From assembly GCA_001599595.1 (NCBI GenBank), contig BCHH01000001.1:3687068-3751067 (forward strand): a DNA stretch of 64,000 nucleotides, given 5' to 3'. Each line of letters starts with the position of its first letter. Within the stretch, counting starts at the first letter, position 1. Below, in pieces: positions 1 through 64,000 of this stretch. This stretch comes from Beverwykella pulmonaria (taxonomy: Eukaryota > Ascomycota > Dothideomycetes > Pleosporales > Melanommataceae). The translations under genes and the position numbers were made by a program. Under the pieces are notes generated by a model. The model was given only the letters and a program-made list of their open reading frames with translations. It was not told the DNA's origin and did no database searches.

Positions 1-2
1 GT

Positions 3-1082
3 CCGTCACCAGGTTTGAAAGATGCAGCTACAACGGGACCGAATCGCCAGCGTCGACGCCCGAGGAAGCTGAATAAAGAGCCTATGACGCAGAGCTCTGC
101 TTCCACTGCAACTTCCAAGCCTATATCCATGCCCGCGGCTGCGATTATTAACGAAACTCTACCCCCCGCCTCCACCCTCGAACTCGAAGCCCTCAAATCG
201 CGCGTCCGCGGCCTTGAGGCCAAAGTCGAAGAGCTCTACAGTAGCACTGAAGCTCGAAGTGCACGCTCGCCCCGCCGTCGCGGAAAAGCACGGAAGGGAT
301 CATCGGCAACACAAGTCCCTACATTGTCCTCTACCACTGCCGCGGATCCTGCCACAGTCGTCGAAGAGGAGGAAGAAGCAGACGAGGAACTCGTGCGTCT
401 AGAAGGTGAGCTCGAGATTGCACGGCAAGACCTCGAAGCTTATCGTCCACGCACACGGCCGCGTAACAGAACACGCCGCTCTGTTTCCGCCGAAGACGAC
501 GATGATGTCGAGGAGATCCCGCGAGATGGATTTGAACCCAGCGCTGGACCAAAGGATACAATGAACATGGGAGATAGACAGGTCACGCTCACAGGGAATT
601 ATCGTATTCCACTGCCGGCGAGCGTCAGCATGACGGATGTCAAGAATATACAGTCAGGTGTGAGCGCAGCGCAAAATGTGGCGAAGAGCTTTTTGGAGCA
701 AAGGAGGGCGCAGGCGAAACAAGCTACTGTCAATAACTCGCCTAGAGCGCAGAATCAAGCCCAAAAGAATGGGAAACAAACGGGGTCGATGGCGGCATCG
801 ACGGAGACTGCTGGCGAGAGTGGTAAGAGTTGGGCTGAATGGGTCGGCGGGTATAGTATGGCTATTACGCGGGCTGTTAAGAGTATTGAGGCGGAGGCCA
901 CACTAGAGACGCAGAAGGCTGGGGGAAATAGGCCGGCTCAGGTAGGGAGGTCGTCGTCAGCGAAGAATACGGGGCAGGTGGGTAAAGGGAAGGGGATAGT
1001 TGCGAAGACGGGACCCAGGCCACCATTGAATTCAAGGACAGGGAATCTGAGTAGCGAGCAGGTTCGGGGGTTGATGAAATAG
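3..1082 (+). CDS. Conserved fungal protein of unknown function, 5'-partial
   Basis: The frame is open from the first base of the window, so the true start probably lies to the left; the first in-frame ATG is at 84. The visible 360 or so residues begin with a basic tract (RQRRRPRKLNKEP), then a predicted coiled coil (about LELEALKSRVRGLEAKVEEL), an acidic run, a second helical segment, and a conserved-looking core around GNYRIPLPASVSMTDVKNIQ, followed by a low-complexity basic tail ending in GLMK. I recall this core pattern from unnamed Pezizomycotina proteins but know no function. No signal peptide or membrane segment is visible. Real coding is likely because one long frame has ordered charge and coiled-coil structure. 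Function unknown. Confidence 0.7.
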   Translation, partial: PSPGLKDAATTGPNRQRRRPRKLNKEPMTQSSASTATSKPISMPAAAIINETLPPASTLELEALKSRVRGLEAKVEELYSSTEARSARSPRRRGKARKGSSATQVPTLSSTTAADPATVVEEEEEADEELVRLEGELEIARQDLEAYRPRTRPRNRTRRSVSAEDDDDVEEIPRDGFEPSAGPKDTMNMGDRQVTLTGNYRIPLPASVSMTDVKNIQSGVSAAQNVAKSFLEQRRAQAKQATVNNSPRAQNQAQKNGKQTGSMAASTETAGESGKSWAEWVGGYSMAITRAVKSIEAEATLETQKAGGNRPAQVGRSSSAKNTGQVGKGKGIVAKTGPRPPLNSRTGNLSSEQVRGLMK

Positions 1083-1960
1083 ACAGACTGGAAGGCGTAG
1101 TTGAGGGGTAACGGGGGCTTAATTCTTTGATGCCATTATAGAACGTGACCTTGCTTTTGGGTGTATGGTATGGTATTGGAGAAAAGGCAACATTGAAAGA
1201 AGCAAATGAATGAACTGACGTCTTACAAATTAGGTATCGTCTTTTCTTCCTCTCTATTTCTTATGGTTTACATTGATATCTCGACATTCGTACCCGGACC
1301 ATCTGGGTCGAGCTCCCAGGAGCCGACGACGGAGATCGGGAGCGCCGATCGGACATCCTGCCGCTCCGCAGCCCTACGCCGACATAGCTACCGAGTCTCC
1401 TTCCCTCACCCAGTGCATCTCCCTATCGGCGTCGGCCATCTTGGAAAACATCACAGGCGGCTCGGAGCTAGCCCAATTGTTGAGAGACTGTTCCCCGAAA
1501 GTAGCTCCATCTTTGCAGGATATCTGACCCCCAACCAGGTGATAAACACGACGAGCTATTTTACTAGCCCAATAGGTAGTAGTAGGCTACTCGTTAGCGG
1601 CTGGTACTAGTAAACGTCTTACTCTGTACAAATGTCCGCAATCTGGGGAATGCCGTTTCAGGATCCCCCAGTACGTTGTCGGGGATTAATTGTAGATGAG
1701 GAGATCGTTTGTACTCCCCGAAAGCCGAGCTGTGCCGCGTTAACACACCTGCGCCTTCCCAACCCGACCACAAACGTCCTCTGTTCTTGGCGGATTGCAC
1801 GCGCTAGACACTGCAGTCACGCGTAGGAGGTATATAATACGCCTTCCCCACACTCACCATCATTCTCCCCTTTCTCTTTCTTCACAAATACGACGTGCTC
1901 TCTTCGCTTCAGCTGCTTTATATCCTCTCTCCACAAGTCTCAATCACAATATAAGTTACC
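1083..1960. other. Intergenic, with promoter of the methyltransferase gene
   Basis: Short ORFs here are shadows with no recognisable protein. The right end holds a TATA sequence at 1830-1836 and a pyrimidine-rich leader before the next ATG. Nothing else recognised. Confidence 0.6.
1830..1836 (+). promoter_or_regulatory. Putative TATA box
   Basis: TATATAA lies 125 bases upstream of the methyltransferase ATG and is followed by a CT-rich tract (about 1860-1935) typical of fungal leaders. It is flanked by short inverted GCGTA/TACGC segments. Inference from sequence only. Confidence 0.5.
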
Positions 1961-2809
1961 ATGGCTCCCTTTCTTCCCGAACGAGCCGGCCCCTTCCTCA
2001 TCGGTCAAAACAAAGTCAGCACCTACGAAGCTAGCGGTGGAAAGGTCACTGCCGACTTCGCAGCCCATAACCTCACCCTCATCCCCGCCATTCCCGCCGG
2101 TTCTATCATCCACGACAACGCCGCCGGCGCCGGCACTGTGGCTCGCAAAATTCTGGGCGCCAATCCGCCCGCCGATATCAAAATCTTTGCTACTGATATC
2201 GACCAGCCTTTCCTTGACGTCCTGCAAGAAGATGTCACCAAGAACGAGTGGCCGATCGAAGTCTCGAACCAGCGGATGGAGGCGCTCTCGTTCCCAGATG
2301 AGTACTTTACACACTCCATCACCAACATCTCCATCTTTTTCGCGGGCTCCGCTGGCCTCGACGGCGCGAAGGAAGTCTACCGCACCCTCAAGCCTGGCGG
2401 GATCGCCATCGCCAATTGCTGGGAACATATAACGTGGTTGTTCCCTGTACTGGCCGTGCACAACACACTTCGACCCAGCAAACCGTTCCCCGCACCCCCA
2501 ATTAACTGGTCCGATGGAGTTCAGATTCAAAAGATCATGAAGGAGGCCGGGTTCAAGGAGGAGAATATGAAGGTGGAGAAGAGTGAGACGTGGGCGAAGA
2601 CTAAGGACTTGAGGGCATGGAGTGAGTTAGTATGGGCGTACCTAGGCGGGCTTGGGGGGTGGCAGGAGAGCGATGAGGGAAGATGGGACGAGGCAGTCGA
2701 TCTCTTGAAGGAGAAACTGGGCGGATTGACAGAGGCTCAGGGTGTTAAAGTCGTAGATGGGGAGACATGGTTGAGGGCGAGTCAGTGGGTCGTTGTCGCG
2801 ACAAAGTAA
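1961..2809 (+). CDS. Class I SAM-dependent methyltransferase (small-molecule type)
   Basis: Single exon, 282 residues. A Rossmann methyltransferase is indicated by motif I (HDNAAGAGTVA, about residues 47-57), an acidic residue at the end of the second strand (ATDIDQ), and the post-II/III region ending in YRTLKPGGIAIANCWE. The C-terminal half is rich in W and aromatic residues, as in fungal small-molecule methyltransferases, with a substrate-cap helix near KIMKEAGFKEENMKVEK. No signal peptide, so probably cytosolic. The nearest family is the UbiE/Methyltransf_11-like group often seen in fungal secondary metabolism. No polyketide synthase, NRPS or other pathway gene is adjacent, so the substrate cannot be guessed. 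The start is supported by the leader and TATA box upstream. Confidence 0.85.
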   Translation: MAPFLPERAGPFLIGQNKVSTYEASGGKVTADFAAHNLTLIPAIPAGSIIHDNAAGAGTVARKILGANPPADIKIFATDIDQPFLDVLQEDVTKNEWPIEVSNQRMEALSFPDEYFTHSITNISIFFAGSAGLDGAKEVYRTLKPGGIAIANCWEHITWLFPVLAVHNTLRPSKPFPAPPINWSDGVQIQKIMKEAGFKEENMKVEKSETWAKTKDLRAWSELVWAYLGGLGGWQESDEGRWDEAVDLLKEKLGGLTEAQGVKVVDGETWLRASQWVVVATK

Positions 2810-5800
2810 GAAGGAACTCTCTCTTTGCATGCGCCAGACCCAGATGTGGAGAGGGATGGCAGGATTCTAAGACCCGCTCGCGCCTGAAGAGGCCAAGGAT
2901 AAGGAGCATGAGTCCAGGGCGTGAAAAGCGGTGAGAATTCTGGAGGTTATACCTAAGCAGTCCCTCCCTATGGTACATCTCCTTCGTACTACTACCAATA
3001 ATAAAATTATGCCTAATCTTCTTCTTTATACATGTGTGTTATTGTGCCTTCTTGCCTTTTTCATCTTGTCCTTACCTTTTTAATGGCGCGAAGCGTTCAA
3101 AATTGAAAGACGAAAAAAAGCAAAACGAAACGACGTCGGAAGGTGCTGAGTACTGAGACTACTGAGACTATTGAGAATTTCCTTCTCTTTTCTGCCTTTA
3201 CTCATATCCCAACTTTTTTGTCCAGATGAAATCTCATATTGATTTTTCTGTCGTTCTCCTCGACTCTAACATTCTTGGTTTGTAGTGGATTAAGAATGGA
3301 TTAAAGTTGGAGAGGATACGGCGTCTGTAAGTCGGACACGTGATAACGGACTGGTGATCTACATACAGGGCGGTGGCAGGTAGTCAGACTTCTTGGCCAC
3401 CGTATCCTGGGATTCCTCTCGTTTCCTTGAAGGTTGTTTTCGGGAAAGAGATTTGTGGATGTATTTAATCTAAATAGGGTGGTAGGGGTTTTGTGAGGGG
3501 AGAGTCTTTCGTATGGCAGGGGTTGGGCGCCGATACGCCGAGAACGACGACGACGCCGACGCCGACGTTAACGCCGACGCCGATGAAGAGAATATCGGAT
3601 ACCGAGGACAAGTTTCTCAGACCTGCTCACTGTGCAATGGGCCTGTTGCTATTACACAACGTCTCTAAAGTCTTTTTCTGCTCATGAGAACGACTGGTCC
3701 AGCATGCGGTGTTTTACAAAGTTTGTTCAACACGCCATGACGCGGCCATACAGAGGTAGTATCCTGCATCTTCCCTCTTTCTATGTGTCAACTCAGGGCG
3801 CATAGCTGCTGTGTCTCCACTCCTCTCGAACGCCGACGATGATCTAAAGGCTGGAATCTTTTTTTCTACGTGCTGAACAATAGAATATTGCGCTCATCCC
3901 ACGCTTCTGTATGCACGATGCATGCATAGAAAAAAAATTACCGACAGGCAGACATCTCGCATATGCTATTTACAGCGCGGCGGATGTGATCTCAAATCGC
4001 TCTACGTTCTTCCTCCTCTAGAGCTCTATCTCCTATCCAAGGAGGTCACGCTAGCTTGGCGAGTGCAGGGACAAGGATGGTAGAAAGCAAAGGCTCTTGT
4101 TCGTAGATATTCTAAGTCGCCGACAGGATAGAAATAATGGCTTCTGTGCGTGTGGGTAATGTAGCTTGATGGTGGCGTTACGATTGCTTGGATACCGATA
4201 GTGTTGGATATGGCCTCTTAGACTGTATGGAGACGTTAGATTTACAGGTGAGGGTGGTAGAAGGGAGACTATACATCAATGAGATGCTTTACTAAGCCTT
4301 GGGAGTTCTGAGAACGATGTGTAGCGGATGGAGATGTTGTGTACATCTGAAAGGAAGTTGCGGGCAAGAGAGCAGTGAGGAAGGCAAGAGAGGAGAGACC
4401 AAGGAAGGACGTACGAAAGCATCTAGGGGACGATACAGCCATTGTTGATTTCATGAGACTAGGAACTTAAATGTGGAGTAGAGTAAAGGAAGAGAATTGC
4501 TTGCCTGCATCCACCTCACCCCCTCTGTGTGCATTCCCACCACGGATCGAAAGCGATATCAATAGTAATAGACTGGCATTTATATTATGGATAAACTCAG
4601 AGTAGGTTATGTAGTAGGGGCCCTTGATGAGAAGACGCAGGTGAATGTCTATGGGACTGTTTCTCATCCGTGGGACAACCCTACATGCAAGGGCTGCACA
4701 TCTAGGATTTCGGATATAGGAGATGGGCCTGAGAATCAAAAGACACGTATCAAGTAGTGCCCTTAGCAAGAAGAAAAGAATTAAGGAAATAGAGATGTAG
4801 TGGGCATGCGGTGCAGTGAGGCGTGAGGTGAGAATATTCACCCCTGACATCACGCCAAACGCTATGCGACGCAGATGTAAACGAGTATGCCATGAGTAGT
4901 TTTTGTTTCTACGAACACTACGGATCAACGGATGCGAGGGCTGAAGATGTGAGGAAAGCCCTTAAGACGGCACGCTCTATACGATGATGTTAAGGAACAT
5001 GCAAAGCATGTCGTGCACTCATGCTAGCAAAAAAGAGAGCGAATTCAGGCTGGGGGCACTCGTGGACAACTGTAAGTATCTAAAATGTGAGACAGTGGTA
5101 CATCATGACCCAAGACAAACCCCCTTAGTGGTCTCTCATGCTTATTAGTGACTGAGTGTGACTTCCACAATTGGCTACCCACACACTGCTCGCGTGGCTG
5201 GAGAGAGCTGGAACGCTTTCATAGCGCCTTCTCTGTCTCCTTGGTTGTTATCCCGTTGCCATATACTCTTTTAAGCAGAACCTTATTTTTTACCACGTGA
5301 CCAGACAGCATCTCAAATCCAAGCAAACTTCCGGCTCGTCGTTTCCCCATGCAAACTATCTGTCTTGTGCAGATTCTCACAACTCGGACCGCTCTGCCAA
5401 CATGATTGTATTTCCTGCCGAGTCTCCCGCAAACAAGATAAACGCGCGCACGCGAAGCTCAACATGTGTATCAGCAGCGAATGAGACGCGTGAGAATGAT
5501 TCGGTTAAGGCGGCGACAGAGGTCAGTTCGTCATAGTTGCCTCAGATCGAGGATACGACCCATGACATAATTGCGTAGAAGCGCCACAGGCGCTAAGGTT
5601 ATTGGCAGCGGGGTTGTGGCTTTACGTTTCACACCACTCGCCGCACAAACCTATTTATGCCTTGTGAACCAAAATGGGTTGCCGTTCATCAGGATGAGAT
5701 GCTGGGCGAGATGGGTAGAGAGAGGACGGCGGATGCTTGTAGTAGACGTGTACCATGGTAGCTCGTTATGTGGCGGCGAAAGATGGCATTTTTGCCGATG

Positions 5801-6395
5801 AACATGGGAATTGTGAAAGCGATCCCCTGGATTCGCGATGACGCAGCCCAGTCCGAACAATCTTCCAACCCCGGCTGGCGATCAGAGACGACGTCCAACA
5901 GCCAAAACTCCGTCATCTAGCACATGGGGGTACTCTCTTTGGGCATGCTGTGGCTTAATTGGGATCTAGCTGTGTTGCCAACGGGAAATTGGGCAAGCTG
6001 GCTTGCCGGGGCCTGCCACGACGCGCTTTGTCGCAGCACGCGGCCTGGATCGAGGGCTCTCGCGGCGAATCGTTACCGGCCCAGACGTCGCTTGTGTGGA
6101 GAAGGCCTAGCCCAGCTCGGCACGGCCGTTTTTTGCTGTTGAACATTTATCAGGATGACGTTGTGGGCCGTCGTCGTCGTCGTCGCACCAAGCCTGCAGC
6201 GCATGCCACACAGCAACGACGGCCCTCGCAACCAAATAAAGGCACCACGCCCAACCTTCTTCCCCTCCACACCACCTTTTCCACATCACACCACTCCTAA
6301 CATACAAGCTCCCCACGCCCACCTTTGCATTTTTCTGCTTTGCTCGTGCTTATTTGATACCCCAACACATATATACCCGAAGACATTTCTTCACC
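2810..6395. other. 3.6-kb region without a supported gene
   Basis: Only short, overlapping ORFs on both strands without conserved motifs. It contains a GAC/GCC low-complexity tract (about 3545-3585), single CACGTG boxes near 3337 and 5290, a CGT triplet run near 6170-6185, and AT-rich stretches. The last 100 bases are C-rich and TATA-like (CATATATACCC near 6367), consistent with the promoter and leader of the HAM1-like gene. A long noncoding transcript cannot be excluded. Confidence 0.5.
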
Positions 6396-9278
6396 ATGTC
6401 CGGAGCAGCAGTGAACCGTCCGGTGGACCTGAAGCAGAAGGAGACCGACGTCAACAACAAGCTCCAGCTATATGGCATCTACTCAGGTGAGTCTGAACCA
6501 CGGGCGCAGTTCGCTCCCAATCCTGTCACATGCCACCCAGGCAAACACTGACAATGCGCTCCAGCCTTTGCCAATGGCAAGGTTCCGTCCAACAAGCAGA
6601 TCGACATAGCGCTCAATTCGGCGCTGGCCTCGAAACCGCTGTCCTCGCCCTCCAAGAAGCTCTCGCCCGATGGCCAGAAGCTCGTCGCCGACCTCAAGGA
6701 TGTCATTGAGCAGGCCAAAATTCTCCTCCTCACCAAAAACGAAGGCAATCTCCTCCAAGACTTCATCTACCAGACACAACAAATTAGCGGCGGCAACGCG
6801 CAGGTGCCCGGCGCGCCCGTGGACAAGGACACTGCGAGGCAGCACGGCAACGAGGCCCTTGAGGGCCTGCGCACGCTCGGCACCCTCCTTATCTCGAACG
6901 GCCAATTCCGCAAGCTTCTGTCCGACGCTACTATCCTTCTGCGTGACATTGCCGGTGATGCTGCTACCAACACCGCAAATAAGGTCAAGCCGTCTCAGGA
7001 TCAATTGTCTCAGATTGACCGTCCCGCAGATGACAACACATGGCATGAGGTCCCGGACATGTCCAAAGGAAGTCTCCAGTCCCAGCTCAAGAACAAGGTT
7101 CCGTTCAGCAAGAAAGACGCCGAGAAGGCCGCTGGCGATGTCAACCAGGCCGCACACCCCGATGGTTCCCGTGACCCCGTCGACACTGCCAATCTCGCTC
7201 AGCGGGAGCAACAAACTGGCGCCGAGCAGGGTCTCAACGGCCAGGCCGCTGCTGGCCAGGCTAAGCAAACCATCTCTGAGAACATCCCAGAGGAGCAAAA
7301 GGACAGGGCCCGCGCGCATCGCGAGCGCGCCCAGAATTACCTCAAGGGCAAGATGCCCGAGGAGCGCCGCGAGCAGACTATCTGGCGCCTGAAGAAGATG
7401 GTGGTAGAGATCCAGGGCCACCAGGACTACCAGCGTGCCATCGAGACGTTGCTGCGATTGGCGGAGCAATATGCCGGACATGGCAAGAATCTCGCATCCC
7501 AAGGCAAGGGATCGGTGCAAGGTGCGCACCAAGATGATGCTTTACAGCTGGCGGAAGCTGACTTGAAGGTCCGTATTTCCTAGTCTTCACAACGAACCAC
7601 CCAACCATGCTAACCAACATCAAGACCCTTTTGGAGCGATTCGCCAACAGCACCTCTTTTGACGACATCATCGATGCGATCAACCAGATCTACCGGGATG
7701 CTGACCAGGACCCGCAGCTCAAAAATTGGTTCAAGCATGTGGATGCTTTCGTGCGTAAATGCCTGCAACAGCAGGGCTTCATCATGGAAGACGCCTGCAA
7801 CGAGGAGTGGAACGGCATCTACGACGAAGGCCGCGAATTGCTACGCGGCCGTTACAGGGGTCATACAGACCGTATCGCTGACGAGTTCAAGTTTATTGGC
7901 CAGCAATTTGATGCCGAGTAAGTCTGCTTCTTCACGCTTCCACCCAACATGCACTGACGCGCTGCTTTAGTCCACAGAACAAGGCCTTCGCCAACTCTAT
8001 CACGAAGCTCTTTAATGACCTCGGCCACGATGCAGAGGGTAATGCTGAGTTTAAACCCCACCTCCTCAAGGACCTGCAGGATGTCATTATCCCTGGAATC
8101 TTCGAGAACGTTAGGTACATCCCGATTCCACGTATTGAGTACAGCGACCCTATGATCGATGCTGTTGTTGAGAACCTTGTCATTGAGGGCGACAACCTTG
8201 CACCCAATGTCATGGAGCTCGGTTCAGACAACTACTGGCGCTGGGGACGAAAGTCGATCCAGAGCAAGAGCAAGAACAAGTTGATGGTCTCTGTGTCTGG
8301 CATACAGATGGTGGGTGCGCCTAACGCTTTTACTCTTTGACTGCCTCTAACCATTTGTAGGATTTTCGCGATGTCTCGTACTACGTCAAGCGTAAGCAAG
8401 GCTTCCCCTCCATCACCGACAAGGGTGTGATGGATGTGTTCATGGGAGGTACTGGCTTCAGCTTCAAGGTCGAGATGGAAACCGCCGACAAGGATGACAA
8501 GATCCACTACTTCAAGATCAACAAGGTCACCACCGACATCAAGAACCTCAAGATCAAAGTGAAGAAGAGCAACCACAAGCTGCTCTTCGGCCTTTTCAAG
8601 CCACTCCTGTTGAAGGTCATGCGGCCTGTCATCCAGCGTGTCCTGGAGAAGCAGATCAAGGATTCTGTCAACCAGCTGGACGCCATGATCTTCGACATCA
8701 AGTCTGAAGCTGACAAGGCTGTCGAGGAGGCAAAGCGCAACCCGGACCCCGAGAACCTCCAGAACATCTACCAGCGATACGCCACAGCTGCGAACCAGCG
8801 CATTATGCAAGGAAAGCAGAAGAAGGCCGAGCTGGAACAGCGCGCCAAGGACACGCACGTCAACGTCGCCGTCACGCAGCACGATTCAATGTTCAAAAAC
8901 ATTTCCCTCCCTGGAGGCATCAGTTCCAAGGCTACTGAGTACAAGGATCTTGCTGCGAAGGGTGATAAGTGGGAGAGCCCCGTCTTTTCGATTGGGTCCG
9001 CTAAGGAGACCACTACTCTCCCCAAGATTGCTGCTGTTACCCGCAAGCCGCACTCTACTGCCACACCGAATGTTCAACCCAGCAACAGCGGCTACGGGAA
9101 TGTCACAACCGGCAATATTTACGCCCAGCCTGGCTATGGACAACAAGCTAGCAACGGCGGCGCCTTTGCCGGTCAGGTCGACAACGCCTTCAATGGACAC
9201 GCTAACGGCAGTGCGCCAACTGAGACATACAACACCACTCTCGGCAAGCAAAACCCAGTTCTCCTTAGCGACATCTAA
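6396..9278 (+). CDS. HAM1-like (DUF5923/DUF4449) lipid-binding-type protein
   Basis: Five exons by splice signals and phase: 6396-6486, 6565-7568, 7625-7917, 7971-8310, 8361-9278; 881 residues. The N-terminal helical domain (from MSGAAVNRP, with ANGKVPSNKQIDIAL and WHEVPDMSK) and the C-terminal domain (NYWRWGRKS, SGIQMDFRDVSYYVKRK, FGLFKPLLLKVMRPVI) match the fungal HAM1-like N- and C-terminal families as I know them. The C-terminal part is thought to be related to the BPI/LBP (TULIP) lipid-binding fold. The tail is low-complexity, rich in G, N, Q and Y. No signal peptide; probably cytoplasmic and membrane-associated. HAM genes in Neurospora are named for hyphal anastomosis, but this family link is by name and I cannot assign a process. 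All introns are 50-78 nt with GT-AG ends. Confidence 0.88.
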
Positions 9279-9553
9279 AAAACTCCCTCCCCGGCCGCGA
9301 TTTCTTTTAAAAAATAGTTCACACGTCCTAATCGGAATGTGGCTTTTGATGGATGATGCTTATGATTTTCTTTTCCTTCATTAATAATAGATGATACCAC
9401 AGGTTGCGAGAGGCGCAGAGCCAACGGGTCAAATGGTTTTTTTTATGTCAAGTTTCGATATCCAAATTGGCGGCCCGTAATGAGGATGCTTGGGACGGAT
9501 GGTTATAATATATATATAATAATGATATGAATGATCTAACGCCCTAAGATTCG

Positions 9554-12500
9554 TTAAACTCGTCGCATTTCAATCTTGCATATCCATACCCATCCATGTC
9601 CAGTACCAATGCCAATCATTTTCTCGGATACTGTCGCACGTGACGGTCGATACTCAGACGGTAGCCATAATACATTCTTAGAATTATATGTTATCCACAT
9701 GCCATCCGAACTTAAACCTAGGCATTGCTTGACGGTGTTATCCTCTAACCCTGACGCCAGCCAGATCGAGTCGTGTGAGAAGGCTACGGAGTTGACCGCA
9801 TTGCTGTGGCCTTCGAGCTTCGACAGGCACTCGCCGCTGCTCGCATCCCAGATCTTGACCGTCTNNNNNNNNNNNNNNNNNNNNNNNNNNNNNNNNNNNN
9901 NNNNNNNNNNNNNNNNNNNNNNNNNNNNNNNNNNNNNNNNNNNNNNNNNNNNNNNNNNNNNNNNGTCCCATGACCCTGACGCCAGCCGGGTCGAGTCGTG
10001 TGAGAAAGCTACGGAGTCGACCGAACTGCTATGGCCCTCGAGCGTCAACAGGCAAGCGCTCCATTTCTTTTGCATAACTGGCTTTATTGTAATCCAGTCC
10101 GGCTCTTCTCTCTTAGAAAACCTTCTTACTAGGCTGCAAGTCGGGCTAAATATAAGTGCAGATACATACGCCTGAAGAGGACTTTTCTCTATTACCCACT
10201 TGTGGGACATAATAAATCGGCGTGCATCTTGAACTAGTTTATTTAGTTCAGATGCGTCTGCTCTTCCCTAGGTTATGTTAATATATACTATGTACATAGC
10301 ATTACAGGCTTATAAATTACCTGTATAAAAGCCTCAAGCTTTGCCACTAATACTACTCCTTTGGATATGCTCTTGCATAGGCTAAGTGCCTCTAGCCAAT
10401 AGAGATAGTTTTGTCTTAGAAAGTCGTCGACAGCGCCTCTATCCTGCAGATAATCATTAAGATTTGTAGAAGAGCTAGGATTCCAGTCGCAGAGATGATC
10501 GATCCAGTAGATACACGAGTAGCGTGACGCTGCTAGTGGATCTGGATCCGGCGGCTTAACTTTCTCAATAGGATATCCTGGCATGTATAGATCATACATG
10601 TCCCGTCGGAGTGTCCTGGACATAACTTGGAGCGATCTAGAGAAGATTTCGTAGTGAAATTTCTCTGTTCCAGATGGAAATATTTCATAAAAAACCTCCG
10701 CGAAGAGAAAGTCTTTTGCAGATTGGTGCACAAAGTAGACTGTATCTTCCTGAACAGTAAGAAATGAGCCGCAATAGTTAACGATTTCTAGCAGTGACTC
10801 ATGATTTTCAGTAACGTTCTCGGGCATGTTGATAAGAGATGAAAGCTCCCTAAGTGTGACGGGTCGGTATACGATCGCGATGGAAGCCAGTATGCGCTTG
10901 CAGAGATTAGCATTGACCGATGTGCATATCTGCTGCATCATTCGATCATATAGCAAGTCAAGTCCAGGTGGAAATACAGACAGCATTGCGACGGTGTTTA
11001 ATCGTGGGGTGTTTTCGAGGTTTTGACAGACTAAAGCTACCCAGAGAAAGGTGTTATTGGCATTTAAAGACAGATAGTGGAACACGGCGTTCTGGGTATT
11101 ACTGTCGTACTCCTTTTTATACTTCAGCTGAAGTACTTTGTACTTAACGAATTTGCTGATAGCTGTAGAAATGGATTCTGTGTTAAGTTCAAGGCATATC
11201 TTAACTTTATGCCTTGCTCTCTTTAGATGTTCTTCAATGTCAGGCCAGTTGCGGCTAGAAACAATCCACTTAGCACGATGAAAGTTGGACAACTCCTCTT
11301 GGGTAATAAACCCTAGCAGTTTTGGCAAGTCTGCTATGCATTCATCGAGCGCATCAACAATTAGGTACGTGCTGTTCAAGCTCGGGTCACGCAGGATGTT
11401 GGTAAGTATCTCGGATAATGCAAACCAGGCATTTGCATCCTCGAAGAGAGCCTTGCCTGCGTAATCATACTTCTTCCGAATGTGTGAGATGAGCGAAGGC
11501 TGTTGGTCGACAATTAAGAACAGCAGCCCTCGCAGTACCGCCGTGGCGTTGTTGAGCCGCGAGTCCGTGGCCTGACAGAAAAAGTAGGATAGAACATCTG
11601 TCTTGGCTATCGACGTCTTGAGTTCATTAACAATGCCGCAGAGAAGCATAGTTTTGCCCTTGCCAGGATCGCCTTTGATCCATAACAGTCGGCTCTGCTG
11701 GTCGTACCGCCATTGTCGGAAGTTGGAATTATAGAAAATCCAACGGTATGATTCCTTCAACAAGCCACCCCTGGTATGTTCAATGCGCTTCTTATCGTCA
11801 CGAGGATCGGTATGGCGTAAGTCTTGAATACATCTCTCTCGCTTATCAATCACCTCTCGGACCCGTTTATATGCATTCCCTGCCCCTTCACCGTAGTAAA
11901 GGGGGATCTCAACATCTAGAATGCTTAGCAATGAGTATACTTTATCTTCTGCACGCTTTGTCTGGCGGCGTTCCATCCACAAAAAAAGCTCATCTACTCT
12001 GAATTGAGATAAACGAGTTCCTTGAAGCGCGGGGGTAGGAATACCAGTTATCTGCTGAATCTGTTGCTTTAGAGAGCTTCTGTCACCTATTCGTATATGC
12101 TCGCACGAGAAGAACTCGATTGAGCGAGGTGCAAGGAGTTCCTGGAGTGTCCAACCCCTGGTGAACCATCTACTTCGGCCCAGATCCGAGTCCCATTGTG
12201 AATGGAGATTATCGTCGATGCAACGGCCCGTTACATCCGACAAATAGACGTAGCATCGAGTCGCGTTGTGGTACCAGCGAAACATGGAATTGATAGCCTG
12301 CGACAGTTCGGCAGAGTTCGATTTATTAATGCAACAGGTATCCACCCAGAAGTATTGCAGATTATCATGATTTGCTTGCTCTCCACAGAACCGAATTTTC
12401 TCATATCCAAGCTTCTTCTCGCCAGTACCATTTACAAGGTCTTCAAATGTGGGTTCCTGCGCATCTTCGAGCCATGTGTGCGACAGGATCGCATAGGGCG

Positions 12501-12573
12501 GTATTACCTCGTCGTCAGCGAAAGCCCTAGTAAGACTGTACTCGGCAGTGCCGCTGCGTTGCAGAAAACGCAT
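9554..12573 (-). CDS. HET-NACHT-WD40 (HNWD) fungal NLR, allorecognition-type, interrupted by assembly gap
   Basis: Two exons on the minus strand: 12573-10321 and 10267-9554. The 53-nt intron (10320-10268) is phase 0 and restores the conserved linker ...SELNKLVQDARRFI. HET domain: AILSHTWL (about 28-35), FWVDTCCI (about 75-82), RGWTLQELLAP (about 139-149). NACHT: P-loop GDPGKGKT (301-308) and Walker B IVDALDEC (about 405-412). C-terminus: WD40 units of the LEGHSxxVxSVAFSHDS type on both sides of a 100-N gap, then the closing segment WLPSEYRPS. This is the architecture of Podospora HET-E/HET-D/HET-R, NLR-like receptors that trigger incompatibility cell death. The true length is unknown because the repeat array is truncated by the gap. 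The frame is open on both sides, so the gene may be intact. Transcribed convergently with the HAM1-like gene. Confidence 0.93.
9865..9964. other. Assembly gap of exactly 100 N
   Basis: Exactly 100 Ns inside the WD40 array of the HNWD gene. The round number suggests a placeholder for a gap of unknown size. The two flanks are near-identical WD units (SVAFSHDS...LASG), as expected when an assembler collapses high-identity 126-bp repeats. Confidence 0.95.
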
Positions 12574-13284
12574 CGTTTCGTAAGGAGCTAGGTAAAGTAG
12601 GGAGGTAGGGGAAGGGTTTGGCCGGGGCTCGATCGCGGCAGGCTAGCTAGAAGACGCCTGTTCACGTCAGGCCTTCAGAGAGAAGATAAGAGCATGAAAA
12701 GGTAAGTCGTACCGAAGGACTAATTGCATTCAAAAACACGGCTGTTGTGTATCACTAGTTTTCAGAGAAGCTGGATCAAGCTAGGTTTCCGTGGTGTGGT
12801 GTAGGCCAGGCTGCCACAGAGCGGTCGCCAAAGGTGAGGATGTCTTAATTTAGTACTTGCATGAACACGTTATACTGGCTAGCAGGGAAAACGGGCCGAC
12901 CCGTTCCTGCCATGACCTTGTGAGGTGGCGAATATACAAGAGATGAGTTGGCTGGCGCGGAGGCGGAGAGGAGGGCACCGCAGAGGTTGGGTGGGATTGC
13001 ATAACGCCTAGAATGACCAGCCACAATTTACGGTGGTGTAATTTTACCCCGGGGTAAGCAATAGGGAGTGATTCTATCTACCCAGAGCTGGCTCAATAGA
13101 GGTAAGATTTCCGCTCCCACAGAGCCGGGGGTCTTGACGAGTTAAAATCGAGTGCCCCGCACACCCGGAAGCCGAACCTTCATGAGGCTGTACATGTTCT
13201 AATCGGTAGATAACGAGCAAACGAGTTTTATTTTCCAGCTTCGCCAGACCTATGCACCCTCCACACTAGCCCTATTTATACACA
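12574..13284. other. Intergenic between the HNWD start and the RRP5 end
   Basis: Holds the HNWD promoter (minus strand) and the RRP5 3' end. No coding ORF recognised. Contains the 14-bp perfect palindrome TTACCCCGGGGTAA at 13044-13057. Confidence 0.6.
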
Positions 13285-16200
13285 CTATTCCTCCTGGCTA
13301 CCCACCATTTTCTCCTTCCACTCGCTCTCCAGTGCCTGCACCCTCTCAACCCCCTTTGCATTTCCTACGCCCTCCTCCCAATCCGCCCACTTCTTGAAGA
13401 AAGCGGCGGCTCTCTTTTTCTTCATCTTCAACTTCGCCATGCGCTCGAACAACGACCGCACGTTCTCTTCGCCACCATGAGCCATTTCTAGACTCAGATA
13501 CACATCCCAAACATCACCCTTCTTCGGCCACGTACTTACGAGTCCTTCAAAGATAGTGCGGCCGCGCTCCGGATCCCCGTTCTCGGACTTGAATTCTAGG
13601 GCCGCAAATTTGGTTGTGAGATACCGATGCTCAGTCGAGGGGACAGATTGCGTGGCGCGTTGGAGAAGATTGCGGGCGCGGGCTGGGGAGGGAGGTGAGA
13701 GGGTAGACATGAGGAAGGAGGCGTAGGAGAGCCAGAGAGAAGGAGTTGAGGTGAAGGATTTGTTTTTGGCCATGCTTTGGTAGAGGGTGTCTGCTTTCTG
13801 TTCTTGTGTTAGTAATGTGACTAATAGATGAAGAAGACCAGAGCAACTTACGTCGAGCTTGCCGGACGAAATGTAGATCTTGATCATCCGCTCATGCATC
13901 TCGCGCGAGTCGTTATACTGACACGCCTCCTTGAAAGTCTCCTGCAAGAGATCGTCGCTGCCAAAGTCGTTCTCGAGATGCAGCAGCGCGGTCCAGACAT
14001 CGAGCCTCTCCTTCTCCTCGCGCGAATTCATGGTCGCTAAAGCGCGTCTAGCGATCTGCCGTGCCTTTTCGACCTCGTTGAGCTCACGCTGGAATACCAT
14101 ATATCGAACCCAGAGCTCAGCACTGTTTGGTTGGCCGAGTAGAAGGCGTTCAAAGTCGGCAACGGACTGAGGGCCGAAAGCGTCGAGATCGCCGGTACGG
14201 TCTTCCTTGATGGTGGCCTTCTTGTGCTTCTTCCTTTTCTTCGTAGCGTCTTCGTCCGAAGAGATGTCGGAAATTGCGTTTTGCTCGTCAAAATCGAGTG
14301 AAGCGCCGGTCCAGTCGAAGCCAGAAGTGGTCAAGCCAGCCGCTGGGGATGGCTTCAGAGGATTGGCCGAGTCATCCTCATCTACCTCCTCCTGGTCCGC
14401 CATATCTTCATCGCTTTGTGCGCTCTTCACACTTCGCATCTCGGCATCTTCGTCGTCAACTTCTTCGTCGTCAACTTCCTCCTCAACTTCTTCAGCGTCG
14501 GAATCAACATCTGATTCATCTCCTTCATCATCTTCCTCGTCCTCCAACTCTTCACCTGTAATGTAGGAGTATTTTAATCCAAAATTGACCCTCCGCTTCG
14601 CCATCTTGATCTCCAAAACCTTAGCTTTGACGACGTCGCCCTCCTTGTATAGGGATTTGACGTTCTCAACTGGTTTGTCTGCTAGCTCGGATTTGTGACA
14701 TAGCCCACTGACATTGTGCGAGTTGTCTACGACAAGGAAAACGCCATAGTCTTCAACATGCCGAACTTTGGCTGTGACGATTTGTCCCACCTGCATGTCA
14801 CTGAATTGGAGGAGCGGTATGTACGTTCCTTCAACTACAGATTTTTTCAAGCTCATCTGGGGACTCTTCAAGTTCTCGTTTAGCGCAATGATCTTTCCAG
14901 TGACCAGCTGATCAACCTGGAACGCTGATTTCCAATCCTTCAAGTACGTGTCCGAAAGATGGGATACTCGAACGAATGCATCAACATTCTGGCCAAGGCG
15001 AACGAACACGCCATTTTCGATAACGCGTTTGATGAAACCTCGGAGCACCTGGTGAACCTGCAATTGCGATCTGTCCTTGATCTCAGGGTCCTTAATGGGT
15101 AGTGATGAGCTGAGGACTCGGGACGGCCTGGCAGATAGTCCGAGCCTCTTGTTGGGCATGTCGATCTCGATGACACAGACTCGCACAATGTCGCCCTGCT
15201 TGTAGTTGGAGGGCTTCGCATTCTCGTAGTCATCTGCAAGCTGTTCAAGATAGATAGGTCCTGCGATGTTGTTGTTGATCTGCACAACAATTGAAGATTC
15301 GTTGACCTTTGTGACACGTGCAGGCAGCACCAGCCCTTCTTTTAGATCCTCAAGCCCAAGTGACTTATTCGAAGAAGTTGATGTAGCGGTTAAATCTAAC
15401 CGGCCAGCGGCGACATCAACAGCTTTGACGTGCACCTTAAGAGCACATCCGACTGGAAAGTTGCCCTCGACGTCTGCAAGCAGCGAGAGATCGTCTGAAA
15501 GGTCAAGGAGGTCAATTCGGCCGCGGACGTTTGCCGAGATATTCACCCAGACGTATCGATCGGCAATGTTATTCACGTATGCAATGAAGGGATCCCCAAC
15601 GGTGATGTTGTGCAGAGCCAAGATATCAGCTTCGCTTCTCAGCTTTGCTTTCTTTGCTGTCAGCTCGAAGATCGGGACCTTTCCTTGGCGATGGGTGATT
15701 GGAAGGAACCGATAATTCCGAGCATCGTGCATGCCCAGAACCCTGACCTTGATGTTCTCGTTTTTCTTGAATTGACGTAACGGATGCTTCTTGTCTTCAA
15801 TCTCGTCCCAGTTGTTGAACATCTCAGCGACGGAAATGCGGCCCTGGATGTTGTCTGCAACTTGGACGTTGATCTGGTCACTTTTGACGGACTTTATACG
15901 GACCGTGGTGCTGGTTCCGAATGATAGATCTGCAGTTGACTTTATCTTATCATCCACTGCATTCAAGGTAGCTTCTGCACCCGCTTTGTCAGGCTGTGAT
16001 GTCGCTTCTATCTCTGTGTCGGACTTCATGGAGAGCCAAAGTCGGGCTTTGTCTGAATCTACGTGAGTGACTCGAGCCGTGATAGATTGATCCTTCCGGA
16101 GGCCGAAATTGGGAGACTGAGCCATGTCTTCGGGAAGTTGTGACTGGAAGAGTAGACCGACAATGCCGCCGCCAAATTCAATAAATATCTTGTCTGGTAA

Positions 16201-18732
16201 GACTCCACGCACAAAGCCATGCACAGATTCGCCCTTCCGGACGTCCTCAAATTTGGTGATAAGTGTTTGAGCTTGCGCATCCTTTCGGAGGCTTGGCTTG
16301 TTTGATAAAACCACCGTCATTGACTTGTGATGCTTGTCAAGGACAACGAGATCATCGAGCGGAGCTCCAACGCGTATGCGACTCATCGTGGACTTGTCCT
16401 TCTTCTCGGAGCCATCTGTTAGATGTCCTATTCTGAGGACACCTTTAATACCATGGCCAAGGTCTACAGTGGCCGACTCCAATGCTTTCTCAATCACATT
16501 TCCCTTGACGAGGTCTCCTGGTTGGAGAGATTGAAAGAGAGTCTCCTTGTCAGTGTCTATCGCGTTCGGATCTTTGCACGAGACCAACATACGGTCCTGT
16601 GCGTGATCAATGGAAAGTACACGGACGTTGACTACCTGTCCTTGTGAGAAATGTTTTGTGGCGTCCTCGATGTAGGCTTCACTCATTTCCGATGCCGGCA
16701 ACCAGGCCTTGACTTCTCCGTAAAATTGGACCACTGCCCCTGACTGGTTGATGCTGACAAGTGTTCCAGGTCCGGTTGCTCCTTCAACAATACGCGAGAA
16801 ATCAGTCCATGGCTCTGCCTCCGAGTTGACGAGAGACTTTTTCAGTGTAAGTTTGACGTGGTGTTTCTCCAAGTCCGTCGACAAAACCCTTGCTGTAACG
16901 GATGCTCCTTCCCTGAATTTACGTTCTGGATGTTGGAGGTGGACGTCGGCGAGGTGCATTTCAGGCACTAGAGCAATAATTCCATCCGAGAGATTCACCA
17001 AAACGCTGGTGGATCCGCTCTTGTCCGCGAAGAGTTTCTGGACCTTGCCTTTGACCACCTGGCCAACACTGATATCCTCAATGCGGAGGAACGGCTGATC
17101 TAACACGCTTTGTTCTAGGGACACTTGGAACAAACCATCTATAGCATTGTATCCGATGACTCGTGCACGATGCGTCGACTCCAGCTTGAAGGTGCCGGCA
17201 GAATCTGAGAGCTTCTCAATCCTGCCGTCTGCAAGCTTGGAAATATGCGCAAACCCGATCACATCTCGAACACCTAGATCAAAGTAGACCCCAGCCAATG
17301 GCTCGACCTTGATAACTTTTGCTTCTTCGACGAATGAAGAGATTGGAAGGATGTCCAGAGGTTGCTTCTTCTGTTTGGGCTTCCCAGACATGCGACAAGA
17401 GAGGGATATAATATGCTCCAAAAACGAAACCCCAAGCTTCTTCGGGTCTGAGTCTGGGCACGTAAAAATGATTCTCGCCTTAACCTTCGACCCGATTTTA
17501 TGCTTTTCGCTCACGTCCTCCCCTTTTTCAGCAGCTCTAGAATGGATTATGTCTGCCGTGGCATCCATAATTCCCATGATCTTGCCAGTAATCGTATTGG
17601 TTGTCGAGTCGGTGACCAATACTTCTACAGCAGTTCCAGGAAGCAATGCATCGATGGTAGGTGCTTTGGTCAGAACATTCGCCTTTTTGACATTTCCAGA
17701 TTTTTCCTGGTCTGCAGACAGCTTGACAATCCTCCCGTTGGAGTTCAAGCCAGAAACTAAGCACATGAATACAGCTCCCTCTTGAACTTTCGCATGTACC
17801 ACCTTTGAGCCAAGCTCGCTCTTTGGTAGAAAGCCTTTCGTCTCTGTATCCTCCAAACCCATGTCCATGACTAGACCGTGGTCTTCGTTGCTAACGACAG
17901 AAGCTTGAATCATCCCATTGGCAACCAGATTCGATTTGTCAATGCCGCGATTTGTGAGTCTCGGATGAATTGACAACTCTATCCGCTTTTTTGTCTTTGT
18001 AACTCCATTTGCAAGAGCGTCCTCAGCCGTGGACGTTACGTACGCCCTCAGGTATTGTCCTACGAAGAAAAAATTTTCGAGATCAATATCTTCGGTATCT
18101 TCCGAGTCGTCCTCCACATTGCTCGATTCCTCCTCCTTTGCCAACTTCTCGACCCTGGCTGTCAACTTATCGGAGATGGCGGTGATGGGAACGTATCCGA
18201 CTAGATTGTTAGGAAGGGCGAGGACGATATGCTGCGCAGTCAACTCGGCGACTTGGCCCAGAACCATTGTGCCGATAGCGAGTTTCTTGTAGCTTAAGCC
18301 CGCTACTCTCGTTATTTTTTCTTCCTCTGCAGCGTGTGACTTCTTGCTCTTCTTGCTCTTCTTCTTCTTTCCGGCCTTGGGGGCGTCCTGCATACCAGCA
18401 TCAGAGCCCTCATCGCTGAGGCCATCGTCCCCGCTGCGCTTGAGCCCAGATTGCTCGAAAAGAACGTCTTGGGTAGCCTTGATCTGGATTTGCTTGTGCT
18501 CCAGAGGTGTCAATACGCTAGCCCCCCCTCGAGGGAAGGATCTCTCCTCGTCTTTGAATATCGACGGCTTGGGCTGTGTGCTTTCCGTCTTTTCAATTGG
18601 CGTCTTGGTTGATTTTGCTACGTCGGCCGTAAAGTCGGATTTTTGGCGTTTTGCAGACCGATCATGAGAGGCGCTCTTTTCTTTCTTCGCAGAGGCAGCG
18701 CCTTGGTCTGCCTTTCGTTTAACGGGGGCCAT
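13285..18732 (-). CDS. RRP5: rRNA biogenesis protein RRP5
   Basis: Two exons on the minus strand: 18732-13852 and 13797-13285, 1797 residues. The start is set at MAPVKRK (18732) because it opens the basic, nucleolar-type N-terminus; the frame is open 26 codons further upstream. About a dozen S1 RNA-binding repeats follow (for example VGQVVKGKVQKLF, GQIVTAKVRHVEDYGVFL). Then comes a strongly acidic stretch (EELEDEEDDEGDESDVD) and C-terminal HAT/TPR-like repeats (LLLGQPNSAELWVRYMVFQ, RARNLLQRATQ). This is the full-length RRP5 architecture. RRP5 acts in the nucleolus in early pre-rRNA processing, with the S1 part needed for 60S and the HAT part for 40S formation. The 54-nt intron (13851-13798) has no in-frame stop, so unspliced RNA would add 18 residues. 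Divergent from the CDT2-like gene. Confidence 0.95.
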   Translation of the reverse strand: MAPVKRKADQGAASAKKEKSASHDRSAKRQKSDFTADVAKSTKTPIEKTESTQPKPSIFKDEERSFPRGGASVLTPLEHKQIQIKATQDVLFEQSGLKRSGDDGLSDEGSDAGMQDAPKAGKKKKSKKSKKSHAAEEEKITRVAGLSYKKLAIGTMVLGQVAELTAQHIVLALPNNLVGYVPITAISDKLTARVEKLAKEEESSNVEDDSEDTEDIDLENFFFVGQYLRAYVTSTAEDALANGVTKTKKRIELSIHPRLTNRGIDKSNLVANGMIQASVVSNEDHGLVMDMGLEDTETKGFLPKSELGSKVVHAKVQEGAVFMCLVSGLNSNGRIVKLSADQEKSGNVKKANVLTKAPTIDALLPGTAVEVLVTDSTTNTITGKIMGIMDATADIIHSRAAEKGEDVSEKHKIGSKVKARIIFTCPDSDPKKLGVSFLEHIISLSCRMSGKPKQKKQPLDILPISSFVEEAKVIKVEPLAGVYFDLGVRDVIGFAHISKLADGRIEKLSDSAGTFKLESTHRARVIGYNAIDGLFQVSLEQSVLDQPFLRIEDISVGQVVKGKVQKLFADKSGSTSVLVNLSDGIIALVPEMHLADVHLQHPERKFREGASVTARVLSTDLEKHHVKLTLKKSLVNSEAEPWTDFSRIVEGATGPGTLVSINQSGAVVQFYGEVKAWLPASEMSEAYIEDATKHFSQGQVVNVRVLSIDHAQDRMLVSCKDPNAIDTDKETLFQSLQPGDLVKGNVIEKALESATVDLGHGIKGVLRIGHLTDGSEKKDKSTMSRIRVGAPLDDLVVLDKHHKSMTVVLSNKPSLRKDAQAQTLITKFEDVRKGESVHGFVRGVLPDKIFIEFGGGIVGLLFQSQLPEDMAQSPNFGLRKDQSITARVTHVDSDKARLWLSMKSDTEIEATSQPDKAGAEATLNAVDDKIKSTADLSFGTSTTVRIKSVKSDQINVQVADNIQGRISVAEMFNNWDEIEDKKHPLRQFKKNENIKVRVLGMHDARNYRFLPITHRQGKVPIFELTAKKAKLRSEADILALHNITVGDPFIAYVNNIADRYVWVNISANVRGRIDLLDLSDDLSLLADVEGNFPVGCALKVHVKAVDVAAGRLDLTATSTSSNKSLGLEDLKEGLVLPARVTKVNESSIVVQINNNIAGPIYLEQLADDYENAKPSNYKQGDIVRVCVIEIDMPNKRLGLSARPSRVLSSSLPIKDPEIKDRSQLQVHQVLRGFIKRVIENGVFVRLGQNVDAFVRVSHLSDTYLKDWKSAFQVDQLVTGKIIALNENLKSPQMSLKKSVVEGTYIPLLQFSDMQVGQIVTAKVRHVEDYGVFLVVDNSHNVSGLCHKSELADKPVENVKSLYKEGDVVKAKVLEIKMAKRRVNFGLKYSYITGEELEDEEDDEGDESDVDSDAEEVEEEVDDEEVDDEDAEMRSVKSAQSDEDMADQEEVDEDDSANPLKPSPAAGLTTSGFDWTGASLDFDEQNAISDISSDEDATKKRKKHKKATIKEDRTGDLDAFGPQSVADFERLLLGQPNSAELWVRYMVFQRELNEVEKARQIARRALATMNSREEKERLDVWTALLHLENDFGSDDLLQETFKEACQYNDSREMHERMIKIYISSGKLDVSCSGLLHLLVTLLTQEQKADTLYQSMAKNKSFTSTPSLWLSYASFLMSTLSPPSPARARNLLQRATQSVPSTEHRYLTTKFAALEFKSENGDPERGRTIFEGLVSTWPKKGDVWDVYLSLEMAHGGEENVRSLFERMAKLKMKKKRAAAFFKKWADWEEGVGNAKGVERVQALESEWKEKMVGSQEE

Positions 18733-19220
18733 TGCGGGCGATGGACGACGTTCGTGGTTTCGCCCAAGAAATTCTCGAAGTTCGAAAAATTGTCTGAGCC
18801 GGGCGGTCACACGCGGCAGAAACCTCTAGTGGCGTACAAGAACGCCCGTGCGCATTTCGTGGGTCCTTTCTCTCTGTAGTTCAAATTGAACACAGCAATA
18901 AGCCAAAATGGCAAACGTTAGCCTTTGCTATACTTCTGCGATTTACTTCTATTGAGGTACATTGCACTCTACCTCCACTTCAAGTATGGCATGTGTGGCT
19001 GGAGGTGTGGCGCAAGCTCTTTGCCAAGCCACTTTAGCTCGCGTTCGCGACTCCGCGTTCCTCTCGTGTGCGCGTTTGAGGCCAATGCTCATTGCCAGCC
19101 TTCGCTCCCGTTCTGTACATAACCTCGTCCCCTCGCCTCACCATTACCATCATCATCACCATCACCTCTACCTTTGGACCTTTCATTGCTTGCGTTGTAT
19201 ATGTGTACCAGTAGAAAAGC
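18733..19220. promoter_or_regulatory. Shared divergent promoter of RRP5 and the CDT2-like gene
   Basis: 488 bases between two start codons pointing apart. Near RRP5 there is GAAAAATT (18784-18791), resembling the core of the RRPE element of yeast ribosome-biogenesis promoters. Near the CDT2-like gene there is a CAT/CAC triplet run (about 19140-19170) in the presumed leader. No clear TATA box. Confidence 0.5.
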
Positions 19221-21385
19221 ATGTCGTCCCCGTTCGTAACCTTTCATGGGCTGCAAGAGCCGCTTCCCGAGCTGCCCTCTTCATCGCCTCCTCCCACCTT
19301 CACCGCAATGGGCACCCGGAAACCCAAAAAAGCGCCGCCCATCACGCCGAAACGCTTCACCCGCTTCTTCACTCCACGTACCTCGACACGCGGATCATCC
19401 TCTGTCTCGCTCGGCGCCTCTGGCCGCCAGCTGCAAGATATCACACGAACCGCCCTCAATCGCAGCAAGAATGCTTCGTCGAGAACAACTCCTCGCAAGA
19501 CGGTGAATTTTGCCGACGCCATGGTGGAGAGGAGCGTTGAGACGCCCAAGAACACCAAAAAGCGGAAGACACCGTACTTGTCGCCCGAGACATCGCCAGC
19601 CCAGTCCTCCCCCTCCAAGCGATCCCGATTCGTCACGCCCCCGCCATTCGACATTCTCGAGGATGACGAGCCACCTGCTTTTGATGAGCCGTCTCTACAC
19701 GTTGAGCCAATTCGGCGATTGAAGAGCCTGGGTGCCACCTCGCGGAAACTACAACGGTCGTTTGGGGGGGCTATGGCCATTGGACGTGGTTTTCTGCAAG
19801 ATCATTGTACATCCTGGCAGGAGCAGACGGCCAACTTCTACAGCGGCTCCGATGATTGTCACCAATTGCCTAACGAGGCCCCACCATTCTGCACTGCGAG
19901 CTGCAATAGTAAGCCTAAGTGAACCTGATAACTGATATGTATTTGTCCTGACACCTAACAGCAAACTCGCTTGTCGCCGTAGGAGATGAAGACGGGTGGG
20001 TGCACTTGCTCGACACCGATGATAACCCTGCGGTCAACTTCAGCAAAGCCCACGTATCATGGCGAGCACATTCAAATGCCATCATGGATGTGCAATTCTC
20101 GTCGGACGACTCCTATCTAGCAACAGGCTCTGGCGACCAGACAGCTCAGATCATCGATGCACGAACACAACAATGCGTCAACATCCTTGCGAAGCACAAG
20201 TCGTCCGTTAAGCAGGTACGCTTTCAGCCTGGCGACGATAAGATAGTCGCGACATCGAGCCGGGATGGGGCGGTTCAGATCTGGGATTTGAGGTGCAAAG
20301 GTGGAAACATGAATGTACATTCCGCTTGGGGACCCAACGCTCCATATGCCAACTCCGTCCGAACGTTAGCTGCCGCCCATGCAGATAGCGCATACAGTAA
20401 TGGGTCTGCCACCGCAGGCACAAAAGGCTCCAAGTATGTATCCATTCTTCGCCCTCTAAACGGGATGCATACTAACTGTGACAGGGAGTTGATGGGCAAG
20501 AGCGAATCATACAGCCGTCGAAATGATATATCCGTTACGGCTCTCTCATTCCTTCCCACAGGCCGGCAGCATCTCCTTTTGACTGCATCAGATGCATCAA
20601 CTTGCGTCAAGCTGTGGGACATAAGAGGTCGATACTCGCTCAGAGGTCCCGCCATTCCAATCTCGACTACGAGACACCCAGAGTCGCACAACCGGCACAG
20701 ACATTTTGCCATCAACTCTCTGACACTCAGTGGTGATGCGTCACGCTTATACGCCATCAGCAAAGATAATAGCGTCTACGCATATGCGACTAGCCACCTC
20801 ATCCTCGGAGTCGCCCCTGAACTCTCTGCACAGTCCTCCAAACAGAGATATTGCGGAGTTGGCGAGGAAGGGCTCGGTCCGATATACGGCTTTCGACACC
20901 AGAATTTCCATGCCGGATCGTTCTACGTCAAAGCCTCGCTCCGCAAAGCTTCTGGCGATCAGCCTGAGCTCCTTGCTGTTGGTAGCACTGATGGTTGCCC
21001 AGTGATATTCCCGACAGACGAGAACTTTCTCAAGCGCGAAATACGAAGAGATGACGAAGCGGATGAACTTCCTGAGGCTGTATCGCGAATTTCCCGGCCA
21101 GTTTTATCTCGAAATTCAGGTGGAGGCCGGTTCCCAAGTTCTTTAACAGATACAATTCCCATCTACGAACACGGCACCCCCCTCATTCGAGGACATGACG
21201 CTGAAGTAACCGGTGTCTCCTGGGCGTCGAATGGAACATTAGTCAGCGTCGGTGACGACTTTAAAGTCAGACGGTGGAGAGAAGGAAAGCAGGCACGTGA
21301 TCTCAGAATGGGCGGGGAAAAGGACGGGCGGCGATGGCAATGCGGATGGGCTGCCGTCGAAGATGGATTCGATGACGATGAGTAG
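19221..21385 (+). CDS. CDT2/DTL-like WD40 protein, predicted CRL4 ubiquitin-ligase substrate receptor
   Basis: Three exons: 19221-19908, 19962-20433, 20485-21385; 686 residues. The N-terminal 200 residues are basic, proline-rich and disordered, with ITPKRFTRFFTPR near residue 45. The WD40 propeller follows: AHSNAIMDVQFSSDDSYLATGSGDQTAQ, KHKSSVKQVRFQPGDD, then IWDLR and LWDIR. The two WDxR motifs are the DDB1-binding DWD box of DCAF proteins, and the order of blades fits DTL/Cdt2. CRL4-Cdt2 degrades Cdt1 and other targets on PCNA-loaded chromatin in S phase. Intron 2 (51 nt) is stop-free and in frame. The alternative is another nuclear WD40 DCAF; the family call rests on motif order, not an alignment. 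Confidence 0.78.
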
Positions 21386-23260
21386 TTGGAAAAGTAAAAG
21401 GGTGGAAACAAGATACGACTGTTAGGTTGAGCCTGAAGAACACAACGATGAAGTAGTCGTGGATGAGTTCGGTATAGAGGCTGGGAATTGGTGTTGGATT
21501 ATACCCATGAAACGTTTATATGTAGCATTCTGGCGTTTTCGATTGGCGACATTGTCAATGTATGATACCAGATATGAATCGGAAAACTGAGGTTAAGACA
21601 AGAATATCAATATACTTTGTTCGAAGCAGTTCTTGTTCTCTATAAGTGATGTATTTAAACGTGGACGAGAAGACATGCTCAACTATCTGCTAGGTTAGTA
21701 AGAAAGGTCCAATAGAGACCGACTATTCTGGCCCATTTTTGCTTTGAGATATTGGAAGCACGGCAATGAGCCTGCATCTGCAAAACACCGAAGGTCTTTG
21801 TTTTCTTCTTCCTATCGATTGCATAGACTAGAGCTCTAGCTACATTCTGCCAGCGGCTAAGGGAATTGATTCACTTTCTACGTCTCCCGTTGTATCCACT
21901 AGAGAGTGGATAACAAATGATGAATGATGATTGTTGGCAAGCAACAGAAGGATCATTCGGCCCTCGCAATACCGGTCTACTTGTTCTGCTCCAAGCGAGC
22001 CACCTCTCCAAGATATTCAAGTGACCTGCTTTCCCCTGTTATAAATATAAGGTTAATAACTGCCTTGTACTTTATTACTAAGTTAGCCGTCTTTATAGAG
22101 TGCATAGTTACAGGCCATTTGTTTTTATGTTAGTAACTAGCTGTTCTACTGCTAGGTTGCTGCGAGGGCTTTTGTAAGTAGGGAGCTTGAATGTAGGTGA
22201 ACAATTGTATTGAGACGAATCCTTGAGGTTGATTCAGGGGTGTCGAGAAGACTATACCGTTTACTCCTGCGTAGTCCCATAGTCTTGTCTAAGATCCGTG
22301 ACTGGCCAGTGGCTAGCCCGTAGCCTGCCTGAGGGTCTTCTGGGGCTGGTGATGTAAAATATTATCACAATGCCCCACCTTTTCTTTAGGAGTCATCCAA
22401 CTGCTGTAACAAGTAGGCCGTATCGCGCGCGCAGGGGTACTGTAAGCTACTCCTCCTTAAACACGCCATGCGGTGTGACTTTTAATGGCGCTTGTGTTCG
22501 GTGGGATAGTATTTGATAGGACACTCATGGCTAAAGTAGATCTAAGATATCGAGTGCTGCGGGAAGTTTGGCTCTAAAGATAAGGCGGGGTTCCATAGTA
22601 TGCAAGGCCAATGTAGGTCCCTCTTAAAGTCCCTACATAAAATCATGTGACATATCAAAACCCAACTCCTAATATCTAAAATGGGGGGCTAAACAGGGGA
22701 AGCAGCTAGCGGCAACACAGATCATACAATAAATGCCCTAGTTGAAATGCTGCATTGCATCCGTGTTTAATGAAAGTGGTGGAAGGACAGACACGCGCCT
22801 AACATTGAAAGTTGCTCATAGCAAGAACCATGGGTCCCATTGTTGATAATCCTACGCAGCATATCTGCGCGGCTGTTATAAATTTTTGTCTTATACCACC
22901 TGCATCTCTCATTGAGTAGGGAAACCGTTGCAGATATCTGCCTATAAACCCGCGTTCTACAACCTACTTGGTTAGCTAGTGCACTTGAATTAAGACTAAA
23001 TACCTTATTAAACAAGGTATCTAAAGGAGTATTGACTATTACAGAGCTAGGAGCTATTCTAGCTTCCATTCCCCTTCTACTGTGTTTAAGAGCGTCTGCA
23101 ATCCGTCCCAGCACAGCGTCTCGTCTTGGCCATTTGTATGGTGAGACCGTCTATCAGCTATTTTTGGAGCCCCCGTACGGCACAGTCGACTAGGAATGAG
23201 TCGTACAGAGTGGTCGAAGCGCCTTGCCCAGATAAGCATATGATAACTTGACTGGACGCA
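21386..23260. other. 1.9-kb intergenic, no supported gene
   Basis: AT-rich with many stops in all frames. A small hairpin (ATGTAGG/CCTACAT) lies near 22611-22640. Weak, short ORFs only. The right end carries the promoter of the small membrane-protein gene. Confidence 0.5.
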
Positions 23261-23815
23261 ATGTCGACGCATCATCCACCACACCTTCCGCACCTTCCTC
23301 CATTTTACTCTACTCCAGAACCTATGTCAACAATCGAGAGCGCAGTACGGCTGCTGCGCCTTCTCCCCGTTCTCACATCGACCATAACCCTCATGTTCGC
23401 CGTTGATGAGCACATCTTCCTTGGAACCTGGATGCATCCTGCATTCCACGACCACGCAAACGCTCATCTCCCCGCTTGGTTTACCCACTGGTGTCGCCGT
23501 GGCCGCTGGGTTATCCTCCTGGGCTATCCATCAAACTTCGCGCTCGCGATTCTCAACCTCGTCGTCGCTCGAAACCAACTCTACGCCGCAAGCGCTGCAA
23601 AATGGTACTTTTTTGGTCTTCTTTTTAGCCTCGGCCACATTGCCATCTATGCAAAAGGCGCATTGCGTCTCCTGGCTGACATCATGGCGGACGTGCCCCG
23701 CGGGAACAGCACATATTCGATGGGCGTGTGGCTGAAGATGAACTGGGTACGGGCGTTGACCACGGACTTACCGGCCTGGATGTGCTTCATTGTCGCAGCA
23801 CTCAAAGCTCTCTGA
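23261..23815 (+). CDS. Small four-helix membrane protein, DUF1772/anthrone-oxygenase-like
   Basis: Single exon, 184 residues from the first ATG; a second ATG 21 codons in (MSTIESAVRLL) removes a His/Pro-rich leader and is an equally good start. Hydrophobic segments: LLPVLTSTITLMFAV, WVILLGYPSNFALAILNLVV, WYFFGLLFSLGHIAIYA and WMCFIVAALKAL. The helix spacing, with the first helix followed by a HxxF...P loop, resembles the fungal DUF1772 group, some of which are anthrone oxygenases in aromatic polyketide pathways. I see no polyketide genes nearby and do not claim that function. Confidence 0.6.
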   Translation: MSTHHPPHLPHLPPFYSTPEPMSTIESAVRLLRLLPVLTSTITLMFAVDEHIFLGTWMHPAFHDHANAHLPAWFTHWCRRGRWVILLGYPSNFALAILNLVVARNQLYAASAAKWYFFGLLFSLGHIAIYAKGALRLLADIMADVPRGNSTYSMGVWLKMNWVRALTTDLPAWMCFIVAALKAL

Positions 23816-24332
23816 AAAGCGCGTTGGAGGAAAGTAGGGTGGTGCGGCCAAAACAAGCGAGGGACCTTGGCCGAGTGAATGCATGGGAGGCTCTCAATTC
23901 CACCCCTCCGTTCAAACATATGCGATGGATTGCAGTGTCGAGACTGGTTGAGAACCTTGATGCAAGATGGGAGAGGCCCTGATACACCTACGTCAATTGG
24001 GAGCCTGAATATAGCTGGCCGTTAAGATTCTCCGGGCCATTAAGATAAGAGCAGACGAGTGAATCACAACGTGGAATAGGAGGGCCGCCTGTTCGTCAGC
24101 GATGGTAATCTCATGGAGGTCGATGCATCTGGTCACGAACCACGCGATATTGCAATCCTGCACATACACCCTACCAAGATCCGTAACATGATCTCGTTCT
24201 CTTTCCGGTCTGTCAATACAAAACACTCTCCACACTCCCAACATGGAGCCATTCAAGCAAGAGCAAAACGGTACTTCTCAAAGATGGGAAAGGGTGTAAC
24301 AGTCACCAAGAATGCCCAAGAACTGTCGGGAG

Positions 24333-24433
24333 TATATAGAATGTGGGAATCACGTGTTGATGTGTAGATCACGTGGGAATCACGTGGGATGTATGGATCA
24401 CGTGTGGAGGTACCAATCACGTGTAGACACGTG
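24333..24433. promoter_or_regulatory. Cluster of six CACGTG boxes beside a TATA sequence
   Basis: CACGTG occurs at 24351, 24370, 24381, 24399, 24418 and 24428, most in the form ATCACGTG, within 83 bases. TATATA is at 24333-24338, so the module would read toward the minus strand. CACGTG is the site of bHLH factors; RTCACGTG is the Cbf1-type site in yeasts. No intact gene follows on that side. Confidence 0.6.
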
Positions 24434-24583
24434 GGGCACTAGCCATACTAGGCTAGCGCACGCGGTGGTGATGTGGATGGTATTCCCTCTGCTGCACCGC
24501 TTCAAGATAGACAGCAACAACGATTTACTCCCCCTTTTGAGAACCCCATTGCTATTGCAATAGCCCTGTGAAACCAACAAGAA
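24333..24583 (+). repeat. Left arm of a long-range inverted repeat
   Basis: This stretch matches the reverse complement of 35199-35387. Shared in order: a TATA sequence, GATCACGTG boxes, CACTAG, AGATAGACA, AGAACC, and a near-perfect block from CCATTGCTATTGC through CCCTGTGAAACCAACA that includes the 14-bp palindrome GCTATTGCAATAGC. Many differences are G/A or C/T. Arm length is about 190-250 bases by eye. Confidence 0.7.
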
Positions 24584-24886
24584 CTTTCGGCTGAGATACT
24601 GCGACTAATGGGCAGCTCCATCGCCATCAAGAAACATCTCTTGAACTTTGCACTCAGCTCACACGACAGGCATGCTTTTGCCGACTAGTTGATCCACCCA
24701 AATACAAAGCCTGAATCTGAACTGGTTCCACCTAAATCAATCTCGCAAGTAACTAGGTTGTTCAGCACCATACTCTTTTTGCAAAGGCTATTTGATTCAC
24801 TTCTGAAATCGACTTTCATGACTTTACAGAATTCTGGGTTATCTAGCTGCAGCAGTCTTCCCTTTGCCAAGATGCAATAACACAGG

Positions 24887-25205
24887 TCCCTTCCAAGATC
24901 CGTCGAGTTCTTGAAGGGCTTATTCGTTCCAGAGTATGGCTTATTTGTGTTTGAAATAATCCATGACGATCTTGGATAGACGACAGATCAGCTAATAGAC
25001 CCGGAAGATCGTGATGAGATCAAAGATGTCGCCTCATTCAACAATGTGAAGAAAGCCGCTGTATGTTATTATGAGGAAACATGTGGCCGCTTGTTGGAAG
25101 ATAAGGACTGGGCGTAGCATGTGACCAAGCCGGAGTATAGCTGGGAATGAGTAGGGAAGTAGTAGGATTGGTGGTGCCATTGCGTCAGATGAAATTGTGA
25201 GCAGT
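24887..25205 (+). pseudogene. Decayed coding relic of unknown family
   Basis: From 24887 one frame reads like real protein (SVEFLKGLFVPEYGLFVF, DPEDRDEIKDVASFNNVKK, AAVCYYEETCGRLLEDKDW), broken by TAG after HDDLG, TAG after KDW and TGA after YSWE. A frameshift then leads into GGAIASDEIVSSQPVY. Two or three of the stops fall where tryptophan would fit, the change expected from G-to-A RIP. I do not recognise the family. Confidence 0.55.
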
Positions 25206-26102
25206 CAACCTGTTTACCCGCATTTTTCATTAGTATTTTGTTGAACTATCCATTCAATATTCCATACAATCCTCCGGGCATACATACCTATAATCCACCT
25301 CTTTTCAGCATTCAGCACCACCATTTCTTGCTCGGGCTCACCATAGTCACCATACTTGTCTCCCTATACTTAATCCCCAGTATATCATCAAAAGCATGGT
25401 ACCCGCGATTATCTGCCAAGCTCTTCATCCCTGCCTTAGAAATACCAGACTGAGCGATAGGGAATTCTTCCGAACGCTGTGGATTACTAGCCATATGTCA
25501 TCTGCCCTGCGCTTTGATGCAGAGATACAAATTTGTGGGGAATTTCAAGACAAAGATGCGTTCAATTTGAGCTTGAAAGAGTCAAGAGACGATTCAGAGA
25601 CTCAATAGCTGGATAGGATTGTGGGTATGTGTGAGCGAGGATAGGTGTTTGAAGATTTGAAGCCATAGCTCTTAGGCAGATGCTTGTAGGTCGAATTACG
25701 CTTGCTGCACTAGTAGAGGGGTGTTAGAAATGGGGACATCTTGAAAAATTGTTCGAATGTGCGGTTGTGAGCGATCAGTACTCAAGTTAGGTTAAACGAG
25801 TTCTTCATTTGATTGTGCTGACATGGGATGTGTGTGTCACCACATTCAAATATTGCGGATTTCATCTCGATTGACGCCAGTGGGGTTTGTTGTAGAGTTT
25901 TTCACGCCCATAGACAACAAGGTTTTTGATGGTGCGACCTAAAAGTTGCACTTCTTTGACCACAAGAGTGGTGGTTGTCATTTGAATACCCATGTTTAGC
26001 TTCGCTCGGTTACAATTCATTTTCCAATAGAGATTCTCTAAAGCAACTCACTTGCCAGACTCCAAAGCCCTGAAGCATTGAGTTGGTTTGTTGAAGACAA
26101 CC

Positions 26103-26513
26103 TCACAAGTTGTCAGTTTGATCTGTGTTGTATACACGCTCCATTGTAAATAGGCTCAGTACAGCAGGTATCTTCATTTCACTACCCTTCGGAAAAGAAA
26201 TTTGCCCCCGTGCTCTCGCATGGAGTGGCTTTAGAACTGGCTCACTTCTTTCGTTGTAAGCATTCGCAAGGACATCTATCGCCTTACCCCAGAGAGTGCG
26301 AAAGCTATCTGTCCGTTTCTTTGCCATTGGATTCCAGCAAGACGTGAATGGGTTCGCCCCTCGATGCTCGCTAAGAAATTGATTTTCATATTGAGCAATT
26401 AATGCAATGGAGCTGTGCTTTTTCCGCCTTTGCTTTGTCTCTGCTTCCACAAGAGCTGGGATGATGGCAAGATGAAAGAGCGCAATTAAACTGACTGCAT
26501 AGTTGTTTGACAT
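26103..26513 (-). CDS. Doubtful ORF with signal-peptide-like N-terminus
   Basis: From MSNNYAVSL the first 24 residues (YAVSLIALFHLAIIPALVEA) look like a signal peptide, followed by about 112 polar residues with a single cysteine. There is no homology I recognise and no supporting context, and it sits in AT-rich DNA where such ORFs arise by chance. Could be a small secreted protein or nothing. Confidence 0.22.
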   Translation of the reverse strand: MSNNYAVSLIALFHLAIIPALVEAETKQRRKKHSSIALIAQYENQFLSEHRGANPFTSCWNPMAKKRTDSFRTLWGKAIDVLANAYNERSEPVLKPLHARARGQISFPKGSEMKIPAVLSLFTMERVYNTDQTDNL

Positions 26514-28280
26514 TACACAGCAGTCCGACAACGCTTAAGAAGGCCGTTTAGAAGTGCGTTTGAGGTAGAAACGTACAAACAGCAATGACGAAAGCATAAA
26601 TTGGATGAATGGTCCCTACTGCGGCGGCTGTGCTACATTTAATATAATTTTAGGATTGGTAACTGAGTAAATATGTACGTCCCCATTTCAGATGTGGAGG
26701 TAACGTTTGTGGCACATGTTAATATTGGGGAGCACGATTGGTCAGGACGTACTATGTCCCGGATTGAGTTTCTGATAGTTGATAAACGTCTGTCAAGAGG
26801 ATAATAAAGCTTAGCCAACGTCGGTTGGTGACCTCCATACTGTGTCAGCGATGAGCTGCGGACCATCGCAGATCCACCAGAATACGCTAAATCCAGCGAG
26901 AAGGTTAGTGAAATGGGCCACAAATGAGCACAACCCGGAATAAGATTATTTAATAGAATCGTATGCCCTACCTAAAGCGTTGCAGTTGATGTCATTTTCA
27001 TATGAGCATTTACCCCTCCTTTAGCTACCCGTTCGAGCTTTGCGACCTATAGGGCGAAAACTGCACACAATATTACTTGGTCAGCTCTGCTATGAATTAT
27101 CTAGCATTCAGGTTTAGGTTGGTTTATACGAGAAATTAGATTAATTGATCAACCGAGAACCGTCGTGCAACTTAAAGTAAGTTAATAGAATGGGTTTAAC
27201 TCAAATGGGGGCTCTGGCTGACGTTGGATGTTGATCATAGGGCAGTCAGCCCTACTTCAGCCTTCGCAATTCCTGGAAAAAGTCTTAGGGCAGATATTCT
27301 ATAGGACTCTGAGCGTCGGGTGCTCGATCTCGATGTTGCAAAATACAAAGCACAGCCATATACAACATGGGCTCTACATGGCCAAATCAGATTATGAATC
27401 GAAGGCGTACAAAGGCGAGAAGTTTTGGCATTTGAAATTCACCAAAACGAACAAGTTTACTGGTTACGGAAACGATAGAGTGTAGGTTTCCGTTCTAGCA
27501 ATAACAGTGCGGCGCTGTGCGTCTATGCAGCTCAAGGGCATTTTGCCTAGCCATTTTATATACCTAATTGAGCTAGCCCCTACTAGATATGTTTAGCTCC
27601 CTCTACCTACCCTTAGTCCAAACGATGAAAGACGCAATGCCCAAAGCAGAGTTACGTGAGATAAAAGGAAAAGATGAAACACGATCTCTAACCACAGTAG
27701 AAGCAGACTTAATCTTGGAAGATTAACAAGTTTTTTTAAAGGTCCTTTGGTTGAGAACTCGATTGGATTTGCAAAGATCATACAAAGATGAGAAGAACTG
27801 TGTTATACAAGATATCAAGAATTTCGAGTATATATATAGCTATGAAGAAGCGAGTGTGTACTATCCTAGAGTGTTGATGGCATCTTCGCATGATCTCACA
27901 GGACTGCAAAGAGCGGTCAGACTATCTCGTAAGACAACGCAAGAGTTGGGGTTATATCGTTTTATGTTACCACAAGTGGACAGATTTACGGCAGAGGTGG
28001 TATTCGCAAGATAGATCCAGAAACATTCTAATCGGAAGATCGACCGAGTAGCGGTGAAACAATGTGTGCTAGAACGTAGAGATCTAGAAGTATAAAGATC
28101 TCGAAAAGTTTTGGTTGAAGCAAGATCATTTCGACAGTAACCATCATAACAGATCCAAATCCAAACCTCAATCCCGCAAGATTCTGAGTACTAGATTCCT
28201 TCTCAATCAAATAAGTGCGATTCCCATTCTATTAGCGCTTTCAAAGCCGAACTAATTGCTCTCTTACAGAATCATTCATC

Positions 28281-28580
28281 ATGGCCCGCTTCTTTATCGC
28301 TACCATCCTTGCCTTTGCGACCGCTACTCAAGCCAGCTCCGTTTGTGATTACTATGGAAAAAATTGTGGTGATCCATGCAACAAGCAGCAAGTCGGCAAC
28401 ACTCCCCTGAATTGCAACACACAGCAGGGCGCTTCTCTCGGATACACACTCGACAAACCGTGCTCGTTGACATTCTACCGCGATGTCAACTGCGGAACTG
28501 TGTCGCAGCAGTTTGGTTCGGCAAGCAAGGGATGTCATGATTTCACTGGAACAGGTGGCTCGTGGAAGTTCCACTGCTAG
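28281..28580 (+). CDS. Small cysteine-rich secreted protein, candidate effector
   Basis: Single exon, 99 residues. The first 18 (MARFFIATILAFATATQA) form a clear signal peptide with an A-x-A-type cleavage site. The mature chain of about 80 residues has eight cysteines, enough for four disulfides, spaced VC...NC..PC...NC...PC...NC...GC...HC, the last at the C-terminus. There are no transmembrane helices, no GPI signal and no known domain. Size, secretion, even cysteine count and isolation in AT-rich repeat-scarred DNA are the usual profile of fungal effectors acting outside the cell. It could also be an antimicrobial or cell-surface peptide. Nearest supported neighbours are a small membrane protein 4.5 kb left and a secreted DUF1996 protein 1.2 kb right. 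Confidence 0.8.
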   Translation: MARFFIATILAFATATQASSVCDYYGKNCGDPCNKQQVGNTPLNCNTQQGASLGYTLDKPCSLTFYRDVNCGTVSQQFGSASKGCHDFTGTGGSWKFHC

Positions 28581-29807
28581 ATACAAGCAGACCAGAAATT
28601 CTTGTAAAAGGCAACATTTGGGCAAGGCAAAAGGTAGAAGTATGGATGGCACCTAACACATGTGTTCAACACCCATGGTGGGTCCCACCTGCTATACTTT
28701 TCTGGAGGCATTTCGTGAATACTGGATGGGGTGCTAGCGTAGTTGAATCAATCTAGACGTTCGCTACTTAATTCTATCGTGTCTTGCCAAAAGTGACCCG
28801 AGTTAACGATATTACATGGTCAAGGCTACGACTCCTTCTACGGCTTCGAGCCTGCTCGAGGTCATGATGACCACAAATGCCGTGCGTGCTGCATCTGTGG
28901 TTTCCCACGTGCCAAGTATCGACGCATCAAAAATATATGAAGTCTTCAAACTGTGCATGACTCTGCCAGTGACAAGATGTTGTATTTGAAGTATCACAAT
29001 TCCACAACGGGATATTGAGAATCTGCACACGTTGAATGATCAAACATACTTACGACTTGCGCTTGTTGTTGCACGAGGCACCAAAACGGCCAAATCAGCT
29101 CCAGGAATTCATTGCACCGCCGCAACCGGCCTTCAGATAACTCTTCATCTCTAACGCCATGGAGCGTTGTTATACACCAAGAGCAAGGGACTAAAATTTC
29201 ACTATAATTAGCTTCTGGGCTGTGGGTGCATTTCTTCCATATATACTCCTTAGCTGTCTGTGAAACTCGTGAATTTCTTTGACTTGAGCCATTATCGTTT
29301 TTCTTAGCATTCCCTTATCTGATCGACATGAACATGTTACCTTACATTCGTGGTCACTTTGGCAACACTTCCCTAATAGGCGCAGTGGAATGAGGGGTAC
29401 GAACAATATATGACGTATCACTGCTTCGACTCGGGCGAATGGGCGAAATTGAGCAACGAACGCAAGCTATTTTTTGATAAATTGAAGCAAATTGGACACG
29501 CGGGTGGCGATGGCTCGAATGTAATGTCGTACTCGGACTGGCGGATTGAGGTTATGTGAAAGATGGAACTTAAGAGCCTTGGGTAAGATTATCTACTGCG
29601 CGGGTGCACTATTCATGCTAACGCAGCGTAAACCGTTAGTCAACAATTAGTCAATGATGTTGAATGGGGAGTCTGGCGGCTAATGTCGAGCAGAATTTTC
29701 AGGGCAAGAGTGACGACACGCAAGGTGGGTGGATATTGGTGAAATGGACCATTGATGGCGAAATAGAGGAGATGTACAGTGTTAACGTGAACATAAGTTC
29801 CCAAGCA
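28581..29807. other. 1.2-kb intergenic, no supported gene
   Basis: AT-rich, with stops in all frames and one CACGTG near 28906. The stretch 29440-29800 has short protein-like fragments in shifting frames that may be a relic, but I could not follow one across. Confidence 0.4.
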
Positions 29808-31071
29808 TTAGTAAGTAATCGGTGCTCCGCCAGGTAGAGAATCAAGCCAACCATTAATAGGTTCGTTTACCACCGTGGACTTGGAGCATTCGTTCGCTAT
29901 TTCCACGCTCTGCTTCTCCAGGACAGGGCAGTCGACGCCACAGAAGTTGTCCATTGCTCTCTGAAGGGCGTTACCCTTCCAGCCGAATAGATAGTCACCG
30001 TGCCAGCCATATCCCGTCGGATCACCCATGCTGAATACAAATGGCTGGCTGCCGTCCGCCGGCCACATTGACTGATCGTTGAAGGCGGACGTGTTCCATA
30101 TTGTCTCGTACAAGATCTGAGGAAGTTTGACAGGATGGCTGAGATGGTCATTACATGAAAAAATCATACAACGGACTTGAACATACAACTATTGAAGAAA
30201 AAGAAAGGTAGAGACTTACGTGGATGGGCACTCCCATTGCGTTTCAAACTTTCCTTTCGATGGATATGCCACATGGCTTTTATGGTCGGGGGAATCAACA
30301 TTGACTCCATCCCAGCATGTGGGGAAAAAGTTATTGACCCGTAGGCCGTATGGACATGGTCCAGTAGGGAAGTTGCGGGTGTCCCAAGAGCCTCCGATCT
30401 CTGAATTTGCAGGCGCCGGACCCCACGGTGTTGTGAAACAGCGGAATGCTATGCTTTGGAATTCATCGGTATTAGGACTCGGTTTGCGGTAGGTTGGATC
30501 ACCGATGAGCATTCGGAAGCCCTTATCCTATATTATTATCTTTCTAAATGATGACAATCTCAAGACTCACCGGCTTAAATGCAGTCACTCTCGTCTTCTT
30601 ATCGTATGGTGCTGTATAATACACGGTCATGCCTCCCCGTTGCTTTTCGAGACCGAGATTCGCCATCAACGGCACACGGTGGAAGGATCCATTTCGATGA
30701 CGGAAGAAAAGTACTGCAGTCCAGTAGTTCGAGAAATCTTCGCTGAATGTACATGTCGTACATGTTGCCTTTGTGGAGATGTCCACCAATGGGTCCATTT
30801 TGGAATCGAGAGCATTTCCGCCGACGAACTGGTGCAGGTGGGGCGATGGAACTACATCAGGTGTAACGAGGCTGACCCAGTATCAACGACTTGTTTCTTG
30901 ATTTAAAGTGAGCTGAATAAGGACTTACGGATCGATCCGTTGTATGTTGAGCTCAGAGCAGGAGAATCGCAAGAAGTCGTTGAAAGTGGGGCCCGTTGTG
31001 TTTTGTGCCCTGGAAAAGGACGCTATAAGCACTCCTTGTAGTAGATAGTTCAGAATCCATCGTGAATGCAT
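29808..31071 (-). CDS. Secreted DUF1996-domain protein
   Basis: Four exons on the minus strand: 31071-30929, 30871-30571, 30521-30220, 30138-29808; 358 residues. The start is at MHSRWILNYLL, the first residues of a signal peptide ending near SFSRAQ. The DUF1996 core is complete: FLRFSCSEL, SPHLHQFVGGNAL, CTTCTFSEDFSNYWTAVLFF, GGMTVYY, GFRMLIGDP, FPTCWDG, SPDHKSHVAYP, CPSTHPVKLPQILYE, DGSQPFVFSMGDPTGYGWHG. DUF1996 proteins are fungal secreted or wall proteins, sometimes fused to WSC domains; none is fused here. Function unknown. The third exon can start at either of two AGs 6 nt apart (adding DK). One CDS joins all four pieces in phase. Confidence 0.9.
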
Positions 31072-31547
31072 ACTGATGAGTTGTTTCCAGTTCCGGATTT
31101 GAACGAATACGACAAATCGTGAATAGTTCGCAAGCGACAAGCCTCAGGTTTTGATAATCGCATGTTGTCAAATAACCCCACTTTGATCAATCTGAGAGCT
31201 GCTTCGGCCTGATTGTTGATGTTGATGTGGGGGAGCACGGGAAGGTAGAGCAATATGTCTTTTAGCCAATAGGAGAATTCCCGCAAAGAGCAATAATCTA
31301 TCCTCATTCTCGGTTTCTGAGCCAATTAACAAACAAAAGAGGCTCAGTCGTACGAAGTTAAAGCTATTCTAAATGGTTGTGAACGCCTTTACAACTCTGT
31401 GGTTGAATCGTTTAAAGTTGCACTTTTATCATGACTCGAGTTTCACAATATTTAAGGATTGTCAGTGCACGCTCACATGCTTTAATTAACAATCTGTCCG
31501 TACGCAGGAGCGATACGGCGCAAAGTATATGTCTAGCCCGGCATGGG

Positions 31548-31584
31548 ATCACGTGGTTATACCACGTGATGCCCGTGCACGGGC
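31548..31584. promoter_or_regulatory. Two adjacent palindromes, one made of paired CACGTG boxes
   Basis: 31548-31557 and 31561-31570 are perfect inverted 10-mers (ATCACGTGGT / ACCACGTGAT) with a 3-base spacer. Immediately next, 31571-31584 is the perfect palindrome GCCCGTGCACGGGC. A TTAAATAT sequence follows at about 31593. Looks like a regulatory module, but no intact gene follows. Confidence 0.55.
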
Positions 31585-33244
31585 GCGCCTCCTTAAATAT
31601 CGCTCGCGTTCGTACATANATGAGNAGAGCAATAACCAGAAACCTGTTGCCCACCCTACTATCCCCGTACGCTGTGTACACCGTACAACTGTCTTATGCC
31701 TTGCCGACTAGTGCTCGCACCACTATGCAGCTAGCTGTAAGATCCCTATCAACACAATCACCTATTTCTTCAACTAAAACGCCGACGATATCTCTTTCCA
31801 GATTCCTCATCATGACCAAACCAGAACCTCGCCGGCCCACCGAAATCTGGTATAAAGGATTAGACAAATCACAAATCCATCTGAGCTTTTAGCACTCTTG
31901 GACATCTCAAATATGTTTCGAGATTGCATCTACAGCGTGGTGCGCCGTGCCTTTCTGCCCGAGATTTCGCTCTATATTCGCGTCCCAGGCAAGTTTTCAA
32001 AATTACTGCTCAGCACAATCCAATGTCTCGACAAGCGATCTGAAATTGATTAGAAAGGATATCCTTCGCAACAGTGCCATCGCTCCAGTCTTATAAGATC
32101 TCCACTGGCATCTGCGCGTCACCCAAGATTACTTGCAATAATCTATTGCGAGAACCAGCTTCGAGTCACGATCTCTGTTTCACTGCAGAAAAATTAAGCG
32201 ATGGCTTTAGAGTGTTGGTCAGGACTCTGATCATTGGCAGGCATATCGGAAAATCATGACTGAAAGGGGTGCTGACGAGATGATTTAGGTTGCAAAGAGA
32301 AGAGCCATTGCAGAGCGCCGGTAGATGAAATTATTGTAGCAAAATTCAAAGCGCAGGAACAATCATGTAGAGCGTTTTTGCGTTATTGGTCTTGCAAACA
32401 CGTCGTACAGTCGATATGCCGTCAAGCAAATGAGAGGATCCTGTGATTCTTCTACACTTCACATTATTTCAGGGTTGTACGAAATCATTTGGCAAGTAGT
32501 TCTGGACTATACTGTTAGCCAGAAAGATGTTGAGGAAAAATGTTAAATAATACACTAGGAGCTGGATCAAGGTAGTTAGATTGAGCAGCATCTTACGATA
32601 TGGCTATCTGAGAAGGCGGCTGCGATCCCGCAGCATAAAATACTCAGTAGTTATACATTTGAGCATCGCCTCGTCATTTGTACAGCCGCCTTGGCCTATG
32701 CAGGAATCTTTGCTTCTAACCCAATTCATTAAAACAGCGATACAGAACGTCTCCAGGAATCGTAATTGGTAATGACGTGTGTAAAACAGCGCAGGAGCAT
32801 GCAAGGAGGATGTGACAGCCGCAAGCGCGTCGTATGCTTATGAATCTTGTAGATGGTTGTATTGACATCATCATTGGAATATGTGAAGGGTGCGAAGTGT
32901 GGATATTAAATTCTTGACCTTCGGTCTGGAAAGTTACGTGTCGAGTCTTGGTACTGATACTGATGAGTATTGCCACAGTAGATTTACCAACTTTGGCTCT
33001 TAGTTCTCGGCTCTGGCGAAGGTATAGCCCTGGATAGTAGCTTCGGTGCGGTACTTGCGCTCGACAATGCCGTTAATGCGCTCAAGGATCATAAGTCGCA
33101 GTTCGTTTGGAAGATGAGGTGTTAGCGGCCGCCTACGCCTAGTTAGTTGTATATGAAGGATAAATTGGATCATGCGCGAAAGCATAGTGGTGCTGAATCT
33201 TGAGTTCCTGGTGTTGAAGGGCAACCGGCAAGCCGAGACTGCGA

Positions 33245-33305
33245 CACGTGACATACACGTGATAGACACGTGACCAAGATGGCTGGGCAGATGTCTGAGT
33301 ATATA
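33245..33305 (+). promoter_or_regulatory. Three CACGTG boxes at 11-bp spacing plus a TATA sequence
   Basis: CACGTG at 33245, 33256 and 33267, exactly 11 bases apart, then TATATA at 33300-33305. The stretch ACCAAGA...AGTATATAG after the boxes also resembles the sequence beside the 24351 cluster. The nearest gene downstream is glyoxalase II, 370 bases away. Confidence 0.5.
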
Positions 33306-33672
33306 GCACCAGCCTGGTCCCTCGTTGGCACCTCAAGCAATATTATGACGTCCTCTCCCACTTAAAGCTCTCATGTTTTAACACCTGGTAGGCCAAGGAT
33401 AAGCACAATCGTTAGAGCTCTGTCGTAATTTAGAAATCGATTTAGCGTCCATAGTGCCAACGAACTCCAGGAATGAGGAAAGCGCCCGATTTATGGCACC
33501 GGTGGCTGTGTTACAGCAAGTTTGATACCTCTAAACGGCCCGAGAATCTCCGTTCACGTGATTGTTGATTACCAATATCACCCTTATCGATAAGCCCTCA
33601 CGTCATTGCCCCCCATCCGAAGGATCTAGGCTTCTTACAACGCCAGCACGATTAATCCTGAGCAGATTCCTC

Positions 33673-34818
33673 ATGAGCTTATTCGCAGCTACTATCAAAC
33701 GAAACTCACTACGACTCTTTTCAACCCCAATTGTCAAGGTTAGCAGCAAGAGTTATGGAGAAGAACCGAGGCTAACTTTGAGCAGCCAGCAATTACACGC
33801 GCCATGCATATCCAATCAATTCCTATGTGTATGAGTACCTGCGCGGACATATAAACTTTCTCTAACATGTAGATAGGGGAAGGGACAGGGAATAATTACG
33901 CATACCTTGTTACAGACGACCAGTCTAAGGACTCCGTAATTATAGACCCTGCGAATCCATCAGAGTATGATTCGATATATGCCCACATCTGGAACGTTAA
34001 TTGATGCATATTCACTTAGAGTCCTACCAGTCTTGAAAGAGCAAACAGACAGTGGCGCCATCAAGCTCTCAAAAGTTATCAACACGCACCAGTAAGCTTT
34101 CCAAAGCACCCGACGTCAACCTCTCTTACACTATACTCCCAGCCACCGCGACCATGCGGGCGGAAATACTGAGATTGTGAGGCTCCAGAACTCTCCCCAA
34201 TCCTTATATACCTAACTTCGTAGCTTAAATACTTCCCCCTCCCTATAATCGGCGGTAGAGACTGCGAAGGCGTCACCATTACTCCTTCGCACAACTCCAC
34301 CTTCACCATCGGCTCCAGCATTAAAGTGACCGCTTTGCACACCCCTTGCCACACGCAAGACAGCATATGTTTCTACTTTGAAGACGGGTCTGACAAAGCC
34401 GTCTTCACGGGCGACACCATGTTCATCGGTGGCTGCGGCCGCTTTTTCGAGGGTAACGCGAAGGAAATGCACAAGGCATTGAATGAGACGCTTGCGGGAT
34501 TGCCGGATGACACGAAGGTGTATCCGGGACATGAGTATACGAAGGGCAATGTCAGGTTCGCGAAAAAGGTACTAAATAATGAGGCAATTAAGAAGTTGGA
34601 TGAGTACTCCCAAGCGAACAAGGAGACGCAGGGGAAGTTTACTATCGGAGATGAGAAGGTAAGTTGAGAAAGGAGTAATTTGCGTTGTGTTGAGCTAACA
34701 GGTTCAGCAACACAACGTCTTCATGCGCGTCAATGATCCGGATATCCAACAGCTAGTCGGAAAGGAGGACCCGGTAGAGGTAATGAAAGTGCTGCGAGAC
34801 ATGAAGGATCGATCCTAG
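33673..34818 (+). CDS. Hydroxyacylglutathione hydrolase (glyoxalase II), with optional mitochondrial leader
   Basis: Seven small exons: 33673-33738, 33786-33828, 33877-33964, 34020-34091, 34143-34176, 34224-34658, 34708-34818; 282 residues. Splicing rebuilds the metallo-beta-lactamase zinc motif THHHRDH (about 88-94) across an intron. Later ligands are in LHTPCHTQDS, FTGDTMFIGGCGRFFEG and YPGHEYTKGNVRFA, and a C-terminal HAGH domain follows. It hydrolyses S-D-lactoylglutathione to D-lactate and glutathione in methylglyoxal detoxification. The first 28 residues are basic and serine-rich (SLFAATIKRNSLRLFSTP), a mitochondrial-type presequence. The second ATG at 33804 (MHIQSIPMW) is the usual cytosolic start, so one gene could make both forms. 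The last exon has a competing AG at 34701, just after the CTAAC branch. Confidence 0.9.
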
Positions 34819-37050
34819 AGTAGTATCTGTCTACCTTATGCATGGCTTCCATTAAGGATAGTCTTCTATTCCTCCGAAAAAATTGGCGTTCTTACCTCCA
34901 AACAAGACACGGCTGAGACCTCTGCGCTTTTGTGAACTGTAGCTGGATACAGTGCGGTGAATATCACTAGCCCAAAAGATGAAGTGCGAAACTTTTATTC
35001 ACCAACAACCCAGACTATCTCTGTTACGGTGATTTCTCCTTCTTCAAGCACTTAAGATTTCTTATATAAGCACCATACTTTGCACTATGTCCAGACACGT
35101 ACACATGTGCGCAATTAACGCAACAAAACCACCTACTTACCCATCCTAGCGCATGGCCATCTAGTACAACAATAATCGAAATACCTAGAATGGAATCTGT
35201 TGGTTTCACAGGGCTATTGCAATAGCAATGGGTGGGTTCTAAGCAAAGTATTGATTCGTGTATGTGTCTATCTGAGGTGAGGCTCAGGAGGTTGTATCAT
35301 CCCTTTGCCGCCAAGCGTCGCTAGTGTCTCATGTGATAAACACGTGATCACAACATCACCACGTGATCACCACGTTCGATATATATTCCAACAGAATCAA
35401 AAGCGGATAATGCGATGGTTGCAAGAGCATCGACCAAAAGCTCAGCAACTCCTTTCTCTCGCCCAAAATCTCGTCCCAAAAATAATCTCCACAAAATCAC
35501 ATCTGTCCCCAAACCCTCAAACGCTGGTATCCGCATATCCACCTCCCTTCTTAGGCCTTAATCCCCCTTCTTACCATTTATTCCTTACCGTGGTCATCCT
35601 CTTCTCCTATTAACGTCCCCGAATCATGCTCAAAGCAATTTTATGGTGCGTAATGGGTACTGCCGGGCGCTTCGTCCTTTCAATATTAAACTGGAAGTAC
35701 TACTCCGACTATCTTACCGTGTTGGCTCCGCGGTGGAATAGCGAGGAGACCGATTTATTTGCGGTATTGGGGTGTAATGTCATGGTTTAAATATCCGGAG
35801 ATGCGGGACCGTGGCTTATGATGAGGGAGGCTTGAGATGTGCCTGGCGGTCCGCTGGACGAGTTGGAGGTTGGATATAGACAAGTTTGGAGAGTGAGTGC
35901 GGACATTGGAAAGCGATCTAAGGGGTGTGATCTACATCGATTATCGAGGAGCTTCTGTGTTTGTTCGGGGCGCGAACCACGACATGGCATTCCATAGCCT
36001 TACGATTGCAAGCTCGTGAAACCTTAGTCTATGCGTCGTCTCTGAAACACAATCGCTATATTCGAATCTCTCGCTGACGGATATTTTGCTGCCCTACGAC
36101 TTCCTCTTCTCTTCCATTCCTCCTTCCAAGCTCAAAATGCGCACACCCATCCTCCGCATCCAAATAATACAAAAAACCTCCACAATATCTACTCCATCAC
36201 CACCGTTTTCCTCTTCAACCTAGTCTTGGTGGCGGCCTTCCACACTAGCGATGTATCTCCCTTTAACCGTCCTTCCCATGCTACGGTTTCAAACCCTAGA
36301 GCATCGCTGCTCCAAGCTCTTGTACTCGCGATACGATCACCCGCTTGCAGAGGTGTGGTGTCACAATGGAACATTCTCAAAGCGTAATTACGAACGCGAT
36401 ACTTTGGACCTTCAAGGCTAGATCATGGTGAGCCTGTGCTGTCTGAGGAGCACGAGGTAGAAATTGCAGGAAAAGGTTAATGAACTGCAGAAGGAGAACT
36501 TGGGGATGAGGTTGAGGGACAAAATCGATGTGTTGCCACGAGGTCGATGGAGAAAAAGGTGACGAGAGAGAAGGCGTATAGTGTGGTTGCTGGGTACTTG
36601 ATTGGCGAGCATTGGGCACGATTGTTGATGTGAGTGTAAGGGTTCTCGGGAGCTCCTGGAAGTCACAACTGAAGTGACAATTCTCTGGGTCATGCATCCT
36701 GAACATACAGTACTTCGATTGCCGTTTCAAGTTTTTTTTTTAACCACCAGACTACTGCTGCCTACGAGGAGTAAGAAGTGTTCTCGTCTAGTTTGATAGA
36801 GATAAGCCTGGCGGATGCAATGGGGCAGTGCTGAGCAAGGCTAACCTTTTGCCCTCTTTCTAAATCAGTATGGCCTGGCAAAGGCATATTATGCAGAGAA
36901 GGTAGAATTAAATGAGTAGGTGCTATATAGATGTCTCACGTGAGTAAGATCTTATGCAATTCCGGTCTACTGTTTTTAGCGTTGATAAAACTTAACTTCT
37001 CTTCCTCTCTATCAGAAAACATGGACTAGGATGGTTTGAAAAAGTTCACA
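34819..37050. other. 2.2-kb gene-poor DNA
   Basis: Contains the right inverted-repeat arm (35199-35387) and a short ORF at 35410-35610 following a CACGTG/TATA module, with a hydrophobic end but no known family. A TCACGTGA is near 36937. No supported gene. Confidence 0.5.
35199..35387 (-). repeat. Right arm of a long-range inverted repeat, with CACGTG boxes
   Basis: Reverse complement of 24333-24583 by eye. It contains the palindrome GCTATTGCAATAGC, CACGTG at 35341 and 35360, a degenerate CACGTT at 35371 and TATATATT at about 35380. Some boxes intact in the left arm appear here as CATGTG or CACGTT, i.e. transitions. Confidence 0.7.
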
Positions 37051-40000
37051 TTAATCCTGTTTACTCCTGTGGGAGGGCGTCTTAAAAAGGGTATCGGTAC
37101 TCGTAGCCTCACTTGAATCCTGTGTACTGACTGTGTGGAATGAGAAGTCCAGCTCGCCCACAAGTTTCTTCACCGCACTGCCAAACCTGTCAGTCATCTA
37201 TACCCGTAACCTTGAATCGACTACAATACTCACCTCAATAACTTCTCAATATCCATATGAATACATCTAGTACTAATCTGCATGACCGCAAACGCAGCAT
37301 ATCCCGGCTCCGCAATATGTCTCACGCCCAATATATCTCGATCGACAGCCTCCATCTTTGTGCTCAGCTTATACGACTCCGGTGCTGCGAGGTAGGGAGG
37401 CAAGGGTTGGCCGCTCGTGATGCTAGAGGAGAGGAGGGCCAGTAAAGATGTGATTTCGTGGGATGTGATGTCGACGGAGCTGACGATGCGTTGGAAGTCG
37501 CGAAACCATTGAGCCGAGGAGTCTGAGTCCGAGGAGTTGTGGTTGGCTTGCGCGAAGGTGGTGGATGCGTAGCCTATGAGAGCGGTGTAATTTGTGATAC
37601 TGAAGACGTTAGCTTACTGATAAATAGAAATGGCTGCGAGTACCTACTTAGTTACGCATTGGATGATTAATTCGTACTCTTTTCTAGGAAATTTACCGCC
37701 AAGTGGGAACTCCCATTTCACCATTTCGGAGTGCATTTTGAGTCCCTCCAGGGTGAGCATTTGCTTTGCGAATACCTTGTTTCGAGCTTTAGTCAGTAAT
37801 GAAGCTGGGGATCTTGCGTCGGTTGGGTCTCCCTCATCGCCGCGAATCCGAGCCATTACGGTTTCATGCATGATGGAATAGTAGTTGGCAGAGAGATATA
37901 GCGCCCCACCCAACTTTTGCCTGAGAACCGAGTGCTCAGAGACCGGATACGGGAACACAGTCCAGAAAAAGGCCACAGCCAGCCCGCCCACAACGGTCGC
38001 CAACCGATAGGGCCCAAGAAGGTAGATGGGGTAATATGGCTGGCCATTCGACGTTGCAACCGCTCTTCCAACTTTCCGAACTTCCAGTTCGTAGCCAATA
38101 ATCATAGTAGTGGTGACTACACTGATTAAAGCTGCAATGACTACCTCTGGCTTTTTGAGTGCGAAGTAAAATCCGAATGATGTCAAAAACCAAAGGAAAA
38201 CGATGATGCCCGGCGTCTTCTTATCAGGGATGTAATAGCAAAGAAAGGCGACGACCATGGCGATTATGGTCCCAGTGATCCTGAGGAGGAAAGTGTAGAC
38301 AGTTGCTCCGGACGTGGGTACCATACTGATAGCAACCATGATCATTGCCCAGACGATCCGCTGTTTAACAAACCAGTCTTGCGTATCGCGCAGGTACACG
38401 ATTATTGCAATACTCAAGGTGGCACAGGCCGTACGGAAGCCGAACGCCGAGTCGGACGATCTCAGAAACCTTGCAATGGCTCTAATAGAGTTGCCAAACT
38501 TCTCCCACGTATTTACTGGTGGTAAGTGCTCTGGCTCCTTCCGCATATTGTACGCTTCACCCATGTAGACGATGTTATTTCGTTCCATCCCTGCCAAAGT
38601 CGTTTCGTTATCGTGGTTACTATCTCCTTCCTTGAAGATGCTAACAAACCATTTTTCTAGCCGTTTCTTTCCTGGGTTGATGAGCTTTGACTTGCGAGTT
38701 GCCAGATCTATCCCGTCTGAGAACCGAGCTAACTCCAGCACCGCGCAGCTGACAGAGTGGAGAAGAAAGATGATGTAAAGAACAAGGTAGAGTTGCCTTC
38801 GACTGTGGTGACGGGACCAATGAGGCTCCTTCTCTATTTCGAGGGCCGAATGACGAAGTGAGTCTGGACTGAGAACGAAGTTCTCCTGGATCTTGATGCC
38901 TTTGGTTTCGACCCAATGTTTCAAGGTCGTCTCTTTTCCGTGGGAGAAGGCATCGCACTGCTTTTCGAGATAGGACACAAAATCTTCATCTCCTGGCTGC
39001 ACTAGTTCGCCTGTTATTTCTGGATCTGTTCCGATTGATGCTTTCTTCTTTGGCGTTTTGATCAATTGAAGTCGCATGAGTGTGTGCTGGAGTCCCCCAT
39101 CCATGGCCTGTATGATCGTTGCAAAAGGGGCATGGACCGACTTCATGATCTCATTCCAGTCTTGCACGGCCTGCTGTCGTGTTCTCTCTGAGTCGGAATT
39201 AGGGTCCTCAAAACCCTCCGCCCCCCAATGATTCCAGTGGTTCAGCTCGGCATATCGGTCGAAAAGGTCCATGAGAGATCCAAGCCCCACCAAAGGAATC
39301 ATAATAGCGCGAAGGCGTTTGAAAACCCCCTCAAAGTCCTCGGGGGTGAGTTTCCCCCAAGCTATCTCCCGCTTTGCAAAGGGAAGGTCGCCATACAGTT
39401 TCCCGTGCAGCGCAGTGAACGCAGCGGTCATCTTCTTCAACGCAGCAATTTCCGGTTTCATCGCCGGCGTCTTGGATGTTGGTTCTCCATTCGCATCTGG
39501 CGATATATTTTTGCCGAAAACGTTGGACGTCTCCAAGCTCTGGAAGTACTCCTTGTGCGCTTGTAGGGTCCCTCTTAAAAGCATAATGTAGCCCGATATT
39601 TCCTTCGTCACAACCTGGCGGCACGTAATGGGGAGAATGAGTAAAGACACTCCGGTCGCAATCGCATGTCCAGTTAGGAACGTGTAAATCAGCCGTCGGA
39701 TGAACATCTCGCACGCTAGTGTAGTTGTGAACTGTGGGCCGTAAGTCGCGGCGATATTGACGAATATGGAATACATAATCGCGGGGAAGGCGAGCTGAGG
39801 AAATCTGGCTTTGATAGTGTTGACAAGCCAGATCTGGAGAAAGAGCCAAACGGCGCAGACGGCCGACTGGGAGGAGTTGTATGGATCGGGAGGTTGTCCA
39901 GCAGGTGTTGTGCGAAGGCGGGCCTGGCAGGCTGACCAGAGCATCAACATGTTGACAGCACCGCCGAGACATGTGGCGAAGATGTTCATGGTCATGGTTT

Positions 40001-40425
40001 GGATGAACTTTGCTCTCGGCATTATGCAAAACCCCAGGATGGAGATAATGGCCACAAGGTAGCCCAAGGTGGTGTACTTCTCCGCGATAACATCAGCTTG
40101 GTACCTATCCACTCATCAGCACTCAGATTTGCAAACTTGATCTGTACATGAGCACATACATAGCCAGAGCGATAGCAGGAGGCAGAGTAGCCTTCATCAT
40201 CATAAGCCAGGTTGGAATATCCATTTCCAATTTCCCCCATAGTCGCGCAATCCTCGATTTGCTGTTGGCATCTTTACTAGCTGTCTCTCCATCGCCGTGC
40301 GCGTCGGTCAATATCGTCTGGCCGTTGACATGACTCGGCTTTTCGGTTGGCTTAGTCGCATCCCCATCAATGTCGTCATTAACATTTCTGCCTATTTCAG
40401 AGCTACTCGACGCCGATGCCGCCAT
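37051..40425 (-). CDS. Aromatic-acid exporter-like membrane protein (ArAE_2/FUSC type)
   Basis: Four exons on the minus strand: 40425-40160, 40104-37648, 37599-37234, 37186-37051; 1074 residues, all phases closing. The start is at MAASASSSSEIG. Structure: polar N-terminus; first block of six helices (from WLMMMKATLPPAIALAMYQ through ATGVSLLILPITC); a large cytosolic helical region (PEIAALKKMTAAFTALHGKLYGDLPFA); second helix block (ATLSIAIIVYLRD, WAMIMVAISMVPTSGATVYTF, GIIVFLWFLTSFGFYFALKK, LATVVGGLAVAFFWTVFPYPV); then a C-terminal soluble domain. This matches the fungal putative ER transporter 6TM N-terminal plus DUF2421 family, related to FUSC fusaric-acid resistance exporters. Substrate unknown. 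Confidence 0.88.
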
Positions 40426-40991
40426 TTCAACTCTTGAATTAAGGAGAGACAACAAACAGAAAGTAGGAAGAAAATGAGGAATTGGAATTGGAATTGACAC
40501 GGAAGAAGGAAAAGGTAGAGATCGCAACTGCCAAGTTTAACCCTGGTGGGTATGCTAGCGCGCTAATGCTACGTTCCGGATCGAGGCGGACTACGGTCAT
40601 CATAAGGAGATCTGAGTGGTCAAGCTTTTAGCCTGTTGCTTAGTCCGCTGGCCGATTTTTAGCTCGGGGAAATTAGTAAGGGCCTTGCGCTCGTACAAAA
40701 TTCATTACAGCACCATGCATTTTCAGTTCGGAGCTGATGTTCTGAAGTGTAAGCTGAAATCTCGGTTAACGTCTTCGATAGATCCCTTGCCGCAATTGCT
40801 ACAAAGAGGAAGTCTAAAAGTTGCCTCCTCGGAGCGCGTGAGGACAACGGGAGAGCTCATCCTAGAGCCGCTCACGTCTTTGTACGTTCACCATTCACCT
40901 CGTTATAAGCCAAGTCTCCATAAACACCTAGTTCAGCAAGCAGTAAAAATCGTGGTATCCTTCACCTTTTATATCTACCCTAACCCACTCT
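40426..40991. other. Intergenic between UTP8 3' end and exporter start
   Basis: 566 bases between two minus-strand genes, holding the UTP8 3' end and the exporter promoter. No ORF with recognisable content. Confidence 0.55.
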
Positions 40992-43984
40992 TTATATAGC
41001 AATTCTCTCAAAGCTGTACTTCGGCACTCGCTTGCTTATCAACATGCCGATCTCTCTGGCACTTCGTTCCTCCTTTTTACCGCCCTTACCCGCCTTCGTC
41101 TTTTCAATCCCTTGATCCACCTTCCCACCCAAAGGCAGCATCGGTAGCACCTCGTCGATCGCGACATCCAACGCGAACGGCTTGCCCTGGCCTTGCAAAG
41201 TTTTATTCGATGGCTTTTGGCTCTTAGAAATGTTAGCTGCATAGCGCAGAAACTCACTCAGAAGCCCCCGCATGTATCGCGCTTCCCAGAAGCCGTTGAG
41301 GGCCTCAGAAGTATCCTCGTACAAATCTTTGATTGTTTCTTCGGTCGATTCTGAGGAAGTTGTCCCGCCGACTGTAGCAAGCCAAGCGCCGGCACCGATG
41401 GCGTCGAGGGTGCAGCTTAGCAACGAGGCAATGATTGCAACAGCATGGTCATCTGGATCCTCAGATACGGTTTCGACTGGTGATGACTCCGAGTCCGCAA
41501 AGTCGTATTGTGAAGTCCAGCCACCATTTTTTAGCTCCAAATGGAGAAGTCTGATAAGCGACTCTAGCTCTCTGCGAGGGAGCATCGACCGGAGGACGGA
41601 ACTAACAACGGGGGCTGGAAATGTGTGAAGTCTGATGAGAGCCGGGCGGAGGGTATGACTACGAATGAGAAGACCGTTGTCGAGTATGGACAGAGCATGA
41701 TCGAGGTCGTGGTCGGCGGCCTCAAGCTCTGAAGCCAAATCTACGTCCATTGCATCTTCGGATGGTCCAGTGCCATTTGTAAGAAGCCTGGGTAGCGCCT
41801 CGGTTTCTGGGCGATCGTCTAGGCTTTGCATTACCAATTTGATCGCCTGCACCACTTCGCCAATAGGAAGGGAATGGCAATGATTTAGGAGAGCCGAGAG
41901 GATGTGCAGTTCGGGGTCGAATTCTACGATTGCCTTTACGATATCGCCATCAGAAATCGACATTATTGTTTCAAGAGATTTGGGCTCTTGTTCCAGAATA
42001 GATCGGCGGATAGACTCTTTGGTGATATACCCCGAATTAAGTAACCATTGAAAGACGTTTGGCGGGAAAAATGCAATCTTCAAAGAGTGATTCAACTCTT
42101 TGACCTGGGTCCATCGAAATATTCTGCTCAGTGCGTATGCCACTTGGTATCGATGACGATGTCGCTGGGCATCCGGGATGACAGCTGGGAGTTGCCATTT
42201 TCGAAGTAGAATATCCGAAGAGCCTCCGTGTGGTTCATCTACCTCCTTTTCGGGTTCATCTACCTCCTTTTCGGGTTCATCCACCTCCTTTTCGGGTTCC
42301 ATCCCGTTGGCCAGAAGTGAGCCCTGCGCTCCATTTTCTAGCTTGGCATGCGGGTTTGACTCGTTTTCCGCATCCGAAACTGCAAGCTCAATTCCTAAAT
42401 CTGCCGCAAAGAGTTCTTCAAACTTCGCAACCTTCCCTTTTGAAGCGTACTTGTCCAGCTTGGTCATCCGCTTCTGCCAGTCTTGCCACTGTGGGGTGTC
42501 TTTCAGGGACGTCCCACCGAGGAGACTACCAAGTGGTTTCGATGCCGTAGACTCACGCGGGATTCCTTTTCCAATGGAGTTGATCAAGAGCGTACCGTCT
42601 GTCTTCATTCTTTTCCGGCAAAGAGATCCTCCGAGCTGAATGCCAATCACTTCATGATCCAAGATCCCTACTGCGAGCCCAATTTCGGCGAAGTGCGCTA
42701 CTAGTACCGGTGATGTGTCTGTGTCTTTGGCTAAGTCGGATTCTGCATGCTTCCTTTTCTTCGAATCGTTTGACGCACTTAACCTCGGCTGCAGAGGCAG
42801 CATGGCCTGGATAGATTTGTATTTGACATCGAGTATACTGCACTTTTCTCGCGATATTGTGAATAATAGGTCAGAAGAAACGCGTAAAAAACAGTCAATG
42901 CTGGAAGCTGGAACAGTGACTTCCGAGTATATGTTTGGTACGGTTTTAGTGAAGTCGTAGGAGACGAGTCCGCCATCCACAAGCTGGTGGAGGACGCCAC
43001 TTGCGGGATGCAGCGAGTATGCCCCTTTGGGTATCTTGGTTGCGGACAACAATGTAGATGATGGTAAAGTCCAGGTCAACAGGTGCTTCAGCGGTGGGAG
43101 ATGAGTTGCGGAGAGGTCCGGGGAACGCATCTGCAGCTGAAATAGTCCTAACCTCCTTGAGCCGTCTGGGTGTCGAGAGATGACACAAAGAACTTGCGTG
43201 AGATCTAGAAGCTCTGATATGTCCTCCAAAGTGGGATCCAGGATGGCTGCAATATCTGCACGGCTTCGCAGCAGCCCACGGATTACCGCCTTTGCTCCGC
43301 TGAGTGTGATGTATTCGACTTCCGCTTTAGCTGTATCTGCTTTACTCTGTCGACTCGGAGAATAAGATGACAAATTTGTGTCCCATCTTACAACACCCAG
43401 GTCTGATGAGAGACAGGTGACATGTCCGTTTTCAAAGACTACCAGGACATCGTGAGAGTCGTTGCTGGAAGAGCCACCGGGGGATATCGGGATCGACTCG
43501 ATTGCAATGACTTTATCTGCGGGGCTTGATATAGTGTGGACCGATTTCACTGTATCCGTCGCGCTGTCTTTCTGAATCCTCTCGGTGAAGCATATCAGTT
43601 GAGGTTTCTCGCTTGGTGCAGATTGTGTGGTAGACACGTATGTAAAGCGGTGAGACGGGTTTTTTGAGGAGCCTTTTCGATACAACGAGTACGGAGCGGT
43701 GGTAAACGAGGTTTGAGGCGGCAGTGCGTAGGACGTTACGAGTTGCGGATTTTGAAGCTTGAAAAGATTTAGCTAAGATCGAAATAAGCAGGATTCTCGA
43801 AGCATACGCTGTAAATCAAAACTCCTTCGCCATCAACGCCAACAGCGATTTCAGTCCTCTTTCTCTTCTTCGAACCGCTAATGCTGCAAACACTGGCTGC
43901 CTGCGTGCGCTCGCCTGTGGTATGGATGGGCCGCGGAAGTGACGTTAATGTGAATGGAGTGCCAATCTCGTTGTTGAACGACAT
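40992..43984 (-). CDS. UTP8: U3 snoRNP t-UTP subunit Utp8
   Basis: Two exons on the minus strand: 43984-43808 and 43757-40992, joined in phase 0; 980 residues. The start MSFNNEIGTPFTLTSLPRP precedes a beta-propeller domain, with QNPQLVTSYALPPQTSF and SLYRKGSS just after the splice, as expected of Utp8. The propeller continues to about residue 450, followed by a linker with a 7-residue repeat (EKEVDEP) and a helical C-terminal domain (FRWTQVKELNHSLKIAFFPP, LESLIRLLHLELKNGGWTSQYDF). The C-terminus is basic (KTKAGKGGKKEER). Utp8 belongs to the UtpA/t-UTP complex that starts assembly of the small-subunit processome on nascent pre-rRNA. Divergent from ELG1. Confidence 0.9.
42233..42295 (-). repeat. 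21-bp tandem repeat, three copies, in UTP8
   Basis: Three consecutive 21-base units, differing by one base in the last, encode EPEKEVD repeats in the acidic linker of Utp8. In frame, so copy number can vary without breaking the protein. Confidence 0.9.
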
Positions 43985-44447
43985 TTTGTTTGCCAGACCG
44001 GGCCAATGGAGCCGTCGTATGTCTGCGTGTATCGTCAACTAGAGGCGCAGATGTGTTGTGGCTGGAGCGAAAAGGAGGATATCGCGACAAAAATTTCTAT
44101 AGTTGCGGACCTCGAAATGGCAGAATGAGGCGGTGAGCGAAAGCTAGGACGAAATCTTGGCGGAAGAACGCCACAGCTCAGCCACGTCGCGTTCCTGCGT
44201 GTTTGACGCGCTTTGATTTCACTCTACTTCCCAGCTCACCCACTCGCCCACCCTTCGCCATCGTAACACTTCTCCTCTCCGCGCTTTATAATCCTTTCAA
44301 CCTGTACACCTCTTTCTCTAAGCAGCCTCTCTTTTACACTCAGCATCGCGTTCACCAGCACTCTTCAATCTCACCGGATTCCAAGGAAGCCCTCATACCA
44401 TTCGCTCGCGTGTACAGCTATGCGGCGGTAACTGGAGTCCTTTGTAA
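43985..44447. promoter_or_regulatory. Shared divergent promoter of UTP8 and ELG1
   Basis: 463 bases between opposite start codons. ACAAAAATTTC at about 44087-44097, 105 bases upstream of UTP8, resembles the RRPE element. The ELG1 side is C/T-rich (44220-44400), with CTTTATAATCC near 44284 as a possible TATA. Confidence 0.5.
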
Positions 44448-47400
44448 ATGGCGCTTGCTGCGGTACAATCCCCCATACTTATGGAGAAGAAAACTGTGCA
44501 TCCCTTCTTTTCCAAACCTCTAAGTATGCTATTCTACCATTTCCAAACCCCCTCAACTGACCATCCCGCAGGAAATCCCTCCCCGGAGCGGAAGTTCCCC
44601 TTGCAAGAAGTGCTTGTCGATATAGTAAAGAACGACCCTGACCATGGGCAATCGGATGCTGGTGAACAACCTTCGAAGGCGCGCAAGAAGCGGACTCGGC
44701 AAGCCGACGGAGGGAAAGACAAGAAGGAGGTCGCTCCTGGAGAGAAGATTCAGGCCCCGTTAGACGGATTCACGCGCTCGTTGAACGTTCCCAATGGGCA
44801 TGAAAGCGTCCCGTCGTTGGAAGAAGACCCAAATCAGGATCGAAGGAAACGAAACAAGACCACCTCTCCTAATCCCACCACAACCCCACATACTGAGACT
44901 GAACCGGAGGTACATACAAACAACCTCGAACGGCTAACGCCACTACAAACCGAGGCCGAGAAGGATGCGGCCCGACTTCCAAAGGAGTCTGCCAACATGG
45001 CAATGGACAACTTATCCGCGACTGAGACAAACAAAAGCCTTCCCCGGGAAAATGGGACCGACAGTACACCATTCCAAATAGTTGATCAAGCAGCTGGAAC
45101 CCCGGACGCTCTTGAAACATCAATTGAGCCCACCAAACCGTTAGAATGTGAACTGAAGAAGACAACGCCAAAAAAGAAAATCTTGAAAGTCAGCAAGAAT
45201 GGAAAACTCATCTCCCCAAGTTCTACCAAGCCAGAGCCTGCAGTGTCAAGCCCGAAAAAGAGACGGAAGCGGACCACATCCAGGGTGAAATCCCCACCCA
45301 CCATTACAATCATAACCTACGGATCAGATGTTGAAAGCCGAAGGGCTATTGGTCAAAAGATTGAGGACATACTCAGCAGTAGGAAAAAACCTCTGGTGTT
45401 CCTAGCGACTATGCCCAAAGTGCCTGCAAAGTCTGTGGAGCCTCCAAAGTCAACGCATCCTTTCTTTCTCGGCAAAGCCGCTCAAAAGAAAGATAACCCA
45501 CCATCAACTGGACCGCCTGTCAAAACCGAGCCTCTACCGTCTCCTAGAGCCGAAAGAAGAAGTGCTGTAACACCAGGAAAACTGAGAGCCGAAAGTCGCA
45601 TGCATAAGCCATCGCAATGCATGCCAGCCATTAGACCAATTGGAGGCAGCAGTCAAGCCAGAAATCAGAGTGGGCTGAATGAGCCATTGTGGCCTTCCAA
45701 AGACAACGCACACGTTCGCAATTTGGAGAGTAACGACATGATGAGCAACGTCAAAAGTCGAATAGTTAAAAATCCCGTCATCCGCGTTCGGAAACTTAAG
45801 AGCAACATCATCACAGTTCCATATGGCGAAGACCTGATTACTCGATTGTCTCACCAGCTTAGACCTTCGATACAGAAGCATTACCAACAGGCTGACACCT
45901 TCGAGCCCCCAGAAGACGTCCGATTACCGAATCGATTACTCACCACCGGTGTCAACATCCAAGAACGCGTACGCAAAGAAGTCAGAGCTCTTCTGCTGAG
46001 CTCTAGCGAGCAGAATGGTAACCCGACTGGTACGCATCCAGCAGTAGATGCACTCTTCAGGGACGTCGAACACACTCTGTCCCATTTCGATCAAGGCACA
46101 TGTGAAAGTCAGGCATGGGCTCAGAAATACGCCCCTACTTGTGCTTCACATGTCTTGCAATCCGGAAATGAGGCAACCATCCTTCGAGACTGGTTGATGA
46201 ATCTTACCGTAAAGTCTGTGATCAGCAACGGAACTAAGACCGCAAATGTTCTGGATGCTAAAAAGCCACCGAAAAAAAAAAGGAGAAAGGAGGTGGATGA
46301 TTTCATTGTTTTTAGCGACGAGGAAGAGGATGGGGAGATGGTCGAGATCCCGGAATCAGAAGTATACGGCCGATCCGAGGGATTGCCGCAACCAAGGTCT
46401 GTCAAAAGGCCACAATTCTCAAGACACAAGAACGTTATTGTCATTAGTGGACCACATGGTTGTGGAAAGAGTGCTACGGTGTATGCTGTTGCCAAAGAGT
46501 TGGGATTTGAGGTCTTCGAGATTAACTCAAGCAGCCGACGGTCTGGAAAAGACGTTCAAGACAAGGTCGGTGACATGTCGGAAAACCACCTGGTCAGCAA
46601 CAAGAGGAACCACGTTTCGGTCAAATCGGAGTTGTTGCCCGCCGAGGACACTGACAACGAACGGATGGACGAGGCTCTTCAGAAAGACCTCGAGAGTGGA
46701 CGGCAGGGCACCATGACATCCTTCTTCACATCCAAACCTCAAAAAGAAGCGAAGCCAAAAGTAAAGGCGAACGTGATAGAGCCGCGGAAGGCGCCTACAG
46801 CGGCGCAGGCTACTCTTCCAGTCGCCCAAGCTCCACAGAAGCTTCAGAAGCAGTCTCTGATCCTTCTCGAGGAAGCTGATATTCTCTTCGAAGAGGATCA
46901 ACAGTTTTGGTTTCAGGTCATCAGGCTTGCATCACAATCGAAACGACCAGTCGTCATAACATGCAACAATGAGGCCCTCATACCTACGTATGACTTGCCA
47001 CTCGGTGCTATACTCCGCCTTTCGCCCCCTCCTATGGACCTTGCGGCCGACTACTTGCTCGTGTTGGCAGCGCGGGAAGGACATCTTCTCGAACGGAAAG
47101 CGGTTTGTCATCTACTCCAGTCCAAAGACTATGACCTCCGTGCCAGTATTGCCGAACTGAACTTTTGGTGTCAAATGTCTGTTGGCGACAGGAAAGGTGG
47201 CCTAGAATGGATATATCAAAGATGGCCCCCCGGAAAAGATATCGATGAGTGTGGCCGGCTTCTCCGAGTTGCTAGCCAAGGAACATATTTATCAGGCATG
47301 GGTTGGCTATCGCACAACGTGGCTGTCTCTCCGGAAAACATTGGCTTTGAGAGGGGGGAGGAGCTCTTGCGGGAGGCCTGGACTGCTTGGGGTGTCAACC

Positions 47401-48266
47401 CGCGCGATTCGGATAACCTTGTGAAGCAGGCCGAGATCTTGAGCACACATTCACAAGATACATCGGATGAGCGACTCAAAGCGCTCGAACGCCTCGACCT
47501 GATGTCGGAGTCTATCAGTGCGGCAGACGTTTATTGCCGTGTGGGGTTGCCCTCGTACGAAGACCGCTACCAGGAGCCTACCGACCCGTCACTGCCACCA
47601 ATTTCAGACAAAGAACGATCGGGTTATACTCAGATTGCTCCCGTTATTCAGGTCGACCATATCTCTGACTTTTCTACATTTGACACGGATATGTTTATTC
47701 AAAGCCATTCAAGCATTCAGCGTGTCTTTGGCAATATGGATGCTTCGAGTACTAATGTAGCCGTGAGTGAAGACGGATTGGTCAAAATGATCTTGTCACA
47801 TAAGCATGAGCAAGCAAACCAACAATCACTCGCATGGCCAAATTTCTCCGAGGCGTTTGATATCCTAGCATCGCCTCCATCCACCACGCTCGAACTGTCC
47901 AAATCATATCAACTCACGGCATCTTCTTTCGACCGCACTTTCCGCATCGTAACGGAAGACCTCGCGCCGTATGTCCGCAGCATCGTCGCATACGAGCGCC
48001 TTCGAGAAGCTGAAACAATCCGTCTCAGCAATTTGCTGTCTGAGGGCGGAACGCGCAAACGCCCAAGAACTACACGAGCGAGCCGTGTTGCGATGGAAGG
48101 CGGGAGAAGGGAGACCAAACGGAGAGAACGTTGGTTTGACAAAGACCTGAATATGACTCTGGTCATGGCTACGGCAGGAACTTGGGCAGGTTTGGGATCC
48201 TTGGTGGAGGCATCAGAGTCAGATTCGAGGACAAGAGAGAGCTCGGTGAGCACCGAGCAAGAGTAG
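44448..48266 (+). CDS. ELG1: ELG1/ATAD5-type PCNA unloader, AAA+ ATPase
   Basis: Two exons by inference: 44448-44523 and 44572-48266, 1256 residues. The 48-nt intron (GTATGC...CTGAC...GCAG) is stop-free and in frame, so unspliced reading gives 1272. The ATG at 44481 (MEKKTVHPFF) is an alternative start. The N-terminal half is disordered and basic. Walker A is SGPHGCGKSATVYAVA (about residue 652), followed by FEINSSSRRSGKDV. Walker B is LILLEEADILFEED, separated by an insertion containing a PIP-box sequence. The lid and collar regions follow. Elg1 forms an RFC-like complex with Rfc2-5 that removes PCNA from DNA after replication. The long N-terminus, RRSGK signature and LLEEAD distinguish it from Rfc1, Rad24 and Ctf18. 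Confidence 0.9.
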   Translation: MALAAVQSPILMEKKTVHPFFSKPLSMLFYHFQTPSTDHPAGNPSPERKFPLQEVLVDIVKNDPDHGQSDAGEQPSKARKKRTRQADGGKDKKEVAPGEKIQAPLDGFTRSLNVPNGHESVPSLEEDPNQDRRKRNKTTSPNPTTTPHTETEPEVHTNNLERLTPLQTEAEKDAARLPKESANMAMDNLSATETNKSLPRENGTDSTPFQIVDQAAGTPDALETSIEPTKPLECELKKTTPKKKILKVSKNGKLISPSSTKPEPAVSSPKKRRKRTTSRVKSPPTITIITYGSDVESRRAIGQKIEDILSSRKKPLVFLATMPKVPAKSVEPPKSTHPFFLGKAAQKKDNPPSTGPPVKTEPLPSPRAERRSAVTPGKLRAESRMHKPSQCMPAIRPIGGSSQARNQSGLNEPLWPSKDNAHVRNLESNDMMSNVKSRIVKNPVIRVRKLKSNIITVPYGEDLITRLSHQLRPSIQKHYQQADTFEPPEDVRLPNRLLTTGVNIQERVRKEVRALLLSSSEQNGNPTGTHPAVDALFRDVEHTLSHFDQGTCESQAWAQKYAPTCASHVLQSGNEATILRDWLMNLTVKSVISNGTKTANVLDAKKPPKKKRRKEVDDFIVFSDEEEDGEMVEIPESEVYGRSEGLPQPRSVKRPQFSRHKNVIVISGPHGCGKSATVYAVAKELGFEVFEINSSSRRSGKDVQDKVGDMSENHLVSNKRNHVSVKSELLPAEDTDNERMDEALQKDLESGRQGTMTSFFTSKPQKEAKPKVKANVIEPRKAPTAAQATLPVAQAPQKLQKQSLILLEEADILFEEDQQFWFQVIRLASQSKRPVVITCNNEALIPTYDLPLGAILRLSPPPMDLAADYLLVLAAREGHLLERKAVCHLLQSKDYDLRASIAELNFWCQMSVGDRKGGLEWIYQRWPPGKDIDECGRLLRVASQGTYLSGMGWLSHNVAVSPENIGFERGEELLREAWTAWGVNPRDSDNLVKQAEILSTHSQDTSDERLKALERLDLMSESISAADVYCRVGLPSYEDRYQEPTDPSLPPISDKERSGYTQIAPVIQVDHISDFSTFDTDMFIQSHSSIQRVFGNMDASSTNVAVSEDGLVKMILSHKHEQANQQSLAWPNFSEAFDILASPPSTTLELSKSYQLTASSFDRTFRIVTEDLAPYVRSIVAYERLREAETIRLSNLLSEGGTRKRPRTTRASRVAMEGGRRETKRRERWFDKDLNMTLVMATAGTWAGLGSLVEASESDSRTRESSVSTEQE
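46704..46727 (+). other. PIP-box coding segment within the ELG1 ATPase insertion
   Basis: Encodes QGTMTSFF, an exact fit to Qxx[ILM]xx[FY][FY], the PCNA-interaction motif, followed by basic TSKPQKEAKPK. It lies between Walker A and Walker B in a region that looks unstructured. Confidence 0.7.
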
Positions 48267-48515
48267 ATGGGATGGGAGGACGTTATAGAAATGTTAATGA
48301 TGTTAGTATTGCACAAACATAGGCATGGCCGGCATTTGGAAGGAATGTCATGAAGCATTTTCATCCTATTTTTAGCGCAGGGTATCTACGAAGCAAACTA
48401 CATACATAGCATTCTTGCATGAATGCCGGATCATAACTCATTGTTTCCCCGAGTGTCCTAGTCTATTCCAAGTGTCATTATTCGTCCCGTTCTCATCCTT
48501 CCCTTTCGAGTCCTC

Positions 48516-49150
48516 CTATAGCAGCTCGTCCTCCTCCGCCGTAGCAATAGGCAGCGGTACCCTCTCCGGCACCACCACCTCCTTGACCTCGCCTAGTACC
48601 TCGGACACCATCTCCACGAAACCATCCACCTCCGGCATCTCCGCATCGCTCACCCATTCTCTCCCTCCGTCCACTACGACATCTTCCAGTGCCTCGAATG
48701 CGTTTCCCCTCTTTCCCGTGCCTAGCCCTAACAGCTTCCTCTTCTCCACATTGACCTCCTCCCAGCCTTTCTTCCGCTCTACGACCTTCTTCTCTTTCAC
48801 CACGCTTTTCTGCACTTTGAGCTCGAATTTGTCCATGGTGGAGACGGCGCGCTCGAGGCCTCGGAGCTGGCGCACGCGCTGCTGTCGTTTCAACGGTTTG
48901 GTTTTCATCTTTTTAGTGATGCCGGTAGGGCGCGCGGAGAGAACTGAGGGCACGGTTTTGTCTTTTGCGGGCGGGGAGTCCCGCGTTGTGAGTTTTAGGG
49001 ACTTGTCGAGGTTTATGGAGGGAGACACGGCGCGGCGGGCGGCGCGAGAGTGGATTGTAGAGGCTAGGAGTGGTTAGATGGGCATAGATAAATGGTGAGG
49101 GGGGAGGGGGGAGGCTTACGCTTCTTCTTGATCTTGCCGGTTTTCGCCAT
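48516..49150 (-). CDS. ALB1: Ribosome biogenesis protein Alb1
   Basis: Two exons on the minus strand: 49150-49120 and 49063-48516; 192 residues. A tiny first exon encodes MAKTGKIKKK and continues after a 56-nt intron with PSTIHSRAARRAVSPSINLD, the typical Alb1 start. The middle is very basic (GITKKMKTKPLKRQQRVRQL), then a helical segment (LERAVSTMDKFELKVQKSV), ending acidic. Alb1 binds Arx1 on late pre-60S particles and takes part in their export and maturation. A finder that needs long first exons would start it wrongly at an internal codon. Divergent from the UBP1-like gene. Confidence 0.9.
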
Positions 49151-49690
49151 TGTGGGTCGTCTGGAAGGGTGGTTTGTTCGTGGAGTGAGCGGCTTGAAAG
49201 GTTTTATTTAGTTGGAGATGGTCTTGTTATCCGCACAATCAGGGAGAATTGGGACAGAAAGGTTCGTCTTGGTGGTAGAGCGGGCTTGTGACAGACGGTT
49301 GACTTGATGTCGCGAAAATTGTAGAATTGGCAATGCCAAGATTCACACGCCAGCCGACCCGCAGCGGCGGTTGCAAGGATGTGCCTCGTTGCCTGCATTC
49401 GCCCTCGTGAACATTCGCACGCCCACCACCACAACCCACCACTCTATCTTATTCTTCCTCTCCATGTCGCAGACAAGACTGATATCGTCGTGTTTGCTTC
49501 CACACAATCCGGCTCTCATGCGCTGGCCTGAGGGTTGATCTTCAGCCTTCTTTCCTCCCTGGGCCTCCCTATTCCGCACACGACCCCCATCACCGCCGCC
49601 GCCGGGCCCCGTCTAGCGCGCACACAACGGCACCACAGCGTCCTTCACCGCCTGCCGGAATAGCATTGACAGAAGCGAAGACTCTAGTTC
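49151..49690. promoter_or_regulatory. Shared divergent promoter of ALB1 and the UBP1-like gene
   Basis: 540 bases between opposite starts. CGAAAATTG near 49311-49319 resembles a shortened RRPE core. The UBP1 side is C-rich (49550-49690). No clear TATA. Confidence 0.45.
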
Positions 49691-51985
49691 ATGGCGATGA
49701 GCAACCCTTATCGAGACGACCGCCGCGCGACCTTCGCCTACCCTCAAACAACGTTTCTCCCCGACTCCCCAACATCTCTCGGTTCCGTCCTCCTCGCCGT
49801 ACTCGCAGGCACATACGTTCTTTTCAAAGCGCTAGACCTCCTTGGATACCCTGTTTGGCTTTGGGTTCACCAGGCTGTGCAAATGTCTTTCGACAGCATG
49901 CCCTCGCTCGGCGAGTCCATGATGGGCTTATTTGGCGACGACTCCGACTCCGGCGACGACGCACAAAATCACGAGAACAGAGGAGGAAATATGCTGAGCA
50001 GCGTATTTGGACTGGGCAGCGGGAGTCTGCTGAAGGGCGTGCGCGGCGTTACTGGCGCACTATCGAAAAGCTATGGCAATGCGCCGCCAGGTTTGGGCAA
50101 CTGGGACAACTCCTGCTATCAGAACAGCGTCATACAGGGCCTGGCCTCCCTTCCCTCGCTCCGCGAATACCTCTCCAAGACGACCACGGAGTACAAGACG
50201 CTCGGCGACGAATCCACCAACGGCACTCTCTTCGAGATGATCAACAGACTCAACAGCCCCGAGAACCATGGCAAGCACTTCTGGGTACGTGGAAAGCTCA
50301 AGTCGATGAGCACCTTTCAGCAGCAAGACGCCCAGGAATACTACTCTAAGATTATGGACGCGCTGGACAAGGAGGTTCAGGATGCAACCAACAGTAAGAG
50401 GCGGTCCACTGCGTCTTGGCTGCTGACGGCGAAGAACTTGAGTGACCCGCCTGCGGTAGCTGCAGTCCAAGAAGACTCCCATGACGATAATCGGCAAGAA
50501 GAAACGCAGAACCCCGCAGACCAGCCAAAACCCATTTCCAACCCCCTCGATGGACTCCTAGCCCAGCGCGTGGGCTGCATCAACTGCGGCTACTCGGAGG
50601 GACTATCACTGATTCCGTTCAACTGCATCACCGTCCCTTTGGGACGCAGCTGGAGCTACGACGTGCGCGAGTGCCTGGATGAATACACAAATCTCGAACT
50701 CATACAGGGCGTGGAATGCGCCAAGTGCACTTTGGTTAAGACAGAAAGTACTCTTTCCAAATTAGTCAAGGCCCCTGACTCGCCGTTTGCTCCCCGTCTG
50801 CATGCTGTTCAAGAGGCGCTCGAGGAGGAAGACTTTGATGACAAAACACTCATTAAGAAATGCGGCGTTGCAAAGAAGAACTGGGTCCAGAGCACGAAAT
50901 CCCGCCAAGCAGTCATTGCACGAGCACCCAAATCACTCGTCCTGCACGTCAATCGGAGTATATTTGATGAGATGACAGGTGCGCAGCATAAGAACACCGC
51001 ATCCGTATCGTATCCAAAGGTCTTAGATTTGAGCACTTGGTGTTTAGGAAGCCGACCCTCGCAGTCGCAGTCGGTCGACGAATCTGTGGAAGAGTGGCCG
51101 AAAGATCCTACCAGGTCCATGCTCGGGAGCGCTGATGCCCAGCCGACGTCAGACTCGCCGTTTCAGTACACATTGCGAGCTGCGGTCACGCATTTTGGCA
51201 GTCATGGGAATGGCCACTATGTTTGCTATCGGAATCAGCCGTACCCCATCAAAAAGGCCGCATTGTCCGACTCAGAAGAGACAAAGAATGAAGTGGAAGT
51301 GGAAGAGGCTGGTGCTGAGGAATGGTGGAGAATGAGTGACGAGAACGTGTCTGCCATATCAGAAGAAGCAGCACTACGCCAGGGAGGAGTCTTCATGCTG
51401 TTCTACGAGCGTGTTGATGCCGACTCGAATCCATCACCTGCAGCACGCCCAGTACCATTGGAAGCAGCTACGGTAGTCTCAGAACACATCCCTCTGCCAC
51501 CTCCGGATGTCCTGTCGGCGAGCTTGATAATCGATCACACGGCTGCAGGGGTCCCTCTACCAGAAGACGATGACGACTATATCTTCCCGATGTCTCCTCC
51601 GGAGTCACCCGGTCTCCCGGCGGCCGTCACATATCCCTCTCTCAAACTGGTGGACGAGTCTGATCTAGACGAGCCTATGCCTGAATTGGTGGATGTGGAC
51701 ATGGTCGTATCAAACCCCTCCGCATATGCCACACCGCCCCCAGATTCACTGCACACGATTCAACAGGCCGACACTGAGATGTCAGAAGGTGACTCCGACG
51801 ACGCTCCCTCGACACAGCTGACTTCCGACGAAGAGCCCGATGATGAGTCGCCGCTGAAGAACTACTCAAACATGCAACAACAGCCTACTCTATCGGCAAG
51901 CCCACATTGGATGAGGACCGCAGGAGATACGCTCGGAAGAGGCGAGGGTAGCAGAGCTAGTTTGCCTATGGTTACTGCTACATAG
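49691..51985 (+). CDS. UBP1-like membrane-anchored ubiquitin-specific protease
   Basis: Single exon, 764 residues. The N-terminal hydrophobic segment (SVLLAVLAGTYVLFKALDLLGY, about 30-52) is a membrane anchor. The catalytic Cys box is GLGNWDNSCYQNSVIQ, with Cys near 142; Asp replaces the usual Gly before N. The QQQDAQEYYSKI helix follows. Zinc-ribbon cysteines are CINCGYSE and CAKC. The His box is HGNGHYVCYR, with His near 509, then EEWWRMSDENV. The tail is acidic and disordered. Family: peptidase C19, closest in layout to yeast Ubp1 and animal USP30 (N-terminal anchor then catalytic domain). It should cleave ubiquitin from substrates at the ER or mitochondrial surface. All catalytic residues are present, so it is probably active. 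Confidence 0.9.
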   Translation: MAMSNPYRDDRRATFAYPQTTFLPDSPTSLGSVLLAVLAGTYVLFKALDLLGYPVWLWVHQAVQMSFDSMPSLGESMMGLFGDDSDSGDDAQNHENRGGNMLSSVFGLGSGSLLKGVRGVTGALSKSYGNAPPGLGNWDNSCYQNSVIQGLASLPSLREYLSKTTTEYKTLGDESTNGTLFEMINRLNSPENHGKHFWVRGKLKSMSTFQQQDAQEYYSKIMDALDKEVQDATNSKRRSTASWLLTAKNLSDPPAVAAVQEDSHDDNRQEETQNPADQPKPISNPLDGLLAQRVGCINCGYSEGLSLIPFNCITVPLGRSWSYDVRECLDEYTNLELIQGVECAKCTLVKTESTLSKLVKAPDSPFAPRLHAVQEALEEEDFDDKTLIKKCGVAKKNWVQSTKSRQAVIARAPKSLVLHVNRSIFDEMTGAQHKNTASVSYPKVLDLSTWCLGSRPSQSQSVDESVEEWPKDPTRSMLGSADAQPTSDSPFQYTLRAAVTHFGSHGNGHYVCYRNQPYPIKKAALSDSEETKNEVEVEEAGAEEWWRMSDENVSAISEEAALRQGGVFMLFYERVDADSNPSPAARPVPLEAATVVSEHIPLPPPDVLSASLIIDHTAAGVPLPEDDDDYIFPMSPPESPGLPAAVTYPSLKLVDESDLDEPMPELVDVDMVVSNPSAYATPPPDSLHTIQQADTEMSEGDSDDAPSTQLTSDEEPDDESPLKNYSNMQQQPTLSASPHWMRTAGDTLGRGEGSRASLPMVTAT

Positions 51986-54780
51986 TGTGTAGTCTGTTAT
52001 CAGATTGAAGAGCATAGTTATGGCGTATCTGGGTTTCTGCTTCATGATTTTCGGATGGTGTTAGGCATTGAGACCTGCTGCCCGGGCTAGATGGGTCAGG
52101 TTGGAGTTTGGGAGAATATTTTGGGAGGCTTATTTGGGTTAGTTGGGCGGGTAATTGGACCTACGGGCTCGAAATTTTACAATACGACTGTCCTTTTTCA
52201 TGTTACATCTTTGTATCTTGCACCACATTTTGTTCATCTCAAGTGTACTATTTTCATCTTGCATCTTGTATCGTACATGACCGTCAGTGCCTCTCACGTG
52301 CCCTCTTGTCGAGGCGTATACGAGGACCCTGCACTCAATCCTTGATTCGCAGTCCTCTTTCACTTGCAACTCGCGAAAGACCTTTCTGTTCTCTATATGC
52401 TCTTCACGAACTCTCAGGCTATCCAACGCCTGACTCAATCTATTCCTTTCCGCTAATTGTGCCAATTCAACCTGCCCATCCCCGTCTCAACCCTGGTCAT
52501 TCACCCATACAGCAGATATCTAGTCTGACGACGTAACCATATCGTATGTATGGAGAAGTGAGTTTGCTGACACATGCACGCGCGAGCAATCAAATACTCC
52601 TCTTTTAAGGTAAAATCAACTGTTAACACTTTTTCCTCTTCGATAACCTTCAACGAGTTGCCGGAAATCCAAGATCTCCCGTTCTTGGCACAGGCTGCAT
52701 AGACTTGTCTCGCTATTACAGAAACTCTACATTTTCCCCGGCCATAGTTACCTTTCGCTTCTTCACTCTCATGGACGATATCACAAGAGTGCTCGACGAT
52801 GCCAGCGTTGCTTTCACAGCCGGAGCCGCTATCAAAGAAGAATCTCCTCACGAGTCCATGTCAAGGCCGACACGAACTCCATAATCACAGACACCAGCAA
52901 CAACACCTCAGTACAGAAGCGCCTTTGAGGAACCATAGAACCTTCCAGACACTTTAGTGCCAGAACGTATCTCGGACGCACAACGGCAGGATTCTACATG
53001 CTGGAACACGCTACCCATGCAGTGCAAAATTTGGACTCCCCGGGGGGCGCGAGCATGGATCCTGCATACAGTATACTTCACCGCCCGCTGCGGTAAGTCT
53101 TATCTGATAGAGAAGGATCTTGTGTTGACGGCTAGAAAGTAGGTTTAGAACTGGCTAAGGAATGAAAATCTGCTTCTTGATGGGGTTACTGAGAAAATAT
53201 GGGGGAATGTAGCTACGTATCGTGTTGGGGAGGTGAGCCGGGGTGTCGTGACGGATTGGAAGAAGGATGAGAAGGAGGAGGAGGAGGATATGCGCAGTGG
53301 AAAAGGGCTACGGCCAGGTTCTCAAAGAAAAGACTGGTGAGATATAGAAGAAACTGTCAGAGAGACTTACACCACAGAAGATTAACCTCAGCGGAACCAC
53401 CTACCAGAAACTCCAAGCAGGCGATCTCGAGAAAACGAAGTGATTACTTGGTCCTCACAAAGCCGCACTCAAAGAAACCCCAACTACAAAGACGCTCCTC
53501 TTCCATATACTTCCGAAAACCCTGATATTCAACGTCCTCCTTACTTACAATATTAAGAATTCAGGATTTATTTTCTTCATTCTGGGGATTTTCCCACTTC
53601 TGGATACACTTCTTCTCCCTTATTAAGACCAATCTTCCGCTTGCCGCTCTCCAGTCCAAAATGCGGCACCCTCCTACACGACCTACAAGCCCGTCTGAAA
53701 CATTGAAAATAAGTACGAACCTGCAGACCCCACAATCCAGTATCCGATAATACACATATCCCCGTCTCCCCCCGGCTTACTACGAACATATGCCATCATT
53801 GCGGCTTTAACCACAGCATCGACAGTGGATGCATATGGCAGGTTCAACCGCCCCGGCAGCCAGTTGTAAGGTGTTCGTAGTCCGAGAGTGCAGGTTTAGA
53901 GGACGGGTAGAGTGAAGGAGGGCGTGGTAGTGAAGATAATGAGCATGTGCGTGAAGCACAGTCGGCGGTAGATGTGGCCGCAATGTAGGAGTCCTGTCTG
54001 AGGTTTTTTCGTCGCAGTTTGAACAGTTTCCAGTGAGTGCTGGCAGGGATGGTGGGATTTCAAGTTGGAATGTGACATATTGGGATTGTAAAAGTCAGTA
54101 GAGAACCAGGGTCGAAGAGGGGGGCTTGAGGAGTATAAGGAGGCTTTTGGGATTAAGGAGTGTCCACGATGCGAGATGGTGATTGAGAAGAATAAAGAAC
54201 CGACAATATAAGGTGTGTGAACAGTAAGACGTGTTTTTATTGTGTTATTCGAGAGAGATCCGAGAGCGCGAGAGAGATGGATGGACATTGGACTGGGTTG
54301 ATGGCCAGGCTTGGAAGAGAGAACTGTTGGGAAATAGGGAGCAGGCTGAAATACAAGGAGACTGAGACAGGACATGAATAAGATGAGAGTCCAATCCTGT
54401 AGTTTCGGGATCAATAGGAGTAAACTTTCTTGCTCCCTTGACCTGGATTGACTTGGCGTTCCCATGAGCCGTCCTGCAAGATAACCACAGGCAGTGTATA
54501 TCTGTAGCAAATGGTCTTTGAAATTTCAATGTTAGAGATAGAGTTGACCTTGCAAGTCTCCACATTTCCCAGTGCAGTGTTTGCGCACAGTTCGTAATAA
54601 TTAACGCAGCCTCGGCCCACTGCACTAGCCGCGCCCCACATCTCCTCGCACAATGCCAAAATTCCATTTGAAGTGGTTATTGTTCTCTTCTTGCCCTGAT
54701 CATCGCTTTTTCTAATCAAATTTGCTGTATATATTACTTTTGAAGTTCGGAAATTTTCCATAATTCCAAATAAACACTTC
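51986..54780. other. 2.8-kb accessory DNA with a decayed gene
   Basis: Apart from the relic at 52772-53869, no gene is supported. One CACGTG near 52295. A minus-strand ORF (54411-54794) overlaps the tRNA and was rejected. Confidence 0.5.
52772..53869 (+). pseudogene. Decayed protein-coding gene of unknown family
   Basis: Starts with an ATG (MDDITRVLDDASVAF) and runs about 1.1 kb with coding-like segments in changing frames: MLEHATHAVQNLDSPGGASM, a GTAAGT donor-like site at about 53093, NENLLLDGVTEKIWGNVATY, YGQVLKEKTGEI, TPQKINLSGTTYQKLQ, a membrane-type segment NSGFIFFILGIFPLLDTLLL, and YDAYGRF-like ends before a final TAA at 53867. At least five in-frame stops and one frameshift interrupt it, several at positions where Trp or Arg would fit. 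I do not recognise the family. Confidence 0.6.
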
Positions 54781-54923
54781 GGGCCTGTGGCCAAATGGCA
54801 AGGCGCCTGACTACGATTGCTCCCTTCGCAGCTTTATCAGGAGATTCTAGGTTCGAGTATGTTTACCAACGCTCCCCTTTCAATGAATCTGTACTGATTA
54901 TTCCTCAGTCCCTAGCAGGCTCG
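54781..54923 (+). tRNA. tRNA-Arg(ACG) gene with two interruptions
   Basis: Acceptor stem GGGCCTG (54781-54787) pairs with CAGGCTC (54916-54922, one G-U); discriminator G at 54923. D arm GCC...GGC. Anticodon stem CCTGA (54806-54810) pairs with TCAGG (54837-54841); loop CTACGA with anticodon ACG at 54813-54815. A 19-nt intron (54817-54835) sits right after position 37, the normal site. Variable loop AGATT. T stem CTAGG (54847-54851) pairs with CCTAG (54911-54915). The T loop reads TTCGA, then a 52-nt insertion, then TC. Without both inserts the RNA is 72 nt with all stems paired. A-box TGGCCAAATGG is present; a T9 terminator follows. The insertion splits the B-box. Either a doubly interrupted functional tRNA or a recently disrupted copy. 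Confidence 0.8.
54857..54908 (+). other. 52-nt spliceosomal-intron-like insertion in the tRNA T-loop
   Basis: Begins GTATGT, contains TACTGAT with the branch-type A 11 bases before the end, then TTCCTCAG. Length and signals match the mRNA introns in this window (47-57 nt). Removing it leaves T-loop TTCGATC. Cutting two bases later (54859-54910) would instead leave TTCGAGT and a consensus B-box GGTTCGAGTCC, so exact ends are uncertain. Confidence 0.65.
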
Positions 54924-54932
54924 AAAATAACC

Positions 54933-54941
54933 TTTTTTTTT
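54933..54941 (+). terminator. RNA polymerase III T9 terminator
   Basis: Run of nine T starting 10 bases after the tRNA discriminator base, the standard distance for Pol III termination. Confidence 0.8.
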
Positions 54942-55870
54942 GGCAATTAGTTTGTTTCTAGTCTGCGTTAACTTTCTCTAACGTAACATACTTCATAGAT
55001 GAGCCTCCATGACAAAACTAGAATTGCCATCTAAGCACTTTGAGGACATACATTTTTATTATTTCAATGCAAATTAGCGGACGTTTTGGGAAGCAAACGC
55101 CAAACAAAACGCGAAGAAGATTAGCAATATTCTCTCTGAGGTATTTTCAGCATCTATATACTGCTTATATATAGCAAACGACACAAAAGGCGTTACCTTA
55201 GCTTCGGAAGGAGATTCAAGAGTCCGTGAAGGATAACTGGTTGTTACTGAACAAAGAGCAGAAGCAGATGTTGTGGGGAAACAGCAGGATAGAAGGAACT
55301 GGTTGATTACTAGCCAGTGAGTGACTTTGAATGTGTTTACTCGATGAGAGGTTATATAATACAACGCTGATGCAACGCGTGATATGATAGCAGTGTCGGC
55401 GATGTGAGACTTATAAAGATCTTTTAAAAAAAGTCTAAGTACCTCGACTGGCTTGGTGCCACTTAATTAGGCTAATACTAGGGACTTTTGTGAATGAAAG
55501 GGAATTCCCGATCTGTAAAGTTAACGTGAATAAAGTTTGCTGTTGCTAATGCCCGCAAGCTGATAAAGGACATAATCATGATGTTAATTTTCTTCAACGC
55601 ATGAGGCGAGCATATGGAGAAGGTTACGATCGAGGGATATCGCTCGCTGCTTATACAACTTTTCAAATGACTTTCATCACTTCAGTGCGTCTTCAATTCG
55701 CTCAAATCAACGTTGAATATCAACCCAAATTAATGAAGGTCCAAACCGGCAAGGTTGGTATTGAATGCATTAGATCAGGACGGACGGACACCGCGAGTAG
55801 TAGGCAATTTGACCTCTGAGCGGGTTAGGTGTGTTCAACGATAGTGAGTCATAGGGCTTGCGACTTCGTC

Positions 55871-56043
55871 ATCGGCTGCATCAGTGCGCACCCTAATACC
55901 CCATTCCATAATGCCAACTCTCCAGTCACGTGGATATGCCCATAACCAATCCGTCCGTCATCATATATATATCACAGTAACACATCGGCTGCATCATCGA
56001 CCGCATCAGCGCGCACCCTAATACTTATTTCATAATGCCAACT
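55871..56043 (+). repeat. Duplicated leader including the start-codon context
   Basis: 55871-55919 and 55984-56043 share ATCGGCTGCATCA, GCGCACCCTAATAC and CATAATGCCAACT. The second copy has an extra ~11 bases (TCGACCGCATCA). The second copy carries the true ATG (56035); the first carries a decoy ATG in the same context. Confidence 0.8.
55927..55972 (+). promoter_or_regulatory. CACGTG box and TATA of the PD-(D/E)XK-like gene
   Basis: GTCACGTGG (CACGTG at 55927) with TATATATAT starting at 55964, 37 bases on; the ATG is 71 bases beyond. Same arrangement as at 62472-62518 and 58468-58500. Confidence 0.5.
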
Positions 56044-57621
56044 GCTGCATCACTACCGAACGCATCAAGTGTTAGCGACCCCGACCAGCAGCAAGCCATT
56101 TCGCGACCTGCCCCCCCGCCCCCGAGAGCAATTGCCCATCTGTCGACAAACAAAAGGAAGGCGCTCGGCAAAGCCGCCAACGTAGGGGATCTGCCCATTT
56201 CCAGGCAACCACGCGATGTTTCCAACAACATTTTGAAAGCTTCAACGCTTCTAGAGAAGCCACGGTACACTGCTTGGAGGCCAGCTCCTCCATCCAATCC
56301 CGAATCAATAGAGCACTTGTGGGCAGCTGTGAGAAACATGAATGCACAAGGCTCTTCTATTCCTATCGTGCCGGGAAGGCGGGGACGCAGTGGACCAGTT
56401 GGCACAGGACGGGGACAGGGACGGGGAAGGGGACAGGGATGGGGACGGGGCGCTGGCAGGCAAGGGAATCAAGAAATTACCCCATCACCACCAAAGAGCA
56501 AGCTCGAATTGCAGTCTATCCCCGAATCTCTGCAATCAACATCCACCCTTCCAACCACAGAGACCCTAGCTACAGGGCCTCGCAATGCGCGCTTCGAAGA
56601 CGCTGTCCTCATCCCTCACGGTATCACCATCGATCACACCCGCCGTATAATCGGAGGCGCCTTCCATTACTTCGATTCGGCACCTGTCCCCAACGACAAT
56701 TATCAAAATTTGGAGGGGTTGGATCACATCAAGATCTGGCTGGATACAAGCAATAAACAGCTTACGGAGATCACGGCCGAATACCAGGAGATGAGGCGGC
56801 GCACTCTATGTGAAAACGAATACGCAACCTTTGCCAAGGAGAATTTGTTCAAAGGGCCGCGGCGTGCAGGGCAGCCTGTGCAGGATAAACGATTCCGCAT
56901 AGAGCGTATGGTCAATCTTTCTCTACAGCCCAATGGCATAGGGACGTGGGAAAAGCCTCCGCTGCACCCAAACACAACATCTGCAGATGAAACACTAGAG
57001 GAACTACTTTCAGGTGGGAGTAGTAGTGAGTGGAGCTGGTATGTCCGACCTAACTGCTCCTACTGGCTATCCCTCGAAGGGTTCAACCCAAGGTGGCTCA
57101 GCCAAGTCGAAGAAGTAACATACGTAAAAGACGGCATCGTGGCTTGCCCCTACTTCACTATTGAATTCAAGCGCGACAGCGAATCGGACGGCGAATCGGA
57201 CGGCAATGCCATCAAGCAGGTTGCAGCCGCTGGTTCGATAGCGCTGTATAACCGCTTCCGCCTCTACCGTCATGCTATCCGTCTCTTTAAAAAAAATCAA
57301 GAGAAATACCCAAACTTCAAACCCACCCCTTGGCAGCAGCTCCGCCACTTTGGCCTCACCTTCATCAATTCCGTATTTGAGGTGTGGGTAATCAAGCCTG
57401 TAGGCACAGAGAATACCAATTGGGCCGGGTGTACCATGGAAAGGCTGCAGGGTGGAGATTGTCAGCAGAGTATCTACGATACGCGGGAATTGATGCGCTG
57501 GATAAATGAGATTCATCGATGGGGGCTGTCTGTGCATGGGCCTGCGGTAAAGGATGAGATAAAAGTTTGTTTGAAGGATGGTGGGGTTCGGACGAGTGAT
57601 TTTGGGGTAGGAGGCGGTTGA
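56035..57621 (+). CDS. Fungal protein with PD-(D/E)XK nuclease-like core
   Basis: Single exon, 528 residues. The N-terminal third is disordered, with a glycine-arginine tract of the GRGQGRGRGQGWGRGAG type (about 120-143) that could bind nucleic acid. The middle is helical. A likely PD-(D/E)XK core lies near residues 360-400: YVKDGIVACPYFTIEFKR, where E377 and K379 form the E-x-K motif after a strand, followed by a helix (NAIKQVAAAGSIALYNRFRL) as in restriction-type folds. A Dothideomycete-expanded family of PD-(D/E)XK-like proteins has this look, but the call is by motif. No signal peptide. A short repeat (ESDGESDGN) follows the motif. Function unknown. Confidence 0.6.
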   Translation: MPTAASLPNASSVSDPDQQQAISRPAPPPPRAIAHLSTNKRKALGKAANVGDLPISRQPRDVSNNILKASTLLEKPRYTAWRPAPPSNPESIEHLWAAVRNMNAQGSSIPIVPGRRGRSGPVGTGRGQGRGRGQGWGRGAGRQGNQEITPSPPKSKLELQSIPESLQSTSTLPTTETLATGPRNARFEDAVLIPHGITIDHTRRIIGGAFHYFDSAPVPNDNYQNLEGLDHIKIWLDTSNKQLTEITAEYQEMRRRTLCENEYATFAKENLFKGPRRAGQPVQDKRFRIERMVNLSLQPNGIGTWEKPPLHPNTTSADETLEELLSGGSSSEWSWYVRPNCSYWLSLEGFNPRWLSQVEEVTYVKDGIVACPYFTIEFKRDSESDGESDGNAIKQVAAAGSIALYNRFRLYRHAIRLFKKNQEKYPNFKPTPWQQLRHFGLTFINSVFEVWVIKPVGTENTNWAGCTMERLQGGDCQQSIYDTRELMRWINEIHRWGLSVHGPAVKDEIKVCLKDGGVRTSDFGVGGG

Positions 57622-58734
57622 GAAAAAGAATGGGGTGGAGGCTTTTGCCTCCGACATGTGTAATCTTCTCCCATAACTCTCCGCTCTGTAATATGCTTAT
57701 ATTATGTATCTCTTCTACTAGTCTGCTGCTCTAATCCCGAAAAACCTTATCAGCGTACCCGTGCTCTCTCTCTCTCTTTCTCTGCAACTCAACTCTCGCA
57801 AATCGAGTCGAGCCTGATGTTTAGGTGCGGTAAGGGGCAGCTCTAAGAAAACGAACACAACTAGTCCGTGTGACTGCAACTTGCTGAGGCAGAATACTTT
57901 TGCCAACGGTGAGGGGGTTGATACAGAACCTAGCGGTAACTTCTGACTTCTAACTCACCCTGCGATTAAAAACTGGACTTTAATAGATTTGCTGCTATGT
58001 TACATGTAAGCAAGGTAAGATTGAGAAGGTAATAAGGTGTGCATAGTGTGTTGCGCCGTAGCGAAGAGCTGCTTTGCTCGAATCTACCTCAGGCAATGAT
58101 TGAAAGCTTGGATGCATGGTCCAGGGAAAGGTCTTGGTTTCTCTTTCAGCTGCTTGCTTCGTCATCATTTAACGCGACATATATATGGGCATCCGAACAT
58201 CTCGCCCCTCCATCATCATGAACATACCACCCTCAATCTAACGAGACCACGATCATTCTTCTATCTTTCAGCACATACACATATCTTTCCTTCGGTAGCT
58301 AGGTACAACGAAATTGCAACAGTCTGCTGCCAAACCTCATCTTCTTTATGAAAGTCACTTGAGACATTTGATCCTTTTGCTTCAGTGCATTGCTGTTCCA
58401 GAAATCGCATGGCTGTGAGCCGCCCTCTACCCTCCTGATTTCTATATCATCCTTTACTCCACCACACCACGTGACTAGTATGGTGGGCTTACCTATAAAG
58501 AGAATAAGGATATTGTAATGCTGTCACGAGAGGCTATCATTAGTTATGAATAACGCTCAATTAGCTATCAGTGAATACGGATACTCTCTCAGGTGCGGTA
58601 CGGCTACCATACAAGACGTTGTGTAAGGAGCTCAACCAGAGGTCCTTCGCGTTCAATAAGTACTCGGCATGATTCGTGCGTAGGCTAAGCCCGATTAGTA
58701 CTCGGTCATACATTCCAAGTTAGGTTGGCTAGTT

Positions 58735-58825
58735 GCCGAGCTCGTCGTTCGGAGGGTACTGTGTCGTAGAGTACAGTACTTGTCAAGCTCATCGTTCGGG
58801 GGGTACTGTAGAATACAGTACCCTT
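58735..58825. repeat. Two tandem hairpin-forming units
   Basis: Units at about 58735-58781 and 58782-58825 share GAGCTC[G/A]TCGTTCGG and GGGTACTGT...ACAGTAC. The second contains a perfect 10-bp inverted repeat (GGGTACTGTA / TACAGTACCC) around GAA at 58801-58823. Confidence 0.75.
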
Positions 58826-58940
58826 GATAGTGTCACTCCGTGACAGGTGATGTCAGATGAGGGAGTGGGTGATAGAACAATAGAATCCAGGAGGCTCAAG
58901 TGAGGCTCGTAAGAGTGAGAAGGTGGTCACCCTGCTATCG

Positions 58941-59055
58941 GTGGATGCCTACTGCATCGACATATCAAGCAGCGCAGAGCTTTCTGAGGCTATCAACTCA
59001 ATATTTCAGTAGTACAGTATGGCGAATAATGCTATGTGTGCCTATGCGATGTTAC
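58941..59055 (+). pseudogene. HET-domain relic
   Basis: One frame reads VDAYCIDISSSAELSEAINS then IFQ-stop-YSMANN, clearly parallel to the HET motif VDTCCINKSNSAELSQAINS and RWYHNA in the HNWD gene of this window. The stop TAG is where tryptophan is expected. Only about 35 codons remain. Confidence 0.75.
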
Positions 59056-59431
59056 AGCCAGCGGCTATGTTGGGATCTGTTGCTACAGTACGCTATAACG
59101 CTAAATAATAAGCGCTGACACGGACTATAAACCCCCTTTTTGCGCAATGCGCTCCCTATTGGTCATATCTGGAGCAAAGATCAGCTTTCATTTAGAAACA
59201 CTGCTTTAAAACTAGGCAATTAGAATGCAAGTTTATCTCACTACGCGATTCTATTGGCCATATATAGAACAATGTGGGTACAGTCCTGTTAGGATTTCTA
59301 AGAGTATATATAGTAGGGATTTGGGGGATTTCGAAATAAATAAAAATTAACGTTGAGATACCATCTCACATTTACCGGGCTTCTTTTACAACTACATCTC
59401 TTAAATTGATTATCGCTTATTTCAAGACAAT

Positions 59432-60127
59432 ATGACGGACATGCACTCGATTATCACCCCTGCTATTATGTACTGGGGCACACCAGTAGTCCTGGTTACG
59501 ACAAAGAACGAGGATGGGACTACCAACATTGGGCCGATGTCGTCAGCCTAGTGGCTCGGCCACCGATGCGTCCTGGGGCTGGCTTCGATGTCTCAAACTA
59601 CGATCAACTTGTTGCGCACAAGTCAATGCGTTCTCAACCTTCCTAGTGACGACATGGCGCACTATATCAATCCGATCGCGAAAACTACCGGTTCCCCCGA
59701 TGTCCCTCCAGTGAAGCAAATGCTTGGATACGACTATTGCAACGACAAGTTCAGACTTTCGGGTCTGACACAGCAGGCATCGGATTTTGTGCAGCCGCCA
59801 CGCATCGCAGAGTGTCCGGTGCAGATGGAAGCCGAGTTAATGAACAGGATGGAGTTGATGCAGGATCTGCCGGATCGGAAGGGGATTATGTTAGCGATCG
59901 AAGTCAAAGTTCTCCGAACACATGTTCGGAATGATCTGCGCTTGGCTGGCCACGCCAATAGGATTGATCCTGACTGCTGGCGGCCGATGATCATGAGTTT
60001 TCAAGAATTCTACGGCCTCGCGCCTAAGAAAGTGGCTGAGTCAAACCTTGCCACGATTGAAGAAGAGAAGTATCGCATAATAACTCGGTCAGATGTTGTC
60101 AAGCAAGGGGGGGATATGGATAGGTGA
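59432..60127 (+). pseudogene. Flavin reductase-like (FMN-binding) gene with one nonsense codon
   Basis: From ATG 59432 (MTDMHSIITPAIMYWG) the frame is open for 232 codons except a single TAG at 59549-59551 (codon 40), within GPMSSA-stop-WLGHRCVLGL. Family members have a tryptophan there, so a TGG-to-TAG change is the simplest reading. The rest is conserved (QTTINLLRTSQCVLNLPSDD, GLTQQASDFVQPPRIAECPV) and fits the flavin-reductase-like FMN-binding split-barrel fold. Translation from the internal ATG at 59588 would lack the N-terminal flavin-binding strands. Either a recent RIP-type pseudogene, stop readthrough, or an assembly error. No introns seen. Confidence 0.8.
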
Positions 60128-61100
60128 AACAGCAGAGAAACTACTACTATCAATGGGAAAGAGCAATGCTTCGATACTTCTGAAAATGATATTGTACTTG
60201 CTCACCGGGAATGATAGAGGACGACTGATTTGTTGAAGGATGGGTATGACGTGTTGACTATTGCAAGTGGGTAGAATACACATAATCTTAGATGAATTTT
60301 CTGCGGTCCTTGTACTGTTCGTTAGAGAGGGTGCCCTTTAAAGCTACCATGAGGTGCTGGAGGTCACTCCTGAGCTATCAGCAACGGAGTTCTCACCGCC
60401 CCTGGGAAGATTTCCATCGCGTCTTCTGCTTCACCACCTTCACGCACTCATCCTCACCATTATAGTAACTCAAACACAGGACATCGGGCTCAATTTTGCG
60501 GCCGGTTGCTTGCTGCAATTGCAACGGTGGATCTTCGAGATCTCCTGGAAGGCATTAATTGGCCGTTCCTAATCAACTTGACAGAATCCATGCTATCGTG
60601 TCGCATTAATATGAATAAATTTGGTCGTTGGTTTGGAACCGCGTAGTGCAGAGTCCTGCGCTTTGTCGTTGAAGGTATCGATCAGAAGTCTCACAGATAG
60701 AGAGTTCGCAGCCACAAGAGAAAGCATGAGCCTGGAAACTGTATTATTTGCCCTCTTTCACACCCCTGTCGGTAGCTATATATATATAGCCTCAATCAAC
60801 ACCGAAATAGCTCCTCAGGGAGTCATTTTTCAAGTTTAACAGAAAATAGCAGATGAGCCATGATATTGGTGCTGATTGCAAAAATCAAGAAGATGCAAGC
60901 GTAACATACATTATACGCCGGTGTGAACCTCCAGAGCGATGAGAATTGAAGATTCCACATCCTGCTCTTCTTCCCTTTTGTGTTGAAAGGGTGCCGACTA
61001 TACTTGTCTTCATCATCTTGTATTCGGAGTAGAGACGCCTGCGGCTGTGCTCGCCACCACGATCGGAGCAGCAATTCACACACCCGTAACCTACGGCGTG

Positions 61101-61932
61101 ACCAACAGAACTCAACCCTAAGACATCCCCAGCTCCACAAGGCAGATTCCTTACGTAATTAAAGTACTGTACCTACTTTTATGAATTCAAACGAGGTATA
61201 ACTACCTCCAAACGCTTTGCTCGTCTTGTTAAGAAGGAAATGACGTTGATCGACGTGTTTGAGGCGCAGGTGCGGGAGGGCCGACACGGTAGGGCTAGAC
61301 AGGGGAAGGGCATTGCCGTCTGCCCCACTTAGGAATTTGGGCTAAATGGAGATCAAGTTCCTGTTGTCCAGGAAAGGGAAATGTGCTTTAATATTCTGAG
61401 TGATATACGTGCGCAGCAAGCGAAGAATAAAATAGAAATAGGTACCTACATATCCTATTAGCCCCTAGTTTGCCAAGTGTTTCACCGGAGTTGGTAACGT
61501 GATGTTTTGTGGGTCTGCGTACCAACAGAATTCAACCCTAAGACATCCTCAGCTTCACAAGGCAGATTCTTTATGTAATTAAAGTACTGTACCTTTTTTA
61601 TGAATTCAAACGAGGTATAACTACCTCCAAACGCTTTGATCGTCCTGTTAAGAAGGAAATGACGTTGATCGACGTGTTTGAGGCGCAGATACGGGAGGGC
61701 CGACACGGTAGGGCTGGACAGGGGACAGGCATTGCCGTCTGCTCCACTTAGGAATTTGGGCCAAATGGAGATCAAGTTCCTGTTGTCTAGGTAAGGGAAA
61801 TGTGCTTTAGTATTTCTACGTGCGCAGTAAGTGAAGAATAAAACAGAAATAGGTATCTACACATCCTGTTGGCCCCCTGTTTGCCAAGTGTTTCACTGGA
61901 GTTGGTAATGTGATGTTTCGTGGGTCTGCGTA
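61101..61932. repeat. Direct tandem duplication, period 420 bp, RIP-like divergence
   Basis: Copy 1 61101-61520, copy 2 61521-about 61932, both starting ACCAACAGAA and ending GGGTCTGCGTAC-like. The copies differ mostly by transitions (for example CTCAAC/TTCAAC, CCCAGCTCC/CTCAGCTTC, CCTTACG/CTTTATG) with a few small indels. Confidence 0.9.
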
Positions 61933-62471
61933 CTCCAAAGCCGAGAAGGTCTATTGAGTATGTAACGTGGTAGGGAGATCTGTATAACATCAAGGTATTA
62001 ATGGATTACATTCAACTTCTTCAGTGCAGTACAGCGCTTTGCCAGCTTTGGTGGAACACTGAAGAGATTCTGAAAATCTGATATAATTATCTAAAAAGGG
62101 AATGTGCAGTCTCTTAGGAGATCAAGATCTGTGTTCACTTGATTTTTTCATGCGTTGAGCTTACACAGGAAGTGCAGATCAAACACCCATCTAATTGCTC
62201 CATCCTTTGCCAAGTTTTCCCCAACATCTTCGCGATGAAATAGTAAAGCGGTATCGTGAAATCGCCTGCTGGAAATTAGAAAGTAGAATTCTAGGGATAA
62301 TGCTGCTCAAGAGATTCCGCCCCCAAATCTTGCCTCTGCGCTCGTTGCTGGAGTCGGAAGGTTTGGGGTTGGAATTTCTTAAGGAGCATACTGGCTTGGC
62401 AACGGGGCGGAGGCAGTCATTTAGATTTGCTTCCACGACCACACGATAGGGCGAACCTAATGTAGAAGACT

Positions 62472-62518
62472 CACGTGATGGTGTACCTCCAGTCAGGATT
62501 GGGGGTGGTTTGTATAAG
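62472..62518 (+). promoter_or_regulatory. CACGTG box and TATA of the metalloprotease gene
   Basis: TCACGTGAT (CACGTG at 62472) with TATAAG at 62513, 41 bases downstream; the ATG is at 62627 after a CT-rich leader. Confidence 0.55.
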
Positions 62519-62626
62519 TACTACAGCAACATTCTCCTTACTTCGGTATTTAGATTTGAACTCAATCACTCTTTCAACTTGATTTGTCTAACATCTATTC
62601 ATTCTCCCAATCTTTCTCTTCGCGAG

Positions 62627-64000
62627 ATGCGGTCCGCCATCCTTCTCACCCTGCCTCTGGCAGTCGTTGCTATTCCACTCAATAGTCCATTGGAGAAACG
62701 TGTCGACCCCATCCCTTATACAGTGATAGAAGAGGCTTGTCGTAACACTGACAACTCGAAGTACGACAAGATAGATGAAGCTGTAACGACAGCTCGGAAT
62801 ATGGTCATTATCGCTGTTGATGAATGGTGGGAATCGGGCATGCATGCCGAAGTTGCTGCCCAATATCTTGCGCTCCCGAACGACGACGCTTACAGGGACA
62901 ATCCAGATGCGCAGACGGTGCATGAGAATCTAATGAGAGTGACGATGTTGGATGACAGGTCTGCTGTCGACAGGAAGGTGGTGGTAAGTAGAAGTTCCTT
63001 CTAACCCCACGCTTTCTTCCCCTGTGTGCTCGACTCGCGACATGGCATTTATCAACGTTGTCTTATATCGAATATCCGGCTGATCCTGCTTCTAGAATAT
63101 CCACTGCACCGACATAAGCAACAAATGTAACCAGAACGTCGAAGGGACGGCCAGGTCAGTACCATCAACGAAGTCTATCGGACAATAACTCACCCACATT
63201 AGACCAATCGTCGCCTATGCCCTAAATACAGAGAATACAGACACTGGCGAAATCGTTTACGATATCGTTCTTTGCGACCCATGGTTCACAGTACCAACAC
63301 CCAATGATCTCGTGAGGGAGTGGCTGGGCAAACCGCAGGAGGACATTGCTATGGATTGGCTTGAGGTAACCAACTCTGCGGGCTTGGCTTGATTCTCCTT
63401 CGAAGGCTAATATTGCTGTTAGAATGATGCTGGCAAGTTCCTTCACGAGTTGATGCACATAGATCTGATTACCATCGGTCGACCGCACAGTACGGAAAAC
63501 ATTTCACATCTTGCTTGGCCATGACTAATTCGTGATGCAGTCGAGGATATGCTATACAATGGCGCGCGCGCCTACGGGTCGGGCGCCATCGCAGATTGGG
63601 TCGCGAGTGGAGCCAAGACAGCCGATGTGATCAAGAACGCAGACAGCTATACGCAATTTATCAATAGTACGTAGCCCTCGCCACTCCATCTTCTCTTCTA
63701 CATGTTACTGATATTTCCAATCAGCTATCCACTTCAGACGCCAATTCGGATTCCTGCCACCTCCAAGGCGCGTCCTGCCTGTGACGGAAATACCATATTG
63801 TGGAGGCGAAGAGGATCAATACGTCGTCAAAACACAGGACAAACACATTGCCGAATTCTGCGACCAGGTCGCAGCGGAGTACACTCCAGGCTCCCTTGGG
63901 GAAATCGCACGCCAGTACGACGAAGGCACAGCCGAGCACGTTCAATTCCGCTTCTACCGACGACCAAACGGCAAGCTCGATGTGAACGCCGTCAAGGAAC
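62627..64000 (+). CDS. Secreted HExxH zinc metalloprotease-like protein, 3'-partial
   Basis: Six exons visible: 62627-62983, 63096-63154, 63203-63365, 63423-63489, 63541-63666, 63725-64000 (open at the window edge); all phases close. Signal peptide MRSAILLTLPLAVVA, then a dibasic site (LEKR) that could be a Kex2 cleavage. The zincin motif is HELMH (about 201-205) in KFLHELMHIDLITIGRPH, followed by IEDMLYNGARAYGSGAI, which probably supplies the third ligand. The layout resembles the fungal putative-peptidase / lysine-specific metalloendopeptidase (M35-like) group of secreted proteins. Likely an extracellular protease or a derived inactive member. The C-terminus is missing here. Confidence 0.8.

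Follow-up and report, generated by a model that had tools for sequence, protein, structure and literature searches.

Spliceosomal-Type Introns in Nuclear tRNA Genes of the Ascomycete Beverwykella pulmonaria

The removal of introns from nuclear tRNAs is ascribed to an endonuclease and a ligase. What, then, is to be made of a tRNA-Arg(ACG) gene that carries, besides an ordinary intron at 37/38, a second insert in the T-loop with the signals of an mRNA intron? Such a gene lies in the window analysed here, that is, the whole 64,000-nt stretch of contig BCHH01000001.1 from Beverwykella pulmonaria. A passage of the tRNAscan-SE 2.0 paper gives one intron at most per eukaryotic tRNA gene (PMC8450103).

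In a preliminary description it was proposed that the locus encodes a tRNA of 72 nt, with paired stems and a T9 downstream, once two inserts are taken out, and that it combines an ordinary 37/38 intron with an mRNA-type intron in the T-loop. The first proposal was confirmed at exact coordinates (Table 1) and by ARAGORN, which calls tRNA-Arg(acg) on the spliced 72-mer; the second holds on anatomy, splicing being the presumed outcome. The unspliced gene gives no ARAGORN call, and removal of only the 52-nt insert is enough for a call of tRNA-Arg(acg) with a 19-nt intron. Across the insert, the T-stem pairs at 5/5 and the acceptor stem at 7/7 positions. In the whole unspliced window, no tRNA was found by ARAGORN or by Rfam at its cut-offs. 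The covariance-model check suggested earlier, run with the insert present on the unspliced region alone, gave 21.6 bits with the Rfam tRNA model, under the cut-off of 29. Among the junctions offered earlier, 54856/54909 is the one that gives both GT...AG ends and a 7-nt T-loop. The insert then has a GTATGT 5′ site, a TACTGAT branch sequence with its A 11 nt before the end, and a CAG 3′ site (end CTCAG).

Table 1. Coordinates of features in the window, and interrupted or tRNA-like genes found elsewhere in the genome (grouped by search route).
Feature	Position	Strand	Basis or remark
tRNA-Arg(ACG) gene, three exons and two introns	54781..54923	+	ARAGORN after insert removal; stems
Same gene, contig scale	G000:C1:3741848-3741990	+	
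Exon 1, tRNA positions 1-37	54781..54816	+	
37/38 intron, 19 nt	54817..54835	+	Ordinary tRNA-endonuclease type, without GT...AG
Exon 2, positions 38-58	54836..54856	+	
Insert at 58/59 (T-loop), 52 nt	54857..54908	+	U2-type by sequence
Exon 3, remaining T-loop and T-stem, acceptor 3′ strand, G73	54909..54923	+	
T9, Pol III terminator	54933..54941	+	
TATATA, probable TFIIIB site	54728..54733	+	Some 53 nt before the first tRNA nucleotide
A box TGGCCAAATGG	54788..54798	+	Sequence, assigned by the A-box consensus
B box, split by the insert	54850..54860	+	GGTTCGAGTAT; 8 of 10 informative positions still matched
CDT2-like WD40 gene	19221-21385	+	53-nt intron 19909-19961, placed by homology
Transporter-like gene	about 37054-40425	-	55-nt intron 40105-40159, placed by homology
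RRP5-like protein, S1 and HAT repeats	13288-18810	-	
HET plus NACHT-type protein	10291-12573	-	
Some 15 kb with no ORF of 200 codons	22000-37000		GC 0.43-0.49
Ser(GCT) L023, His(GTG) L031, Trp(CCA) L065, Leu(TAG) L066, Leu(AAG) L067 and L068, Leu(CAG) L069, Cys(GCA) L071, Ala(AGC) L072 and L073			tRNA family search; inserts away from 37/38
Arg(TCT) L186/L207, Glu(CTC) L216			B-box patterns
Elongator Met L202, Val(AAC) L204 and L205, Gln(CTG) L206			D-arm patterns
Asp(GTC) L140 and L155, second Arg(ACG) L145/L210, Pro(TGG) L146, Gly(GCC) L156 and L159, Ile(TAT) L162			58/59-junction pattern
Lys(CTT) L165			Branch-and-AG pattern
L203, relic-like	G000:C1:2539350-2539650		Kin of elongator Met L202; anticodon loop CTCACA, shortened T-loop
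L070, tRNA-like	G000:C17:711695-711764		31.1 bits; odd acceptor stem; relic or another interrupted gene
L124	G000:C11, B box near 307773		Pairing T-arm and acceptor flank a long inverted repeat, 120 nt total

The likeness of the insert to mRNA introns of the window, asserted in the preliminary description, was borne out: its 52 nt compare with 53 and 55 nt, and the make-up is the same. Removal of the 53-nt intron from the CDT2-like gene leaves 704 codons whose sole stop is the final one, and the transporter-like gene, once its 55-nt intron is taken out, reads through 963 codons in frame. Two more mRNA intron candidates of 56 nt in the latter gene were rejected, since their removal breaks the frame after codon 963. 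Two proteins of the window have their best named matches in Pleomassaria siparia (Pleosporales), at 78% and 76%. The small number of tRNA genes had first suggested a lichen-forming host, an idea abandoned on the strength of these matches.

The same architecture was found well beyond this locus. The 45.6-Mb genome holds 25 tRNA genes, the window gene included, with 30 mRNA-type inserts, and 30 further recognised tRNA genes without such inserts; both gene counts are lower bounds. With 55 recognised in all, and B-box matches below those of the reversed pattern (113 vs 140), tRNA genes are few in this genome, and the same tRNA searches found no gene for Phe or Tyr. In the genome-wide search with the tRNA family, 63 of 1174 candidates were scored; 32 matches passed E 0.001 and 39 passed E 10. 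Of the 30 inserts, 21 came from searches that made no use of splice motifs (10 by tRNA family, four by B-box and four by D-arm patterns, and three as second inserts of L140, L145, and L155). The other nine comprise the one in the window gene, noticed in the preliminary description, seven supplied by the 58/59 pattern and a single one by the branch-and-AG pattern. As the search patterns show no genome-wide excess over reversed controls (98 vs 157, 49 vs 63, and 113 vs 140 matches), each match has to stand on its own anatomy. For the 98-match pattern, 51 matches were inspected and yielded 12 interrupted tRNA genes, 39 of 46 newly read places being no such gene; for the 49-match pattern, 15 were inspected and comprised four interrupted tRNA genes, one ordinary tRNA and 10 non-tRNA places. 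For the 113-match B-box pattern, the first 100 matches were all inspected together with five of the remaining 13.

All 30 inserts end in AG, 29 begin with GT and one with GC; the junctions were placed with knowledge of the GT-AG rule, and a slide of 0-4 nt leaves the product unchanged. Every one has G as its first base and G at +5, as in a GTRNGT-like 5′ site. A CTRAY motif with its A 9-13 nt from the 3′ end is present in 27, and the three exceptions consist of one insert with CTAAT at 21 nt and two with no such motif within 25 nt. Lengths run from 47 to 58 nt in 29 inserts, with a single one of 72 nt, in agreement with the mRNA introns of the window, of which only two are confirmed by frame. 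By their sequence, these 30 inserts are U2-type introns, and that they are spliced is something we strongly infer.

The inserts fall at 13 different kinds of site, the outermost being 3/4 and 58/59. Twelve are at 58/59, a share biased by the seven that came from a pattern requiring that site, five at 53/54, two in the D-loop and two at 6/7. Single inserts were seen at 3/4, 10/11, 11/12, 12/13, 24/25, 43/44 and 52/53, in the variable region of Met and in the variable arm of Ser. None of the 30 is at 37/38. Ordinary 37/38 introns of 10-34 nt are also present in 19 of the 25 interrupted genes, with exact borders assigned by the analyst, and GT...AG ends occur in 0 of these 19. More than one spliceosomal-type intron is carried by four genes: the second Arg(ACG) gene (L145) and two Asp(GTC) genes have two each, and Arg(TCT) has three in addition to one at 37/38, its first exon being 3 nt long.

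Removal of the inserts restores recognisable tRNAs throughout. ARAGORN reports a tRNA in 25/25 genes when only the mRNA-type inserts are taken out, with the assigned anticodon in 22, in 5/25 when only the 37/38 introns are taken out, and in 3/25, two of them misread, when nothing is removed. With all introns removed, the count is again 25/25, Glu being without a clean anticodon owing to the assigned 37/38 border. In these 25 genes, 125/125 T-stem pairs and 170/175 acceptor pairs are formed; the five misses belong to one gene with a mis-set start, which pairs at 7/7 from the proper start. In controls with the partners slid by 1 or 2 positions, 113-159 of 300 paired. The preliminary description had argued against long decay of the window gene from its preserved stems, and that argument is strengthened: an architecture shared by 25 genes, all with intact stems, makes decay unlikely. 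An abundance of intact Arg(ACG) copies, named there as an objection, was not seen, as the spliced 72-mer matched this locus only in a genome search. A second, divergent Arg(ACG) gene (L145/L210), missed by that search, itself has two such introns.

Comparison of paralogues points the same way. In pairs interrupted at the same site, the exons agree at 75/75 (Asp), 71/71 (Gly), 72/72 (Ala), and 82/83 (Leu) positions, and the inserts, in gapped alignment, at 40/55 and 40/52, 34/54, 35/52, and 35/58, respectively; the flanks of these pairs are dissimilar. The two Arg(ACG) genes are more diverged, with 61/72 in the exons and 34/53 in the insert. Lys(CTT) L165 and L019 have their exons and a 30-nt 37/38 intron in common and differ by the 53-nt insert at 53/54. 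Ala L008 is without the insert of its paralogues L072 and L073, and Ser L014 without that of L023. Presence and absence are thus clean between paralogues, and the introns have therefore been gained or lost cleanly with the tRNA kept.

Uninterrupted copies exist for Ala(AGC), Ser(GCT), Lys(CTT), Asp(GTC), and Gln(CTG). All 50 GGTTCGANTCC and all 32 GGTTCGANCCC B-box sites of the genome were read, and among them no insert-free copy was found for His, Cys, Gly(GCC), Pro(TGG), Glu(CTC), Arg(ACG), Arg(TCT), Ile(TAT), Leu(AAG), Leu(CAG), or Leu(TAG), although variant boxes would escape such a reading. For Trp, elongator Met and Val(AAC), no insert-free copy was found in the tRNA family and D-arm searches. 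Only interrupted genes were found for His, Cys, Trp, elongator Met, Arg(ACG), Leu(AAG), Gly(GCC), and Val(AAC).

An earlier worry was that the split B box could weaken transcription of the window gene. It is eased in part, since the unspliced box matches 8 of 10 informative positions, one fewer than the 9 of the spliced form, and a TATA element lies upstream. Across the unspliced interrupted genes, the B box keeps 8-10 of 10. A TATA in the interval −70..−16 was present in 19/20 interrupted genes, 22/30 other tRNA genes and 162/1770 random sites, and a T5 or longer run within 40 nt downstream in 20/20, 28/30 and 41/1770, respectively; four of 24 interrupted genes were dropped from these counts for short upstream sequence, and Glu stands outside them. 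The TATA is no special compensation in interrupted genes, because it is equally a habit of ordinary tRNA genes here. According to passages of PMC3978253, some plants and fungi have a conserved upstream TATA that is important for their tRNA genes, and with it transcription in vitro can do without TFIIIC.

The 18 T-arm inserts are confined to 52/53, 53/54, and 58/59, where the AG or GT of the intron restores letters of the box. None lies at 54/55 to 57/58, where the B-box match would be lowest for 17 of the 18. Since the inserts sit only where box letters are restored in this way, TFIIIC binding may have filtered intron gains in the B box. The gap would also follow from a bias towards exons that end in G or A. 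The idea that the used T-arm sites are the best ones for B-box match was rejected: the observed mean is 8.28 against 8.51 for the others, and sites outside the box score higher.

Which machinery could remove the inserts, and are the genes alive at all? In parts of a review of tRNA introns (PMC4090602), archaeal genes are described with introns at sites like 3/4, 45/46, 53/54, and 59/60 and with several per gene, and ordinary 37/38 introns are present in 19 of the 25 genes here. One might thus suppose that the tRNA splicing endonuclease and ligase take out these inserts too, as for introns away from 37/38 in archaea, nucleomorphs and Cyanidioschyzon, with GT...AG being incidental. We regard this as very unlikely, given GT or GC...AG with G at +5 in 30/30 inserts against GT...AG in 0/19 of the 37/38 introns. 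A bulge-helix-bulge with a 4-bp central helix between 3-nt bulges was found in 0/29 inserts; the test weighs little because only 2/18 of the 37/38 introns here pass it. That the interrupted genes are instead decaying pseudogenes, with other copies doing the work, is highly improbable in our view. All stems are intact in 25/25 genes, exons stay identical beside diverged inserts in paralogues, and most interrupted isotypes have no insert-free copy among the sites read. The decay reading would draw on the five isotypes with uninterrupted copies, on the tRNA-like relics L203 and L070, and on the statement in the same review, as far as its passages on the matter go, that eukaryotic D- or T-arm insertions are mostly pseudogenes (PMC4090602).

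Gain or loss has evidently occurred, as in the clean presence and absence between Lys L165 and L019 or Ala L072 and L008, and the sites 53/54 and 58/59 were re-used repeatedly, as might be expected of a mobile element residing in tRNA genes, whether or not it can be spliced. Against such an element, the best local match among 29 inserts is 11 compared with a shuffled maximum of 10, the Asp pairs (18 and 12) excepted, and a junction slide of only 0-4 nt leaves no room for a long target duplication. The objection from transposable elements raised in the preliminary description found nothing in its favour in this comparison of the inserts with one another, and its likelihood is close to negligible. 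A different possibility concerns the transcript: the tRNAs could be cut from Pol II transcripts, so that the spliceosome meets them within capped RNA. To our knowledge, the other U2-type introns with which the spliceosome mostly deals all lie in Pol II transcripts. Nevertheless, a T5 or longer run follows 20/20 interrupted genes, compared with 41/1770 random sites, and 8-10 of the 10 informative B-box positions are retained, which makes a Pol II origin extremely improbable, if somewhat less so than a mobile element.

The explanation that we prefer, with a probability of roughly 0.88, is that the locus is a working nuclear tRNA-Arg(ACG) gene, transcribed by Pol III, from whose transcript the spliceosome would remove a U2-type intron beside the splicing at 37/38, and that the same would hold for at least 24 other genes. 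It rests on anatomy, splice signals, recurrence, integrity of the stems, conservation between paralogues and Pol III signals. In the scheme envisaged, Pol III would transcribe the window gene by means of the upstream TATA, the A box, the slightly altered B box and the T-run. The tRNA splicing endonuclease would cut out the 19-nt intron at 37/38, ligation of the ends following, and the 52-nt insert at 58/59 would be removed by the spliceosome as a lariat. Its removal would allow the T-arm and acceptor stem to fold and the ends to be processed. We infer transcription and lariat splicing for the interrupted tRNA genes generally, and the scheme would apply to at least 24 others in the genome.

Precedents exist for parts of this picture. 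The preliminary description had pointed to mRNA-type introns in Pol III-made RNA from yeast U6 snRNA; sections of PMC10484740 bear this out for fission yeast, in which U6 likewise has a spliceosomal intron, and attribute it to reverse splicing near the catalytic nucleotides. The difference is that U6, as presented there, is one snRNA of the spliceosome, whereas here 25 genes of at least 18 tRNA species are concerned, with introns all over the tRNA. U2-type introns outside mRNA are similarly known from ascomycetes, chiefly lichen fungi, whose nuclear rDNA carries them according to passages of PMC8527467; those, however, belong to Pol I transcripts, in contrast to the tRNA introns of this Pleosporales host. 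In archaea, nucleomorphs and Cyanidioschyzon merolae, several tRNA introns may occur at 3/4, in the D-arm, in the variable region and at 53/54, as excerpts of PMC4090602 and PMC9602550 have it. The archaeal and C. merolae introns are of the bulge-helix-bulge kind in the portions of PMC4090602 that treat them, unlike the GT...branch...AG introns of 47-72 nt described here. The ordinary nuclear 37/38 intron coexists with the new ones in 19/25 genes and differs from them in place and signals.

Among the matches listed in the open PMC literature, none reports a tRNA gene with a spliceosomal intron; a case could exist in subscription journals or preprints. The stem "spliceosom" is absent from the main text of the 2014 tRNA-intron review, where introns away from 37/38 are named for archaea, nucleomorphs and C. 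merolae (PMC4090602), and passages of further papers on disrupted tRNA genes name no spliceosomal intron either. The kind of intron is familiar; its occurrence in this class of RNA has no earlier case in the literature searched.

It is quite likely that spliceosomal introns make up a further class of nuclear tRNA intron, present in 25 of 55 genes, with up to three per gene and a first exon as short as 3 nt, and that translation then depends on the spliceosome. These genes would then lend themselves, as a natural system, to the study of how introns are gained and lost, with the same tRNA with and without an intron, a fixed target and repeated sites. They would also reveal a blind spot of annotation: in other genomes the class would have escaped tools limited to 37/38 in eukaryotes, and where a genome has oddly few tRNA genes, some may sit unseen behind such introns. 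If the explanation is true, many tRNAs need the spliceosome to act on uncapped Pol III transcripts with exons down to 3 nt. Because many tRNA genes of this fungus carry mRNA-like introns, its mRNA-splicing machinery is probably needed to make tRNAs on which translation depends, and its capacity for translation would be tied to its capacity for splicing.
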